In this document: one piece after another, positions 1 to 44,307 of the stretch
Numbering within the stretch: the stretch's first letter is position 1
Layout of the letters: every line of letters begins with the position of its first letter
Virus record (IMG/VR): IMGVR_UViG_3300030060_003087
Location: 1 to 44,307 of that record
Length of the DNA: 44,307 bases
Direction: 5' to 3' (one strand)
Origin: a virus
Program-made: the position numbers and the translations under genes
The notes under the pieces: model-generated
Told to the model about the DNA's origin: nothing
What the model saw: only the letters and a program-made list of their open reading frames with translations
Databases searched by the model: none

Positions 1-1
1 T

Positions 2-85
2 AAGAATGCTGTAAGTGTTGCGTTAACTATTATGTCAGCTGATTGTGTAATATCAAATATAAGAGTAGAAAATGCAAGCAGTTAA
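2..85 (+). CDS. groEL: GroEL-like (Cpn60) chaperonin, C-terminal end only
   Basis: Partial gene; the 5' part lies outside the window. An open frame enters at base 2 and ends at TAA 83-85. Its 27 residues contain NAVSVALTIMSADCVISNI, which lines up without gaps with the last helix of bacterial GroEL (E. coli has YAASVAGLMITTECMVTDL), including the conserved A-S-V-A and the acidic-Cys-hydrophobic step. The GGM-rich tail of cellular GroEL is missing; the protein ends VENASS. It overlaps the downstream groES-like gene by 14 bases, so the two are probably translated together. GroEL forms the ATP-driven folding cage that GroES caps. Phage-encoded GroEL homologues are known (for example Pseudomonas phage EL) but uncommon. 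The call rests on only 27 residues plus the neighbouring groES-like gene. Confidence 0.68.
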   Translation, partial: KNAVSVALTIMSADCVISNIRVENASS

Positions 86-329
86 CGATTACGTAATAGT
101 TGATATAGTAAAAGAAGGGCCAAAGAAAGTTGGTGGTCTTATATTAACAGATGAAACAGATGAAACAAACAGATATAGAAAAGCAAACATCATATCTGTA
201 GGTAATATGGTTGAAGTAGTTAAACAAGGTGATAGTATATACTATGACGCAATAGCAGGACATGATATAGCTTACAATGATACTATGTATCGAGTTATAC
301 GTGCTAGAGATATAGTTATAGTAGAATAA
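72..329 (+). CDS. groES: GroES-like co-chaperonin (Cpn10)
   Basis: An 85-residue protein with the whole GroES layout: NDYVIVDIV at the N-terminus, GGLILTDETDETNRY as the mobile loop (residues about 22-36), KANIISVGN as the second strand, VKQGDSIYYDAIAGHDIAYN as the Gly-Asp roof segment, and YRVIRARDIVIVE as the final strands. The length is close to the usual 95 residues. GroES caps GroEL and closes the folding chamber in the cytoplasm. Phages that carry their own version (T4 gp31 is the classic case) use it to fold the capsid protein. The ATG lies inside the end of the groEL-like frame, with an A-rich run in front and no Shine-Dalgarno sequence. The upstream neighbour makes this a likely two-gene chaperonin operon. 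Confidence 0.85.
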   Translation: MQAVNDYVIVDIVKEGPKKVGGLILTDETDETNRYRKANIISVGNMVEVVKQGDSIYYDAIAGHDIAYNDTMYRVIRARDIVIVE

Positions 330-449
330 TTACTATTCGCTAAAAACGTGTAATATCTATTAAAGTAGATTATACGTAAACTATAAACCATAATCCTCAA
401 ACATAGAATCAAAATCAATTAATTAATAATCATTTAAAATAATAAACAA
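330..449 (+). promoter_or_regulatory. Intergenic region between groES and the late gene block; possible promoter
   Basis: This 120-base A+T-rich gap is the longest non-coding stretch in the window. It contains ACGTGTAATATC near 345-356, which shares the AAACGTGTAATA core with the gap before 34308. No hairpin with a T-run was seen. A promoter for the block starting at 450 would be expected here, but the resemblance is short and could be chance in such A+T-rich DNA. Confidence 0.25.
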
Positions 450-770
450 ATGGAAAAATTTATATGTTTTGTAAGCGGAACAGATGATGCATGCATGTAC
501 CCAGTAAGTGCCCTTAGAGGTCTTGCTGTTACAGCTGAGTCTACTATTCTGATGACATTTACTTCATTTAGAAGCAGCACTGGAGACGTTGAAAGAGATA
601 CAGTAACATTAACTACTACTGCAGACAAAGAAAAGGTGGTAATGGAAGCTATAGCTCAAAAAATAAATCAAGGTCCTAATAGTGATGGATTTATTGTATT
701 AGCCGATGATGTAGCTGGTACATCTGTACATCCGGATCTTACGTCAGTTGCTATTGCATACTCATCGTAA
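450..770 (+). CDS. Small hypothetical phage protein
   Basis: A 106-residue protein without a firm family match. It begins MEKFICFVSGTDDACMYPVSALRG and then alternates short beta-prone segments with a Thr-rich stretch (DTVTLTTTADKEKV), a helix (EAIAQKINQG) and a closing strand (VAIAYSS). There is no signal peptide or membrane segment. The layout suggests a small mixed alpha/beta protein; the position at the head of a block of structural and lysis genes fits a minor virion protein, which is inference. It follows the longest intergenic gap, so it may be the first gene of a transcript. The ATG is preceded by AATAATAAACAA and lacks a Shine-Dalgarno sequence. Confidence 0.6.
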   Translation: MEKFICFVSGTDDACMYPVSALRGLAVTAESTILMTFTSFRSSTGDVERDTVTLTTTADKEKVVMEAIAQKINQGPNSDGFIVLADDVAGTSVHPDLTSVAIAYSS

Positions 771-775
771 TTTGA

Positions 776-1216
776 ATGCGATTAACAAGTCACGATTTAC
801 GTGATTTACAAATCCTTAAGTATTACAGGCTCGTTAGAAAATGGGCCTGTAAGACTTACGGGTTAACAGACGCTGATCTTGAATTACTAATTTACTTAGA
901 TTGTAAAGGAAGATTCACGCGTCAAGAATTTATAGACGGTACTTACACAATGAGTTGGGATAAGAACCGTTGGGAAAAATTAAGGAGGAATGGTTGGATA
1001 GAAACATGGAGACACAGAAATAGAACAACCATCAAATACTCTGTATTCAAAACCTCCTTTAAGTGTTCGCACTTAATAAGTAGAATATATAGAATACTCT
1101 TGGGTGAAGAGGATATACCAACATCAGAGAAGAGTATATTTTTTAATAACAAGTCATACACCGATAAGGTAATGAATAAGTCTATCGATGATATGATAAA
1201 AGATAATGAAAGATGA
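776..1216 (+). CDS. Winged-helix (MarR-like) DNA-binding protein
   Basis: A 146-residue basic protein. Residues 1-30 are helical (LRDLQILKYYRLVRKWACK); LTDADLELLIYLDCKGRFTRQEF looks like the first helices of a MarR-type winged helix; MSWDKNRWEKLRRNGWIETWRHRN is a plausible recognition helix and wing; and KTSFKCSHLISRIYRILLGEEDIP is a C-terminal helical part. MarR-like proteins bind DNA as dimers and regulate transcription, so control of phage genes in the host cytoplasm is the natural inference, although a wHTH fold is also used by small terminases and other phage proteins. It overlaps the holin candidate by 4 bases (ATGA) and is therefore in the same transcript. No operator was recognised. 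Confidence 0.6.
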   Translation: MRLTSHDLRDLQILKYYRLVRKWACKTYGLTDADLELLIYLDCKGRFTRQEFIDGTYTMSWDKNRWEKLRRNGWIETWRHRNRTTIKYSVFKTSFKCSHLISRIYRILLGEEDIPTSEKSIFFNNKSYTDKVMNKSIDDMIKDNER

Positions 1217-1635
1217 TAGGAAAATTTATAGGTGGCTTATTCGGCAAAGTAGTAGACAATGCAGAAGGAATACTTGACAAGGTTATTACAACAGACAAAG
1301 AGCGCGATGAAGCGAAGCTCGCTCTTAGAAAATTATTACTTGAAGCCGAAACTGAAGCTTTCAACAAAGAGGTCGAAGACAGGAAGAGCGCTCGTGATAT
1401 GTATAAAGACGATGCACTTATTCAAAAGATACTTGCGACGTTATTTACAATCGCGTACTTTGGATTAAGCTTTATGATGTTTAGATACTTCGTAATGGGT
1501 GATCTAGAGTTAGGAGAATTTGAGATAAGTTTTATCTCTACAATATTTGGTGCTATGAGCGCTAAGGTTAACACGGTAGTCGATTTCTTTTTCGGCGGAT
1601 CGTCAAAGAAAAATGAACAACAAAATAATAAATAA
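1213..1635 (+). CDS. Holin candidate of the 3TM / GTA type
   Basis: A 140-residue protein. Residues 1-75 are an amphipathic and then charged helical region (DKVITTDKERDEAKLALRKLLLEAETEAFNKE in outline) ending in DRKSARDMYKDDALIQKIL, a pattern typical of the GTA_holin_3TM family, where an E/K-rich helix and an S-A-R motif come before the membrane part. Residues about 76-97 (ILATLFTIAYFGLSFMMFRYF) form a hydrophobic helix, and a second hydrophobic stretch (FEISFISTIFGAMSAKVNTVVDFFFG) follows. Holins permeabilise the inner membrane at the end of infection and release the endolysin. The tail is polar (SSKKNEQQNNK). The clearest endolysin candidate is far away, at 35778. Another membrane-associated role is possible. 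Confidence 0.55.
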   Translation: MIGKFIGGLFGKVVDNAEGILDKVITTDKERDEAKLALRKLLLEAETEAFNKEVEDRKSARDMYKDDALIQKILATLFTIAYFGLSFMMFRYFVMGDLELGEFEISFISTIFGAMSAKVNTVVDFFFGGSSKKNEQQNNK

Positions 1636-1638
1636 ATT

Positions 1639-1980
1639 ATGGGAATAAATTCACAAGGAGTTGCTTACAACTTCGGACAATTAGGAAGTGGTTTTACTGA
1701 TGAAGATGTTGCAGTAACGCCGCCAACTGGTAAGGTAATTGTAGCAATAACATTTTTAGAAAATACAACACTAGGTGGTTTAGTAGCAGATACAGAACAA
1801 GGTAATGACGCTGCTTTTTTTAGTCATACAACAGCTGTCGCTGGTAACGGTGGAGGAGCTGCTGAAACAGATAATGCTACTATTTTTCCAGAAGGATTAA
1901 CGATATATGGTAGATGGACCAGTGTTACACCAAGTGCAGCTTCTGACACGGGAGGTATAATTTGTTACTTTGGAGTATAA
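1639..1980 (+). CDS. Small phage protein, paralogue of 2342-2692
   Basis: A 113-residue acidic, Gly/Thr-rich protein of unknown function. It shares its frame of conserved positions with the gene at 2342: an N-terminal YNFGQLGS block, then PPTGKVIVAITFLE with LVADTE, and near the end FPEGLTIYGRWTSV and a terminal YFG. The sequence is beta-rich with no signal peptide or charged helix. This points to a compact beta-sandwich that could be a capsid decoration or fibre-associated protein, but nothing confirms a virion location. Its stop codon overlaps the next start (TAATG at 1978-1982), so the pair is translationally coupled. Confidence 0.6.
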   Translation: MGINSQGVAYNFGQLGSGFTDEDVAVTPPTGKVIVAITFLENTTLGGLVADTEQGNDAAFFSHTTAVAGNGGGAAETDNATIFPEGLTIYGRWTSVTPSAASDTGGIICYFGV

Positions 1981-2330
1981 TGGCTTTAGGTAACACAAAC
2001 GCTAGTGCTCAAGCTAGAGGAAAAAATAAAGCTACTGTAATTAAAAAAAATAGAGAAGTTAAAAACGCAATAAACTACAGGACACTTCTTTGTGGAAGAA
2101 GTGCTGCAAATCACCCAGCATCTTGTTCTGGTACACCTGTAGGAGAGGTGTTTTACCATAATGGTAGTAGTGCTATTCCAGCTGTTAACGATGTAGTTTA
2201 CGCTGGTAAAAGAGCACGTGTTCCAAATTCATTTGAAGCTGGTTTTTACAAGGTTGACGGCGGTGGAGGTAGATTTAAAACTTTAGAAATAAATAGTGCT
2301 GGAGTAGTAGTAGCAACACAAAATTGTTAA
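1980..2330 (+). CDS. Small hypothetical phage protein
   Basis: A 116-residue protein. The start at 1980 is chosen because ATG overlaps the previous stop (TAATG); an in-frame ATG 18 bases upstream lies inside the preceding gene. The N-terminal 40 residues are basic (ARGKNKATVIKKNREVKNAINYR). The remainder is Gly/Ala-rich and beta-prone, with three cysteines (CGRSAANHPASC and a final QNC) and a GGGGRFKTLEINSAGVVV segment. It sits between two paralogous genes, which suggests that all three products act together, possibly in the particle. I do not recognise the family. Confidence 0.6.
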   Translation: MALGNTNASAQARGKNKATVIKKNREVKNAINYRTLLCGRSAANHPASCSGTPVGEVFYHNGSSAIPAVNDVVYAGKRARVPNSFEAGFYKVDGGGGRFKTLEINSAGVVVATQNC

Positions 2331-2341
2331 TATAATATAAT

Positions 2342-2692
2342 ATGGGATATTTAGATAATACAGTTGAATATGGATTTGGACAATTAGGTAGTGCTTACCT
2401 AAGAGATGCTGACACAGATTTTACTCCACCTAGTGGATTAGTTGTGGTTGCTATCACAGTAATTGAAACCTGTGAGTTTAATGAACTAGTTGCAGACACA
2501 TCTGGTTATACCGCAGCAGATGGTTCAGAAGGTGTAGCATATTTTGGAACTGAAACTCAAGTGGGTATGAATGGTACAAACGCAGACCCCATTAATGCAG
2601 CTGATGATTTTCCTAAAGGTATAACTATATATGGTAGATGGACTAAGGTTGATATAGATCAAGGAAAAGTAATATTATATTTTGGTAGATAA
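2342..2692 (+). CDS. Small phage protein, paralogue of 1639-1980
   Basis: A 116-residue acidic beta-rich protein. It matches the gene at 1639 in order and spacing: EYGFGQLGS near residue 9, TPPSGLVVVAITVIE, then ELVADT, and a closing FPKGITIYGRWTKV...YFG. The middle differs (an added YTAADGSEGVAYFGTETQ insert), so the pair is an old duplication rather than a recent copy. Function is unknown; a decoration or fibre-associated role is a guess from location and composition. The stop overlaps the start of the next gene at 2692 (TAATG). Confidence 0.6.
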   Translation: MGYLDNTVEYGFGQLGSAYLRDADTDFTPPSGLVVVAITVIETCEFNELVADTSGYTAADGSEGVAYFGTETQVGMNGTNADPINAADDFPKGITIYGRWTKVDIDQGKVILYFGR

Positions 2693-3300
2693 TGTTAGGC
2701 TTGTCAAACAATATAGTACACGGATCAGGAATTCTACATCCTATTTTAGTTTTTGATTTTACTTTTGACTTCACGTCAAGCGCTAGTGTTCTATGGGAAA
2801 AGTTTGCATCTCCATCATCAGGTTTTCAAGGAGATATGACTATTGAATTAGGGCAAAATGCGCCAGGTGAATCAACTAACGATTGGATGAAGTGCACTTA
2901 CGATTCAGATCAAACAGCTTTAACTGGAATTAAAGTTCCAGATATCAGCGTTACAGGATTTAGTGGGGGTAAAAAAAACGATAGAGCTGTTGTTACCTAC
3001 AAGTTGTATCTTGACGGCGATTGGGACGGCTCAGATTCCGTTGATTATTGGGTAGATGAAGTGTATAATAAAAATATCGATGCCAGCGCGAACGTAAATT
3101 TATCTCAAGATACTATATTAGATATTACTAAATCATCTTTAGAATTAAATCTCACGGTAGCGCCTTTTGATAACTGGGATAATATTGGTACTACACAAGA
3201 GATTATCATGGGTAATGGTCATCATTCTTTTGCTTCTGATAGGCCAAATGCTGGAGCAGTTTTTTATATCAAAGACTATAATATACAAATATATAGATAA
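2692..3300 (+). CDS. Hypothetical beta-rich protein, possibly carbohydrate-binding
   Basis: A 202-residue acidic protein of unknown family. After a short N-terminal segment, the stretch from about residue 20 (FDFTFDFTSSASVLWEKF) to the end alternates short strands with Asp/Asn/Gly loops (LYLDGDWDGSDSVDYWVDE; PFDNWDNIGTTQEIIMGNG). Several exposed Trp/Tyr residues next to acidic loops resemble jelly-roll carbohydrate-binding modules, and the last strands (GAVFYIKDYNIQIYR) would close such a sandwich. This is a composition-level impression. It is the last gene of a TAATG-coupled run that begins at 1639. A fibre or surface-binding role fits but is not shown. Confidence 0.55.
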   Translation: MLGLSNNIVHGSGILHPILVFDFTFDFTSSASVLWEKFASPSSGFQGDMTIELGQNAPGESTNDWMKCTYDSDQTALTGIKVPDISVTGFSGGKKNDRAVVTYKLYLDGDWDGSDSVDYWVDEVYNKNIDASANVNLSQDTILDITKSSLELNLTVAPFDNWDNIGTTQEIIMGNGHHSFASDRPNAGAVFYIKDYNIQIYR

Positions 3301-3330
3301 ATAATTAATAATTAAATAAAATTAAATAAA

Positions 3331-3603
3331 ATGGCAAAAAAAGAAAAAACGGTTGAATTAAAACCTAAGGTAGATAAAATATCTGACGAACATTTAAAAG
3401 ATTTACAAAAAGTTGTAAATGAAGTTAATGGTCTACAATTTAAAGTAGGTCAACTAGAAAGTCAAAAGCATAATGTTCTTCATGAATTAGTTTTATCTCA
3501 AAACAAAATAATTGAAATGCAAGATATGTTTTCAACAGAGTATGGCTCGTTTGATATAAACATAGCTGATGGAACCATTAATTGGGATGGAGATGAAAAA
3601 TAA
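3331..3603 (+). CDS. Small coiled-coil phage protein
   Basis: A 90-residue protein with a Lys-rich N-terminus (MAKKEKTVELKPK) and one long helix from about residue 18 to 68 (LKDLQKVVNEVNGLQFKVGQLES continuing through HNVLHELVLSQNKIIEMQD) with heptad-like hydrophobic spacing, so a coiled-coil dimer or trimer is likely. The last 20 residues are acidic (FDINIADGTINWDGDEK). The ATG follows TTAAATAAA without a Shine-Dalgarno sequence. The function is unknown. It overlaps the next gene by 11 bases. Confidence 0.6.
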   Translation: MAKKEKTVELKPKVDKISDEHLKDLQKVVNEVNGLQFKVGQLESQKHNVLHELVLSQNKIIEMQDMFSTEYGSFDINIADGTINWDGDEK

Positions 3604-3817
3604 TATAATAAGAAAAATTACCATAGGTAAAGACTATAAAAACGATTCAATGCACTATGCTGTAGATCAAGAAGTTTATGGTGGTCATAAAATCTGTGAT
3701 ATAATAGAAGAGGAAGACAAGTACTGTATTTATATTAGAAAACAAGAGGTTGTTATACCTTGGAAAGATTTTAATAAGAATATGGCTATATCAGTTGAGT
3801 ATAACTTAGAGTACTAA
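3593..3817 (+). CDS. Small hypothetical protein
   Basis: A 74-residue protein if started at the ATG at 3593 (MKNNIIRKITIGKDYKND). Two in-frame ATGs at 3569 and 3587 lie further inside the previous gene; 3593 gives a normal N-terminus and the smallest overlap, so it is preferred. The fold looks like a small beta-barrel: alternating strands with charged turns (MHYAVDQEVYGGHKICDIIEE, then YCIYIRKQEVVIPW). The start of the following gene overlaps its stop (TAATGAATG around 3815). No family recognised. Confidence 0.5.
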   Translation: MKNNIIRKITIGKDYKNDSMHYAVDQEVYGGHKICDIIEEEDKYCIYIRKQEVVIPWKDFNKNMAISVEYNLEY

Positions 3818-4404
3818 TGAATGCCTACAAAGACTATATTGTTTCTCCTATGGGTGATCGCTATAATAATAGTGTACAAGTTGGAGAACAAGAGTTGATA
3901 TTAAATACTGAAATATTTAATCATCAGTATATAAACAGACTTGCAAAAATAATCGCTACTCCACTATTGTTTCAATCACCTTTAAATGTAGGTGATGAAG
4001 TAATAGTACATCACAATGTCTTTAGAAGATGGCACGATATGAAGGGTAGAGAAAAGAATAGTAGATCTTATTTTAAAGAAGATAAATATATAATATCACA
4101 AGATCAAATATATTTATATAAAAAAGACAATTGGTCTGCTATGCCTGGTTATAGCTTTGTTAAACCGCTAAAGTCTATCGATAGCTTAGACACGGAAATA
4201 GAAAGACCATTAATTGGTATTATCAAATACTCTGATGGCAGCTTTAATAAAGAAGAGTTAGTAGGTTTTGCACCTAGTATGGAATACGAGTTTATCGTTA
4301 ATGGAGAAAGATTATATAGGGTTATGAATAAATTTATTACAATTAAATATGAATATAAAGGAAACGAAGAAGAGTATAATCCAAGCTGGGCAAAAAGCAG
4401 TTGA
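3817..4404 (+). CDS. Probable double GroES-fold protein upstream of terminase
   Basis: A 195-residue protein. Residues 5-105 follow the strand order of a GroES fold: DYIVSPMGDR, ELILNTEIFNH, LAKIIATP, then LNVGDEVIVHHNVFRRW as the Gly-Asp segment, and EDKYIISQDQIYLYKK as the closing strands. A second half repeats the pattern more loosely: FVKPLKS, PLIGIIKYSDG, KEELVGFAPSMEYEFIVNGERLYRV, and NKFITIKYEY. The reading as a tandem GroES-like protein is inference from this order and no search backs it. It could act as a co-chaperonin variant or a packaging accessory. It sits directly before the terminase genes and overlaps the small-terminase candidate by 56 bases. A true groES lies about 3.5 kb upstream. 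Confidence 0.5.
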   Translation: MNAYKDYIVSPMGDRYNNSVQVGEQELILNTEIFNHQYINRLAKIIATPLLFQSPLNVGDEVIVHHNVFRRWHDMKGREKNSRSYFKEDKYIISQDQIYLYKKDNWSAMPGYSFVKPLKSIDSLDTEIERPLIGIIKYSDGSFNKEELVGFAPSMEYEFIVNGERLYRVMNKFITIKYEYKGNEEEYNPSWAKSS

Positions 4405-4621
4405 AGAATTAATTAAAGTAGCTAAAGAACCTATTGTTGATTCAGACGACGACATATCAGCTGACAGATTAAAAAATGCAGCTGCTACAAAGAAACTAGC
4501 TATATTTGATGCTTTTGAAATACTTAATCGTATAAATGAAGAAGAGAATATGCTTGAAGGTAAAGTAGAAGAAAAAAAGGAAACAACATTTAAAGGCTTT
4601 GCAGAAGGTAGATCAAAATGA
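4349..4621 (+). CDS. terS: Putative small terminase subunit
   Basis: A 90-residue, mostly helical acidic/basic protein: KSIIQAGQKAVEELIKVAKE forms the first helix, SADRLKNAAATKKLAIFDAFEILNRINEEENML the second, and the C-terminus is charged (KVEEKKETTFKGFAEGRSK). Small terminases are short helical proteins that recognise phage DNA and feed the large subunit. The call rests mainly on position: the gene overlaps the large terminase by 4 bases (ATGA at 4618). No helix-turn-helix was clearly visible. The start overlaps 56 bases of the preceding gene in another frame, which is long, but later in-frame ATGs would remove the first helix. Confidence 0.45.
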   Translation: MNIKETKKSIIQAGQKAVEELIKVAKEPIVDSDDDISADRLKNAAATKKLAIFDAFEILNRINEEENMLEGKVEEKKETTFKGFAEGRSK

Positions 4622-6855
4622 ATTACGAACAAAGTTTATATAAAATAGTAGAACCAGTAAAACTAACTACCATAAAAAGATTAAACAAATCTAAAAAGTG
4701 GGAGTATGGATATAACAAAGAAAATGATATTGTTGTTATATCTAAGACAGGTGTGATTGGTGATATTATAGAAATACAAGGTTTGCAAATAGCTTTACCT
4801 AGTCAACCTAAAAAAATATATTCTTGTAGCGATAAAAAAGAAGAGCAAAAATGGAAACAATTTTCAGCTAATCCAGCTTTTAAGAAAATTAAAACTGTAT
4901 TTGACTGGCAAGATTATCCAGATGATTTTAAACAAAGTCACTATGAATATATAGATGAAGAGTTTAAAAGAAGAGAAGAAGGTTTTTGGTTCATGAACAA
5001 TGGCGAACCAACCTATATAACAGGAACACACTACATGTATTTACAATGGAGTAAAATAGATGTTGGTGCACCAGATTTTAGAGAGGCAAATAGATTATTC
5101 TTTATATTCTGGGAAGCTTGTAAAGCAGATAAAAGAAGTTACGGTATGTGCTATTTAAAAAATAGACGTTCTGGTTTTTCTTTTATGAGTTCAGCTGAAA
5201 CTGTTAACCTAGCCACATTAGCTAGTGATAGTAGATTTGGGATATTGTCTAAAACCGGTGCTGACGCAAAGAAAATGTTTACCGACAAGGTAGTACCGAT
5301 TAGTTTAAATTACCCTTTCTTCTTCAAACCAATACAGGACGGTATGGACCGGCCAAAGTCCGAGCTCGCTTACAGAGTGCCAGCGAAAAAGTTTACTCGT
5401 AAAAAAATACGTGAACGTGAAGAAATGGATGATGTTGAAGGATTAGATACAACTATAGATTGGAAAAATACAGGTGATAATAGTTATGACGGTGAAAAAC
5501 TAAGTTTATTAGTTCATGATGAGAGTGGTAAGTGGGAAAGACCTGATAATATAAAAAACAACTGGCGAGTTACAAAAACGTGTTTACGACTGGGTAGTAG
5601 AATAGTTGGTAAGTGTATGATGGGAAGTACATCTAACGCATTAGATAAAGGAGGTGATAACTTTAAAAACTTATATAATGATTCAGATGTTACCAAGCGA
5701 AACAGAAATGGACAAACTAAGTCGGGATTATATTCTTTGTTTATTCCTATGGAATGGAATTACGAGGGATTCATTGATGAATTCGGACGACCTGTGTTCA
5801 CTGATCCTGAACAACAAACATTTGATCCACATGGATTAGAAATAGAACAAGGAGTTATAAACCATTGGGACAATGAAGCTGAAGGAATGAAAGACGACCA
5901 AGACGCTTTAAATGAATTTTACCGTCAGTTTCCAAGAACAGAAGAACATGCGTTTAGGGACGAAACAAAAAATAGTTTATTTAATCTTATAAAGATATAC
6001 GAGCAAATAGATTATAATGAAGGAAATAGAAACTCTTCGGTATTAACAACTGGTAACTTTCAATGGGCTAATGGTAAAAAAGATACAATGGTAACTTTTA
6101 ACCCAGATCCAAATGGTAGATTTAAAGTAAGTTGGGTACCAGGAGGTAAATTACAAAATAACGTTATATTAAAAAATGGCGTAAAATATCCAGGTAATGA
6201 ACACATGGGTGCATTTGGTTGTGACTCATATGATATATCTGGAACAGTAGATAAACGAGGATCAAAAGGAGCTTTGCACGGATTAACAAAGTTTTCAATG
6301 GAAGACGCCCCAGCAAATACTTTTTTCCTTGAATATATAGCAAGACCACAAACAGCTGAAATATTTTTTGAAGATGTTTTAATGGCATTAGTATTTTATG
6401 GTATGCCACTACTTGCTGAGAATAACAAACCAAGGTTATTGTACTATTTACGTAGAAGAGGTTATAGAGCTTTTAGTATGAATAGACCTGATAAAGTTTG
6501 GAATAAACTATCAACAGCAGAGAAAGAAGTTGGTGGTATACCAAACTCTAGTGAAGATATAAAGCAAGCTCATGCTGCTGCAATTGAAATGTATATCAAC
6601 GATCATGTTGGTTTATTAGAAGACGGTACTTATGGTACTATGTATTTTAATGAGACATTAAACGACTGGTCAAAGTTTGATATAAATAGAAGAACAAAGC
6701 ATGATGCCTCTATAAGTTCTGGCTTAGCAGTAATGGCTTGCAATAGACATTTATACCGACCAAATCCAAAACAAAAAAGAGAACCATTAAATTTAACCAT
6801 ATCAAAATATAATAACGCTGGATTTTCATCTAAGATAATTAAAAATAAAATATGA
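4618..6855 (+). CDS. terL: Terminase large subunit
   Basis: A 745-residue DNA packaging motor. The ATPase half has a Walker A position at residues 181-188 (K-N-R-R-S-G-F-S), where the usual G-K-S/T is G-F-S, followed by SKTGADAKKMFTDKV. Walker B is LSLLVHDE at 295-302, with the catalytic Glu at 302. The nuclease half shows RNase-H-like acidic positions: Asp536 in FGCDSYDISGT, an acidic residue in LLAENNK, and Asp696 in KHDASISSG. The enzyme uses ATP to pump DNA into the prohead at the portal and cuts the concatemer. The R-R-x-G-F-S variant recalls terminases of Bacteroidota phages, including crAss-like ones (from memory). It overlaps the portal gene by 4 bases. Translation coupling and order (TerS-TerL-portal) are standard. 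Confidence 0.88.
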   Translation: MNYEQSLYKIVEPVKLTTIKRLNKSKKWEYGYNKENDIVVISKTGVIGDIIEIQGLQIALPSQPKKIYSCSDKKEEQKWKQFSANPAFKKIKTVFDWQDYPDDFKQSHYEYIDEEFKRREEGFWFMNNGEPTYITGTHYMYLQWSKIDVGAPDFREANRLFFIFWEACKADKRSYGMCYLKNRRSGFSFMSSAETVNLATLASDSRFGILSKTGADAKKMFTDKVVPISLNYPFFFKPIQDGMDRPKSELAYRVPAKKFTRKKIREREEMDDVEGLDTTIDWKNTGDNSYDGEKLSLLVHDESGKWERPDNIKNNWRVTKTCLRLGSRIVGKCMMGSTSNALDKGGDNFKNLYNDSDVTKRNRNGQTKSGLYSLFIPMEWNYEGFIDEFGRPVFTDPEQQTFDPHGLEIEQGVINHWDNEAEGMKDDQDALNEFYRQFPRTEEHAFRDETKNSLFNLIKIYEQIDYNEGNRNSSVLTTGNFQWANGKKDTMVTFNPDPNGRFKVSWVPGGKLQNNVILKNGVKYPGNEHMGAFGCDSYDISGTVDKRGSKGALHGLTKFSMEDAPANTFFLEYIARPQTAEIFFEDVLMALVFYGMPLLAENNKPRLLYYLRRRGYRAFSMNRPDKVWNKLSTAEKEVGGIPNSSEDIKQAHAAAIEMYINDHVGLLEDGTYGTMYFNETLNDWSKFDINRRTKHDASISSGLAVMACNRHLYRPNPKQKREPLNLTISKYNNAGFSSKIIKNKI

Positions 6856-9233
6856 GACAAGAACACTCTATACATTTTCCATCACAAGCTGTTAGCGATT
6901 TAGAAAAGCTAAGTGAAGATTATGGTTTAAAAGTAGCAAGAGCTATAAGACACGAGTGGTTTTCAGGAACTACATCAAAATATAATAGTCATAAAAACAA
7001 CTTTCATACACTAAGATTATATGCTAGAGGTGAACAACCTATACAAAAATACAAAAACGAATTATCTATAAATGGTGATTTGTCTTATTTAAACTTAGAC
7101 TGGAAGCCAGTACCTATTATACCTAAGTTTGTTGATATCGTTGTTAACGGTATGGCTCAAAGAAACTATGAGATAAATTGTTTTTCACAAGATGCTTACG
7201 GCGTTAGTAAACGTACTGAGTACATGGAATCTATGCTTAGAGATATTAGAGCTAAGAAGTTTGATCAAATAGCTATGCAACAATTTGATATTGATCTTAC
7301 AGAAAATGAACCAGATAAATTACCTGATACAGAAGAAGAACTAGCTTTACATATGCAGCTTAATTACAAGCAGGCTGTTGAAATGGCTGAAGAGCAGGCT
7401 CTAAATGTATTAATGGAAAACAGTGATTATGATTTAATTAGACGAAGAGTTTTATACGATTTAACTGTATTAGGTATTGGTGCAACTAAAACAACATTTG
7501 ATTTTAGCAGTGGAGCTAAAGCAGAGTATGTTGATCCAGCTGACTTAGTGTATTCTCACACAGAGTCACCTTATTTTGATGACGTATATTATATTGGTGA
7601 AATAAAAGAATTACCAATAAATGAATTAGTCAAACAATTTCCTAGTTTATCTGAAGAAGAAATAAAAGAATTATCAGATAAATATGCTTATCCTTTAGAT
7701 TACGTAACAAATAGAGATAAAAATAAAGTTCAAGTTTTATATTTTAATTATAAGACACATATGAATGATGTTTATAAACTAAAGAAGTTAGCTACTGGTG
7801 CTGATAAAGTCATAAAAAAAGATGATACATTTAATCCACCTAAAGATAAAGAGGGTGAGTTCAGTAAACTAGAAAGAGTTATAGAAGTTTTATATGAAGG
7901 TGTATATGTCATTGGTGCTGATAAACTATTAACTTGGAAGATGTGTGATAACATGATGCGTACAGACTCTGATTTTTCTAATGTAAAAATGAATTATCAA
8001 ATTGTAGCACCTAGAATATATGAGGGAAGAATAGAAAGTTTAGTTGGTAGAATAACTAGTTTTGCTGATATGATACAGCTAACACATTTAAAGTTACAAC
8101 AAGTAATGGCACGTATGGTTCCTGATGGTGTTTATTTAGATGTTGACGGTTTAGCTGAAGTTGATTTAGGTAATGGAACAAACTATAATCCACAAGAGGC
8201 TTTAAATATGTTCTTTCAAACTGGTAGTGTTGTTGGTAGAAGTTTTACTTCTGAAGGCGACATGAATCCTGGTAAAGTACCAATACAGCAAATAAACAAC
8301 GGTGTTAATAGTGGTAAACTACAAAGTCTAATTACTACTTATAACTACTATTTACAAATGATTAGAGATGTGACTGGATTAAATGAGGCTAGAGATGCTA
8401 GCACGCCAGATCGTAACGCTCTAGTTGGTGTACAAAAAATAGCAGCAGCAAATTCTAATACAGCGACAAGACATATACTACAGTCAATGTTGTATATAAC
8501 TGCTGAAGTAGCAGAGTGCTTGTCTTTACGTATAGCTGATATAATTGAATACTCACCAACAAAAGATGCTTTCATAAGAGCTTTAGGTGCACACAATGTT
8601 GCTACATTAGATGAAATGTCAGAGTTACATTTATATGACTTTGGTATATTTATAGAGTTGTTACCTGATGAAGAAGAAAAACAATTACTAGAAAATAATA
8701 TTCAAGCAGCGCTAGCTCAACAGTCTATAGATTTAGACGATGCGATTGATTTAAGAAACGTTAGAAATATAAAACTGGCTAATCAATTGTTAAAAGTTAA
8801 AAGAAAGAAAAAACAAGAAAGAGATCAGGCGATGCAACAGCAGAATATTCAAGCTCAGTCTCAAGCAAATCAGCAAGCACAGCAAGCTGCAGCACAAGCG
8901 GAAGTACAAAAGAACCAAGCTAAAACACAAGCTGACGCTCAACTAGAGAGTACTAAAAACGAATTAAAAATAAAATACTTACAGCAAGAAGCTGAAGTTA
9001 AAAAAGATTTAATGCAGCTTGAGTTTGAATTAAACTCTAGATTACAAAGTATAAAACAAGGTGCTAGTTCTCAGCTTGAAGCACGAAGAGAAGATAGAAG
9101 AGATCAAAGAGTTAACATGCAAGCTGATAGACAAAAAGAAATGATTGCTCAAAGAAGTGGGGGTGAACCACTTAAAAAGTTTGAGTCATCAGGTAATGAT
9201 ATAATTACAGGGGACGCAGGCTTAGATCTGTAG
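6852..9233 (+). CDS. Portal protein
   Basis: A 793-residue protein in the classical place after the terminase. The N-terminal half has the portal-type pattern of a helical wing and clip: RLYARGEQPIQKYKNEL, LDWKPVPIIPKFVDIVVNGM (residues about 76-95) and VEMAEEQALNVLMENSDYDLIRR. The core continues through TSFADMIQLTHLKLQQVMARMVPDG and RDVTGLNEARDASTPDRNALVG, which correspond to the tunnel-lining region. The C-terminal 140 residues are Gln/Ala-rich and coiled-coil-like (QAQSQANQQAQQAAAQAE), which in portals forms the barrel. Twelve copies form the DNA entry ring, to which terminase and then the neck bind. The length is long for T7-type portals (about 535 residues) but normal for larger podoviruses. 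Confidence 0.82.
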   Translation: MRQEHSIHFPSQAVSDLEKLSEDYGLKVARAIRHEWFSGTTSKYNSHKNNFHTLRLYARGEQPIQKYKNELSINGDLSYLNLDWKPVPIIPKFVDIVVNGMAQRNYEINCFSQDAYGVSKRTEYMESMLRDIRAKKFDQIAMQQFDIDLTENEPDKLPDTEEELALHMQLNYKQAVEMAEEQALNVLMENSDYDLIRRRVLYDLTVLGIGATKTTFDFSSGAKAEYVDPADLVYSHTESPYFDDVYYIGEIKELPINELVKQFPSLSEEEIKELSDKYAYPLDYVTNRDKNKVQVLYFNYKTHMNDVYKLKKLATGADKVIKKDDTFNPPKDKEGEFSKLERVIEVLYEGVYVIGADKLLTWKMCDNMMRTDSDFSNVKMNYQIVAPRIYEGRIESLVGRITSFADMIQLTHLKLQQVMARMVPDGVYLDVDGLAEVDLGNGTNYNPQEALNMFFQTGSVVGRSFTSEGDMNPGKVPIQQINNGVNSGKLQSLITTYNYYLQMIRDVTGLNEARDASTPDRNALVGVQKIAAANSNTATRHILQSMLYITAEVAECLSLRIADIIEYSPTKDAFIRALGAHNVATLDEMSELHLYDFGIFIELLPDEEEKQLLENNIQAALAQQSIDLDDAIDLRNVRNIKLANQLLKVKRKKKQERDQAMQQQNIQAQSQANQQAQQAAAQAEVQKNQAKTQADAQLESTKNELKIKYLQQEAEVKKDLMQLEFELNSRLQSIKQGASSQLEARREDRRDQRVNMQADRQKEMIAQRSGGEPLKKFESSGNDIITGDAGLDL

Positions 9234-9265
9234 TCTTTATTTTTAATATTTTATAAAATTTTATT

Positions 9266-10411
9266 ATGGCAGAAGAAAACAAAGAGGTTATTGAAGAAAT
9301 AACTGAAGAACAAAATGAACAACCTTTAGAAGAGGCGGTAGAAGAAGTTATTGATGAAACTAAGTTTGATAGTGCTGATGACCCAGATGTTATCAAAGTA
9401 AACTTAGACGCTCCACCACCTGAACCAAAAGAAGAAGTTGTTGAAGAACAAAAAGAAAACGTAGAAGAACCTACTGAACAACCAGTAATGGAAGAGATTA
9501 CTGAAGAAACAGTAGAGGAAGTACAAGAAGCAGTTGAAGAAGCAGTTGAAGAAGCTATTGCAACTGGAAAACCACTACCAGAGAATATACAAAAACTAGT
9601 AGATTTTATGGACGAAACAGGTGGTGACTTAGAAGACTACGTAAACCTAAACAGAGATGTTACTAAAATGGACGACTCTGATGTGTTAGATGAATACTAT
9701 CGATCTACTAAACCTCATTTAACAGCTGAAGAAAGAAACTTCTTAATGGAAGATACTTTCAGTTATGATGATGAGTTAGATGATGATAGAACTAAACGTA
9801 AAAAGAAAATAGCCCTCAAAGAGCAAGTTGCCGAGGCTAGAGCCCACTTAGACAGGCAAAAGTCTAAATACTATGATGAAATTAAAGCTGGGTCAAAGTT
9901 GACCAAAGAACAACAAGAAGCTATTGATTTTTATCATAAATACAGTGAAGATCAAAAAGGTCAGAAAAAGTTATCTCAAAAAAGCAAGAGAACATTTTTA
10001 AATAAGACTGATAGTTTCTTTGGACAGAATTTCAAAGGTTTTGAATATAATGTTGGAGATAAAAAATATCGGTTTAATGTTAAAGATGTCGATAAAGTAA
10101 AGACAACTCAAAGTGATATCAATAATTTCCTCGACAAGTTTGTTGGTGAAGATAAATCAACTATTGAAGATGCTGCAGGTTATCATAAATCTTTATACAC
10201 GGCTATGAACGCAGATGCTATTGCCAAGCACTTTTATGAGCAAGGTAAAGCAGATGCAATCAAAGGTCAAGTTGCTAGAGATAAAAACATTAACCTAGAA
10301 CCTAGAAAAACTCATGGCGAAACTAATGTTGGGGGTGTTAAGTATAAGGTGTTAGGTGAATCTTCTTCTGAAATTAAAAATAGATCTTTTAAAATTAGAA
10401 AGAAAAATTAA
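9266..10411 (+). CDS. Putative scaffolding protein
   Basis: A 381-residue, very acidic protein between portal and capsid genes. Residues 1-110 are almost continuous Glu/Val/Pro repeats (EEVIDETK, EEPTEQPVMEEITEETVEE), likely disordered. From residue 130 the protein turns helical and Lys-rich (RKKKIALKEQVAEARAHLDRQKSKYY), and it ends basic (SFKIRKKN). Acidic, coiled-coil-rich proteins with a basic C-terminus in this gene position are scaffolds that guide capsid assembly and are removed before DNA filling. The basic tail would contact the acidic inner wall of the capsid protein. The assignment comes from position and composition. The ATG follows TTTTATT without a Shine-Dalgarno sequence. Confidence 0.65.
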   Translation: MAEENKEVIEEITEEQNEQPLEEAVEEVIDETKFDSADDPDVIKVNLDAPPPEPKEEVVEEQKENVEEPTEQPVMEEITEETVEEVQEAVEEAVEEAIATGKPLPENIQKLVDFMDETGGDLEDYVNLNRDVTKMDDSDVLDEYYRSTKPHLTAEERNFLMEDTFSYDDELDDDRTKRKKKIALKEQVAEARAHLDRQKSKYYDEIKAGSKLTKEQQEAIDFYHKYSEDQKGQKKLSQKSKRTFLNKTDSFFGQNFKGFEYNVGDKKYRFNVKDVDKVKTTQSDINNFLDKFVGEDKSTIEDAAGYHKSLYTAMNADAIAKHFYEQGKADAIKGQVARDKNINLEPRKTHGETNVGGVKYKVLGESSSEIKNRSFKIRKKN

Positions 10412-10429
10412 CTTAAAAAATTATAAATT

Positions 10430-11911
10430 ATGGCAATTTCAAATCCCGGTGGTGAATTGAATAGCGTACCTGCTCACATAAAGCAAACGCTATCTTCAAA
10501 CTACATCGATTTTACTGCGCAAGCCACAGCTGGTTGGGCGCAACAATACCTGCCTGACTTAATGGAAAAAGAAGCTGAAGTTTTCGGACCGAGAACTATA
10601 TCAGGTTTTTTATCTCAAGTTGGAGCAGAAGAGGCTATGACTTCTGATCAAGTCGTATGGTCTGAACAAGGTAGATTACACCTGTCTTATAAAGGTAAAA
10701 TGACAGATGCTACTTCATTTTTAGTACAACAAGATATTGACGGTGCTGATGTTGATGTAGCTGGTATATCTAACGGCCACTCTACAACTAGACATGGTAT
10801 TAGAATTAATGATACTGTTATTTTAGCTGATGCTAATGGTGTTACTAGATGTCTTGTCGTTAATGTATCAACGGATGACATCACAGTTGCTCCTTACGAT
10901 GGTTCTACTATTACTGCTTTAAACACTAATCAAACAACAACTTGTTTGGTTTACGGTTCTGAGTTTGGTAAAGGTAAAACATATGGTAATGCTACTGCTG
11001 GCGCTACTGATACTAGAGGTGCTAACGAACCAAGATTTAAATCTTTCACTAATAAACCAATTATTATGAAAGACTACTACGAAGTATCTGGATCAGACGC
11101 TTCTAGAATAGGTTGGGTAGAAGTTTCATCTGAACAAGGACAAGGTGGTTATCTTTGGTATTTAAAAGCTGAAGCTGACACAAGAGCTCGTTTCACTGAT
11201 TATATTGAAATGTCTATGCTTGAGTCTGAATCAGGTAATGTATCTGGAGCTGCTGATACTGAAATTAATGGTGCTGGTGAAGCGTTTGGTACTGAAGGTT
11301 TATTTTCAGCTATCGAAACTAGAGGTAATATTACCACTGGTGTTACTGGTGTTAATGCTGCTACTGATTTAGCTGAGTTTGATGCTATTTTAGCTGAATT
11401 TGATAGACAAGGTGCTATTGAAGAATACATGATGTTTGTAAATAGAGCTACTAGCTTAGCTATGGACGACATGCTTGCTTCAATGAATTCTTACGGAGCT
11501 GGAGGTACTTCTTACGGAGTATTTGACAACGACGAAGATATGGCTTTAAATTTAGGATTCTCAGGATTTAGAAGAGGTTCTTACGACTTTTACAAATCTG
11601 ACTTTAGATACTTAAATGACAAAGCTACAAGAGGAAGTATTAATGACGCTAATTCTGCTAATGCGATTAGAGGTGTTATGATTCCAGCAGGAGTTTCAAC
11701 TGTTTATGACCAACAAATGGGTAAAAACATGAAGAGACCATTTTTGCATGTTAGATATAGAGCTTCTGCAACTGATGACCGAAGAATGAAAACTTGGGTT
11801 ACTGGTTCTGTTGGAGCTGCTACATCAGCGCTTGATGCAATGCAGTTGCATTTCTTAACTGAAAGATGTTTGATCACTCAAGGTGCAAACAACTTTATGT
11901 TAATGAAGTAA
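10430..11911 (+). CDS. Major capsid protein
   Basis: A 493-residue protein, likely with the HK97 fold. It starts MAISNPGGELNSVPAHIKQTLSSNY; the N-arm passes through WAQQYLPDLMEKEAEVFGPRT, and the middle contains beta-rich and Gly-rich stretches (TVILADANGVTRCLVVNVSTDDITVAPYDG in outline) and a GYLWYLKAEADTRARFTDYIEM helix. The tail is ITQGANNFMLMK. The sequence is compositionally the cleanest in the window, with repeated GCT/GGT codons and a dedicated terminator straight after it, both typical of a highly expressed gene. Several hundred copies build the head. Placement after portal and scaffold supports the call. Confidence 0.8.
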   Translation: MAISNPGGELNSVPAHIKQTLSSNYIDFTAQATAGWAQQYLPDLMEKEAEVFGPRTISGFLSQVGAEEAMTSDQVVWSEQGRLHLSYKGKMTDATSFLVQQDIDGADVDVAGISNGHSTTRHGIRINDTVILADANGVTRCLVVNVSTDDITVAPYDGSTITALNTNQTTTCLVYGSEFGKGKTYGNATAGATDTRGANEPRFKSFTNKPIIMKDYYEVSGSDASRIGWVEVSSEQGQGGYLWYLKAEADTRARFTDYIEMSMLESESGNVSGAADTEINGAGEAFGTEGLFSAIETRGNITTGVTGVNAATDLAEFDAILAEFDRQGAIEEYMMFVNRATSLAMDDMLASMNSYGAGGTSYGVFDNDEDMALNLGFSGFRRGSYDFYKSDFRYLNDKATRGSINDANSANAIRGVMIPAGVSTVYDQQMGKNMKRPFLHVRYRASATDDRRMKTWVTGSVGAATSALDAMQLHFLTERCLITQGANNFMLMK

Positions 11912-11923
11912 TACTATTTATTT

Positions 11924-11957
11924 ATAAGGGCGGTCTAGTATCGCCCTTATATTTTTT
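11924..11957 (+). terminator. Rho-independent terminator after the capsid gene
   Basis: Perfect 9-bp stem ATAAGGGCG (11924-11932) / CGCCCTTAT (11942-11950) with a 9-base loop, followed by ATTTTTTATT. It stands 13 bases after the capsid stop codon. It should end or attenuate capsid transcripts, while readthrough would feed the next gene. Confidence 0.88.
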
Positions 11958-11981
11958 ATTAATTATATTATATATTATATT

Positions 11982-12830
11982 ATGGCAAAGAAAAAGAAAC
12001 AAACTATAGAAGAACCTATAGTTGAAGAAACAATTGTTGTTGAAGAACAGCCGGTTGCAGAAGAGCAACCTAAGGTTAAAGCTCCTAAAATAAAAGCTAA
12101 ACCAAAAAATACTTGGGAAATTAAAGATAGAGTTTACTATTTAAAAGGTAAAAAAAAGCCTATAACATACTCTATAAGAAGTTCTAATTTATTTTGGTTC
12201 GATGAAGAAAAAGGTTATGAAAGAGAAATAAAATACTGTCAAAACCAAAGAACAGTTTTTGTTGACGAAATGAAAGGTGACCAAAGACTAGAACATATTA
12301 CTTTTAGAGATGGAAATTTATTTGTTTCAAAAGAACAAACAACATTACAAAAATTTTTATCTTTATATCACCCTCATAACGGTAAATTGTTTTATGAATA
12401 TAAACCAGTTGAGGTTGCTGAAAATCAAATTGATAGATTAGAGCTAGAAGCAGACGCTATATTATTGGCTAGACAAATAGATATTGATTTAGCAGAAGCT
12501 ATCATGAGAGTAGAGAAAGGATCTGAAGTATCTAAGATGAGTTCTAAAGAGTTAAAAAGAGATTTACTATTATTCGCTAGAAACAATCCAGATCTATTCT
12601 TAGAGTTAGCTAATGATGATAATGTTCAACTTAGAAACTTTGGTATTAAAGCTGTTGAAGAAGGTATTTTAAGCCTATCAAGTGATCAACGATATTTTAT
12701 ATGGGGATCAACAAATAGAAAACTAATGACAGTTCCTTTTGATGAACATCCATATACAGCTTTAGCTCATTGGTTTAAAACTGATGAAGGTATGGAAATA
12801 TACACTCAAATAGAAAAAAGATTTAATTAA
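11982..12830 (+). CDS. Head-associated protein of unknown function
   Basis: A 282-residue protein. Residues 1-42 are a low-complexity Lys/Glu/Val/Pro stretch (MAKKKKQTIEEPIVEET). The rest is folded: KDRVYYLKGKKKPITYSIRSSNLFWFDEE, then REIKYCQNQRTVFVDEMKGDQRLEHITFRDGNLFVSKEQTTLQKFLSLYHP, and a helical C-terminus (SSKELKRDLLLFARNNPDLFLELAN). I recall similar proteins next to capsid genes in marine phages, but know no function. It stands alone between two terminators, so its level is set by readthrough from the capsid gene or by an unrecognised promoter in the 70 bases upstream. A head-completion or minor capsid role is inference. Confidence 0.55.
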   Translation: MAKKKKQTIEEPIVEETIVVEEQPVAEEQPKVKAPKIKAKPKNTWEIKDRVYYLKGKKKPITYSIRSSNLFWFDEEKGYEREIKYCQNQRTVFVDEMKGDQRLEHITFRDGNLFVSKEQTTLQKFLSLYHPHNGKLFYEYKPVEVAENQIDRLELEADAILLARQIDIDLAEAIMRVEKGSEVSKMSSKELKRDLLLFARNNPDLFLELANDDNVQLRNFGIKAVEEGILSLSSDQRYFIWGSTNRKLMTVPFDEHPYTALAHWFKTDEGMEIYTQIEKRFN

Positions 12831-12848
12831 TATCTTTTAACTAATATT

Positions 12849-12878
12849 AATAGCCACTCATTACGGGTGGCTATTTTT
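12849..12878 (+). terminator. Rho-independent terminator closing the head block
   Basis: Stem AATAGCCAC (12849-12857) and GTGGCTATT (12867-12875) with the 9-base loop TCATTACGG, then a T-run. It lies 18 bases after the preceding stop and directly before the candidate promoter at 12906, so it divides the head and tail transcription units. Confidence 0.87.
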
Positions 12879-12905
12879 ATTTAGGGGCTAACCTTCCACT
12901 TTATT

Positions 12906-12925
12906 ATGTAACTATAATATAGTAA
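12906..12925 (+). promoter_or_regulatory. Candidate phage promoter/operator, copy 1
   Basis: The 20-mer ATGTAACTATAATATAGTAA is repeated exactly at 23171-23190. It contains the inverted repeat ACTATA-A-TATAGT. It sits between a terminator and the first gene of the connector block, 23 bases before its ATG. Exact repetition at the heads of two gene blocks suggests a promoter or regulator site; the recognising polymerase or factor is unknown. Confidence 0.6.
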
Positions 12926-12948
12926 AATATATTTATAAGAAAAATAAA

Positions 12949-13743
12949 ATGGTTAATATAAATAGTGTATATCAAAAGGTTTTAGCTATAGCTAATAAAG
13001 AACAAAGGGGTTATATAACTCCTCAGGAATTTAATTTGTTTGCTAGTAGAGCGCAGATGGAAATATATAATAATTATTTTCATAGTATCAAAATGGCTGA
13101 GCAGAAACCTAAAAATCAAATGCTTTATGCAGATGAAATAGAAATGATAGAAGAAAAACTACAACCTTTTCTCGAAGATAAAACTATAAATGTTTCACCA
13201 GACAATAACACAACTATAACAGCTGATCCATCGGTGTCAAGTCCTCTAGATTTATCAAGTTTAAATTATACTATACATAAGTTAACAAGAGTAACAAGAG
13301 GCAATGGAACCGTTGTTGTACCGATAAATAAAAGTCAAATACATCATACTGAAGGTAATCCGCTTACTAAAGCAACATTAACTAGATCTGTTTATGTTAG
13401 ACAAAATATGAATAGTGGAACTAATTTAAATATAATTCCAGCTGTAACTTCGTCAACCGTCAATGTTGATACAAATAGTAGTGGTTCTAATGACTCTGAG
13501 TCTTTTGTAGTAAGTTTCTATAAAAGACCAGCTATTCCAAACTGGACATATGTTGTTGTTAATAATAAAGCTCTTTATAATTCTACTGCTGGTGACTTAC
13601 AAGATTTTGAGTTACATATGAGTGAAGAAGAAAACTTAGTTTCAAGAATACTAATGTCAGCTGGAGTAACTTTAAAACAACAGGATATTTATCAAGCTGG
13701 TGCAACAAGTATTCAATTAGAAAAACAACAACAAAATAGTTAA
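12949..13743 (+). CDS. Head-tail connector / ring protein candidate
   Basis: A 264-residue protein. It starts with a helix (SVYQKVLAIANKEQRGYITPQEFNLFASRAQMEIYNNYF) that resembles connector and head-completion proteins encoded by marine podoviruses at this place. The middle is a beta-rich module of Asn/Thr-rich strands (NTTITADPSVSSPLDLSS; KLTRVTRGNGTVVVPINKSQIHHTEG), and the C-terminus is helical (SRILMSAGVTLKQQDIYQAGATSIQLEKQQQ). Such a protein sits between portal and tail hub. It follows the promoter-like repeat at 12906. The spacing to the next gene is 2 bases, so the two are probably made together. No enzyme motif was seen. Confidence 0.55.
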   Translation: MVNINSVYQKVLAIANKEQRGYITPQEFNLFASRAQMEIYNNYFHSIKMAEQKPKNQMLYADEIEMIEEKLQPFLEDKTINVSPDNNTTITADPSVSSPLDLSSLNYTIHKLTRVTRGNGTVVVPINKSQIHHTEGNPLTKATLTRSVYVRQNMNSGTNLNIIPAVTSSTVNVDTNSSGSNDSESFVVSFYKRPAIPNWTYVVVNNKALYNSTAGDLQDFELHMSEEENLVSRILMSAGVTLKQQDIYQAGATSIQLEKQQQNS

Positions 13744-13745
13744 TT

Positions 13746-14630
13746 ATGGGATTACTAGATGAAACAACTCAAGGAACTTATTATGATGCTTCTAATGCTG
13801 CTAATTTTGGTAATTATCAGTTTGTAACATTAGAAAATATTATACACGCTTTTATGTATATATATGTAGGTGAAAGCAAAATAATAAGTAAAGTTAGTAG
13901 AACAGATGTGCAGTTTCACGCTATGCGCGCAATACAAGAGTTGTCATATGACGTATTAAAATCTTTTAAATCACAGGAAATAGAAGTACCAAATACTTTA
14001 TCTATGATACTACCTCAAGACTATGTTAACTACATAAAGGTAGTTAGAGTTGGTAGTGATGGTTTAGAAAGAGTATTATATCCAGCTAGAAAAACATCAG
14101 ATCCATTTGCTATAACACAAGACGCAAATGGTGTTTATCAATTTACAGGTGGCGCTTTAACAGAGCAAACGCCTAGTAATACGTCTGAAAACTTTGAGAA
14201 CGTAACACCTGTTAACTATCAACTATACGATGTTAACTACTCTTCTGATATAGAAATATCTACAGAAGGTAGAAGATATGGGTTAGATCCACAATATTCT
14301 CAAATTAATGGTAGTTTTTTCATAGACCAATTAAGAGGTTTAATAAAGTTTGGTGCTGCATTAGCTGGTGAAACAATTACACTTCATTACGTTAGTGACG
14401 GTTTAGGCACTGACGCGGAAATGATTGTTCATAAATTTTGCGAAGAAGCTATATATAAGCATATAGCATATGGAGTGTTATCCACTAGATCTAATATACC
14501 GGAGTATATAGTTCAAAGATACAAAAAAGAAAGATTTGCTGAAACTAGAAAAGCAAAAATAAGATTATCAAATATTAAGATAGAAGAATTTACACAAGTA
14601 CTAAAAGGTATGGGTAAACAAATTAAGTAA
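13746..14630 (+). CDS. Tail tube / P22 gp4-like neck protein
   Basis: A 294-residue protein. Residues 28-80 (LENIIHAFMYIYVGESKIISKVSRTDVQFHAMRAIQELSYDVLKSFKSQEIEVP) and LPQDYVNYIKVVRVGSDG match, from memory, a family of podovirus neck proteins related to the P22 gp4 / T7 gp11 tail adaptor. The C-terminal part (FCEEAIYKHIAYGVLSTRSNIPEYIVQRYKKERFAETRKAKIRL) is a basic helix that ends the family. It would form the dodecameric ring joining portal to tail hub. The neighbours agree: connector before, very large tail-hub protein 2 bases after. The ATG follows AATAGTTAATT without a Shine-Dalgarno sequence. Confidence 0.65.
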   Translation: MGLLDETTQGTYYDASNAANFGNYQFVTLENIIHAFMYIYVGESKIISKVSRTDVQFHAMRAIQELSYDVLKSFKSQEIEVPNTLSMILPQDYVNYIKVVRVGSDGLERVLYPARKTSDPFAITQDANGVYQFTGGALTEQTPSNTSENFENVTPVNYQLYDVNYSSDIEISTEGRRYGLDPQYSQINGSFFIDQLRGLIKFGAALAGETITLHYVSDGLGTDAEMIVHKFCEEAIYKHIAYGVLSTRSNIPEYIVQRYKKERFAETRKAKIRLSNIKIEEFTQVLKGMGKQIK

Positions 14631-14632
14631 TT

Positions 14633-17600
14633 ATGCCGGAAATTAAACACAACTTTACAGCCGGTAAAATGAACAAAGATCTTGATGAAAGATTAGTTCG
14701 TAACGGTGAATATAGAGATGCATTAAACATACAAGTTAGAACTACTGAAGGTGATAGTGATGGTGTTGGTGACGCTGGTTCAGTGCAGAATATAAAAGGT
14801 AACACAAAAATAGCTGAAGCATATAGAACTGTAGGTTATAATAATAATGAAACTAAAATCATAGCTAGTGTAGCTGATGAAAAAAATGACTGTGCTTATT
14901 TTTTTGCTGCAGCACCTTTACCTCAACAACAAGCTGGAGCTAAAAAAGGTGCTCTAGAAAGTATTGAACCTAGCACGATAGCTGACTTAACTGGTGTACC
15001 ATCAAACTCAGATGTTAGATGGGTTGATAGTATAATCCAGGTAAACGCTGATGGTACCGACGCAGAAGTTGTTTTTGTAGATTATTATGCTAGAACTGGA
15101 CAAATTATAAACTATATCACACAAGAAAATTTTAATGCTTTAAATGGCTCTACAACACCTTTCAACTCAATAACATTCAACGCACCTATTGCTAGAATTG
15201 GTATGAGGCTTTTTATTCAAAGAACTCCTTCAGGCGGTGGTCTTACAACAAATTATTTATTCGATAGCAATGGAGCTGATGGTGTTGAAATTATAAATAT
15301 TAATGGAAACCAAGTTTTACTTGAGTTTGGACAATCTATTGATTTTAGTACTAGTGACTTTAATGAAACTGAAACTCAAAATATAGTTGTAAAACTAATT
15401 CACAAAGAAAGAGTTTTAGAGTTTGACCATGATAGTTTAATAAGTTCTTCTGTTAATGTTATTGATGATTTATTATTTTACACAGATAATAAAAGTGAAC
15501 CTAAAAAAATAAATATAACAAGATCTAAATTAGGTAGTATTCAAGATAATTACCTAACAGATCCTAAGCATACTAAACTTTTTGTTAAAAACGCGCAAGG
15601 TGAATTAGTTAACGTAACAGAAGTTGAAAACTATAATGACACTTCTTTGAGTGCATCTGTTGATGCTCATGGTGATGTAGAAAAAGAGCACGTTACGGTT
15701 ATAAGAAAGAAACCAACGTCACCACCAACGTTAGAAATGAGTCCATCAGATAGAGAAGGTCCTATAGAGTTTGATATACAATACCCTGAAACTATAACAA
15801 ATAATGACGGTGAAGATTATCTTCTTGGTGGTTTTATAAACTTAACAGAAAACTATGTTGATTTCAACGAAAGTGGTGGTGAGTCTTCAAGTGAAATGGA
15901 AATATTTCAACTTCAAGCTGGTGATGGTGTAGCAAGCGTAGGTTCTGAAAGAGTTGTTAAGTTTCCTTCTCAAGTAGATGTTAGGTTAAGCGATATATTA
16001 ATATTTGAAAGTGTTCAATATGGGTTTTCAAATCCAGTAATTGTGCAAGCTACCGTTGAAGAAACAGATATCGCAAATGCAGTATCTGGTCAGTTTAAGT
16101 GGCATAGAATAAGATGTACCGTTATTGATCCAATGTTAGAACAACTTAATCCAGACCAATGGACCGTAACAATACAGCAACCAGCAGCGTTGTTTGAAAC
16201 TAAATTTGGAAGATTTGCATATAGATATAAATACGAAGATAATGAATATTCAGCATTTTCGCCTTGGTCAGAATTAGCTTTTTTACCAGATAGTTTTTCC
16301 TACACACCAAGCACTGGTCACAATGAAGGTATGGGTAATAGTGTTAGAAGACTTAAGGTTAGAGATTTTATACCTAACAACTCTTATAGGCCAGATGACG
16401 TTAGGTCTATAGATATACTATGGAAAACAACAGACGATCAAAATGTTTATGTTGTTAAAACTATAACTAGAGAATTAGATGACGAGTGGGAAGATTTTGT
16501 AGACAACAACTCTATTGAATCTACAGGTTCTTTAAGCATAACTTCTGAAATGATTAATAGAACTCTACCAGCAAATCAACTACTAAGAACCTGGGATAAT
16601 GTTCCAAGATTTGCGCTAGCTCAAGAAGTTACAGCTAGTAGAATAGTATATGCTAACTATGTTCAAGGTTATGATATCGACACTGTTGTTGGTTTAAAAC
16701 AAACAATTATATCTGATCCAGTGGATTTTCCAAACCCACAAAGATCTGTTAAATCAATGAGATCTTACAAGTGGGGCATGGTATTTGGTGATGAGTATGG
16801 TAGAGAGACACCTGTACTAGCTAGTAGTTATAAAACATCTTCTGGTGAAACAATAACAGGTACAGCGTCTGTAGCCAAACAACTATCTGCATTTTCTAAT
16901 AAATTTGAATTACAGCAAAATTGGAACTCACAGCCTTTACCTTGGATGAATTATGTTAAGTATTATGTAAAAGAAACATCTAGTGAATACTACAATTTAA
17001 TTTTAGATAGATGGTACGATGCTGGTGATGGTAATATATGGTTAGCTTTTCCTTCTGTAGATAGAAATAAAGTTGATGAAGAAACCTACTTGATACTAAA
17101 AAATGAACATGGTAGTCAAGCCGCTGTTCTTGATAAAGCTAGATATAAAATACTAGCAATAGAAAATGAAGCTCCTGATTTTATAAAAACAGAAAGAAGA
17201 AAGTTTAATAGAATAGAAATAAATAGAGATAATATATACACAGCTTCAATTGCTAGTGAAATCACGGGTGTTCCTGATAAATTAATAAACAACTCTACTT
17301 TGCTAACTACGAATCAAGATATAAATACTATACATCGAAGTGATTTTAAAGGTAGAAAAAAAGTTAGAATAGTAGGTGTTTATACACCAGATGGTACTGA
17401 TGATCCTATTGAAGTTTTTAGTCCTTATAAGTCTGTTACACAAATAAAAAATCAAGACGACGGTGGTTGTGTTATATCTGAAAAATTTACAAATGAAGAA
17501 GCGAATATGTTTCTTAAAATATCTAGCGCACTAGCGAGCGCTGGATTAGAAGCTGAAATAAACGTAACAAATGTTGATGATAATGATGGGTCGGGTACTA

Positions 17601-20600
17601 TAAATGACGACTACATTTACTACTATTTAGAATACATGGACGAACAAACAAACAATCTTCCTGAGTTTGATGGTAGGTTTTTTGTTAAAATTCAAAAAGA
17701 TCAAGCACTAAGAGATAGAGTTTTAAATGAAGGTCCATTAGATTACATTGTGACAGATAGTTTTGATATAGCTTACATATCAAATTCAAATACAAATCCA
17801 GCGGTAAGCGGTCCTCAAAAAGATTTTACATGGCCAACAGATAATCCCGGATTTTCTGGAAGTGCTGTTGAGGCTGTGGTGTCACATGAAACTCTACCAG
17901 GAGAAGTATCAACAGATCACAGTAATCACTGTGCCGCTGACTATAACAATTCTCAACTTACAACATCGCCTTATTCAACAAATCTTGAAATAGACGCATC
18001 AGAACAAGGCAGTATACCAGCTTTTGGACCTGGTAACTTCTTTGCTACTAGACAATTTTGGACAGATTGGAATCAAAACAAATCAACTAATATATTTTTA
18101 GATAATGCTCCAGCAGCTACTGGGCACGAAGATATGGTTTCTACTTTTAGTTTATATTTACCTAACAATTCAACGGTTCTTGACAATAACAGCTCAGCTG
18201 AACCTTATGCATCGGGTTATTACAATGGCAACTTAATGCCATCATATGGTGGGGGTACAACCCCAATAAGTTACACGTGGAAAAGCCAGATATGGGGACC
18301 AAATGATTATATGGAGCTTAATTCTCAATTTTACGCTACGAATGGTGGCAGTGGCTATAGTGGTACGCATATCAATCCAAACTACCAACCAGCTGGATTA
18401 TCTCAAGGTACTGCACAAGATGGACTTTTTGGTCAAATGACGTTTTCGGCTGTAAGTGATCAAGAGGTAAATAATCTTAGTGAAGGCGATAATACTAATA
18501 TTGTAACTAATCAATTTTCACCTGGATCTGATATTGTGTTTAAAGCTAAAATACAGCAACCAGGAACTTTATTTAGATTTGCAGCAGACCCAGATCAAAT
18601 TGTTTATAGAGTTATTGAAAATTCTCAAATAATAACAGCTTACTACACTAGTTTAGGCGCTCAAGCTTTCGATCAACCAGATCTTATTTCCAGCAATACT
18701 ATTGATGATATTTTTGAACAAAGAGGTCCAATAAATATAGGTACATCAAGTAATGGTACAAATGGACAAATGCTTCAATATAACTACTATAGATCTAGCC
18801 CGAACTTTAATTCACCAGCTCAAAGCAATACGTCAGGTGCAGACAACAACCATACCCCTGTTGAACCAGCTCAACTCAGGACTAGTATAATCGTTAGGTT
18901 TGAAAGAGTAGGTACTGCTGGAGAAAGTATACCAAACTCAGGGGTAGATGTTGAAAGATTCGATCCTAGAGGTGAGGTAACACATGATGGTCTTGGTTCT
19001 TTTCAAATTCAAATACTACAAAGATCATCAGAAGGTGAATTAAGTACAGATGATGTTGTAACAGAATCTTCATGTTGGGAAACAGAGCCAAAAGAAAGTG
19101 CAGATTTAGATATATACTATGAAGCCAGTTCTGCTATACCTATGAAACTAAATATGTTAAATATAATGGAGTTTGTAGGTTCTAATGCAAACCGTAATTT
19201 TGCAAGCTTAGTTTATGTAAAAACTAGAATGTTTAATCAAGTTGTGCAGAATGTTAATCTTGATGGAGATGCCTATGCTTTTAGAACAATTGGAGATGAT
19301 GGTGTTGTTGTTCATAGTAACTTTTCTATTAATCAAAATAATAATAGTATAAGTTCTAGTGCTATATCACCTAGTATAGATAATAATTTAAATTTAATTT
19401 CAGTTGACGATACTATATGTTTTAGAAGATCAAATGGTTTTGAAACTAAAAGTAAAGTACTAGATCATTATAAAATAGTGTATGATTTTGATTCAGAAAA
19501 TGGAGAATCTTTACAACTATCAGATAGATATGGTCCTGTTAGTTTACCTTCAAATAATGCAGATTTAACCTTAGACGATCCTCCTATATTTCCTGATACT
19601 CCACAAATTGTTGGTGGAGGTGCGGTCCTAACATATAATGCTAGCTCAAATATAAATTCTGACATATACATGCCTACTATAAATGGTGTTACCGCAACCG
19701 TACCTTTTACTGGCCCAGGAGGAGCAGGAACTGATACAGGTTATGCCATAAAAGTCGGCATGAATGTTATTCCTGCTCCAGGCTTTGAAGACATGATTAT
19801 ACCTGGAACATTTGTTGAGCAAATAAGTTTTAGTTTCTCAGGAAACACAAATGCAGCAAACTCGGTATTAATAATCGTGCAACTTAACAACCCTATTGTT
19901 GGTAGCTTTAATAACGATACTGTTTTAGAAATAACATACGCTGATGTTACTGGTGTATTTAAAATAGATGATGATGTTTGGCAATATCCGGTTAAGTTGC
20001 CTTGGTTTAATTGTTATTCATTTGGTAACGGTGTTGAATCAGATAGAATACGAGATGATTTTAATGCTCCACAAATAGATAATGGATGTAGAGTATCTTC
20101 TACGTTTTTAGAGTATGGTGAAGAAAGAATAGGTAGTGGTATAATACACTCTGGTCTTTATAATTCAACATCTAGTGTTAATGACTTAAATGAATTTAAC
20201 ATGGCTGAAAAAATTACTAAAAATTTAAATCCAGCCTACGGTTCTATACAAGCCATGAAAACTAGAGAGAACAATATAGTAACATTTACAGAAGATAAAA
20301 TATTAAAAGTTCTAGCCAATAAAGATGCCGTATTTAACGCAGATGGTAATCCGCAACTTGTTGCAACAAATAGAGTTTTAGGAGATGCAACGCCCTTTGC
20401 TGGTGACTACGGTATATCTAAAAACCCAGAGTCATTAGCTAGTGATCAATATAGAATGTATTTTACTGACATGCAAAGAGGTGCTGTTCTAAGATTATCA
20501 ATGGACGGACTAACACCTATATCAAACGTAGGTATGAAAACGTATTTTAGAAATAACTTAAAAACGTGTGATAGTTTAATAGGTACTTTTGATACCGTTA

Positions 20601-21289
20601 ACGGTGAGTATAACTTATCGTTATTAAGAAAACCAGCTAATGCTAGTGCTGATAGTCCTTATGTTACTGTTTCATTTAACGAAGGTAGTAAAGGTTGGGT
20701 TAGTTTTAAAAGCTTTGTTCCGTCAACAGGTGTTTCTATTAGTGGTAAATATTTAACTGCACCATCAGGTTACAGGTGGTCAGAATCCTCTGGTTCTTCT
20801 AATCAGCAAGTTTCTAGTATTACACATAGTGTTTACGAGCATTATACTAATAATCAATATAATAGGTTTTATGATGTTAGCTCAGCGTACGCTCCTTCAA
20901 AAGTAAAAATTTTATTTAATGATTTACCAAGTGTTATCAAATCTTTTAAAGCAATTAATTACGAAGGATCTAAAGGAAATGTAACACAAAATACTGACGA
21001 CACATCAGAATACTATAATATATCTGCCACGAGTGGATGGAGGGTTAGTACTTTTAAAACTGATATTGAGTTTGGTAAAGTTAATGAGTTTATTAAAAAA
21101 GAAGGCAAGTGGTTTAATTATATTAAAAGTTATGCTGAATTTCCTAATTTATTCACAACAACTGCAACAGAAGACTCCGGTGACTTAGGTAAGTTTGCTG
21201 TACAAGGATTAGGTAAACCCTTGGCTAATACTAATGATACTCAAAATCAAGTAGATATAACTATAAATACAGAAGATACAGATGGCTAA
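14633..21289 (+). CDS. Very large tail hub / stabilisation protein
   Basis: A 2218-residue protein. The N-terminus (HNFTAGKMNKDLDERLVRNGEYRDALNIQV) is a hallmark of tail hub proteins in marine and Bacteroidota podoviruses, related in role to T7 gp12 and P22 gp10 (about 800 and 470 residues). The same protein ends with NIVTFTEDKILKVLANKDAVFN and MYFTDMQRGAVLRLSMDGL, which look like propeller blades. The large middle is Asp/Asn/Ser/Thr-rich with many short strands (residues about 600-1500) and looks like inserted surface domains. It would build the tail nozzle that opens for DNA exit. The start lies 2 bases after the preceding stop. The size is exceptional and the middle may carry receptor-binding modules (inference). 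Confidence 0.65.
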   Translation: MPEIKHNFTAGKMNKDLDERLVRNGEYRDALNIQVRTTEGDSDGVGDAGSVQNIKGNTKIAEAYRTVGYNNNETKIIASVADEKNDCAYFFAAAPLPQQQAGAKKGALESIEPSTIADLTGVPSNSDVRWVDSIIQVNADGTDAEVVFVDYYARTGQIINYITQENFNALNGSTTPFNSITFNAPIARIGMRLFIQRTPSGGGLTTNYLFDSNGADGVEIININGNQVLLEFGQSIDFSTSDFNETETQNIVVKLIHKERVLEFDHDSLISSSVNVIDDLLFYTDNKSEPKKINITRSKLGSIQDNYLTDPKHTKLFVKNAQGELVNVTEVENYNDTSLSASVDAHGDVEKEHVTVIRKKPTSPPTLEMSPSDREGPIEFDIQYPETITNNDGEDYLLGGFINLTENYVDFNESGGESSSEMEIFQLQAGDGVASVGSERVVKFPSQVDVRLSDILIFESVQYGFSNPVIVQATVEETDIANAVSGQFKWHRIRCTVIDPMLEQLNPDQWTVTIQQPAALFETKFGRFAYRYKYEDNEYSAFSPWSELAFLPDSFSYTPSTGHNEGMGNSVRRLKVRDFIPNNSYRPDDVRSIDILWKTTDDQNVYVVKTITRELDDEWEDFVDNNSIESTGSLSITSEMINRTLPANQLLRTWDNVPRFALAQEVTASRIVYANYVQGYDIDTVVGLKQTIISDPVDFPNPQRSVKSMRSYKWGMVFGDEYGRETPVLASSYKTSSGETITGTASVAKQLSAFSNKFELQQNWNSQPLPWMNYVKYYVKETSSEYYNLILDRWYDAGDGNIWLAFPSVDRNKVDEETYLILKNEHGSQAAVLDKARYKILAIENEAPDFIKTERRKFNRIEINRDNIYTASIASEITGVPDKLINNSTLLTTNQDINTIHRSDFKGRKKVRIVGVYTPDGTDDPIEVFSPYKSVTQIKNQDDGGCVISEKFTNEEANMFLKISSALASAGLEAEINVTNVDDNDGSGTINDDYIYYYLEYMDEQTNNLPEFDGRFFVKIQKDQALRDRVLNEGPLDYIVTDSFDIAYISNSNTNPAVSGPQKDFTWPTDNPGFSGSAVEAVVSHETLPGEVSTDHSNHCAADYNNSQLTTSPYSTNLEIDASEQGSIPAFGPGNFFATRQFWTDWNQNKSTNIFLDNAPAATGHEDMVSTFSLYLPNNSTVLDNNSSAEPYASGYYNGNLMPSYGGGTTPISYTWKSQIWGPNDYMELNSQFYATNGGSGYSGTHINPNYQPAGLSQGTAQDGLFGQMTFSAVSDQEVNNLSEGDNTNIVTNQFSPGSDIVFKAKIQQPGTLFRFAADPDQIVYRVIENSQIITAYYTSLGAQAFDQPDLISSNTIDDIFEQRGPINIGTSSNGTNGQMLQYNYYRSSPNFNSPAQSNTSGADNNHTPVEPAQLRTSIIVRFERVGTAGESIPNSGVDVERFDPRGEVTHDGLGSFQIQILQRSSEGELSTDDVVTESSCWETEPKESADLDIYYEASSAIPMKLNMLNIMEFVGSNANRNFASLVYVKTRMFNQVVQNVNLDGDAYAFRTIGDDGVVVHSNFSINQNNNSISSSAISPSIDNNLNLISVDDTICFRRSNGFETKSKVLDHYKIVYDFDSENGESLQLSDRYGPVSLPSNNADLTLDDPPIFPDTPQIVGGGAVLTYNASSNINSDIYMPTINGVTATVPFTGPGGAGTDTGYAIKVGMNVIPAPGFEDMIIPGTFVEQISFSFSGNTNAANSVLIIVQLNNPIVGSFNNDTVLEITYADVTGVFKIDDDVWQYPVKLPWFNCYSFGNGVESDRIRDDFNAPQIDNGCRVSSTFLEYGEERIGSGIIHSGLYNSTSSVNDLNEFNMAEKITKNLNPAYGSIQAMKTRENNIVTFTEDKILKVLANKDAVFNADGNPQLVATNRVLGDATPFAGDYGISKNPESLASDQYRMYFTDMQRGAVLRLSMDGLTPISNVGMKTYFRNNLKTCDSLIGTFDTVNGEYNLSLLRKPANASADSPYVTVSFNEGSKGWVSFKSFVPSTGVSISGKYLTAPSGYRWSESSGSSNQQVSSITHSVYEHYTNNQYNRFYDVSSAYAPSKVKILFNDLPSVIKSFKAINYEGSKGNVTQNTDDTSEYYNISATSGWRVSTFKTDIEFGKVNEFIKKEGKWFNYIKSYAEFPNLFTTTATEDSGDLGKFAVQGLGKPLANTNDTQNQVDITINTEDTDG

Positions 21290-22769
21290 TTATACATTAA
21301 CAGGTTTTAGTGCAACAGAAAATAAAAATGACTCTATATTTTTTAATAATATGGTTACGTCTGGAAGTGTTACTATAACTCCAAACGATGGTTATGTTGT
21401 GTCTGCGTCTGATTTTTCTGTTTCAAGTTTACCAAGTAGTGTTGCTTCTGTTGTTTTCACAGATACAACTACAGCTGGCGCGGTTGGTAACACTGTTACT
21501 GGATTAGCTACTTTTGCCTCTAGTTTTGTTGCTAGCGAAAATACTGATATAACTCTTGATATAGTTGGTGACGCAAAAGTATTTACAGAAAAAACTAAAA
21601 CATTTTCATTTAAATCTAGTATAAAAAACGATACAAATAAAAATACCTTTGGCTCGATTATTTTTACAGCAAACAGTGGTTACACTTTCACAACTTCTTC
21701 ACCTGTTAATAATATAACAACAACTTCTATTTCTGCTACATTAACTAATAATATATTAACAAAAATAGGGACGTTAACCATTACAGCTAGTACTAATTAT
21801 CACTTTAGATCTAAACCATATTTATTTTATGATGATAATAATGATTATAAAAATATAGTAATAAAAACTACTGGCACAACAGTAAATTCAAATGGAGAAA
21901 AAACAGCATACAACTTTGATGTATTAGCTAAAGCAAACGTAGATATTAACACTTCTGATATAGACTTAAAATACACTGCTACACCTATTAGTTCAACAAG
22001 TAAATTAATAACAAGTGTTAGAATAAATTCAACTCAATTGTCTAGTTTAGGTGGTGATAAAACAATAAAGGTGCAGGGTACAAACGATGCTGAGTTTAGT
22101 ATTATTGCTACAAAAGATAGTGACAATTCTTCTATATTAAGTAGAAAAAATGATAGTATATTAACTTCATCATTTGGTACTGTAGATGCTTATACTAAGA
22201 AAATAATTAGCGCAGGAAATTTTGGCTTAGGATATTGTTATTACAATCAAACGTTTCCATCTGGAACAGGTACTTATAGTGTTTCTATAATTCCTAAAGA
22301 TGGAACGTCTATCTCATCTGGTGTGACTACAGAATATACTATAACTCAATTAGCTAATCCAACAATAACGCTTACTGTTTCTACTGGTAACGCTAGAATA
22401 ACTACAACGGCTGTTCCTACAATGCAGTTCACTGGAAGGCCCAACACTAGAGCAGCAGAGTTAAAACATAATAACAGTGTGTTAAGTTACAACTCTATAG
22501 ATATACCTTTAACAACTAATGGTGGTCACACGTTTAATGCTCCATCTACAATAAATTGGTCAAATACAGATAATTCAGCGTCTTCGTGGACAAACTCCGC
22601 GTTTGGCCCTTCTAATGGAAATAATAATGTAGATATGACTAGAATAGCAGCAACAAGAAGTAATGGAAATAACAATTTAAATATAACTTTTAAATTTATA
22701 ATAATTAGCTTTGGAAACGCTAGTGTAACAATGAATTTAAACTTAGACGACCACGTAACAACATCTTAA
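21282..22769 (+). CDS. Tail fibre-like protein
   Basis: A 495-residue, almost wholly beta protein rich in Thr, Ser, Asn and Gly with hardly any helix. Repeated short strands such as SGSVTITPNDGYVVSASDFSV, KNTFGSIIFTANSGYTFTTSS and IGTLTITASTNYHFRSKP have the same outline (a strand ending in Y before an aromatic-acidic or serine turn), so the protein may consist of tandem beta-sandwich domains. This type is common in fibres and adhesins. It overlaps the end of the tail-hub gene by 8 bases, which agrees with a fibre joined to the hub. The ligand is unknown. There is no signal peptide, so cytoplasmic assembly into the particle is likely. Confidence 0.5.
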   Translation: MANYTLTGFSATENKNDSIFFNNMVTSGSVTITPNDGYVVSASDFSVSSLPSSVASVVFTDTTTAGAVGNTVTGLATFASSFVASENTDITLDIVGDAKVFTEKTKTFSFKSSIKNDTNKNTFGSIIFTANSGYTFTTSSPVNNITTTSISATLTNNILTKIGTLTITASTNYHFRSKPYLFYDDNNDYKNIVIKTTGTTVNSNGEKTAYNFDVLAKANVDINTSDIDLKYTATPISSTSKLITSVRINSTQLSSLGGDKTIKVQGTNDAEFSIIATKDSDNSSILSRKNDSILTSSFGTVDAYTKKIISAGNFGLGYCYYNQTFPSGTGTYSVSIIPKDGTSISSGVTTEYTITQLANPTITLTVSTGNARITTTAVPTMQFTGRPNTRAAELKHNNSVLSYNSIDIPLTTNGGHTFNAPSTINWSNTDNSASSWTNSAFGPSNGNNNVDMTRIAATRSNGNNNLNITFKFIIISFGNASVTMNLNLDDHVTTS

Positions 22770-22770
22770 T

Positions 22771-23160
22771 ATGGCAACACAAACAGTACATTTACCTAGA
22801 CAAGATTATTCTTCTTTACAAATTGGAGACAGAGTTTATAGAACCAGCACACAACAAGTAGGCGGTTTCAATACGAACTTAGGTTCTTTATTAACGGTAG
22901 GTGAAATAACAAATATACAAGACGGAACAATAGCTGCAGATGGGGTTATTACTAATACAACTGTTTTAACCATTGACGTTTCTGATACTTTAGAACAAAC
23001 AACTACTGATCATTATTTACTTTTTCAAAAATCTAATATAGCTAATAAATCATCTATATTGGGTTACTATGGAGAAGCAGAATTTGAGAATGCAGCAGTT
23101 CCTTTTGGGAAAATTGAATTATTTTCTGTAGCCTGTGAATACAGTGAAAGTAGTAAATAA
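22771..23160 (+). CDS. Small tail or virion protein
   Basis: A 129-residue beta-rich protein. It starts MATQTVHLPRQDYSSLQIGDRVYR and ends with LGYYGEAEFENAAVPFGKIELFSVACEYSESSK. Proteins with a similar end are found in marine phages near ejection genes as I recall, but the function is unknown. Start and previous stop are separated by 1 base, so it belongs to the transcript of the tail-hub and fibre genes. The candidate promoter repeat follows directly after its stop. Confidence 0.5.
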   Translation: MATQTVHLPRQDYSSLQIGDRVYRTSTQQVGGFNTNLGSLLTVGEITNIQDGTIAADGVITNTTVLTIDVSDTLEQTTTDHYLLFQKSNIANKSSILGYYGEAEFENAAVPFGKIELFSVACEYSESSK

Positions 23161-23170
23161 ATAGCAATAA

Positions 23171-23190
23171 ATGTAACTATAATATAGTAA
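23171..23190 (+). promoter_or_regulatory. Candidate phage promoter/operator, copy 2
   Basis: Exact second copy of the 20-mer found at 12906-12925, with the same ACTATA-A-TATAGT inverted repeat, 15 bases before the ATG of the first ejection-type gene. No terminator lies between it and the previous gene. Confidence 0.6.
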
Positions 23191-23205
23191 TAAATAGAAA
23201 ATAAT

Positions 23206-23937
23206 ATGGATCCATTTACAATAATAGGTATAGGTATGCAGGTTGGCTCGAGTATATTCGGGGCGGTTCAAGCTAAAAAAGAAGAAGAAGCTGCTAAAAA
23301 GAAAGCAGATGAAGCTAGAGAAAAAATGAACTCATTAAGAGCTCAATACGAAAGTCTTGATACTAGTAATCCATATCTAAACATGGAGAATACAATGGAA
23401 GATTTAACAATCAACCAAAAACAAGCTGATTTTCAACGACAATCATTTCAACAAAGTCAAGCTAATATAATGCAGGGACTTAGAGGTGCAGCTGGTGGTA
23501 GTGGTATAGCAGCTTTAGCTCAATCGCTAGCTCAACAAGGTCAGATAGCAGCTCAACAATCTGCGGCTAGTATAGGTCAACAAGAAGCAGCTAATCAAAG
23601 AGCAGCAGCTCAACAAGCTGCAGCAATACAAGCAAGAGAACGAGAGGGTGAAGTATATTCAAGAGATTTAGAAAGAGAAAAAACATCTACACTATTAGGC
23701 ATGGCTCAGCAAGAAACTGCAGCTTATCAAGCTCAAGAAGGAGCAGCTAGACAAGCAAGAACAGATGCTATAACTGGAGGTATGACTGGCATGGCAGACA
23801 TGTTTGCTGGTTTTGGTGATAGTAGTAGTGCTTTTAATTCTAGTCAGCAAAGCTCTATACCTAGTTGGTTGCAAGATCAATTTGATGAGTACGATGCTAA
23901 TCCAACATCTAATATAAACGCAACAATAATAAACTAA
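23206..23937 (+). CDS. Internal virion / ejection protein (T7 gp14-like role)
   Basis: A 243-residue Ala/Gln-rich protein. A hydrophobic N-terminus (PFTIIGIGMQVGSSIFGAVQA) is followed by a charged helix (KKEEEAAKKKADEAREKMNSLRAQYESLDTS) and a long Gln/Ala coiled-coil region with GLRGAAGGSGIAALAQSLAQQG and SASIGQQEAANQRAA motifs. This composition and the position before two much larger proteins match the smallest podovirus ejection protein, which enters the host membrane first. The C-terminus is Ser/Asn-rich. The promoter-like repeat precedes it. Function is by analogy with T7 gp14 and similar marine phage proteins. Confidence 0.6.
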   Translation: MDPFTIIGIGMQVGSSIFGAVQAKKEEEAAKKKADEAREKMNSLRAQYESLDTSNPYLNMENTMEDLTINQKQADFQRQSFQQSQANIMQGLRGAAGGSGIAALAQSLAQQGQIAAQQSAASIGQQEAANQRAAAQQAAAIQAREREGEVYSRDLEREKTSTLLGMAQQETAAYQAQEGAARQARTDAITGGMTGMADMFAGFGDSSSAFNSSQQSSIPSWLQDQFDEYDANPTSNINATIIN

Positions 23938-23938
23938 T

Positions 23939-25798
23939 ATGGCAGATCAAACATTAGTACAAGGTGCTGGTTTAGTAGCACAAACAGAAGGAGTAGGTAA
24001 ACTAGCTGCAGCTGAAGGCGCAACGAAAGTTGCAGCGCACTTGGCTGAAGGAATAAGTACTGTTGTACAAAAAAGAAACAGAGAGTTTAATGCGATTGTT
24101 AAAGCTACTTTAGCTAAAACAGAAGGCATGGACGACGAGACATACAAGAAGTTATCAAAAGCTCTTGAAAGAAAAAGAGGCGGCTATGTTTATTTGAATA
24201 AAAAAGAAAGATTATTATCTGAAAGAGATTTACTTAAATTTGCTGATAATATTAAAAAAGAAAAAATAGCTAAAAATACAATAGCCAGTGATCTTGAAAA
24301 CGAAGGAGCTATAGTTGAAAAGTTGGGAGATGATGTTGATGATATCAAAGACATACTAGATGGCACAAATCCTCCTATTACAAATGAAAATGGAGACGTT
24401 GGTTATATTATGAGACCTCAATTTGCAGATAAAAGACCATCTTTAAAAGAGTTTGTTGTCGAAGATGAAAATGGTAAGCAAACTTTATTAAGTTACAGAA
24501 AAGCTTGGGATGATGATAGATTTAAAGTTTCATCAGATGGTAAATTTAAAACTGATAAATTTGGTAATAAGTATGAAAATACTACAGCTGGGTTTGAAAA
24601 ATTTCAAAGAGAGTCAAAGTTGTATTGGATAAATCAAGCTAAAAAAACTGGTAACAAACTGCTACATTTTAATTCAACAACAGGTAAAAGAGAGTACTTA
24701 ACCCCAGATGAAGCGCAACAGCTACTAGATGATAAGCCTCAATTTGTAAAAATAGAAGATATACAAGAACATATTAAAGGTAACTTAAAAGATAAGGCCA
24801 CGTTTAGTAAGATTGACGGTGCTACTGCTAAGATTATAGAGGATGCTAAAACTGGTAAGGAGTTTAATGCTGATGCCGTTAGAAATGACATGATGAAAAT
24901 GTTAAATGATGAAAATACTAATTTAAAATCTTTAGCGTCAGACAAAAACAATATTACAGGTAGCTCTTTTAAATCAGACTTAACACAAGCTTTACAGACA
25001 GCTAGCTACGAAGATTTAGGTGTTAAAAATGAAAAATTATTAAAATCAAGAATTGAAGATTTAGATCCAAATACAGATGGCGATGACGATAAGATATCTC
25101 AACAAGATGCAGAAACAATAGTTGAATCTTTAATGAGTGACGACTCTACATTGAAATTTTATTTAGAACAATACTTTACTAAAGCAATAAAACAACAGCA
25201 TGATGCTTATACTTCTAATAAAGAAAAGCAAACTAAAGATAACGAAGTAGAGCAGGTTGAGGTAGTAGGTGGTTCAATTGACGAAAATGGAAACTACATA
25301 CCAGATGATGTTGAAGTTAGTAATGTTGGTGATGACAACATTGAAACTGAAGCTAAAGATAAGGAACCACAGGTGTATAAACCATCTTTGAACGATACAC
25401 AAAATCAAGCTTTATCTCCTCTTAGTGTTACAGGTAAAGGAGCTATACTAGAAAATAGTAAAGCTATAACAATGAAAAGTGTTCCCACTGGAAATCCACT
25501 TCTCCCAACAACTGATGTCACAGGTATGAGAGTTGATGGTACTAAAATAATGATTGATACAAGTGCTGGTATAAGTAAATCATTTGGAGAATTTAAAAAA
25601 TCTGGGAATAAATATAAGTGGGCACCAAATCCTGAATTTAAAAAATTATTTAAAGAAAAAGCAACAAAAGAACAACAAGCTTCATTTAATGAATTTATTA
25701 GGCTAGTTGAAAGTGATCCTGAGTACGCGGCAGTTCTAATGGGTCATATACAAAGTGGTAAAGGTACCATGAATGCCGCAACATTAGAAGTAAAATAA
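23939..25798 (+). CDS. Second internal virion / ejection protein
   Basis: A 619-residue mostly helical charged protein. The N-terminus is Ala/Gly-rich (LVQGAGLVAQTEGVGKLAAAEGATKVAAHLAEGISTVVQ), and long Lys/Asp/Glu-rich segments and coiled coils follow. The C-terminal region (FKKLFKEKATKEQQASFNEFIRLVESDPEYAAVLMG) is helical. There is no enzyme motif. Its place between a gp14-like and a giant protein agrees with the middle member of a three-protein ejection set such as T7 gp14-gp15-gp16. The gene starts 1 base after the previous stop. The role is inference from order and composition. Confidence 0.5.
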   Translation: MADQTLVQGAGLVAQTEGVGKLAAAEGATKVAAHLAEGISTVVQKRNREFNAIVKATLAKTEGMDDETYKKLSKALERKRGGYVYLNKKERLLSERDLLKFADNIKKEKIAKNTIASDLENEGAIVEKLGDDVDDIKDILDGTNPPITNENGDVGYIMRPQFADKRPSLKEFVVEDENGKQTLLSYRKAWDDDRFKVSSDGKFKTDKFGNKYENTTAGFEKFQRESKLYWINQAKKTGNKLLHFNSTTGKREYLTPDEAQQLLDDKPQFVKIEDIQEHIKGNLKDKATFSKIDGATAKIIEDAKTGKEFNADAVRNDMMKMLNDENTNLKSLASDKNNITGSSFKSDLTQALQTASYEDLGVKNEKLLKSRIEDLDPNTDGDDDKISQQDAETIVESLMSDDSTLKFYLEQYFTKAIKQQHDAYTSNKEKQTKDNEVEQVEVVGGSIDENGNYIPDDVEVSNVGDDNIETEAKDKEPQVYKPSLNDTQNQALSPLSVTGKGAILENSKAITMKSVPTGNPLLPTTDVTGMRVDGTKIMIDTSAGISKSFGEFKKSGNKYKWAPNPEFKKLFKEKATKEQQASFNEFIRLVESDPEYAAVLMGHIQSGKGTMNAATLEVK

Positions 25799-25821
25799 TA
25801 ACGGGTAACTAACGATACAGT

Positions 25822-28800
25822 ATGAAAATAGAATATATATTAAATGGTAAAGTCGTAAAGATTGAACCAAAACATGAAGCATATTTTTTAAAAAATAATC
25901 CTACGGCAATAAAATCTACAGTGCCGGGAAAGTCTCAAGAGGCGGGCCAGCCTCAAACAAATCAACAAACAAATACGGAATTACAGTCGGGAGATGGTTC
26001 TTCGGACTCAGTAAAGAAATTTAAACTAAACAATAAGGTTGTAAAAGTTGATTCTAAGAATGTAGATTATTTTAAAAAGAATAATCCAGAAGCTGAAGAA
26101 TTAAATTACAAACCAGGAACTTGGCTAGATATTAGAGGAAAAATAAAAAAGATAAATAAATTTGGCACGCTTTTTCCTCTTCTACCTGCTTTACCACAAT
26201 TTATGCTCAGTAGTAAATACGACGGCGATGATAGTATACCTGAAGATGGTGGTTGGATTGAAGATTTAATTGTAGCAGCACAACAAGGTGGTAAAGCTGG
26301 AATGAGTGTTGAAGAGGCATGGGATGTGTATGGTAAAGGAGCTAATATATCAGATGAAGAACTACAAGATTACATCAGTGCTGCTAAAAGAATGGACCAA
26401 ACTAAACAGACTCAAGAACAAGTGTTGTTTCAAAAGGTTTCACAAGATGCTGGTGGCGGGATTTGGGGTACGCTAAAAGGTTTAGCATATAACCCAGGAT
26501 ATGCCCCACAGTTTATAGTATCATCATTAGCAACTATGGTTACTAGTTTAGAAGCTGAGCAAACAGTAGGTGGTGTTATAGCTGGTGGTGCAGCTGGATA
26601 CGCGGTTGGTACTGGAGTTGGTGCTGCAGCTGGTTCTATAGGTGGTCCTGTTGGTGCTTTTTTAGGTGCTGTTGGTGGTGGTGGTATTGGAAGTGTGGGT
26701 GGAGCAATGGGAGGGTTAATTGCTAGTATGGAAACTGGATTAACTCTAACCGACTTATTAAAAGATGAATTAAAGACCAGGGGTATAGATCCAGTAAATG
26801 GATTTAACGAAGAAAATATAAGAAATATACTAGAAGACAAGGAAGCTATTGATAGAATAAAATCTAGATCATTAGCCAGAGGTCTTACTATAGGTGCTAT
26901 AGAGGGCTTGACACTAGGTTTATCAAGAGGTGTTGGTAGTCAACTTGCTAAAACGGCTACAGTTAGTAAGGTAGCAGCAGCTACTGCAACTACAGAAATG
27001 GCTGGTGGTTTTATTGGTGAGGTTGCTGGTCAAGCTGCCGCGGGTCAAGAAATAGATTTAGGTGAAGCTACGCTAGAGGCTATTGGTGAAGCAAAAGGTG
27101 TAGTTAACTCAGCTGACATAATAGCTAGCGTGAGAGGTAGAAAGTATACTGTTAATGGAGAATCTGTAACTAGAGATAAAGCTTTAGAGATACTAAATAA
27201 CAAGCAGATGACAACTTCTGAAAAAACAAAGATTCTTTCTAACATGAAGATTGAAAACGATGAAAACCTACAAAACGTGTTAGATGGGAAGTTAAACGAC
27301 GCTTTGATTGAGGTTGGTATAGACTCTAAAGTTATTGGTATTGAAGATAGAAAAAGATTAGTTGAGTTACAGAAGAAAAAATTAAAAGCAGAAGAAGATG
27401 TTAAGAAGACTGGTGTATTTAAAGTTATAGGTGCTCAAAAAACTTTAGAGAATATTAACAACGAGATAGATGAAATAACTACAGCATACGAAGGTGTACA
27501 TGGTAACACAAAAGACGTTAAGCTATTAGAGCAAGATGCTATAAGTATTGCTCAAGATCTAGCTGAACAAAACTATTTGCGAAACCTTAAAACGTTAGAG
27601 GCAACAATAAAATTTGCCGAAGACAATCAACAGGTTATCGGTAAAGATGTTATAGTTGCTGAATCAGATGTCGATGCTCAAGCATATCACGACATGGCTA
27701 TTGATGAATTTAATAGCAAAATAGAAGATCAAATAAATAACGTTAAAAATAATGAGCAACTAACTACTGAAGAAAAATCAACTCAAATAGAAGAATTAAA
27801 TTCTAAAAAAATAGCAGAATCAGATGTTGCTGGAGCAGATGGTTTTATAGTTGGCGATGTTATAGTTATAAACAAAGACGTGTCTGCTAGCACTAGACAA
27901 ATAAATGTTGGTGCACACGAGTTGTTGCACGGTGTAATTCGTAAGCATATAGATGGTTTAAGTGAAGCTGATAGAACTAAACTAATATCTGATTTCAAAA
28001 ACACTCTAACAGATAGTCAAAGAACATATATTCAAGGTAAGCTAGAAGCTAGAAAAGCTGCTGGTGAAACAGATTTAAATCTAGAAACAACTGAAGAGTG
28101 GTTGACTACATTTTCAGATGGTATAACAAAAGGTGATATAACTTTTGATGAAAGTTTATTTAGCAAAGTTGGTTTATTAATACAAGATGTATTAAGAAAG
28201 TTTAATGAGTTTAGTGGTGGTAGATTAGGTGTTAAGGAATTTGCTGATGGTAGACAAGTTTACAACTTTATGAAAGACTATCAAAAATCTATTAATAAAG
28301 GTAGATTAAGTAGAAGAGCCGTCAAATTAGCAGGCGGTGGGGCTCAGGCTACAACTCAAAGAAAATCTGTATCTGTTTTAGAAGAGAAAGCCGATATTCA
28401 AGCTATGTCTGAATCAATAGATAGGCATGTACCTAAAGATATAACTACCAACGAAGAGTTTTTAACTCCTGATAGAACTAGAATGAGTCCTTATGATAAG
28501 GTCATGCAGGAGGTTTTAATTGATAATACTCTAGATGGTTATATAAATAGATTAGTTATAGCAGATAAAAGCTTAGGCGGTATAACCAATAGATCTGAGA
28601 TTGTTGAAAATATAAAATTTGAGCTGATCAAAAAGATAAGAAGTGAATACAAACCTATTGTTGATGGAAACTATAGAAGTTTATTTAGCTACATATATGG
28701 AGCAGCTGCACAAAAAGGTAAGGGTGGTATAGCTTTTAAATCATTGCTAAATGTTAAAAAAGATTATGCTAAAAGAGTAGATAGAGGAGCAGTTTCTTTA

Positions 28801-31800
28801 GAGGTCAAAACTCCTGAAGGTGTACAGACTAGGCAGGTAGAAGATGTAACAGAAGAAGCTAGTATTGAAACTGAAGATTTATCTATAGCAAAGCAGGCTA
28901 AGCAGATAAGAGATGCTAAGAAAAGAAAACAACAAGGTTTATTAGAAGAAAAACAAACAGGTAAGTTTGTGAATAAAGAATATAATCATAGTAAAGAAAC
29001 TAACAACAAGGTTGAAGGTGTTGTTGAAAGAAGCAACTATGATGTCAATAAACCTTATGAAGCCGTCAAAGAAGACATGATGGCTCAAGAAGATAAAAAT
29101 GCCAAAGTATCTACTGATGTAAATCCCACCGGGGTATTATTTGACGCTTTTGAGGTTATAGCTAGAAATGTATTTGGTGTAAATCCAAAAGCTATTATGG
29201 CTAAGCAGCAAAATTTAAGTAAGTCTGAAAATGAATCTGGTAGAAAGACTATAGCTAATAGAGCTAAAAAAGAAGGTACATTAAGAAAGTATTTAGAAAA
29301 AATATTACCTGATAGAAATTATAATCCTAAAACTAAAAAATCAATTGGTACTTGGGCTGGATTAATAAGATCACTATACACAGATGCTGTAAACGAAAAT
29401 GGTAAACCTATTAGAATAGATAATATTAAAGGTAGGGTTTTAAATTTAGAAAAATTTACAGAGGCTCAACTAGCTGAAATGTTTGGTTTAACGCCAGACT
29501 ACAAACTATTGCCATATAAAAAAGGTTTTAAAGATGGTATGATAAAAGGTGTTGTTGTTGCTGAGTCTGTATTAACAATTAATCAAGCAGCTAGAGTTGC
29601 AGCTAAACAACCTGCTGCACCTATTAGTATAGGTAAACCTAAAGCGATGTTTAGTAAGTCGCCAGGTGAATATATTAAAAATTCTTATAGAGCTGCTACT
29701 AGAGATATTGCTGCTGAGCTAGAAAAAAGATTTGGCTCAAAGTTTTTAATGGAAGGTAGTGTTAAAAATAGACCAGCTCAACTTAAGCAAATTTATGACG
29801 AGAAGACTGGAGAAACATTTGAGCAAGCTAGAGATAGAGTGGCTAATAATTTTGTTGAAAGATTTCCTAGATTTAGAAGAATGTTAATGTTAGGTCTTAC
29901 TGGTGGTGTATCTAGATCCACGTACGGAACAATTGCTAATTTTAATAAAAAAGTTAAGCCAGCTCCAAAGGGTGTTGATGTTATAGAGATAAAAAGAAAC
30001 AAATACACTGTAACCGGTAGGAAACAAAAAGCTAATATTGTAAAATTCTTAAAATCAGTATTTAAATCAGAAAAAAGTAAATTAAAAAACTTAAAAGACT
30101 TTTTTGTAGCTATACAAGATTACATACAGGAAAACCCTAAAGACACGTGGTTGTTTTTAGAAATGCTTAGAGATAGCACGAATGCTGGCATGGGACATGT
30201 AATCAGGATACTAGCGCCTACAAAGTTCTACACAGTCGATCAAAAAACTAAAAAGCCTATATTAAATGAAGATGTAGTTGAAGAGCATACAGATCCGCAG
30301 AATCAAATAGGTACAGCTCTTTTATATGCAGCTATAAATGGTAATGTTAATGAAGTGTTTAGTGTTATTGGTGGTTCTTATATGCAAGGTTCTATCTTAA
30401 TAACTGAAGATAACAAAATAAATAACGTTATTAAAGATCCTAAAAAGCGTAGCTTAAGCAAAGATATGCCTGATATTTATTTTGATATAATAATACCTAG
30501 GCTAAAAAATGGTTCACTAAAACTACCGCCTGGTATGGCATCTGTTGTTAGACTAGCTGTTCAAGGTGTAAACTTAAATCAATTAATGCTTGTAGATACC
30601 GATCAAACTATAGCAGAGTATTTTGGTGTTGGACTTGATGTTAAAAACATGACTAACAACCAAATAAATAGGATGGTTTCAGCTCAAAATCAATTAGTTG
30701 TAATGCAATTAATTGGTGAAACAACTAAAGCTAAAGCCACTAAAGCTATTAAAGTAATATCAAGTACTAAGTTTAAATTAACAAAGAAAAAAGCTAAAGC
30801 TCTTATAGATAGTAAAGATGCTGCTATAAATCAAATAGAGTTTAGTAAAAGCCCTGAAGAAAGAGGTATGTCTACTTTTGACTTTGATGATACATTAGCT
30901 AAAACAAAATCAGGTGTTAGAGTTACACTTCCTAATCTAGATGGTGAACCAAAGCCAAAAAGAAAAGTTATATTTCTAGCTGGTGGAGCTGGTAGTGGTA
31001 AAGGCAATGTTGTTAGAAAATTAGGTTTAGAAAAACAAGGTTTTAAAATAGTTAACCAAGATATATCATTAGAGTGGTTGAAGAAAAACCATGGCTTACC
31101 TGCAGACATGAAAAATTTAACTAAAGAACAGAGAAGTACTTTAGGAAAATTAGGTCATCAAGCTAGGGGTATCGCTAGAAGAAAAATGATGAAATACCAA
31201 GGTAACGCAGATGGTGTTGTGGTTGATGGAACTGGTGCTTCTAGTAGGAACATGCAAAAGCTTGTAGACGAGTTTGAGGCTAAGGGATATGATGTTAGTA
31301 TGATATACGTAGAAACATCGTTAGATGTAGCGTTACAACGTAATAGGGCTAGACAAGAACGTTCACTGCTTGATGTTATAGTTAGACGTAACCACGAGTC
31401 TGTTCAAAATAATAAATCTACATTTAAAGAAATGTTTGGTAAAAGATTTATGGAGGTTAATACAGATAATCTAACGATAGATAGTCCTATGCCAGAAACT
31501 TTAACAGAAAAAGTTAATGACTTTGTTTTTAGTTATGAGAAACAAAGAATTGACGCTGAAGAATTTGCTGCTCGTGGAAATGAAATACTTGAGCAAGGAG
31601 GTAAGTTTGACTTTTCAGAGTTTAATGAAGTTGTAGAAGGGGCACCTGGACCATTACTTAATAAAGCTATAGAAAGAGCTAAAAAATACGGAACAAAAGA
31701 TATGTTTGTATTAACAGCTAGACCAGCTGAATCTGCTAAAGCTATACAAGAGTTTTTAAAATCACAAGGCTTAAATATACCTATAGAAAATATCACTGGA

Positions 31801-34269
31801 CTAGCCGATAGTACTGGTGAAGCTAAAGCAATGTGGATGTTGCAAAAATTTGCTGAAGGTTATAATAATTTGTATTTTGTTGATGATGCTTTTCAAAATG
31901 TAAAAGCTGTTCAAGATGTATTAAATCAATTAGATGCTAAATCTGAAGTAGTACAAGCAAAAGCTAGATTTAGTAAATCAGCTAGTCAAGAGTTTAATCA
32001 AATAATTGAAGAGTCACAAGGCACGGAAGCTAGTAGAGTAATTTCTCAAGCTGAAGCTAAAAGATTGGGGAGACATAAAGGCTGGTGGAGAATATTTGTT
32101 CCACCATCGGCAGAGGATTTTAAAGGTTTATTATATAGATTTTTAGGTACAGGTAAAGTTGGTGACACGCACATGGCTTGGTTTAAAGACAACTTGTTGG
32201 ATCCATTTGCTAAAGGAATAAGATCTTGGAATATCTATAAGCAAAACATGGTAAACGAATACAAGCAGTTAAAAAAGAATTTTAAAGATGTAACTAAGTC
32301 TTTAAATGATAAAGTTCCTGGAACAACATTTACTGTTGACACGGCTATAAGAGTGTATTTATGGAAAAAAGCCGGATTTGAAATACCTGGATTAGATATT
32401 GCAACTGAAAATAAACTCAACGATTACGTTCTTAACAATATAGAGGTAAGAAACTTTGCTGATGTCTTAAGTGAAATAACTCAAACTAAAAATGGTTATG
32501 TTAAACCTGGTAGTAATTGGAGTATACAAACTATAGCAACTGATTTAAATAATGTTGTAAACAAGATTGGTAGAAAACAATTTTTAGCAGAGTACCTAGC
32601 TAATGTTGAAGCTATTTTTACTCCAGAAAACATGAATAAAATAGAAGCTTTATATGGAACTAGTTTTAAAGAAGCTTTAGAAAACATATTATACCGTATG
32701 GAAAACGGTAGGAATAGAAATAGAATATACGATAGGAACTCTAATAGATTATTAAATTGGGTTAATGGCTCTATAGGTGCTATAATGTTCTTTAACATGA
32801 GATCTGCTATACTTCAAACTATATCTACTGTTAACTTTATCAACTGGAGTGATAACAATATATTTAAAGCATCTGCTGCATTTGCTAATCAAAAACAATT
32901 TTGGTCTGACTTTGCTATGTTGTTTAACTCGCCTCAGTTAAAACAAAGAAGAGCTGGTATACAAATAGATGTATCAGCATCAGAACTTTCAAAAGCTTTT
33001 TCTGACGGTAGAGGTACACCACAATCTGTTATAAACTGGTTGTTAGAAAAGGGTTTTACACCTACTCAAATAGCTGATAGTTTTGCCATAGCATTTGGTG
33101 GCTCTTCTTTTATTAGAAATAGAATAAAAACCTACATGAAGCAAGGTATGACTGAGGCTGAAGCTAAAGAAAAAGCGATGCTTGACTTTCAGGAAATAGC
33201 TGAAGAAACACAGCAGTCTTCAAGAGAAGATTTAATATCTCAACAACAAGCTAGTGTTTTAGGTAGATTAGTTTTAGCTTTTCAAAATGTAACAATGCAA
33301 TACACGCGTTTAACTAAAAAGGCTTTATCTGATATAGTAAACCGAAGAGGTGATATGAAAACTAATATTTCTAAGGTCATATACTACGGTGCTGTTCAAA
33401 ACATTATATTCGCGTCACTGCAAAGTGCTTTACTTTTTATACTTTGGGGAGATAATGAAGACGAAGAAGTTATAGATGATAAAGCCAAAAGAACATTAAA
33501 CTCTGCTTTCGATTCTCTACTAAGAGGTACAGGTATGTATGGAGCTGCTGTCGCGGCAATAAAAAACACTATACTTAGATGGCAGGTTGAAAAAGAAAAA
33601 GGTTGGAGAAGAGATGATGGTAGAATAATACTAGAAGCATTAAATTTTTCTCCACCTATTGGTAGTAAGCTTAGAAAAATATATTCAGCTATTAAAACAG
33701 AGTCTTATAATATGTACGAAATTAGTGATGAGATAGGTTTTAGAATAGAGAACCCTAAGTTATATGCTTTAGCTAGTATAATAGAAGCTGCAACTAACAT
33801 ACCACTACAAAGACTAGTTAGAAAGGCAAATAATTTAGAAGAAGCTATAACAAGTCAACATGAAACATGGCAGCGTATAGCACTAGCTTTGGGTTGGGAC
33901 ATGTGGTCATTAGGTATAAAAGACGAGGAGCTAGAACAAGCTAAACAAGATGTTAAGAAAAACATAAACGATAGAAAAATAGAGGATAAGCGTAAGAAGA
34001 AGGAGGATAAAGAAAAGGATATGCAGAAAAGGGGTTTTAAAAAGATTAGATGCTCTGGTACGAGATCAAACGGTGAGAGATGTAAGATAATGTCAGACTA
34101 TACTAAAGATAAGAAATTCTTATGCACACATCACATGGAGTTTAAAGATGGTATGGATAGAGATGGCGATGGATTAAAAGAATATAGATGCACTGCTATA
34201 AAATCTAATGGCAAAAGATGTAAGAATAAAACAGAGAATAAAAATAAGAAGTGTTATGCTCATCAATAA
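25822..34269 (+). CDS. Giant polyvalent ejection-type protein (zincin, HAD with inserted kinase, zinc knuckles)
   Basis: A 2815-residue protein. Residues 5-30 and 67-91 repeat one module (Y-I-L-N-G-K-V-V-K / F-K-L-N-N-K-V-V-K, each followed by a KNNP-type motif). Residues about 247-300 are a Gly/Ala-rich membrane-like segment. HELLH at 699-703 is a zincin motif. FDFDDT at 1686-1691, LTARP at 1964-1968 and VDD at 2020-2022 are HAD phosphatase motifs, with a P-loop (GGAGSGKG, 1721-1728) inserted between the first two. Residues about 2270-2560 resemble a membrane-associated C-terminal domain of phage polyvalent proteins. Two zinc knuckles occupy 2744-2814. Position after two ejection genes suggests it is injected with the DNA. 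The linker FSKS occurs at 1277, 1674 and 2050. I saw no polymerase motif. Confidence 0.7.
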   Translation: MKIEYILNGKVVKIEPKHEAYFLKNNPTAIKSTVPGKSQEAGQPQTNQQTNTELQSGDGSSDSVKKFKLNNKVVKVDSKNVDYFKKNNPEAEELNYKPGTWLDIRGKIKKINKFGTLFPLLPALPQFMLSSKYDGDDSIPEDGGWIEDLIVAAQQGGKAGMSVEEAWDVYGKGANISDEELQDYISAAKRMDQTKQTQEQVLFQKVSQDAGGGIWGTLKGLAYNPGYAPQFIVSSLATMVTSLEAEQTVGGVIAGGAAGYAVGTGVGAAAGSIGGPVGAFLGAVGGGGIGSVGGAMGGLIASMETGLTLTDLLKDELKTRGIDPVNGFNEENIRNILEDKEAIDRIKSRSLARGLTIGAIEGLTLGLSRGVGSQLAKTATVSKVAAATATTEMAGGFIGEVAGQAAAGQEIDLGEATLEAIGEAKGVVNSADIIASVRGRKYTVNGESVTRDKALEILNNKQMTTSEKTKILSNMKIENDENLQNVLDGKLNDALIEVGIDSKVIGIEDRKRLVELQKKKLKAEEDVKKTGVFKVIGAQKTLENINNEIDEITTAYEGVHGNTKDVKLLEQDAISIAQDLAEQNYLRNLKTLEATIKFAEDNQQVIGKDVIVAESDVDAQAYHDMAIDEFNSKIEDQINNVKNNEQLTTEEKSTQIEELNSKKIAESDVAGADGFIVGDVIVINKDVSASTRQINVGAHELLHGVIRKHIDGLSEADRTKLISDFKNTLTDSQRTYIQGKLEARKAAGETDLNLETTEEWLTTFSDGITKGDITFDESLFSKVGLLIQDVLRKFNEFSGGRLGVKEFADGRQVYNFMKDYQKSINKGRLSRRAVKLAGGGAQATTQRKSVSVLEEKADIQAMSESIDRHVPKDITTNEEFLTPDRTRMSPYDKVMQEVLIDNTLDGYINRLVIADKSLGGITNRSEIVENIKFELIKKIRSEYKPIVDGNYRSLFSYIYGAAAQKGKGGIAFKSLLNVKKDYAKRVDRGAVSLEVKTPEGVQTRQVEDVTEEASIETEDLSIAKQAKQIRDAKKRKQQGLLEEKQTGKFVNKEYNHSKETNNKVEGVVERSNYDVNKPYEAVKEDMMAQEDKNAKVSTDVNPTGVLFDAFEVIARNVFGVNPKAIMAKQQNLSKSENESGRKTIANRAKKEGTLRKYLEKILPDRNYNPKTKKSIGTWAGLIRSLYTDAVNENGKPIRIDNIKGRVLNLEKFTEAQLAEMFGLTPDYKLLPYKKGFKDGMIKGVVVAESVLTINQAARVAAKQPAAPISIGKPKAMFSKSPGEYIKNSYRAATRDIAAELEKRFGSKFLMEGSVKNRPAQLKQIYDEKTGETFEQARDRVANNFVERFPRFRRMLMLGLTGGVSRSTYGTIANFNKKVKPAPKGVDVIEIKRNKYTVTGRKQKANIVKFLKSVFKSEKSKLKNLKDFFVAIQDYIQENPKDTWLFLEMLRDSTNAGMGHVIRILAPTKFYTVDQKTKKPILNEDVVEEHTDPQNQIGTALLYAAINGNVNEVFSVIGGSYMQGSILITEDNKINNVIKDPKKRSLSKDMPDIYFDIIIPRLKNGSLKLPPGMASVVRLAVQGVNLNQLMLVDTDQTIAEYFGVGLDVKNMTNNQINRMVSAQNQLVVMQLIGETTKAKATKAIKVISSTKFKLTKKKAKALIDSKDAAINQIEFSKSPEERGMSTFDFDDTLAKTKSGVRVTLPNLDGEPKPKRKVIFLAGGAGSGKGNVVRKLGLEKQGFKIVNQDISLEWLKKNHGLPADMKNLTKEQRSTLGKLGHQARGIARRKMMKYQGNADGVVVDGTGASSRNMQKLVDEFEAKGYDVSMIYVETSLDVALQRNRARQERSLLDVIVRRNHESVQNNKSTFKEMFGKRFMEVNTDNLTIDSPMPETLTEKVNDFVFSYEKQRIDAEEFAARGNEILEQGGKFDFSEFNEVVEGAPGPLLNKAIERAKKYGTKDMFVLTARPAESAKAIQEFLKSQGLNIPIENITGLADSTGEAKAMWMLQKFAEGYNNLYFVDDAFQNVKAVQDVLNQLDAKSEVVQAKARFSKSASQEFNQIIEESQGTEASRVISQAEAKRLGRHKGWWRIFVPPSAEDFKGLLYRFLGTGKVGDTHMAWFKDNLLDPFAKGIRSWNIYKQNMVNEYKQLKKNFKDVTKSLNDKVPGTTFTVDTAIRVYLWKKAGFEIPGLDIATENKLNDYVLNNIEVRNFADVLSEITQTKNGYVKPGSNWSIQTIATDLNNVVNKIGRKQFLAEYLANVEAIFTPENMNKIEALYGTSFKEALENILYRMENGRNRNRIYDRNSNRLLNWVNGSIGAIMFFNMRSAILQTISTVNFINWSDNNIFKASAAFANQKQFWSDFAMLFNSPQLKQRRAGIQIDVSASELSKAFSDGRGTPQSVINWLLEKGFTPTQIADSFAIAFGGSSFIRNRIKTYMKQGMTEAEAKEKAMLDFQEIAEETQQSSREDLISQQQASVLGRLVLAFQNVTMQYTRLTKKALSDIVNRRGDMKTNISKVIYYGAVQNIIFASLQSALLFILWGDNEDEEVIDDKAKRTLNSAFDSLLRGTGMYGAAVAAIKNTILRWQVEKEKGWRRDDGRIILEALNFSPPIGSKLRKIYSAIKTESYNMYEISDEIGFRIENPKLYALASIIEAATNIPLQRLVRKANNLEEAITSQHETWQRIALALGWDMWSLGIKDEELEQAKQDVKKNINDRKIEDKRKKKEDKEKDMQKRGFKKIRCSGTRSNGERCKIMSDYTKDKKFLCTHHMEFKDGMDRDGDGLKEYRCTAIKSNGKRCKNKTENKNKKCYAHQ

Positions 34270-34272
34270 ACG

Positions 34273-34291
34273 TGTAATAATAATAGTATAA
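34273..34291 (+). promoter_or_regulatory. Possible promoter, diverged relative of the 20-bp repeat
   Basis: TGTAATAATAATAGTATAA agrees with the repeat at 12906 and 23171 at 14 of 19 positions (TGTAA, ATAATA and TAA are shared). It lies 17 bases before the ATG at 34308, after the giant gene. In A+T-rich DNA the match is only suggestive. Confidence 0.3.
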
Positions 34292-34307
34292 CAAAAATAT
34301 TTAAAAT

Positions 34308-34490
34308 ATGATAAATTGGATAAACTCCTGGAGAGCAGGTAATAAGAAAGATAAATATGAATTAGCATTGAGAATAAGTACATTAACGGTATTTGAATTA
34401 ATGTTTTGTCCTTGTTGGGTTTGTGAAAACAAAAAGAAAAGCTGTGCTAGATTCAAGTTGATGGTGTTTAATTTTGGATTTGAAATATAA
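34308..34490 (+). CDS. Small Cys-rich protein
   Basis: A 60-residue protein with a short charged N-terminus (MINWINSWRAGNKKDKYELALRIST), then a hydrophobic stretch that contains FCPCWVCENKKKSC, and the basic aromatic end FKLMVFNFGFEI. The C-P-C-x-x-C group with a further Cys six residues later could bind a metal ion. The next tiny ORF repeats a C-P-C-x-x-C pattern. The stop overlaps the start of that ORF (TAATG). Function unknown. Confidence 0.45.
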   Translation: MINWINSWRAGNKKDKYELALRISTLTVFELMFCPCWVCENKKKSCARFKLMVFNFGFEI

Positions 34491-34558
34491 TGTGCCCTTG
34501 TCCAATATGTGTAACAGCAATTGTTCTTGCGGCGTGTAGTTATAAATTATTAAAATGA
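34490..34558 (+). CDS. Tiny lipoprotein-like ORF (22 residues)
   Basis: A 22-residue ORF, MCPCPICVTAIVLAACSYKL plus two residues. It starts in a TAATG overlap with the previous gene and ends in an ATGA overlap with the next, so it fills the space exactly, which favours real coding. It has a C-P-C-x-x-C start and then a hydrophobic run ending in L-A-A-C, the form of a lipobox. Very short lipoproteins of this type can be outer spanins, but 22 residues is shorter than usual and the Cys-rich start is odd for a signal peptide. Weak call. Confidence 0.35.
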   Translation: MCPCPICVTAIVLAACSYKLLK

Positions 34559-35439
34559 AATGGATAGGTCAACATATATGGAGTTTAATATCTAGGTTTA
34601 GATCTGATGTTTATTTAGAAAACCTAACTGAATCTGCTCAAGACCATGTTGTTGGTGTAGATGCTAGTGGTAAACTATATAAGCAAGATGTGGCAAGTGG
34701 AGATATCACATCTGTAACTGCTGGAACAAACTGCTCTGGTGGTGGAAGTTCAGGTGATGTAACTATAAATGTTGACGACGCTTTTTTAATCAACTCAGGT
34801 GATGATACAACATCTGGAGTTGTAACTGCAGGTGGATTTACTACTGGCACAACAGTTATCACAGATGATTCTGTAGCTATGGCATCTGGTATTATAAACT
34901 GCTCTGGAACAGCTGAAGTAGCAGGAACAACTGTTACGTTAGATTCAGGTGCTAATATAGAATTAGAAGTTGGTGCTGCAACTAATTATGTGAATACAAC
35001 AGGGTTGTATAGAGGAAGTAACATAGGTGTAATTCAAGATCTTTATATTCCAGTTTTACCTCAAGATTTTGTAGCAGCATCTAGTTATAGGTTTTATCCA
35101 AACATGGCGACTGATGGAAGGAGTATGGCGCCAAGCTCTGCTTCAACTGGTTACATTGCACAGAAAATGATACCAAAGGGATATACAGCATCTACATTTA
35201 GAGTAAATGGAGTTGATGGTGGTAGTACTACAGCGAGTTTTACAGCTTATGAAAATGATATTGATGGTACAGCCGCTGTTGCGGTTACTTTGATATTTAA
35301 TTTTAATACAGACCAAGCTGTTATCACAGGAAGAGACATTGTTGGAGATGGTGAAAAGTTTTGTACAATATTTTTTAACCCAGGCGATACAACTGATATA
35401 ATATACGGAGGTAAAATAACAATAGCAAAAACAACATAG
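34555..35439 (+). CDS. Tail fibre protein
   Basis: A 294-residue protein. It starts MKWIGQHIWSLISRFRSDVYLENL, an N-terminal form that I recall in fibre proteins of marine phages, probably the virion-anchoring part. The middle is Gly/Thr/Ser-rich with repeating strand-turn units (DVTINVDDAFLINSGDDTTSG; GTTVITDDSVAMAS), which could be a trimeric beta-shaft. Residues about 155-294 form a compact beta domain (DLYIPVLPQDFVAASSYRFYPN to the end) that could bind the receptor. It starts in an ATGA overlap and is followed at 5 bases by the next gene. Confidence 0.6.
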   Translation: MKWIGQHIWSLISRFRSDVYLENLTESAQDHVVGVDASGKLYKQDVASGDITSVTAGTNCSGGGSSGDVTINVDDAFLINSGDDTTSGVVTAGGFTTGTTVITDDSVAMASGIINCSGTAEVAGTTVTLDSGANIELEVGAATNYVNTTGLYRGSNIGVIQDLYIPVLPQDFVAASSYRFYPNMATDGRSMAPSSASTGYIAQKMIPKGYTASTFRVNGVDGGSTTASFTAYENDIDGTAAVAVTLIFNFNTDQAVITGRDIVGDGEKFCTIFFNPGDTTDIIYGGKITIAKTT

Positions 35440-35443
35440 ATAA

Positions 35444-35776
35444 ATGCTAAAATTTTTAAAATTTACGGGAAACACCACTGACACAGATTTATTATCTACG
35501 TCTTCTAAAACTACTAACGATAGTAGTATCACTGTAAATAGAATACTAATAACAAACACTCACGATAGCAACGAGTTAACTGTAGACAGACTTTACATAG
35601 ATGATACAACTAATGAATACGATATTATAGCTAATGTTAAAATACCGGTTGGAGCAAGCTTGTTATTAGATGAGGATATAGTTTCTACTGGTATAGATTT
35701 TATTAAACAAAAAAATAAATTTCAATTAAAATTAACAACAACAGGTGGTGCTAACTGCGCTTTAATAATAAAGTAA
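35444..35776 (+). CDS. Small virion-type protein
   Basis: A 110-residue beta-rich protein (LKFLKFTGNTTDTDLLSTSSK, then NRILITNTHDSNELTVDRLYIDD, VKIPVGASLLLDEDI, LKLTTTGGANCALIIK). Such proteins, with strands and an IPVGASLLLDEDI turn, are found near fibre genes in marine phages as I recall and probably make a small beta-sandwich that could decorate the head or fibre. It stands between the fibre gene and the lysis candidate. Function not shown. Confidence 0.5.
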   Translation: MLKFLKFTGNTTDTDLLSTSSKTTNDSSITVNRILITNTHDSNELTVDRLYIDDTTNEYDIIANVKIPVGASLLLDEDIVSTGIDFIKQKNKFQLKLTTTGGANCALIIK

Positions 35777-35777
35777 T

Positions 35778-36269
35778 ATGAACTTAGAAGTAATTAGATT
35801 TTCCAGTGGTACTGATAGTACTAATGGAATATTATTTGAAACAATACAACAAGGAAACGAAATAGATGGTATATTTAAACAAAAAAAATTCTTAGCGTAT
35901 ACACTAGAAGATGAACAGCGTAATGAAAAGGTTTATGGAGAAACTAGAATACCTAATGGAACATACAAGTTGGGTCTTAGAAAAGTTGGTGGATATCATG
36001 CAAAATATTCTAAACGCTTTTCTCATATTCATATTGGTATGCTTCACGTGCTTGACGTTCCTGGTTTTGAGTACATACTTATTCACTGTGGAAATACTGA
36101 TGAACACACAGCAGGGTGTTTACTTGTCGGGGACTCACAAGAAAATAACCAAATCACGACGGACGGTTTTATAGGTAAATCAACTCAAGCGTATAAAAGA
36201 ATTTATCCACGTATAGCAGAAGCTATTGAGTGTGGAGAGAAAGTTACAATAACATATAAGACTATCTAA
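35778..36269 (+). CDS. DUF5675-like protein, lysis enzyme candidate
   Basis: A 163-residue protein. Its core, LAYTLEDEQRNEK near residues 39-51, RIPNGTYKLGLRKVGGYHAKYS at 57-77 and IHCGNTDEHTAGCLLVG at 102-118, matches the DUF5675 family as I know it. The last motif, His103 with T-A-G-C114 (H-x-G-N-x(3-4)-T-x-G-C), resembles the catalytic His/Cys arrangement of L,D-transpeptidase-like folds, so attack on or remodelling of peptidoglycan is plausible. Phages often place the family near holins and spanins. No signal peptide is present, so release would depend on a holin. Catalysis is inference. The stop overlaps the next start (TAATG at 36267-36271). Confidence 0.6.
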   Translation: MNLEVIRFSSGTDSTNGILFETIQQGNEIDGIFKQKKFLAYTLEDEQRNEKVYGETRIPNGTYKLGLRKVGGYHAKYSKRFSHIHIGMLHVLDVPGFEYILIHCGNTDEHTAGCLLVGDSQENNQITTDGFIGKSTQAYKRIYPRIAEAIECGEKVTITYKTI

Positions 36270-36397
36270 TGGCCAAGAAAGTTTATACATTTGAAAAAAA
36301 GAAACGTGTAAAAAGAGGTGTACACGCTAAATCAAAGACCTCAAAATTTAAAGGTAGTAGTAACTACAAAAAAGCATATAACGGACAAGGAAAATGA
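36269..36397 (+). CDS. Small highly basic protein (42 residues)
   Basis: A 42-residue protein starting in a TAATG overlap and ending in an ATGA overlap. It is very basic (KKKRVKRGVHAKSKTSKFKG and a final YKKAYNGQGK). The RGVHAKSKTSKxKGSxNYKK outline is conserved in small proteins of Bacteroidota phages as I recall. It probably binds nucleic acid. It immediately precedes the outer-membrane-type gene. Tight overlaps on both sides favour a real gene. Confidence 0.55.
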   Translation: MAKKVYTFEKKKRVKRGVHAKSKTSKFKGSSNYKKAYNGQGK

Positions 36398-37446
36398 AAA
36401 AATTAATTATATTATTTTTATTGATTAGTACTATTTGTACTGCTCAAATAAAAGACTTCTTTAAATACTCAACGTTCTATACATCGATGACGATGGGTAC
36501 GTCGTTTGTAGAAACAGAAGACTATACTGCTGTCGACAAAGGGTATGAAGATGTTACAGAAATTAATCCATATGATTACAACTTAACAATTGGTATAAGA
36601 AAAATCGCGCGTATGGATTATGAATACAAAGTTAAGACATGGTACTACGGAACAGAAGATGGTGTAAGTGATAATGTGACGATAGGTAATGCTGTTGGTT
36701 GGGAATACTTACTCAACTATTCTTTTATTCGGGAACGTGGAGAAAAGTTTAATAATCAAAACGTTTGGTTAAGATATTTAGGTAACAGTTGTGTTACTAA
36801 AATGCAATACACAGATAACCAAAGAGTTAATTTAAGGTTTGGGTCATTTGACACTAGATTTAGATTAACAAAAGGTAATTGGGATTTTACTATTGGTGCT
36901 GTTGCTAGAATACACCCAGTGTATGGTGTAACTCCAATAGATGATTTTTGGGTACCAGGAGAAAATACATTTCAAGATCTAGCAGAAGACTTTGGTTATG
37001 CGTCAGAACCTTGGATTCAAGGATTTTATATCGACCAGAATTGGTACGATGTTAGTGGTGGAGACTCACTCCTGATCGCTACCTCTAATGACGAGTTCTT
37101 CCACCACTATTTCGGCGACGCTGTTGCTAGGTTTAACGAGCGTGAGCTTGAAAAATTAGGTTTACAAAGAGAGCTTAGTGCTGTTGTGGGTTTAGCTTAC
37201 TACAAGTACACACCTAAACTATGGTTGCACTTTTGGTTAAACTGCTTGCCACTACATTACGGTTTAGACAAATACTCATTTGAATATGGAGAAGAAAAAT
37301 ATGACAACATCGAGTGGGATGCTGGTGTTGTATTCGGCTCAAGGATCACTAAATCACTTGGGATGTTTATTGAAGGAACTCACATGAAGTATTGGAATAA
37401 ACCAGTATATGAAGTGAAGTTTGGTTTTAACTATTTAATACTTTAA
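36394..37446 (+). CDS. Secreted outer-membrane-type beta-barrel protein
   Basis: A 350-residue protein. Residues 1-19 are a signal peptide (MKKLIILFLLISTICTAQ), with the A-Q end common in Flavobacteriia. The mature part has many 8-12-residue amphipathic strands rich in Tyr, Trp and Phe (MDYEYKVKTWYYG; VNLRFGSFDTRFRLTKG; NWDFTIGAVARIHP; VVGLAYYKYTPKLWLHFWLN; VYEVKFGFNYLIL at the end), in hairpins with short polar turns, as in outer-membrane barrels. The final strand ends L-I-L rather than F. A phage-made outer-membrane protein could block the receptor against other phages, alter uptake or help lysis. The gene follows a small basic gene and precedes the leader-peptide proteins. No exact family identified. 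Confidence 0.6.
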   Translation: MKKLIILFLLISTICTAQIKDFFKYSTFYTSMTMGTSFVETEDYTAVDKGYEDVTEINPYDYNLTIGIRKIARMDYEYKVKTWYYGTEDGVSDNVTIGNAVGWEYLLNYSFIRERGEKFNNQNVWLRYLGNSCVTKMQYTDNQRVNLRFGSFDTRFRLTKGNWDFTIGAVARIHPVYGVTPIDDFWVPGENTFQDLAEDFGYASEPWIQGFYIDQNWYDVSGGDSLLIATSNDEFFHHYFGDAVARFNERELEKLGLQRELSAVVGLAYYKYTPKLWLHFWLNCLPLHYGLDKYSFEYGEEKYDNIEWDAGVVFGSRITKSLGMFIEGTHMKYWNKPVYEVKFGFNYLIL

Positions 37447-37448
37447 CT

Positions 37449-37898
37449 ATGGCGTTTAAAATGAAAGGCTTTTCTGGTTTTAAAAGAGTTGATCCATATG
37501 CTGATCAAAAAGCTGCAAAACAAGATTATTATAAAAAAGAAAAGGATAAAAAAGAAAATTATTACAAAGAGAAAAAAGGTGTAGAAAAAGAACCAGAAGT
37601 TAACACTAGAAAAAAGTTTAAAGATACTAAGGTTGGTAAATTTATAGGCGTAGGCCAAGGAGATAAAAGAAAAGTTAATAGAGCAAAAAGATTAATAAGA
37701 AAAAACGTTGGTAATACCACTGTGGATTCACCTGTTTACAATGAGCGTAAATTTAAAAGATCAGACAGAAAAGTAAACAAAGCTGTAGATTTATTACGTA
37801 AAACTGGTAAATCAGAGGAAGAGATAGAAATCGCAACTGGAGCTGGTGGCTATAAACCAGCTATTGAATACGCGAGAAAAAAGAAAAAGAAAAAATAA
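37449..37898 (+). CDS. Lys-rich protein with MAFKMKG leader (member A)
   Basis: A 149-residue protein of which 36 residues are Lys. The N-terminus MAFKMKGFSGFK is shared with the proteins at 38699, 39727 and 42488. Residues 20-60 are a charged helix (KKEKDKKENYYKEKKG), residues about 94-97 hold DSPV, and the end is a run of Lys. There is no signal peptide or enzyme motif. High positive charge in the host cytoplasm suggests nucleic-acid binding, and the shared leader suggests a common fate such as packaging into the head (inference). It starts 2 bases after the outer-membrane gene stop. Confidence 0.6.
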   Translation: MAFKMKGFSGFKRVDPYADQKAAKQDYYKKEKDKKENYYKEKKGVEKEPEVNTRKKFKDTKVGKFIGVGQGDKRKVNRAKRLIRKNVGNTTVDSPVYNERKFKRSDRKVNKAVDLLRKTGKSEEEIEIATGAGGYKPAIEYARKKKKKK

Positions 37899-37916
37899 AT
37901 AAAAAAATTTAATACT

Positions 37917-38696
37917 ATGAAGAAATATATTATAATACTGTTTGCGTTTATTAGCTCGTTCGTTAATGCGCAAGAATACGATTTTCAACAATTATGTTTA
38001 GACTGCGCTGAAGCAGAAGGTTATTACTGTGGAGATGATCCAGCTAACTGGACTCAATACGCGCCAATGGGTTGCGTGCAAAACTCTTGGTTAAATGATG
38101 GTTGGATAGACTGCGTGGATGAAGGTGATGAAAACGGTGCTGTTCCAACAACCGCTGAAGAATGTGCTCCACAGCCACCGCTACCTTGTGATACAGTATA
38201 TGTTGATATTCCTGTTATAGAAATAGATACTATTGAGGTTGAAGTACCATTTTATATATATGAAACAGTAATTCAATTTGATACAATAGTTGAAACCGAA
38301 TATATAACAAACATCGTTATAGACACGTTTGAGATTGAAACTTTTGTTCCAGAATACATTTATATAACTGACACGGTTTTTGTTTACGAGGATGTATTAG
38401 ATACATTATATATTGATGTTATTGAATATGTTGACGTTGTTGTTTACGACACGATAGTAGAAACACAAACTGAATATATAGAAATATTTGTAGTTGATAC
38501 AGTTGTAGAATACATTGAAGTGATAAACACAGAGTACATAGACTGTGATTCAGGCTTGCCTTGTAATTCCGCTATTATGGAGATAGTAGATAAATCTAAA
38601 ACAAATGGTGTAATATATAATATAAAGGGACAAGCGGTTCAAGTAAGAGAAGGCCTGTACATTGAAGACGGAAAAATTAATTATAAAATAAAGTAA
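37917..38696 (+). CDS. Secreted acidic repeat protein with T9SS-like C-terminus
   Basis: A 259-residue protein. Residues 1-19 are a signal peptide ending NAQ. Residues 27-83 have seven Cys and a WLNDGWIDCVDEGDE segment that resembles the calcium-binding end of an LDL-receptor class A module. Residues 91-208 are a low-complexity stretch of Asp, Glu, Ile, Val, Thr and Tyr with eight hDT[IVLF] units (CDTVYV, IDTIEV, FDTIVE, IDTFEI, TDTVFV, LDTLYI, YDTIVE, VDTVVE) and repeated TEYI. Residues 231-259 (GVIYNIKGQAV...GLYIEDGKINYKIK) resemble the C-terminal sorting domain of the Bacteroidota type IX secretion system, which anchors proteins at the cell surface. Surface display in infected cells is inferred. 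It sits between two Lys-rich leader proteins. Confidence 0.6.
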   Translation: MKKYIIILFAFISSFVNAQEYDFQQLCLDCAEAEGYYCGDDPANWTQYAPMGCVQNSWLNDGWIDCVDEGDENGAVPTTAEECAPQPPLPCDTVYVDIPVIEIDTIEVEVPFYIYETVIQFDTIVETEYITNIVIDTFEIETFVPEYIYITDTVFVYEDVLDTLYIDVIEYVDVVVYDTIVETQTEYIEIFVVDTVVEYIEVINTEYIDCDSGLPCNSAIMEIVDKSKTNGVIYNIKGQAVQVREGLYIEDGKINYKIK

Positions 38697-38698
38697 CT

Positions 38699-38974
38699 AT
38701 GCCATTTAAACTAAAGGGGTTTTCGGGTTTTAAGTCTAAAAAGAAAACTGGTAAAAAAAACATACAAGCTAAAGTAGATAAAACTAAAGTTTATAATCCT
38801 ACTCTTTTAACTGATAGAGAAAAGTTTTTACTTGCTGAATCGAATAGATTGCAAGCTAATAAAAATAGGAAAGATGGAAAATTTGATCCTCATCCATCAG
38901 GGGGAGGACCAGATAAATATGGTGGACCAGTAGGTACATCAACTAAAGTATCAAAAAAATATAGAATAAAATAA
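38699..38974 (+). CDS. Lys-rich protein with MPFKLKG leader (member B)
   Basis: A 91-residue basic protein beginning MPFKLKGFSGFKSKKKTGKK, nearly the same first 12 residues as the protein at 37449. The rest has a helix (FLLAESNRLQANKNRKDG) and ends with GGGPDKYGGPVGTSTKVSKKYR; the GP-x-KYGG motif recurs at the end of the protein at 40479. There is no signal peptide. The two shared motifs link it to other genes of this block. Function unknown. It starts 2 bases after the previous stop, so it is in the same transcript. Confidence 0.55.
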   Translation: MPFKLKGFSGFKSKKKTGKKNIQAKVDKTKVYNPTLLTDREKFLLAESNRLQANKNRKDGKFDPHPSGGGPDKYGGPVGTSTKVSKKYRIK

Positions 38975-38975
38975 A

Positions 38976-39320
38976 ATGGCAAAAGAACTATCAGAAGACA
39001 GTAAATTTCAAATAAGCATTAAAACACTAGTTGGTATTGTCGTGGCTGTTGCTACGGTGATATCAGCTTACTTTGGTTTAATGAGTACTATTAACTCTAA
39101 GTTTAACGATCTAGAAGTTAAAGTACAAGAAGCTTTAGAAAAACCAGTACCAGGAACAGGTACATACACTATTGATATGGGTGATCCAGCAGCTACTAAC
39201 ACTTGGCCGCCAACTCGCATGGAGTTTAACATGAAGGATCAAATGGCTCGTAATCAAATTGACGCGTTAGTAAAGGAAGTTGATGAGTTGAAAGACGAAA
39301 TAAAACTATTAAGACAATGA
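38976..39320 (+). CDS. Membrane-anchored coiled-coil protein (spanin-like topology)
   Basis: A 114-residue protein. Residues 1-14 are polar (MAKELSEDSKFQIS), residues about 17-38 are one hydrophobic helix (LVGIVVAVATVISAYFGLM), residues 39-60 are charged, and a Gly/Pro/Thr-rich linker (PVPGTGTYTIDMGDPAATNTWPP) leads to a C-terminal coiled coil (NQIDALVKEVDELKDEIKLL). This N-in topology with a periplasmic coiled coil is that of inner-membrane spanins and some other lysis or envelope proteins. It overlaps the next gene by 4 bases (ATGA), so the two membrane-linked products are coupled. No family identified. Confidence 0.5.
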   Translation: MAKELSEDSKFQISIKTLVGIVVAVATVISAYFGLMSTINSKFNDLEVKVQEALEKPVPGTGTYTIDMGDPAATNTWPPTRMEFNMKDQMARNQIDALVKEVDELKDEIKLLRQ

Positions 39321-39724
39321 AAAAAAGAATAGACGTTACAACTTGGGCGTATGTTGCTACTATAGTAATAATATATTTTCTAGGCACAGCAATGGGTTTA
39401 GCTCAAGAGGTTATTACCGCTAGTAATTTTGATAGTAAAATAGCTAAAGATATTTCTGTAGTAGAATTTTGGGCTGATTGGAATAAACAAAATCAATTTG
39501 AAGAAATAAATAAATTAAAAGAAGCTAGTAAATATAGAGTTGATATAATGCATTGCTCTGATTTACAAGCTGAGTACAATATAACAGCTATACCTACAAT
39601 TGTTATATTCGACAATGGTGTGGAAAAATGTAGGTTTAACGCAAACATTATGTTTCAATTAGAGGCTGATAAAAAAGTTATACAAAATTCTATTGATACA
39701 ATAATACTAAATAAATTTCAATAA
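39317..39724 (+). CDS. Exported thioredoxin-fold protein lacking CxxC
   Basis: A 135-residue protein. Residues 5-30 form a hydrophobic signal peptide or anchor (WAYVATIVIIYFLGTAMGLAQ). Residues 33-135 have the thioredoxin layout: VVEFWADWNKQN at 48-59, YRVDIMHCSDLQAEYNITAIPTIVIFDNG at 73-101 with the cis-Pro at 93, and a final helix. In active thioredoxins the first motif is FWAxWCxxC; here the two cysteines are Asn56 and Asn59, so the redox activity is lost, while Cys80 and Cys103 lie elsewhere. The fold may act as a binding or chaperone module in the periplasm (inference). It follows the coiled-coil membrane protein by overlap. Confidence 0.65.
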   Translation: MKKRIDVTTWAYVATIVIIYFLGTAMGLAQEVITASNFDSKIAKDISVVEFWADWNKQNQFEEINKLKEASKYRVDIMHCSDLQAEYNITAIPTIVIFDNGVEKCRFNANIMFQLEADKKVIQNSIDTIILNKFQ

Positions 39725-39726
39725 TT

Positions 39727-40476
39727 ATGGCATTTAAAATGAAAGCGGGTAAAGAAGGACCCATGAGAAAAAACTTCGGAGATGCAGTTACGCCAATGAA
39801 TTTTAATGCTGGATTAAAAGCGGCATCAAAAGCTGGTAAACTAGATAACAATCCTAAATTTAAAGCAGCTGTTGATAAAGCTCCTGTTAAACTAAAGAAA
39901 GATGGAGTTACAACTGGTACTATGGATAAGCTTGATAAATTAAAATATTTAAACAAATCAACTAAAAGAATGGTTAATAAGGCTAAAGATATTGTAAAAA
40001 ATAATCCAGAAGTCTTAGCTATTGGACCAGCTGGCTTGGCTATTTCTAAGGCAATTAAAAAAACAAAAAGTAAAAAAAATAAAGAAGTAAAAAATCAACA
40101 AGGTTTACAAGGTGGACTTAATGAGGGTTCTCCTAAAAAATTTATAGGTAAAGCTTTGGGTGGTGCTTTAAGTGGTGCTTTAGGTGGAGGTGGTGGATTA
40201 CCACCTGGAGTTAGTATGGGTTTAGGCGCATTAGGTGGTTTACTTAACAGAAAAAGAAAAAAAGGAAAAGGAGTTGCTGTTAGACCAGCTCCAATGCTGC
40301 TTAAAGAAACAGGAGGTTCAGTTGACGCGGTGGATAAGAAAAAACAAAGAAAATTAAAAAGAAAGTTAAAAAAGCTTGATAGAGAACACAATAGAGATGC
40401 TAGAAAAACTGAAGGCTCTAAACTAAGACAAGCTATTAGAAGAAATTTTGGTAAGAACAGATCTAAAAAATCATAA
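39727..40476 (+). CDS. Lys-rich protein with MAFKMK leader (member C)
   Basis: A 249-residue highly basic protein beginning MAFKMKAGKEGPM. The first half is Ala/Lys/Asn-rich with several short helices. A Gly-rich segment at about 138-172 (SPKKFIGKALGGALSGALGGGGGLPPG) includes SPKK, a motif known from histone H1-type tails to bind the minor groove of A+T-rich DNA. The C-terminal third is almost pure Lys/Arg (KKKQRKLKRKLKKLDREHNRDARK). Nucleic-acid binding is very likely by charge alone. It starts 2 bases after the thioredoxin-like gene. Confidence 0.55.
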   Translation: MAFKMKAGKEGPMRKNFGDAVTPMNFNAGLKAASKAGKLDNNPKFKAAVDKAPVKLKKDGVTTGTMDKLDKLKYLNKSTKRMVNKAKDIVKNNPEVLAIGPAGLAISKAIKKTKSKKNKEVKNQQGLQGGLNEGSPKKFIGKALGGALSGALGGGGGLPPGVSMGLGALGGLLNRKRKKGKGVAVRPAPMLLKETGGSVDAVDKKKQRKLKRKLKKLDREHNRDARKTEGSKLRQAIRRNFGKNRSKKS

Positions 40477-40478
40477 CT

Positions 40479-40799
40479 ATGGCTTACATACAGAAAAATA
40501 ATCCTATACCTAGAACTGGTTGCGGTAGACGTCGTATGGAGCAGATGACTAATCCTTTTAAAATAAGTAAAGCTTCTCTCTCTAAGGTTTCTACTCAATT
40601 AAAAAAAGCTAGCAAACTACACGCTGATCAAGCTAGTAAAATAGATAAAGCTATTGATAGTCCTATGAAAAAAATAAGTGGACCATGTAAAGCCGCGGCT
40701 AAGCGTAAGTTTAAAGTGTGGCCAAGTGCTTATGCTTCTGGTTGGGGCGTAAGATGCACTAAAGCTGGTGGTCCTAGTAAATATGGAGGTAGTAAGTAA
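40479..40799 (+). CDS. Small basic protein with MAYIQK leader and DUF5872-like tail
   Basis: A 106-residue protein starting MAYIQKNNPIPRTGCGRRRM, a leader shared with those at 41876 and 42151. Residues about 61-67 hold DSPMKK. The C-terminal part, GPCKAAAKRKFKVWPSAYASGWGVRC, resembles DUF5872, a small domain found in phages and giant viruses (from memory), and is followed by GGPSKYGG. Charge suggests nucleic-acid binding. It shares DSP(L/M)KK with the next protein, which suggests shared function or localisation. Start and previous stop are 2 bases apart. Confidence 0.55.
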   Translation: MAYIQKNNPIPRTGCGRRRMEQMTNPFKISKASLSKVSTQLKKASKLHADQASKIDKAIDSPMKKISGPCKAAAKRKFKVWPSAYASGWGVRCTKAGGPSKYGGSK

Positions 40800-41341
40800 T
40801 GGCTAAGAAAACATCTAAGTCAATCACTTGGCATGACTCAGACGCGCCAGATGCTAAAGGTAAATTTAAAGAATTAGCACCAAACGCTTTAGCGTCATGG
40901 CTTATTAAAACTAGAAAAGGTAACTTATCTAAAATAATAAGTAGTTTAAATCAACAGTACGTTTTTAATAGAGGTAAAAAACCTAGCTATGCTCGTAAGA
41001 TGAAAACAGTTATGAACATAGTTAGAAAACGTTTAGGTAAAAAAGAAGATTCACCTCTTAAAAAAGATCCACTAGTTGGAACAGGTAAAAAACCTAAAGG
41101 TAGTGGAAGAAGATTATATACAGATGAAAATCCTAAAGATACTGTTGGTATTAAGTTTGCAACAGTAGCTGATGCTAGAAAGACTATAGCTAAAGTTATG
41201 AATATAAACAAACCATATGCTAGAAAGGTACAGATATTAACTGTGTTAGAACAGAGAGCTAAAGTTATGGGTAAAATGGAACAAGCTAGATTAGCTAAAG
41301 CTGCTAAAGCTAAATTAAAAAAGCAAAATAAAAATGTTTAA
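40799..41341 (+). CDS. Basic protein with DUF5824-like domain
   Basis: A 180-residue Lys-rich protein. Residues 10-78 are one helical region (WHDSDAPDAKGKFKELAPNALASWLIKTRKGN, then YARKMKTVMNIVRKRLGK). Residues about 83-88 hold DSPLKK. Then GTGKKPKGSGRRLYTDENPKDTVGIKF, a pattern I associate with DUF5824, is followed by a C-terminal helix with an Ala/Lys-rich end. It begins in a TAATG overlap with the previous gene and overlaps the PAP2 gene by 8 bases. The function of the domain is unknown. Basic nature and SPLKK suggest DNA contact (inference). Confidence 0.55.
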   Translation: MAKKTSKSITWHDSDAPDAKGKFKELAPNALASWLIKTRKGNLSKIISSLNQQYVFNRGKKPSYARKMKTVMNIVRKRLGKKEDSPLKKDPLVGTGKKPKGSGRRLYTDENPKDTVGIKFATVADARKTIAKVMNINKPYARKVQILTVLEQRAKVMGKMEQARLAKAAKAKLKKQNKNV

Positions 41342-41876
41342 AGGTTTTGATATAGATAAGTTTAAAAATATAAAACCGCCTTCTGATAATTCTTTTAATA
41401 CAATGCAGGAGGTAAAGCAACTTAATACTATACCTATGAACAAAACATCTGTTCAACGGTATGATAACATAGAAAAAACATTTGCTGATATAGCTGCTAA
41501 AAATAATATAACTAACTATGACTCTAAGTTAGTTGGTGATTTGATAAAAAAATCTGCACCTATAGTAACTAAATTAAAAAAACATTTCAATAGGCCTAGA
41601 CCTAAAGTTATAGCCAAAAAGTTAGGTATTAATATGCAAGACTACGAAATGAACTCTATGAAAACACCATCATATCCTAGTGGTCACTCAACTCAAGGTG
41701 TATTAATCGGTAAAGTGCTGGCAGATAAGTTTCCTAAAGCATCAAAAGAATTTATCAAAGCTGGTAAAAAAATATCTGATAGTAGAAGAACAGCTAAAGC
41801 TCATTATAAATCTGATAGTATAATGGGTGAAAAGTTAGGTGAAGCAATGTATCAACACGTAAAAGATAAAGTGTAA
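41334..41876 (+). CDS. PAP2-family phosphatase (soluble)
   Basis: A 180-residue protein with all three signature motifs of the PAP2 / class A acid phosphatase superfamily at correct spacing: KX6RP at residues 82-90 (K82 to R89-P90), PSGH at 115-118, and SRX5HX3D at 150-161 (S150, R151, H157, D161). These bind the phosphate and supply the catalytic His pair. There is no signal peptide and no clear membrane helix, so it is probably cytoplasmic or delivered in another way; lipid-linked or soluble phosphate esters are possible substrates. PAP2 in a phage structural-side block is unusual. It overlaps the previous gene by 8 bases and the following start by 1 (TAATG). Confidence 0.78.
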   Translation: MFKGFDIDKFKNIKPPSDNSFNTMQEVKQLNTIPMNKTSVQRYDNIEKTFADIAAKNNITNYDSKLVGDLIKKSAPIVTKLKKHFNRPRPKVIAKKLGINMQDYEMNSMKTPSYPSGHSTQGVLIGKVLADKFPKASKEFIKAGKKISDSRRTAKAHYKSDSIMGEKLGEAMYQHVKDKV

Positions 41877-42151
41877 TGGTTTACATACAAAAATCAAATC
41901 CATTTAAAAAACAAAAAGGTGGTGGTACAACTAAAACTTGTTTACCAGCAGCTAAGATACGTGGCTTAAGTAAAGAAAAAAGACAACAGCTTGTTGACTC
42001 TAAACGAGCAGCTGGTGCTCAAGGTAAATATAAAAGATCATCTAAAACAAATGTTAAAGGCGCTCGTAAAAAAGGTGCTACACTAAGAGACTGGTTTCAA
42101 AAAGAAGACTGGAGAAGAGTAGATGATCCGTCAAAAAAATGTGGTGAATAA
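41876..42151 (+). CDS. Small basic protein with MVYIQK leader
   Basis: A 91-residue Lys/Arg-rich protein starting MVYIQKSNPFKKQKGGG, the second of three proteins with this leader. Residues 22-50 (CLPAAKIRGLSKEKRQQLVDSKRAAGAQGKY in outline) form a helix; TLRDWFQKEDWRRVDDPSKKCGE is the end. Similar small proteins occur in phages and giant viruses as I recall. Two cysteines (residues 22 and 89) may pair or bind metal. It is flanked by TAATG overlaps on both sides. Nucleic-acid binding is inferred from charge. Confidence 0.55.
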   Translation: MVYIQKSNPFKKQKGGGTTKTCLPAAKIRGLSKEKRQQLVDSKRAAGAQGKYKRSSKTNVKGARKKGATLRDWFQKEDWRRVDDPSKKCGE

Positions 42152-42468
42152 TGGCTTACATACAATCAAATAATCCTTTTAAAAAAGCAGATGTTCGTAG
42201 AACTATAGGTAGAGGTAAAAACTTTAATCCTGTTTCTAAAGACAAGGGCGCTACTGGTGGAGCTGCAGGTGGAGGTATTACTCAAAAGGGGGTTGATGAA
42301 TATAAGCGTAACAACCCAGGTAGTAAATTGCAGACCGCTGTCACTACTCCACCGTCAAAATTAAAACCGGGGAGTAAGAAGGCTAAACGAAGAAAATCAT
42401 TTTGCGCTAGATCAAGAAGTTGGACTAGCGAAAGAGGTAAGGCCGCTAGACGTAGATGGAATTGTTAA
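42151..42468 (+). CDS. Small basic protein with MAYIQ leader and DUF6321-like tail
   Basis: A 105-residue protein starting MAYIQSNNPFKKADVRR, the third with this leader. From about residue 41 the sequence GITQKGVDEYKRNNPGSKL, then PSKLKPGSKKAKRRKSFCARSRSW, and the final GKAARRRWNC agree with what I remember as DUF6321, a small Arg/Lys-rich phage domain. Positive charge and the two cysteines near the C-terminus suggest binding of DNA or another acidic partner. It starts in a TAATG overlap and is followed by a short gap before the next leader protein. Confidence 0.55.
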   Translation: MAYIQSNNPFKKADVRRTIGRGKNFNPVSKDKGATGGAAGGGITQKGVDEYKRNNPGSKLQTAVTTPPSKLKPGSKKAKRRKSFCARSRSWTSERGKAARRRWNC

Positions 42469-42487
42469 ATATAAAACATAGGATAAT

Positions 42488-42850
42488 ATGGCATTTAAAA
42501 TGAAAGGTTGGAGTCCTTATACGAAGGGTAAAACAAGTAAAAGATTAGATAAAGCTCAATCAGTATTGTCAGCAGCTGGAATGGTACCTGGTGTGGGTAA
42601 TGTGGCTGATTTAGCTAATACAGCTATATCTGGCGCTAGAGCTATAGGCGCTAAGATTAAAGGTGATAAGAAAGCGGCTAAACGACATGCAGTAAATGCC
42701 GCACTAAATGCTGGTGCTATGATACCAGTGGTTGGGCAAACTATAGGTACAGTAAAACAAGGTGTTGAAGCAAGTAGGAAGTTGAAAAATATTAAAAATA
42801 AAAATATCGCTAAAAAAAGAACTAAAAAGCAAAGTAAAAATATTGGATAA
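42488..42850 (+). CDS. MAFKMKG-leader protein with a hydrophobic hairpin
   Basis: A 120-residue protein starting MAFKMKGWSPYTKGKTSK, the fourth of that leader group. Residues about 26-58 (VLSAAGMVPGVGNVADLANTAISGARAIGA) and 73-95 (LNAGAMIPVVGQTIGTVKQGV) are two hydrophobic Gly/Ala segments separated by a charged turn (KIKGDKKAAKRHAVN), the hairpin seen in many toxin translocation or pre-toxin domains. The end is Lys-rich. It could insert into membranes; it could also be a simple helical packing motif. It is the last gene of the plus-strand block, directly before the bidirectional terminator. Confidence 0.55.
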   Translation: MAFKMKGWSPYTKGKTSKRLDKAQSVLSAAGMVPGVGNVADLANTAISGARAIGAKIKGDKKAAKRHAVNAALNAGAMIPVVGQTIGTVKQGVEASRKLKNIKNKNIAKKRTKKQSKNIG

Positions 42851-42852
42851 AA

Positions 42853-42880
42853 AAAGGGGCTAAAAAGCCCCTTTATTATT
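42853..42880. terminator. Bidirectional Rho-independent terminator
   Basis: Perfect stem AAAGGGGC (42853-42860) / GCCCCTTT (42867-42874) with a 6-base loop TAAAAA. An A-run on the left and T-rich sequence on the right allow use from both strands, as fits the convergent genes ending at 42850 (plus) and 42896 (minus). Confidence 0.88.
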
Positions 42881-42899
42881 TTAAGTATATTGTACTTAA
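42881..42899. repeat. Short inverted repeat at the end of the minus-strand gene
   Basis: TTAAGTA (42881-42887) and TACTTAA (42893-42899) are a perfect 7-bp inverted repeat with the 5-base spacer TATTG. It overlaps the stop codon of the minus-strand gene at 42896 and lies beside the strong terminator. It may support termination or message stability. Confidence 0.45.
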
Positions 42900-43075
42900 G
42901 AGTTTTTAATTGTTTGCACCTCTTGTCTAACATTTTGAGCAACAGTCTTTATGTTCTGCATATGTTTTCTAACTCTAGTTCCAGCAGATTTATTTCCTGT
43001 ATTAAATTTCATAGCTTCATTTTCTGCGCTATGCATTTCTTCTCTCATTGTACTCATTAATTCTTCTAAACTCAT
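42896..43075 (-). CDS. Histone Hc1-like DNA-binding protein
   Basis: A 59-residue protein if started at the ATG at 43075 (MSLEELMSTMREEMHSAENEA); a longer version from 43123 would overlap the end of the reductase gene and add a Leu/Phe-rich N-terminus, so 43075 is preferred. The core FNTGNKSAGTRVRKHMQNIKTVAQNVRQEV matches the GNKAAGTRARK pattern of small Bacteroidota histone-H1/Hc1-like proteins. Such proteins bind DNA through one helix and may compact it. It lies 19 bases after the reductase stop on the same strand, so they are likely co-transcribed. Length fits the family. Confidence 0.7.
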   Translation of the reverse strand: MSLEELMSTMREEMHSAENEAMKFNTGNKSAGTRVRKHMQNIKTVAQNVRQEVQTIKNS

Positions 43076-43094
43076 ATTTTTAAATTTTATTAAA

Positions 43095-43565
43095 TTAAAC
43101 AACTTCACATGATCCACCAGCACAAGCTAACTCGCCTGATAAATCTGTGTTATCCTCAGCTTCAATAACTTTTGTTAAATCAACGTCAGATAATACTTTA
43201 GACATTTTATTATATTTTGCTTCGTCAATGTCTTCAAACGGAGCTTGTGTATATGTACCACCATCATATGGTAATACAGATAACCCATTGTAATATTCTC
43301 TATTCTCCCACATCCAATCACCTGCTTTCTTCCATTCGTTTTCTTTTAAAGATATAGTTGCTGACACGTTATGTGTATTACTACCTCGTCTATGACCAGG
43401 TCGTATCCACTCTTGTGCAACACGTTTAACCCTTTCAAGAGTATCAAATGGTGATTCAGTTCTAAGTATTGAACCATCAGGTGCTTTTTGTGGTATGGAA
43501 ATAACAGCAGTATCGTGAGGTCTGAAGTATTCATCTTCAATTAATTCAGTGTGATGAATTAATCC
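43095..43565 (-). CDS. nrdJ: Class II ribonucleotide reductase, C-terminal fragment (out of frame)
   Basis: An open frame without its own start runs from 43565 to TAA at 43095-43097. It reads HTELIEDEYFRPHDTAVIS, then PDGSILRTESPFDTLERVKRV, PGHRRGSNTHNVSATISLKE, NGLSVLPYDGGTYTQAPFEDI and the end GELACAGGSCEVV. These are consecutive conserved parts of the C-terminal third of adenosylcobalamin-dependent ribonucleotide reductase; C-A-G-G-S-C is the tail cysteine pair that re-reduces the active site. In the first codons the frame differs by one base from the upstream fragment, and about 45-60 codons expected between them, with the phosphate-binding P-x-G-T loop, are missing. Expressed alone it would be inactive. 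Confidence 0.75.
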   Translation of the reverse strand, partial: GLIHHTELIEDEYFRPHDTAVISIPQKAPDGSILRTESPFDTLERVKRVAQEWIRPGHRRGSNTHNVSATISLKENEWKKAGDWMWENREYYNGLSVLPYDGGTYTQAPFEDIDEAKYNKMSKVLSDVDLTKVIEAEDNTDLSGELACAGGSCEVV

Positions 43566-44307
43566 TTATTAGTTTCGCTACTCGTGCGTTTTCTTTTGTC
43601 ACGATATTTGCAGCGGCCTTCATATCCATTTGGAGCACAGCGGCACTCCCTATTCCTGTCATTGACACACCTATAAGAGCGTCTTTCTCTGTTGTCTCTT
43701 TCCATATTTCTCTAAGATAGTGGAAGTCAGTATATCCAGCTTGCAGTGTTCCAATAAACGCCGCGGCTTTAACTCTATTATTTAAATCATCTTGATCTTT
43801 AATATTAGATACATTAACTTCACAAAGGTTACAGAACTGAAAAGGCCTAAGCGCTATCTCACAGCAAGGGTTTGTACCCCAATCTTTGTCATTGTTAAGA
43901 TATATGCCAGGCTCTCCAGCTCCTGATAATTCAACTCGTTTCCACAAGTCCATAAAAAACTCTTTAGTTATTTTATGTCTCATTAAAACAGCTGAGTTGT
44001 TTGATCTACCTCTTTGTGGATTAGTTTCCCACCAATTACCAGATTTACAAGATATCATGTCGTCGTCAGTAGCGGTAAACAAACTGATTAATGCAGCTCG
44101 TCTAATACCACCAGCTAATACAGCGTCGGCTATGTGACATATGATATCATGTACTTCTAGTGATGTAAGTGTTGAACCATCTTCCTTTGCTTCTAAAATA
44201 CCTTCAACTTTTATTAAACATTCTTTCAAAGGCTGTGGACCAGGTGCTTTACCACCTGATGTCACTAGCCTAGCACCTTTAGGTCTAATGTCAGTATAAT
44301 CAAACAC
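43546..44307 (-). CDS. nrdJ: Class II ribonucleotide reductase, central fragment, 5' end outside the window
   Basis: The frame enters at the right window edge and ends at TGA 43546-43548, giving 253 residues. It contains FDYTDIRPKGARLVTSGGKAPGPQPL, LAGGIRRAALISLF and GTNPCCEIALRPFQFCNLCEV; N-P-C-C-E holds the Asn, thiyl-radical Cys and Glu of the active site. It converts nucleotides to deoxynucleotides using adenosylcobalamin, a usual phage gene for supplying DNA precursors. The frame stops directly after KLIRINSSH, where the family continues RTTxVKPxGTTS. The missing part and changed frame suggest a deletion or an assembly error. Minus strand, opposite to all structural genes. Confidence 0.85.
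   Translation of the reverse strand: MFDYTDIRPKGARLVTSGGKAPGPQPLKECLIKVEGILEAKEDGSTLTSLEVHDIICHIADAVLAGGIRRAALISLFTATDDDMISCKSGNWWETNPQRGRSNNSAVLMRHKITKEFFMDLWKRVELSGAGEPGIYLNNDKDWGTNPCCEIALRPFQFCNLCEVNVSNIKDQDDLNNRVKAAAFIGTLQAGYTDFHYLREIWKETTEKDALIGVSMTGIGSAAVLQMDMKAAANIVTKENARVAKLIRINSSH

Follow-up and report, generated by a model that had tools for sequence, protein, structure and literature searches.

A candidate two-gene envelope cassette of marine Bacteroidota phages combining a predicted outer-membrane barrel with an LDLa-like repeat protein that ends in a short type A-like tail

The window analyzed here comprises the 44,307 nucleotides of the IMG/VR virus record IMGVR_UViG_3300030060_003087 and contains, at positions 37917-38696 of the plus strand, a gene for a predicted exported protein composed of an LDLa-like module, acidic xDT repeats and a short C-terminal tail resembling the type A sorting domains of the type IX secretion system (T9SS). 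Together with a second gene (36394-37446, plus strand), which encodes a putative outer-membrane beta-barrel of 350 aa, this gene would make up an accessory envelope cassette of marine Bacteroidota phages. In the reading preferred here, to which a probability of about 0.5 is assigned, the focal protein would leave the cytoplasm through Sec, transit the T9SS of the host by means of its miniature type A-like tail and modify the surface of the infected cell, most likely with a block of phage adsorption as the outcome. Even if T9SS plays no part, the conserved barrel/LDLa-repeat pair is a two-gene system that is uncharacterised and occurs on hundreds of viral contigs.

An intact open reading frame spans 37917-38696, its product being 259 aa long. 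The product starts with a signal peptide recognized by inspection (residues 1-18, MKKYIIILFAFISSFVNA followed by Q, that is VNA/Q at the predicted cleavage site; 37917-37970) which is of the Sec/SPase I type, lacks a lipobox and is kept in all aligned relatives. Next comes a Cys-rich LDLa-like module with six Cys (residues 19-87; 37971-38177), delimited by profile and fold searches and shared with a bacterial T9SS-type cargo protein, and a stretch of acidic xDT[IV] repeats (residues 88-206; 38178-38534) which was defined by composition and is devoid of Lys and Arg. The C-terminal part (residues 207-259; 38535-38693), outlined from the alignment and the structural model, includes two further conserved Cys in a D-C-D-S/T-G-x-P-C pair, a short helix at residues 220-230 and finally the miniature type A-like tail (residues 233-259; 38613-38693). 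Within this tail Y234-x3-G238 is the counterpart of the Lb3b4 motif of T9SS sorting domains, and G246-x-Y248 together with the terminal Lys probably that of the C-t motif; the end itself, YNIKGQAVQVREGLYIEDGKINYKIK at residues 234-259, follows the pattern YNxxGQxI...GLYIxxGKIxYK. The first-pass annotation of this DNA had described a signal peptide, an LDLa-like Cys module, acidic repeats and a YNIKGQ...GLYI...YKIK-type end, and this description proved accurate, with the repeats extending over 119 residues.

Considering that a first IMG/VR scan retrieved 42 relatives (55-96% identity), that a module-only scan found the Cys module encoded on at least 228 viral contigs and that all parts of the gene are under purifying selection (dN/dS 0.16-0.34, with dS near saturation), the frame is not a chance ORF. 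Scans with single parts of the system found the tail in at least 128 contigs and the barrel in at least 245. Nine Cys are invariant in the family alignment, as are Y234, G238, Y248, I249 and G252, and the weakest constraint falls on the tail (dN/dS 0.26-0.34 vs. 0.16, dS again being near saturation). The focal protein, its tail and the barrel partner were not found among the isolate phages of the collection searched.

The assignment of the N-terminal module is based on several weak but concordant matches. The Pfam LDLa model (PF00057) scores 15.7 bits in the window protein, under its 24.1-bit cut-off, and is reached at E<=1 by 27 of 40 family members (best E 4.2e-4); a profile search of the PDB and a fold search with the model return, with weak scores, almost exclusively LDLa modules. 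The calcium-ligand pattern W58..D61..D65..D71-E72 is found at LDLa spacing, position 58 being W or Y, and the motif [WY]-[LI]-N-D...D-C...D-E occurs in 43/43 sequences; the positions of these ligands in LDLa modules (W, D, D, D-E) are those known from LDL receptor repeat 5. The canonical six-Cys order of LDLa is not followed: six Cys are present with a different spacing, and Asn60 stands in the place of the fourth. Since the ligands are kept at the right spacing and the fourth Cys is replaced, the module is best described as LDLa-like, non-canonical and probably calcium-binding. The ligand spacing makes a calcium site of LDLa type plausible, and binding of calcium by this head is rated somewhat better than an even chance.

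In one collection of species-representative genomes the sole bacterial relative of the module was a 1138-aa protein (hereafter L044) encoded on PBMY01000001.1 of a Crocinitomicaceae MAG, and no other emerged when 395 genomes of the same class were searched. L044 contains a signal peptide, two copies of the module (62% identical to that of the phage) and, at full length, a type A T9SS domain which reads VYPVPTSEN...LYDATGR...LGSGIYTMQI.... Judged from its sequence, L044 is a link between the module and a T9SS-type protein of a Bacteroidota bacterium that is independent of the phage tail.

The repeat region (119 aa) contains 29 Asp plus Glu residues, no Lys or Arg and eight DT pairs. Throughout the family 298 of 311 distances from one DT to the next are even (the relatives are not independent of each other), and they take many values between 5 and 30 residues. 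Insertions and deletions that preserve even parity over so many lengths suggest an extended beta conformation in which all DT pairs would lie on one face, and the register suggested by the even spacing is that of a beta-strand or a solenoid. The AlphaFold model of the region is not confident (pLDDT about 22).

The tail was compared with T9SS sorting domains at the level of curated profiles, profile-profile alignments, motifs and fold. Curated T9SS profiles (TIGR04183, PF18962 Por_Secre_tail and type B) match neither the window protein nor 40 family members, even at E 10 in NCBIfam, and none exceeds its cut-off in 41 related phage records; the curated T9SS model also yields weak signal in E. 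coli and other controls. Other T9SS-domain proteins were sought in the related phages and dismissed, the search having given three sub-threshold matches (12.4-12.7 bits), of which the one inspected (L080) lacks the features of a sorting tail. Because the curated models are not matched, a custom type A reference alignment was built from 49 matched segments, taken from genomes mostly of Crocinitomicaceae, the family of the bacterial relative. In hhalign comparisons against this alignment the tail scores 23.9 (71%), and 76-86% in two windows that include the complete motif, whereas 200 column shuffles give 8.9 +/- 2.35 with a maximum of 20.0, none of the 200 reaching the score of the tail; windows of the focal protein which do not extend into the tail stay under 1%. 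When the 69 distinct tails are used as a profile, type A is matched at 77% and type B at 7%. The type B sorting domain was rejected on the basis of hhalign values (0.5-7%) within the range of the shuffles.

The profile alignment covers about 20 columns around Y-x3-G, while the G-x-Y...K end, which lies outside this local alignment, was matched by eye, position and conservation only. The Tyr and Gly of the Lb3b4 motif (Y-x3-G, at the turn between strands 3 and 4) are invariant in the 69 distinct tails, and at the C-terminal motif Gly is found in 66/69, Tyr in 69/69, Ile in 69/69 and Lys in 58/69. Both motifs, Lb3b4 and C-t, are required for secretion in P. gingivalis as shown by mutation (PMC11285876; the motif definitions are also taken from PMC10202324). 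At about 27 residues the tail has about a third of the length of a 70-100 aa sorting domain and lacks its YPNP half; in the model, the part after residue 219 is built of a single helix plus three short strands (pLDDT about 70) and not of the seven-strand Ig-like sandwich. In P. gingivalis a foreign CTD was not properly secreted, and the usual length of a type A CTD is 70-100 aa (PMC11285876). As it matches neither the curated profile nor the fold of the type A family, the focal tail is not classed as a member of that family, though it may still function like a type A signal. A T9SS-sorting-domain-like end, as the first-pass annotation had it, is upheld in part, by profile-profile similarity to type A, confined to the tail, and not by the curated type A and B profiles; between the two types considered for the C-terminal residues, hhalign supports A and gives no support to B. 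The end is also conserved in related phages, with Y, G, Y, I and G invariant in all distinct tails, so that the lack of conservation that would have spoken against the annotation was not found.

Tails of comparable length terminate proteins of bacterial origin. A search with the tail across the 395 genomes mentioned above produced weak and mixed matches, the useful ones amounting to a single genome in which several short tails occur and to type A domains in which the motif recurs; solved CTD structures of P. gingivalis do not appear among the sequence-search matches of the tail. An SprA-positive genome of the Bacteroidia (G200) encodes several exported proteins (L111-L115) with equally short ends, for instance IYNLNGQYIGSAIDNLPKGVYIINGKKILVK, and PDB entry 7JVI ends in a short tail of the same length and motif order, 4KCA being another such entry that was included in the search profile. 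Tails of the form YNLxGQ...GIYIxNGKK close otherwise unrelated exported Bacteroidia proteins (G200, 4KCA, 7JVI) and apparently represent a cut-down sorting tail. The literature searched held nothing on the mechanism or T9SS dependence of short tails, on short tails working in flavobacteria or on LDLa modules in Bacteroidota phages. Given that 97% of the class has SprA, the co-occurrence of short tails with T9SS is uninformative.

The partner gene lies upstream of the focal gene and was assigned from its signal peptide and structural model. The barrel was modeled with moderate confidence (pTM 0.61) and gives Z scores of 14.9 to Tsx, 13.9 to KdgM and 13.9 to EstA; no function is deduced from these PDB matches as many unrelated barrels score alike. 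An identity as PorP/SprF was considered and rejected (no Pfam match, PF11751 included; hhalign 0.3% without the signal peptide). The association of the two genes was evaluated in the best 80 loci retrieved with each of three queries, namely tail, barrel and module. Among these, all 80 tail-bearing proteins have the same architecture, the module included, and each of their loci contains a barrel gene; the focal gene is present in 78/80 barrel loci, the two exceptions stopping at a sequence edge; and 79/80 module proteins possess the tail (the exception is cut off) with a barrel gene in the available flank of 78/80. Wherever a contig extends far enough the two genes occur together, the exceptions inspected being truncated by a sequence end.

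Three other genes of the plus strand are frequent in the 42 related loci: one for a DUF5675 protein (35778-36269; 27/42, either before or after the pair), one for a small membrane or coiled-coil protein of holin-like appearance (38976-39320; 38/42, usually following the focal gene) and one for a thioredoxin-fold protein (39317-39724; a usual neighbor, 37/42). The last has an N-terminal membrane or signal segment and a Pfam match at E 1.7e-9, and reads EFWADWNKQN where CxxC is expected.

Additional features of the window were recorded in the course of the analysis. Small basic proteins encoded at 37449, 39727 and 42488 start with MAFKMK... and that at 38699 with MPFKLKG..., being otherwise unlike; FKMK-type starts occur in 11/42 related loci (25 ORFs). 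Others, at 40479, 41876 and 42151, start with M[AV]YIQxxNPF/I while the rest of their sequences is unlike. These N-termini resemble a shared tag for targeting or packaging. A PAP2-superfamily phosphatase-like protein (41334-41876; 31.6 bits vs. a cut-off of 27.2) is encoded amid these small proteins. The large ORF at 25822-34269 (2815 residues) shows by eye a P-loop motif (FLAGGAGSGKGN), a metallopeptidase-like GAHELLHGV stretch and, at the C-terminus, two Cys/His zinc-finger-like repeats; related stretches are found in some of the loci.

The pair is distributed over diverse phage backbones. Records that bear it encode terminases from 99% down to about 25% identical to that of the window while the focal protein stays at 55-96%, and just one of 18 long contigs with close terminases (some of them fragments, several >50 kb) carries the pair. 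On account of the diversity of terminases and the patchiness among close relatives, the pair is regarded as an accessory cassette that appears mobile between backbones. The hosts of isolate phages whose terminases are related belong to Flavobacterium, Cellulophaga, Tenacibaculum and Maribacter, and the T9SS translocon SprA is present in 383 of the 395 genomes of the class of L044; these two observations make a T9SS-positive Bacteroidota the likely host of the window phage.

In the sequence of events proposed for this cassette, both proteins would leave the cytoplasm through their Sec signal peptides, which for the focal protein is almost certain, and the partner would fold as a beta-barrel in the outer membrane. 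The host T9SS would then carry the focal protein across the outer membrane by reading the Y-x3-G and G-x-Y...K motifs of the tail, a step rated somewhat better than an even chance. Thereafter the protein may remain on the surface of the infected cell, held by or near the barrel, for which the chances appear evenly divided. There a calcium-binding LDLa-like head and a stiff acidic stalk of beta-type repeats would alter the surface and keep competing or sibling phages from adsorbing, by superinfection exclusion or receptor masking; this purpose is suggested by analogy and is tentative, falling short of an even chance. Masking, aggregation and calcium-related roles of a displayed protein, as the first-pass annotation had envisaged, are conjecture. 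A bolder proposition is that a T9SS domain of which the phage has kept no more than the motifs for recognition (about 27 residues) and a dedicated barrel unrelated to known shuttles together form a portable device for surface display which spreads between unrelated backbones and remodels the surface of infected cells; in this full form it is considered doubtful.

The principal competing explanation dispenses with T9SS altogether: the protein would be exported by Sec only, and the tail, as a small unit of folding or docking, would bind the barrel or periplasmic components, its likeness to type A being ancestral or convergent. The failure of the curated T9SS profiles and the absence of most of the sorting domain are in keeping with such a role, as is the observation that, over the phage loci examined, the tail is confined to the focal protein and the barrel is always alongside. 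However, what the tail appears to retain of the whole domain is just the pair of motifs on which secretion is known to depend, its similarity is specific to type A, unrelated exported Bacteroidia proteins end in equally short tails and the bacterial relative of the module bears a true sorting domain, so that export by Sec only is rated unlikely.

Still less probable is a lysis or egress cassette, in which the barrel and the acidic protein would open or weaken the outer membrane late in infection, like spanins, in conjunction with the holin-like and DUF5675 proteins. Its appeal comes from the location of the pair after the structural genes and from the recurrent DUF5675, small membrane/coiled-coil and thioredoxin-fold neighbors, but the holin and endolysin functions of these neighbors are guesses from appearance and position, and neither protein of the pair has a lipobox or a spanin-like feature. 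Moreover, the pair was not found in 17 of the 18 long contigs with close terminases, and from this accessory distribution lysis seems not to need it. Repeats of beta type and of varying length are common in fibers, and the focal gene directly follows genes of the tail region, which could indicate a virion adhesin or fiber in which the hydrophobic N-terminus would not act as a signal peptide and the LDLa head and beta repeats would serve adsorption. Every relative, however, has a canonical signal peptide, which together with nine invariant Cys suggests an oxidizing compartment, and strict pairing with an outer-membrane barrel that has its own signal peptide as well as a bacterial relative which is an exported T9SS-type cargo render a virion component very improbable. 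Passage through Sec and T9SS to the surface of the infected cell is the reading retained.

If this reading is true, the tail would be a natural minimal T9SS signal and would help to establish what the machinery actually reads within the 70-100 residues of the domain. Common marine phages would actively display a protein of their own on infected Bacteroidota, and barrel plus cargo would represent a new portable envelope module of phages, possibly devoted to superinfection exclusion, in an abundant group of marine hosts for which such systems are hardly known.

The focal tail shares with the type A domain (TIGR04183/PF18962; e.g., HBP35 and RgpB) a C-terminal location on a protein with a signal peptide, the Y-x3-G element and apparently the G-x-Y...K end, and differs from it in size (about 27 vs. 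70-100 residues), in the absence of the YPNP half and of the Ig fold and in scores under the curated cut-offs. The short tails of Bacteroidia (4KCA, 7JVI and the G200 proteins) are closer in length and motif order and are likewise borne by exported proteins, although these are bacterial and mostly larger than the focal protein. L044 begins, like the focal protein, with a signal peptide and the Cys module, and diverges in its middle region and in having a full-length type A domain. The arrangement of a barrel gene adjoining the gene of an exported surface protein recalls the pairs of type B substrate and PorP/SprF in flavobacteria (PMC12618676), but the barrel of the window has no PorP/SprF similarity and the focal tail is not of type B. 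Among phages, type A domains are reported on an endoglucanase, a GH39 enzyme and a PA14 protein from the variable genes of Cryophage, all predicted cargo of the host T9SS (PMC7468147), and crAss-like phages encode crAss-BACON ORFs with T9SS domains (PMC6949934). Phage-encoded T9SS cargo has therefore already been published (Cryophage, PMC7468147); whereas the Cryophage and crAss-BACON proteins are reported to bear recognizable T9SS or type A domains, what differs in the present case is the miniature signal, the LDLa-like and acidic repeat cargo on which it is found and the barrel that accompanies it.

Follow-up and report, generated by a model that had tools for sequence, protein, structure and literature searches.

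The closest described counterparts of the genes analysed here are the two-component spanins, represented by Rz/Rz1 of phage lambda and 18.5/18.7 of phage T7. As formally defined, such a spanin consists of an i-spanin, which is a type II protein of the inner membrane (N-in, C-out) with a periplasmic helix, and an o-spanin, which is a lipoprotein of the outer membrane with a lipobox. The two are encoded by linked and often overlapping genes within a lysis cassette or close to one, and their complex crosses the periplasm and is required for disruption of the outer membrane. A large survey (Kongari 2018; PMC6139136) gives 91 of 677 genomes as having no spanin, including phages of Croceibacter and Bacteroides, and for phages that lack one it raises the idea that ‘an OMP could act as an o-spanin’. 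The module described here offers concrete candidate genes for the breaking of the outer membrane in phages without recognizable spanins. A search of the literature, judged by titles and the beginnings of abstracts, found no paper on such a module, nor was any paper found in which ‘NXXN’ occurs together with ‘thioredoxin’.

The module was analysed in a stretch of viral DNA of 44,307 bases, referred to throughout as the window (Table 1). It comprises genes for a membrane protein with a coiled coil (the coil), an exported protein with a thioredoxin fold and a predicted outer-membrane β-barrel (the barrel). The carriers are marine phages of Bacteroidota-type hosts. The terminase gene of the window (4618–6855) shares 45% identity with its counterpart in elemo-group Flavobacterium phages and 63% with an uncultured podovirus terminase; a 29-kb phage group also carries the module, and its terminase has no BLAST similarity to that of the window. 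No cultured host was found for the module phages in the phage collection, where the thioredoxin-fold protein gave weak matches only, and neither the barrel (four queries) nor the coil had a tblastn match among 50,697 phage records. A scan for the barrel gave at least 582 confirmed relatives, which makes the module a common one among the viral contigs searched.

Table 1. Positions of the module and of neighbouring features in the window
Feature	Position	Strand	Remarks
Window	1-44,307		whole of virus record IMGVR_UViG_3300030060_003087
Holin-family homologue	1213..1635	+	phrog_3427, E 5e-4; far from the coil/thioredoxin pair, as in the window clade
DUF5675 gene	35778..36269	+	some close relatives have a gene of an endolysin family (phrog_33083) in this slot; role in lysis suggested by position only
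Barrel, exported, 350 aa	36394..37446	+	third partner; signal peptide, structure prediction
Exported protein, 259 aa	37917..38696	+	Cys-rich N-terminal part (weak LDL-receptor-A-like match, E 0.018), long β-rich rod
Coil gene, 114 aa	38976..39320	+	ORF list
Coil transmembrane segment, residues 18-36	about 39027-39083	+	single, N-terminal hydrophobic segment
Thioredoxin-fold gene, exported, 135 aa	39317..39724	+	ORF list, Pfam, AlphaFold2, Foldseek
Signal peptide of thioredoxin-fold protein	39317..39403	+	mature start Q30
N56-x-x-N59 replacing CxxC	39482..39493	+	N56 39482-39484, N59 39491-39493; invariant in 135/135
cis-Pro93-Thr94	39593..39598	+	cis-Pro93 39593-39595; invariant in 135/135

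Three genes inherited together

The coil has an N-terminal transmembrane segment, a conserved segment of the TRMEFxMKD type and a C-terminal coiled coil, and it matches PHROG family phrog_20984, which is of unknown function (E 1.6e-6). Exactly one hydrophobic segment lies above the threshold in 128 of 129 distinct coil proteins; all 129 have a heptad signal (p ≤0.05 against shuffles) and none contains a cysteine. The charge around the transmembrane segment is uninformative as a guide to topology, which it does not settle, the N-terminal side being the more positive in 68/129 and equal to the other in 47/129. The part of the coil that is presumably periplasmic is short, at about 55–80 residues. 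A second, longer gene of the coil type (327 nt) is seen ~0.5–1 kb downstream of the thioredoxin-fold gene in L063, L067, L070, L073, L076, L077, L078 and L080, and in several of these loci it precedes an M15 endolysin gene.

The coil gene overlaps the thioredoxin-fold gene by four nucleotides (ATGA, 39317–39320); both reading frames are as described in the first-pass annotation, which had proposed overlapping genes for a membrane-anchored coiled coil and an exported thioredoxin fold. The fold assignment agrees between methods. Pfam Thioredoxin matches with E 1.7e-9 and 38.1 bits (cut-off 23.5), the AlphaFold2 model (pLDDT 86.4) is matched to thioredoxins by both Foldseek and VIA-align 2, with thioredoxin 2voc as the best structural match (Z 15.7, rmsd 1.7, 97 residues aligned), and a sequence search of the PDB returned thioredoxin, PDI-type proteins and designed or ancestral thioredoxins. 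Because the signal peptide is followed by an invariant Q30, with A, G or S at position –1 in 124 of 135 distinct proteins and a lipobox in 1/135, the protein is likely to be exported and cleaved before Gln30. Forms that have lost the first strand and helix but keep WNxxN and the cis-Pro occur in L160, L161, L163, L164, L168 and L251–L254.

Features expected of an outer-membrane barrel are a signal peptide, an even number of strands and an aromatic residue at the C-terminus. The barrel is predicted to have about 12 strands of at least 9 residues (pLDDT 71.9), and its last residue, L in the window, is F in most distinct relatives (122 of 134). The best PDB matches of the model are the outer-membrane barrels FapF, OmpG, NanC and EstA (Foldseek E 8e-7 to 5e-6); the likeness is one of barrel class, and with 7–9% identity, TM-scores of 0.23–0.62 and moderate model confidence it indicates the class of fold and no family. 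The viral protein A0A516LKJ4 in UniProt is a relative of the barrel (30% identity, Foldseek E 6e-26). A strict lipobox is found in 15 of the 134 barrels, most often as LLISC-ATPKKCC, and not in that of the window; in L051, L160 and L163 it is the sole strict lipobox of the locus. Thus, for some members of the family, the lipid anchor expected on a spanin partner may be borne by the barrel.

Relatives were gathered by a search for the thioredoxin-fold protein, a scan for the coil and a scan for the barrel, the latter two made without the thioredoxin pattern. The 231 thioredoxin-fold reading frames, less four that were short, left 227, of which 138 were distinct in DNA and 135 in protein; duplicates (L037, L283–L287) and all loci on genome contigs except L168 were dropped. 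The coil gene is directly upstream of the thioredoxin-fold gene, ending within 60 nt of its start, in 136 of the 138 distinct loci. One exception, L011, is at a contig end and the other, L084, has a gap of 291 nt; wherever a coil gene lacks its partner (L103, L151, L152, L214, L225, L272) the contig ends within 20 nt of it. Separate inheritance of the two genes, against which the first-pass annotation had set their pairing, is therefore not borne out.

The barrel is the third member of the set. It lies within 4 kb of the thioredoxin-fold gene in 120 of the 138 loci. Where the flank extends for at least 4 kb upstream and 2.5 kb downstream (83 loci, the eligible loci), the count is 75. For five of the eight misses the record does contain a barrel: at 4.06 kb in L148, elsewhere in L027, L141 and L158, and as a fragment at a contig end in L139. 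None was found in the records of L145 (26 kb), L153 (17 kb) and L035 (35 kb), which are fragmentary. From the barrel-only scan 80 loci were kept of at least 582 matches; among the matches listed, coil and thioredoxin-fold genes accompany the barrel in 68 of the 80, some being cut by a contig end. Three more have the thioredoxin-fold gene elsewhere in the record (L242, L277 and L250, the last on the same contig as L158), and in the remaining nine the contig breaks off no more than 1.6 kb from the barrel or 20 nt from the coil. All three genes are also present in L168, a contig of a Sphingobacteriales MAG, where the barrel gene follows the other two rather than preceding them.

The family of the exported 259-aa protein is a frequent fourth neighbour (64/112 loci). 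A type IX secretion tail on this protein, suggested by eye, found no match in Pfam or NCBIfam. The only such tail is on a 654-aa protein encoded between the thioredoxin-fold and barrel genes of L168 (L168:8620-10584; Por_Secre_tail, E 1.9e-9). The block that holds the module in the window also encodes a PAP2-type phosphatase (41334–41876; Pfam E 1.6e-7). Small lysine-rich proteins (window 37449, 38699, 39727 and 42488, and 40479, 41876 and 42151) have common N-terminal tags, MAFKMKG/MPFKLKGFSGFK or MAYIQKxNPF, which recur in L168 at 6824, 7115 and 8267 and are perhaps packaging or targeting tags.

Asparagine in place of both catalytic cysteines

The sequence W55-N56-K-Q-N59 occupies the W-CxxC position of thioredoxin. 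Six positions are invariant among the 135 distinct thioredoxin-fold proteins (Q30, W55, N56, N59, P93 and T94), pairwise identities within this set ranging from 24 to 99% with a median of 43%, and the two residues between the asparagines vary. The first-pass annotation had read both active-site cysteines as asparagine and the cis-Pro as kept, and had named relatives with an intact CxxC as the finding that would overturn this; there is none among the 135. The peptide patterns of the thioredoxin search included WN and are not by themselves proof of invariance; at the loci of the barrel scan (L244–L282), all 30 complete thioredoxin-fold proteins have WNxxN. As a yardstick, 35 thioredoxin matches on genome contigs comprise 32 with CxxC, one with NxxN (L168) and two with neither (L193, L198). 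Those with CxxC were considered as relatives of the module and set aside as ordinary thioredoxins with no barrel match nearby. Coil matches near the genome-contig thioredoxins were limited to that of L168 and a weak one in L187 (a 242-aa protein, E 5e-4), the latter being taken for chance.

The codons of the two asparagines differ among the 138 distinct genes (AAT/AAT in 75, AAC/AAT in 43, AAC/AAC in 11 and AAT/AAC in 9), and at each site two base changes separate a cysteine codon from AAT or AAC. A sequence error or local decay is ruled out by these varying codons and the presence of NxxN in 135/135. Since the codons vary and both residues are kept throughout, the alignment points to selection for asparagine at positions 56 and 59, beyond mere loss of cysteine.

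The description of the protein as ‘cysteine-free’ in the first-pass annotation is incorrect, C80 and C105 being present in the window; neither is conserved (22/135 and 8/135, respectively). A cysteine at position 70, absent from the window, is found in 104 of the 135 relatives, and the mature protein has exactly one cysteine in 76/135 and none in 5/135. Cys70 could form an intermolecular disulfide of the kind described for spanins (PMC6139136).

Compared with the thioredoxin family PF00085, the module proteins share the fold, the tryptophan before the active site, the cis-Pro-Thr pair, a Pfam score above the cut-off and the close structural match to 2voc; they differ in having asparagine for both catalytic cysteines in 135/135, a signal peptide and a conserved C-terminal segment (IMFQL...KF). 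They have the fold and the cis-Pro of a redox-active thioredoxin and not its catalytic cysteines. It had been proposed that the pair forms an envelope complex that uses the fold for binding only. Use for binding fits the invariant NxxN and cis-Pro and the free variation between the asparagines, and the proposal as a whole is partly supported. The barrel, as a third co-inherited gene, and the lysis setting described below are new relative to it, and together they change the likely purpose of the module.

Lysis genes around the module

The order of genes in L246, L251, L260 and L270 is barrel, exported protein, coil, thioredoxin fold, M15 endolysin and holin, with a small membrane protein before the coil in three of the four; in L278 the endolysin is a relative of phrog_33083. 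The loci were scored with M15, C23, DUF5675 and holin-type models that were built from the same loci; PHROG support is weak or lacking for two of the holin-type models, both of small membrane proteins. With DUF5675 counted, a lysis-type gene lies within 4 kb in 72 of the 83 eligible loci, and 11 have none in this range. An endolysin-type gene is within this distance in 69/83 with DUF5675 and in 44/83 (M15 or C23) without it, and a holin-type gene in 53/83; M15 or C23 follows the thioredoxin-fold gene directly (≤20 nt) in 22/83. The DUF5675 slot is filled by a relative of phrog_33083 in L010 and L014. Kinship of DUF5675 with the phrog_33083-type endolysin was considered and is not supported, the profile comparison giving a probability of 0.3%.

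An independent test used 35 whole records, selected from those fetched as long contigs plus the 29-kb group, which were searched with PHROG families and a thioredoxin profile. The thioredoxin-fold gene is present in all 35, in one copy each. Holin phrog_3427 was found in 32 of them, and outside the window clade all 26 matches lie within 3.0 kb of it, compared with 4.1 of 26 expected under uniform placement, an expectation that ignores the relatedness of the records. M15 family phrog_894 occurs in 15/35, always within 0.91 kb, and phrog_33083 in 7/35, always within 2.8 kb. In the window clade a weak holin match lies 24–42 kb from the pair in 6/6 records.

A lipobox scan that took in all start codons of six ~29-kb records, which may be incomplete, and of the window, from which part of the phage genome may be absent, found no convincing gene for a lipoprotein spanin. 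The scanner recovers lambda Rz1, T7 18.7 and the barrels with a lipobox; its candidates in the seven records are 45–66 aa long (two strict and four further lax), and none is spanin-like.

Possible functions and comparison with spanins

A coil, a periplasmic fold and a barrel are co-inherited, and they lie beside holin and endolysin genes in most records outside the window clade; the simplest reading is therefore a membrane-linking lysis device. We favour, at a little under even chances, a phage envelope module that is a spanin analogue, bridging the inner and outer membranes at lysis, in which the NxxN groove would serve to clamp a peptide without redox chemistry. The sequences, their co-inheritance, the invariance and the lysis setting are observed; localization, contacts, timing and function are inferred, as follows. 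The coil would be anchored in the inner membrane, its helix reaching into the periplasm. The thioredoxin-fold protein would be secreted into this compartment by virtue of its signal peptide, and the barrel, to judge by its signal peptide, predicted structure and C-terminus, would sit in the outer membrane. The NxxN/cis-Pro groove, taking no part in redox reactions, would hold an extended peptide, and the two membranes would thereby be linked; this peptide might come from the conserved TRMEF segment of the coil or from a portion of the barrel that faces the periplasm. After the holin and endolysin have acted, this link would disrupt the outer membrane.

Several observations count against a spanin analogue. 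The holin of the window clade is distant, the nearby DUF5675 gene has no profile match to phrog_33083, and some of the eligible loci (11/83) have no lysis-type gene within 4 kb. The thioredoxin-fold protein is not a lipoprotein, the window barrel is without a lipobox, and the periplasmic part of the coil is short. Further exported proteins are encoded in the same block, so that remodelling of the host surface is also possible.

Of the other readings, the one that survives best is superinfection exclusion or receptor masking, in which the barrel and other exported proteins would alter the host surface while the coil and the thioredoxin-fold protein anchor them from the periplasm. It would account for the further exported proteins that often adjoin the trio, for the type IX secretion tail on the neighbour in L168 and for the distance from the holin in the window clade; the pair is nevertheless found with endolysin and holin in most other records, a late-lysis setting, and we regard this reading as unlikely. 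Alternatively, the thioredoxin-fold protein, with its cysteine-less site, might be a dedicated chaperone or assembly factor that holds an exported phage protein, such as the barrel, on its way through the periplasm while being tethered to the inner membrane by the coil. Thioredoxin folds without redox activity have known roles in binding or as chaperones, as in ERp29 and calsequestrin, and the protein co-occurs with the barrel. The placement among lysis genes would then be left unexplained, however, and no barrel was found in the fragmentary records of 3 of the 83 eligible loci, which makes such a role rather doubtful.

A decoy for the thiol-disulfide system of the host periplasm, binding Dsb- or TlpA-type partners or substrates with which it cannot react, would suit a groove in which cis-Pro, Trp and Thr are invariant while both cysteines are replaced; in active relatives the cis-Pro loop anchors the substrate (PMC13269488). 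The strict link to the coil and the barrel would be left unexplained, asparagine at both sites in every relative is not needed by a decoy, and we consider it improbable. That the protein is still a redox protein, through its other cysteines or those of a partner, is suggested by the frequent Cys70 and single mature cysteine and is very improbable in view of the absence of active-site cysteines in 135/135, of any mature cysteine in 5/135, of C70 in the window and of cysteine in all 129 coils.

We return to the spanin analogue. A more specific form of it, held more tentatively, is that barrel, NxxN thioredoxin fold and coil make up a novel, tripartite type of spanin in phages of Bacteroidota-type hosts without a lipoprotein spanin, the groove being a fixed non-redox peptide clamp; the trio may represent a novel means of rupturing the outer membrane from within. 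If the module is read correctly, it is also a naturally occurring example of strong selection maintaining a thioredoxin groove in which asparagine has become fixed at both cysteine positions.

The likeness to Rz/Rz1 of lambda and 18.5/18.7 of T7 lies in an inner-membrane coiled-coil protein, an exported partner encoded by an overlapping downstream gene, and a place beside lysis genes. The single N-terminal hydrophobic segment (128/129) and the coiled coil would be compatible with an i-spanin, the orientation that the definition requires not being settled by charge; the linkage of genes is that of a spanin (136/138 adjacent, 72/83 with a lysis-type gene nearby), with the holin of the window clade at a distance. 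The module is outside the two-component spanins as formally defined because there is no lipoprotein partner in the window, a lipobox being found in 1/135 thioredoxin-fold proteins and not on the window barrel. Whereas the exported partner in lambda and T7 is a lipoprotein, that of the module is a thioredoxin fold with a site of the signal-peptidase-I type; its gene overlaps that of the coil by four nucleotides and is not embedded in it, and the module adds a co-inherited third gene, that of the outer-membrane barrel.
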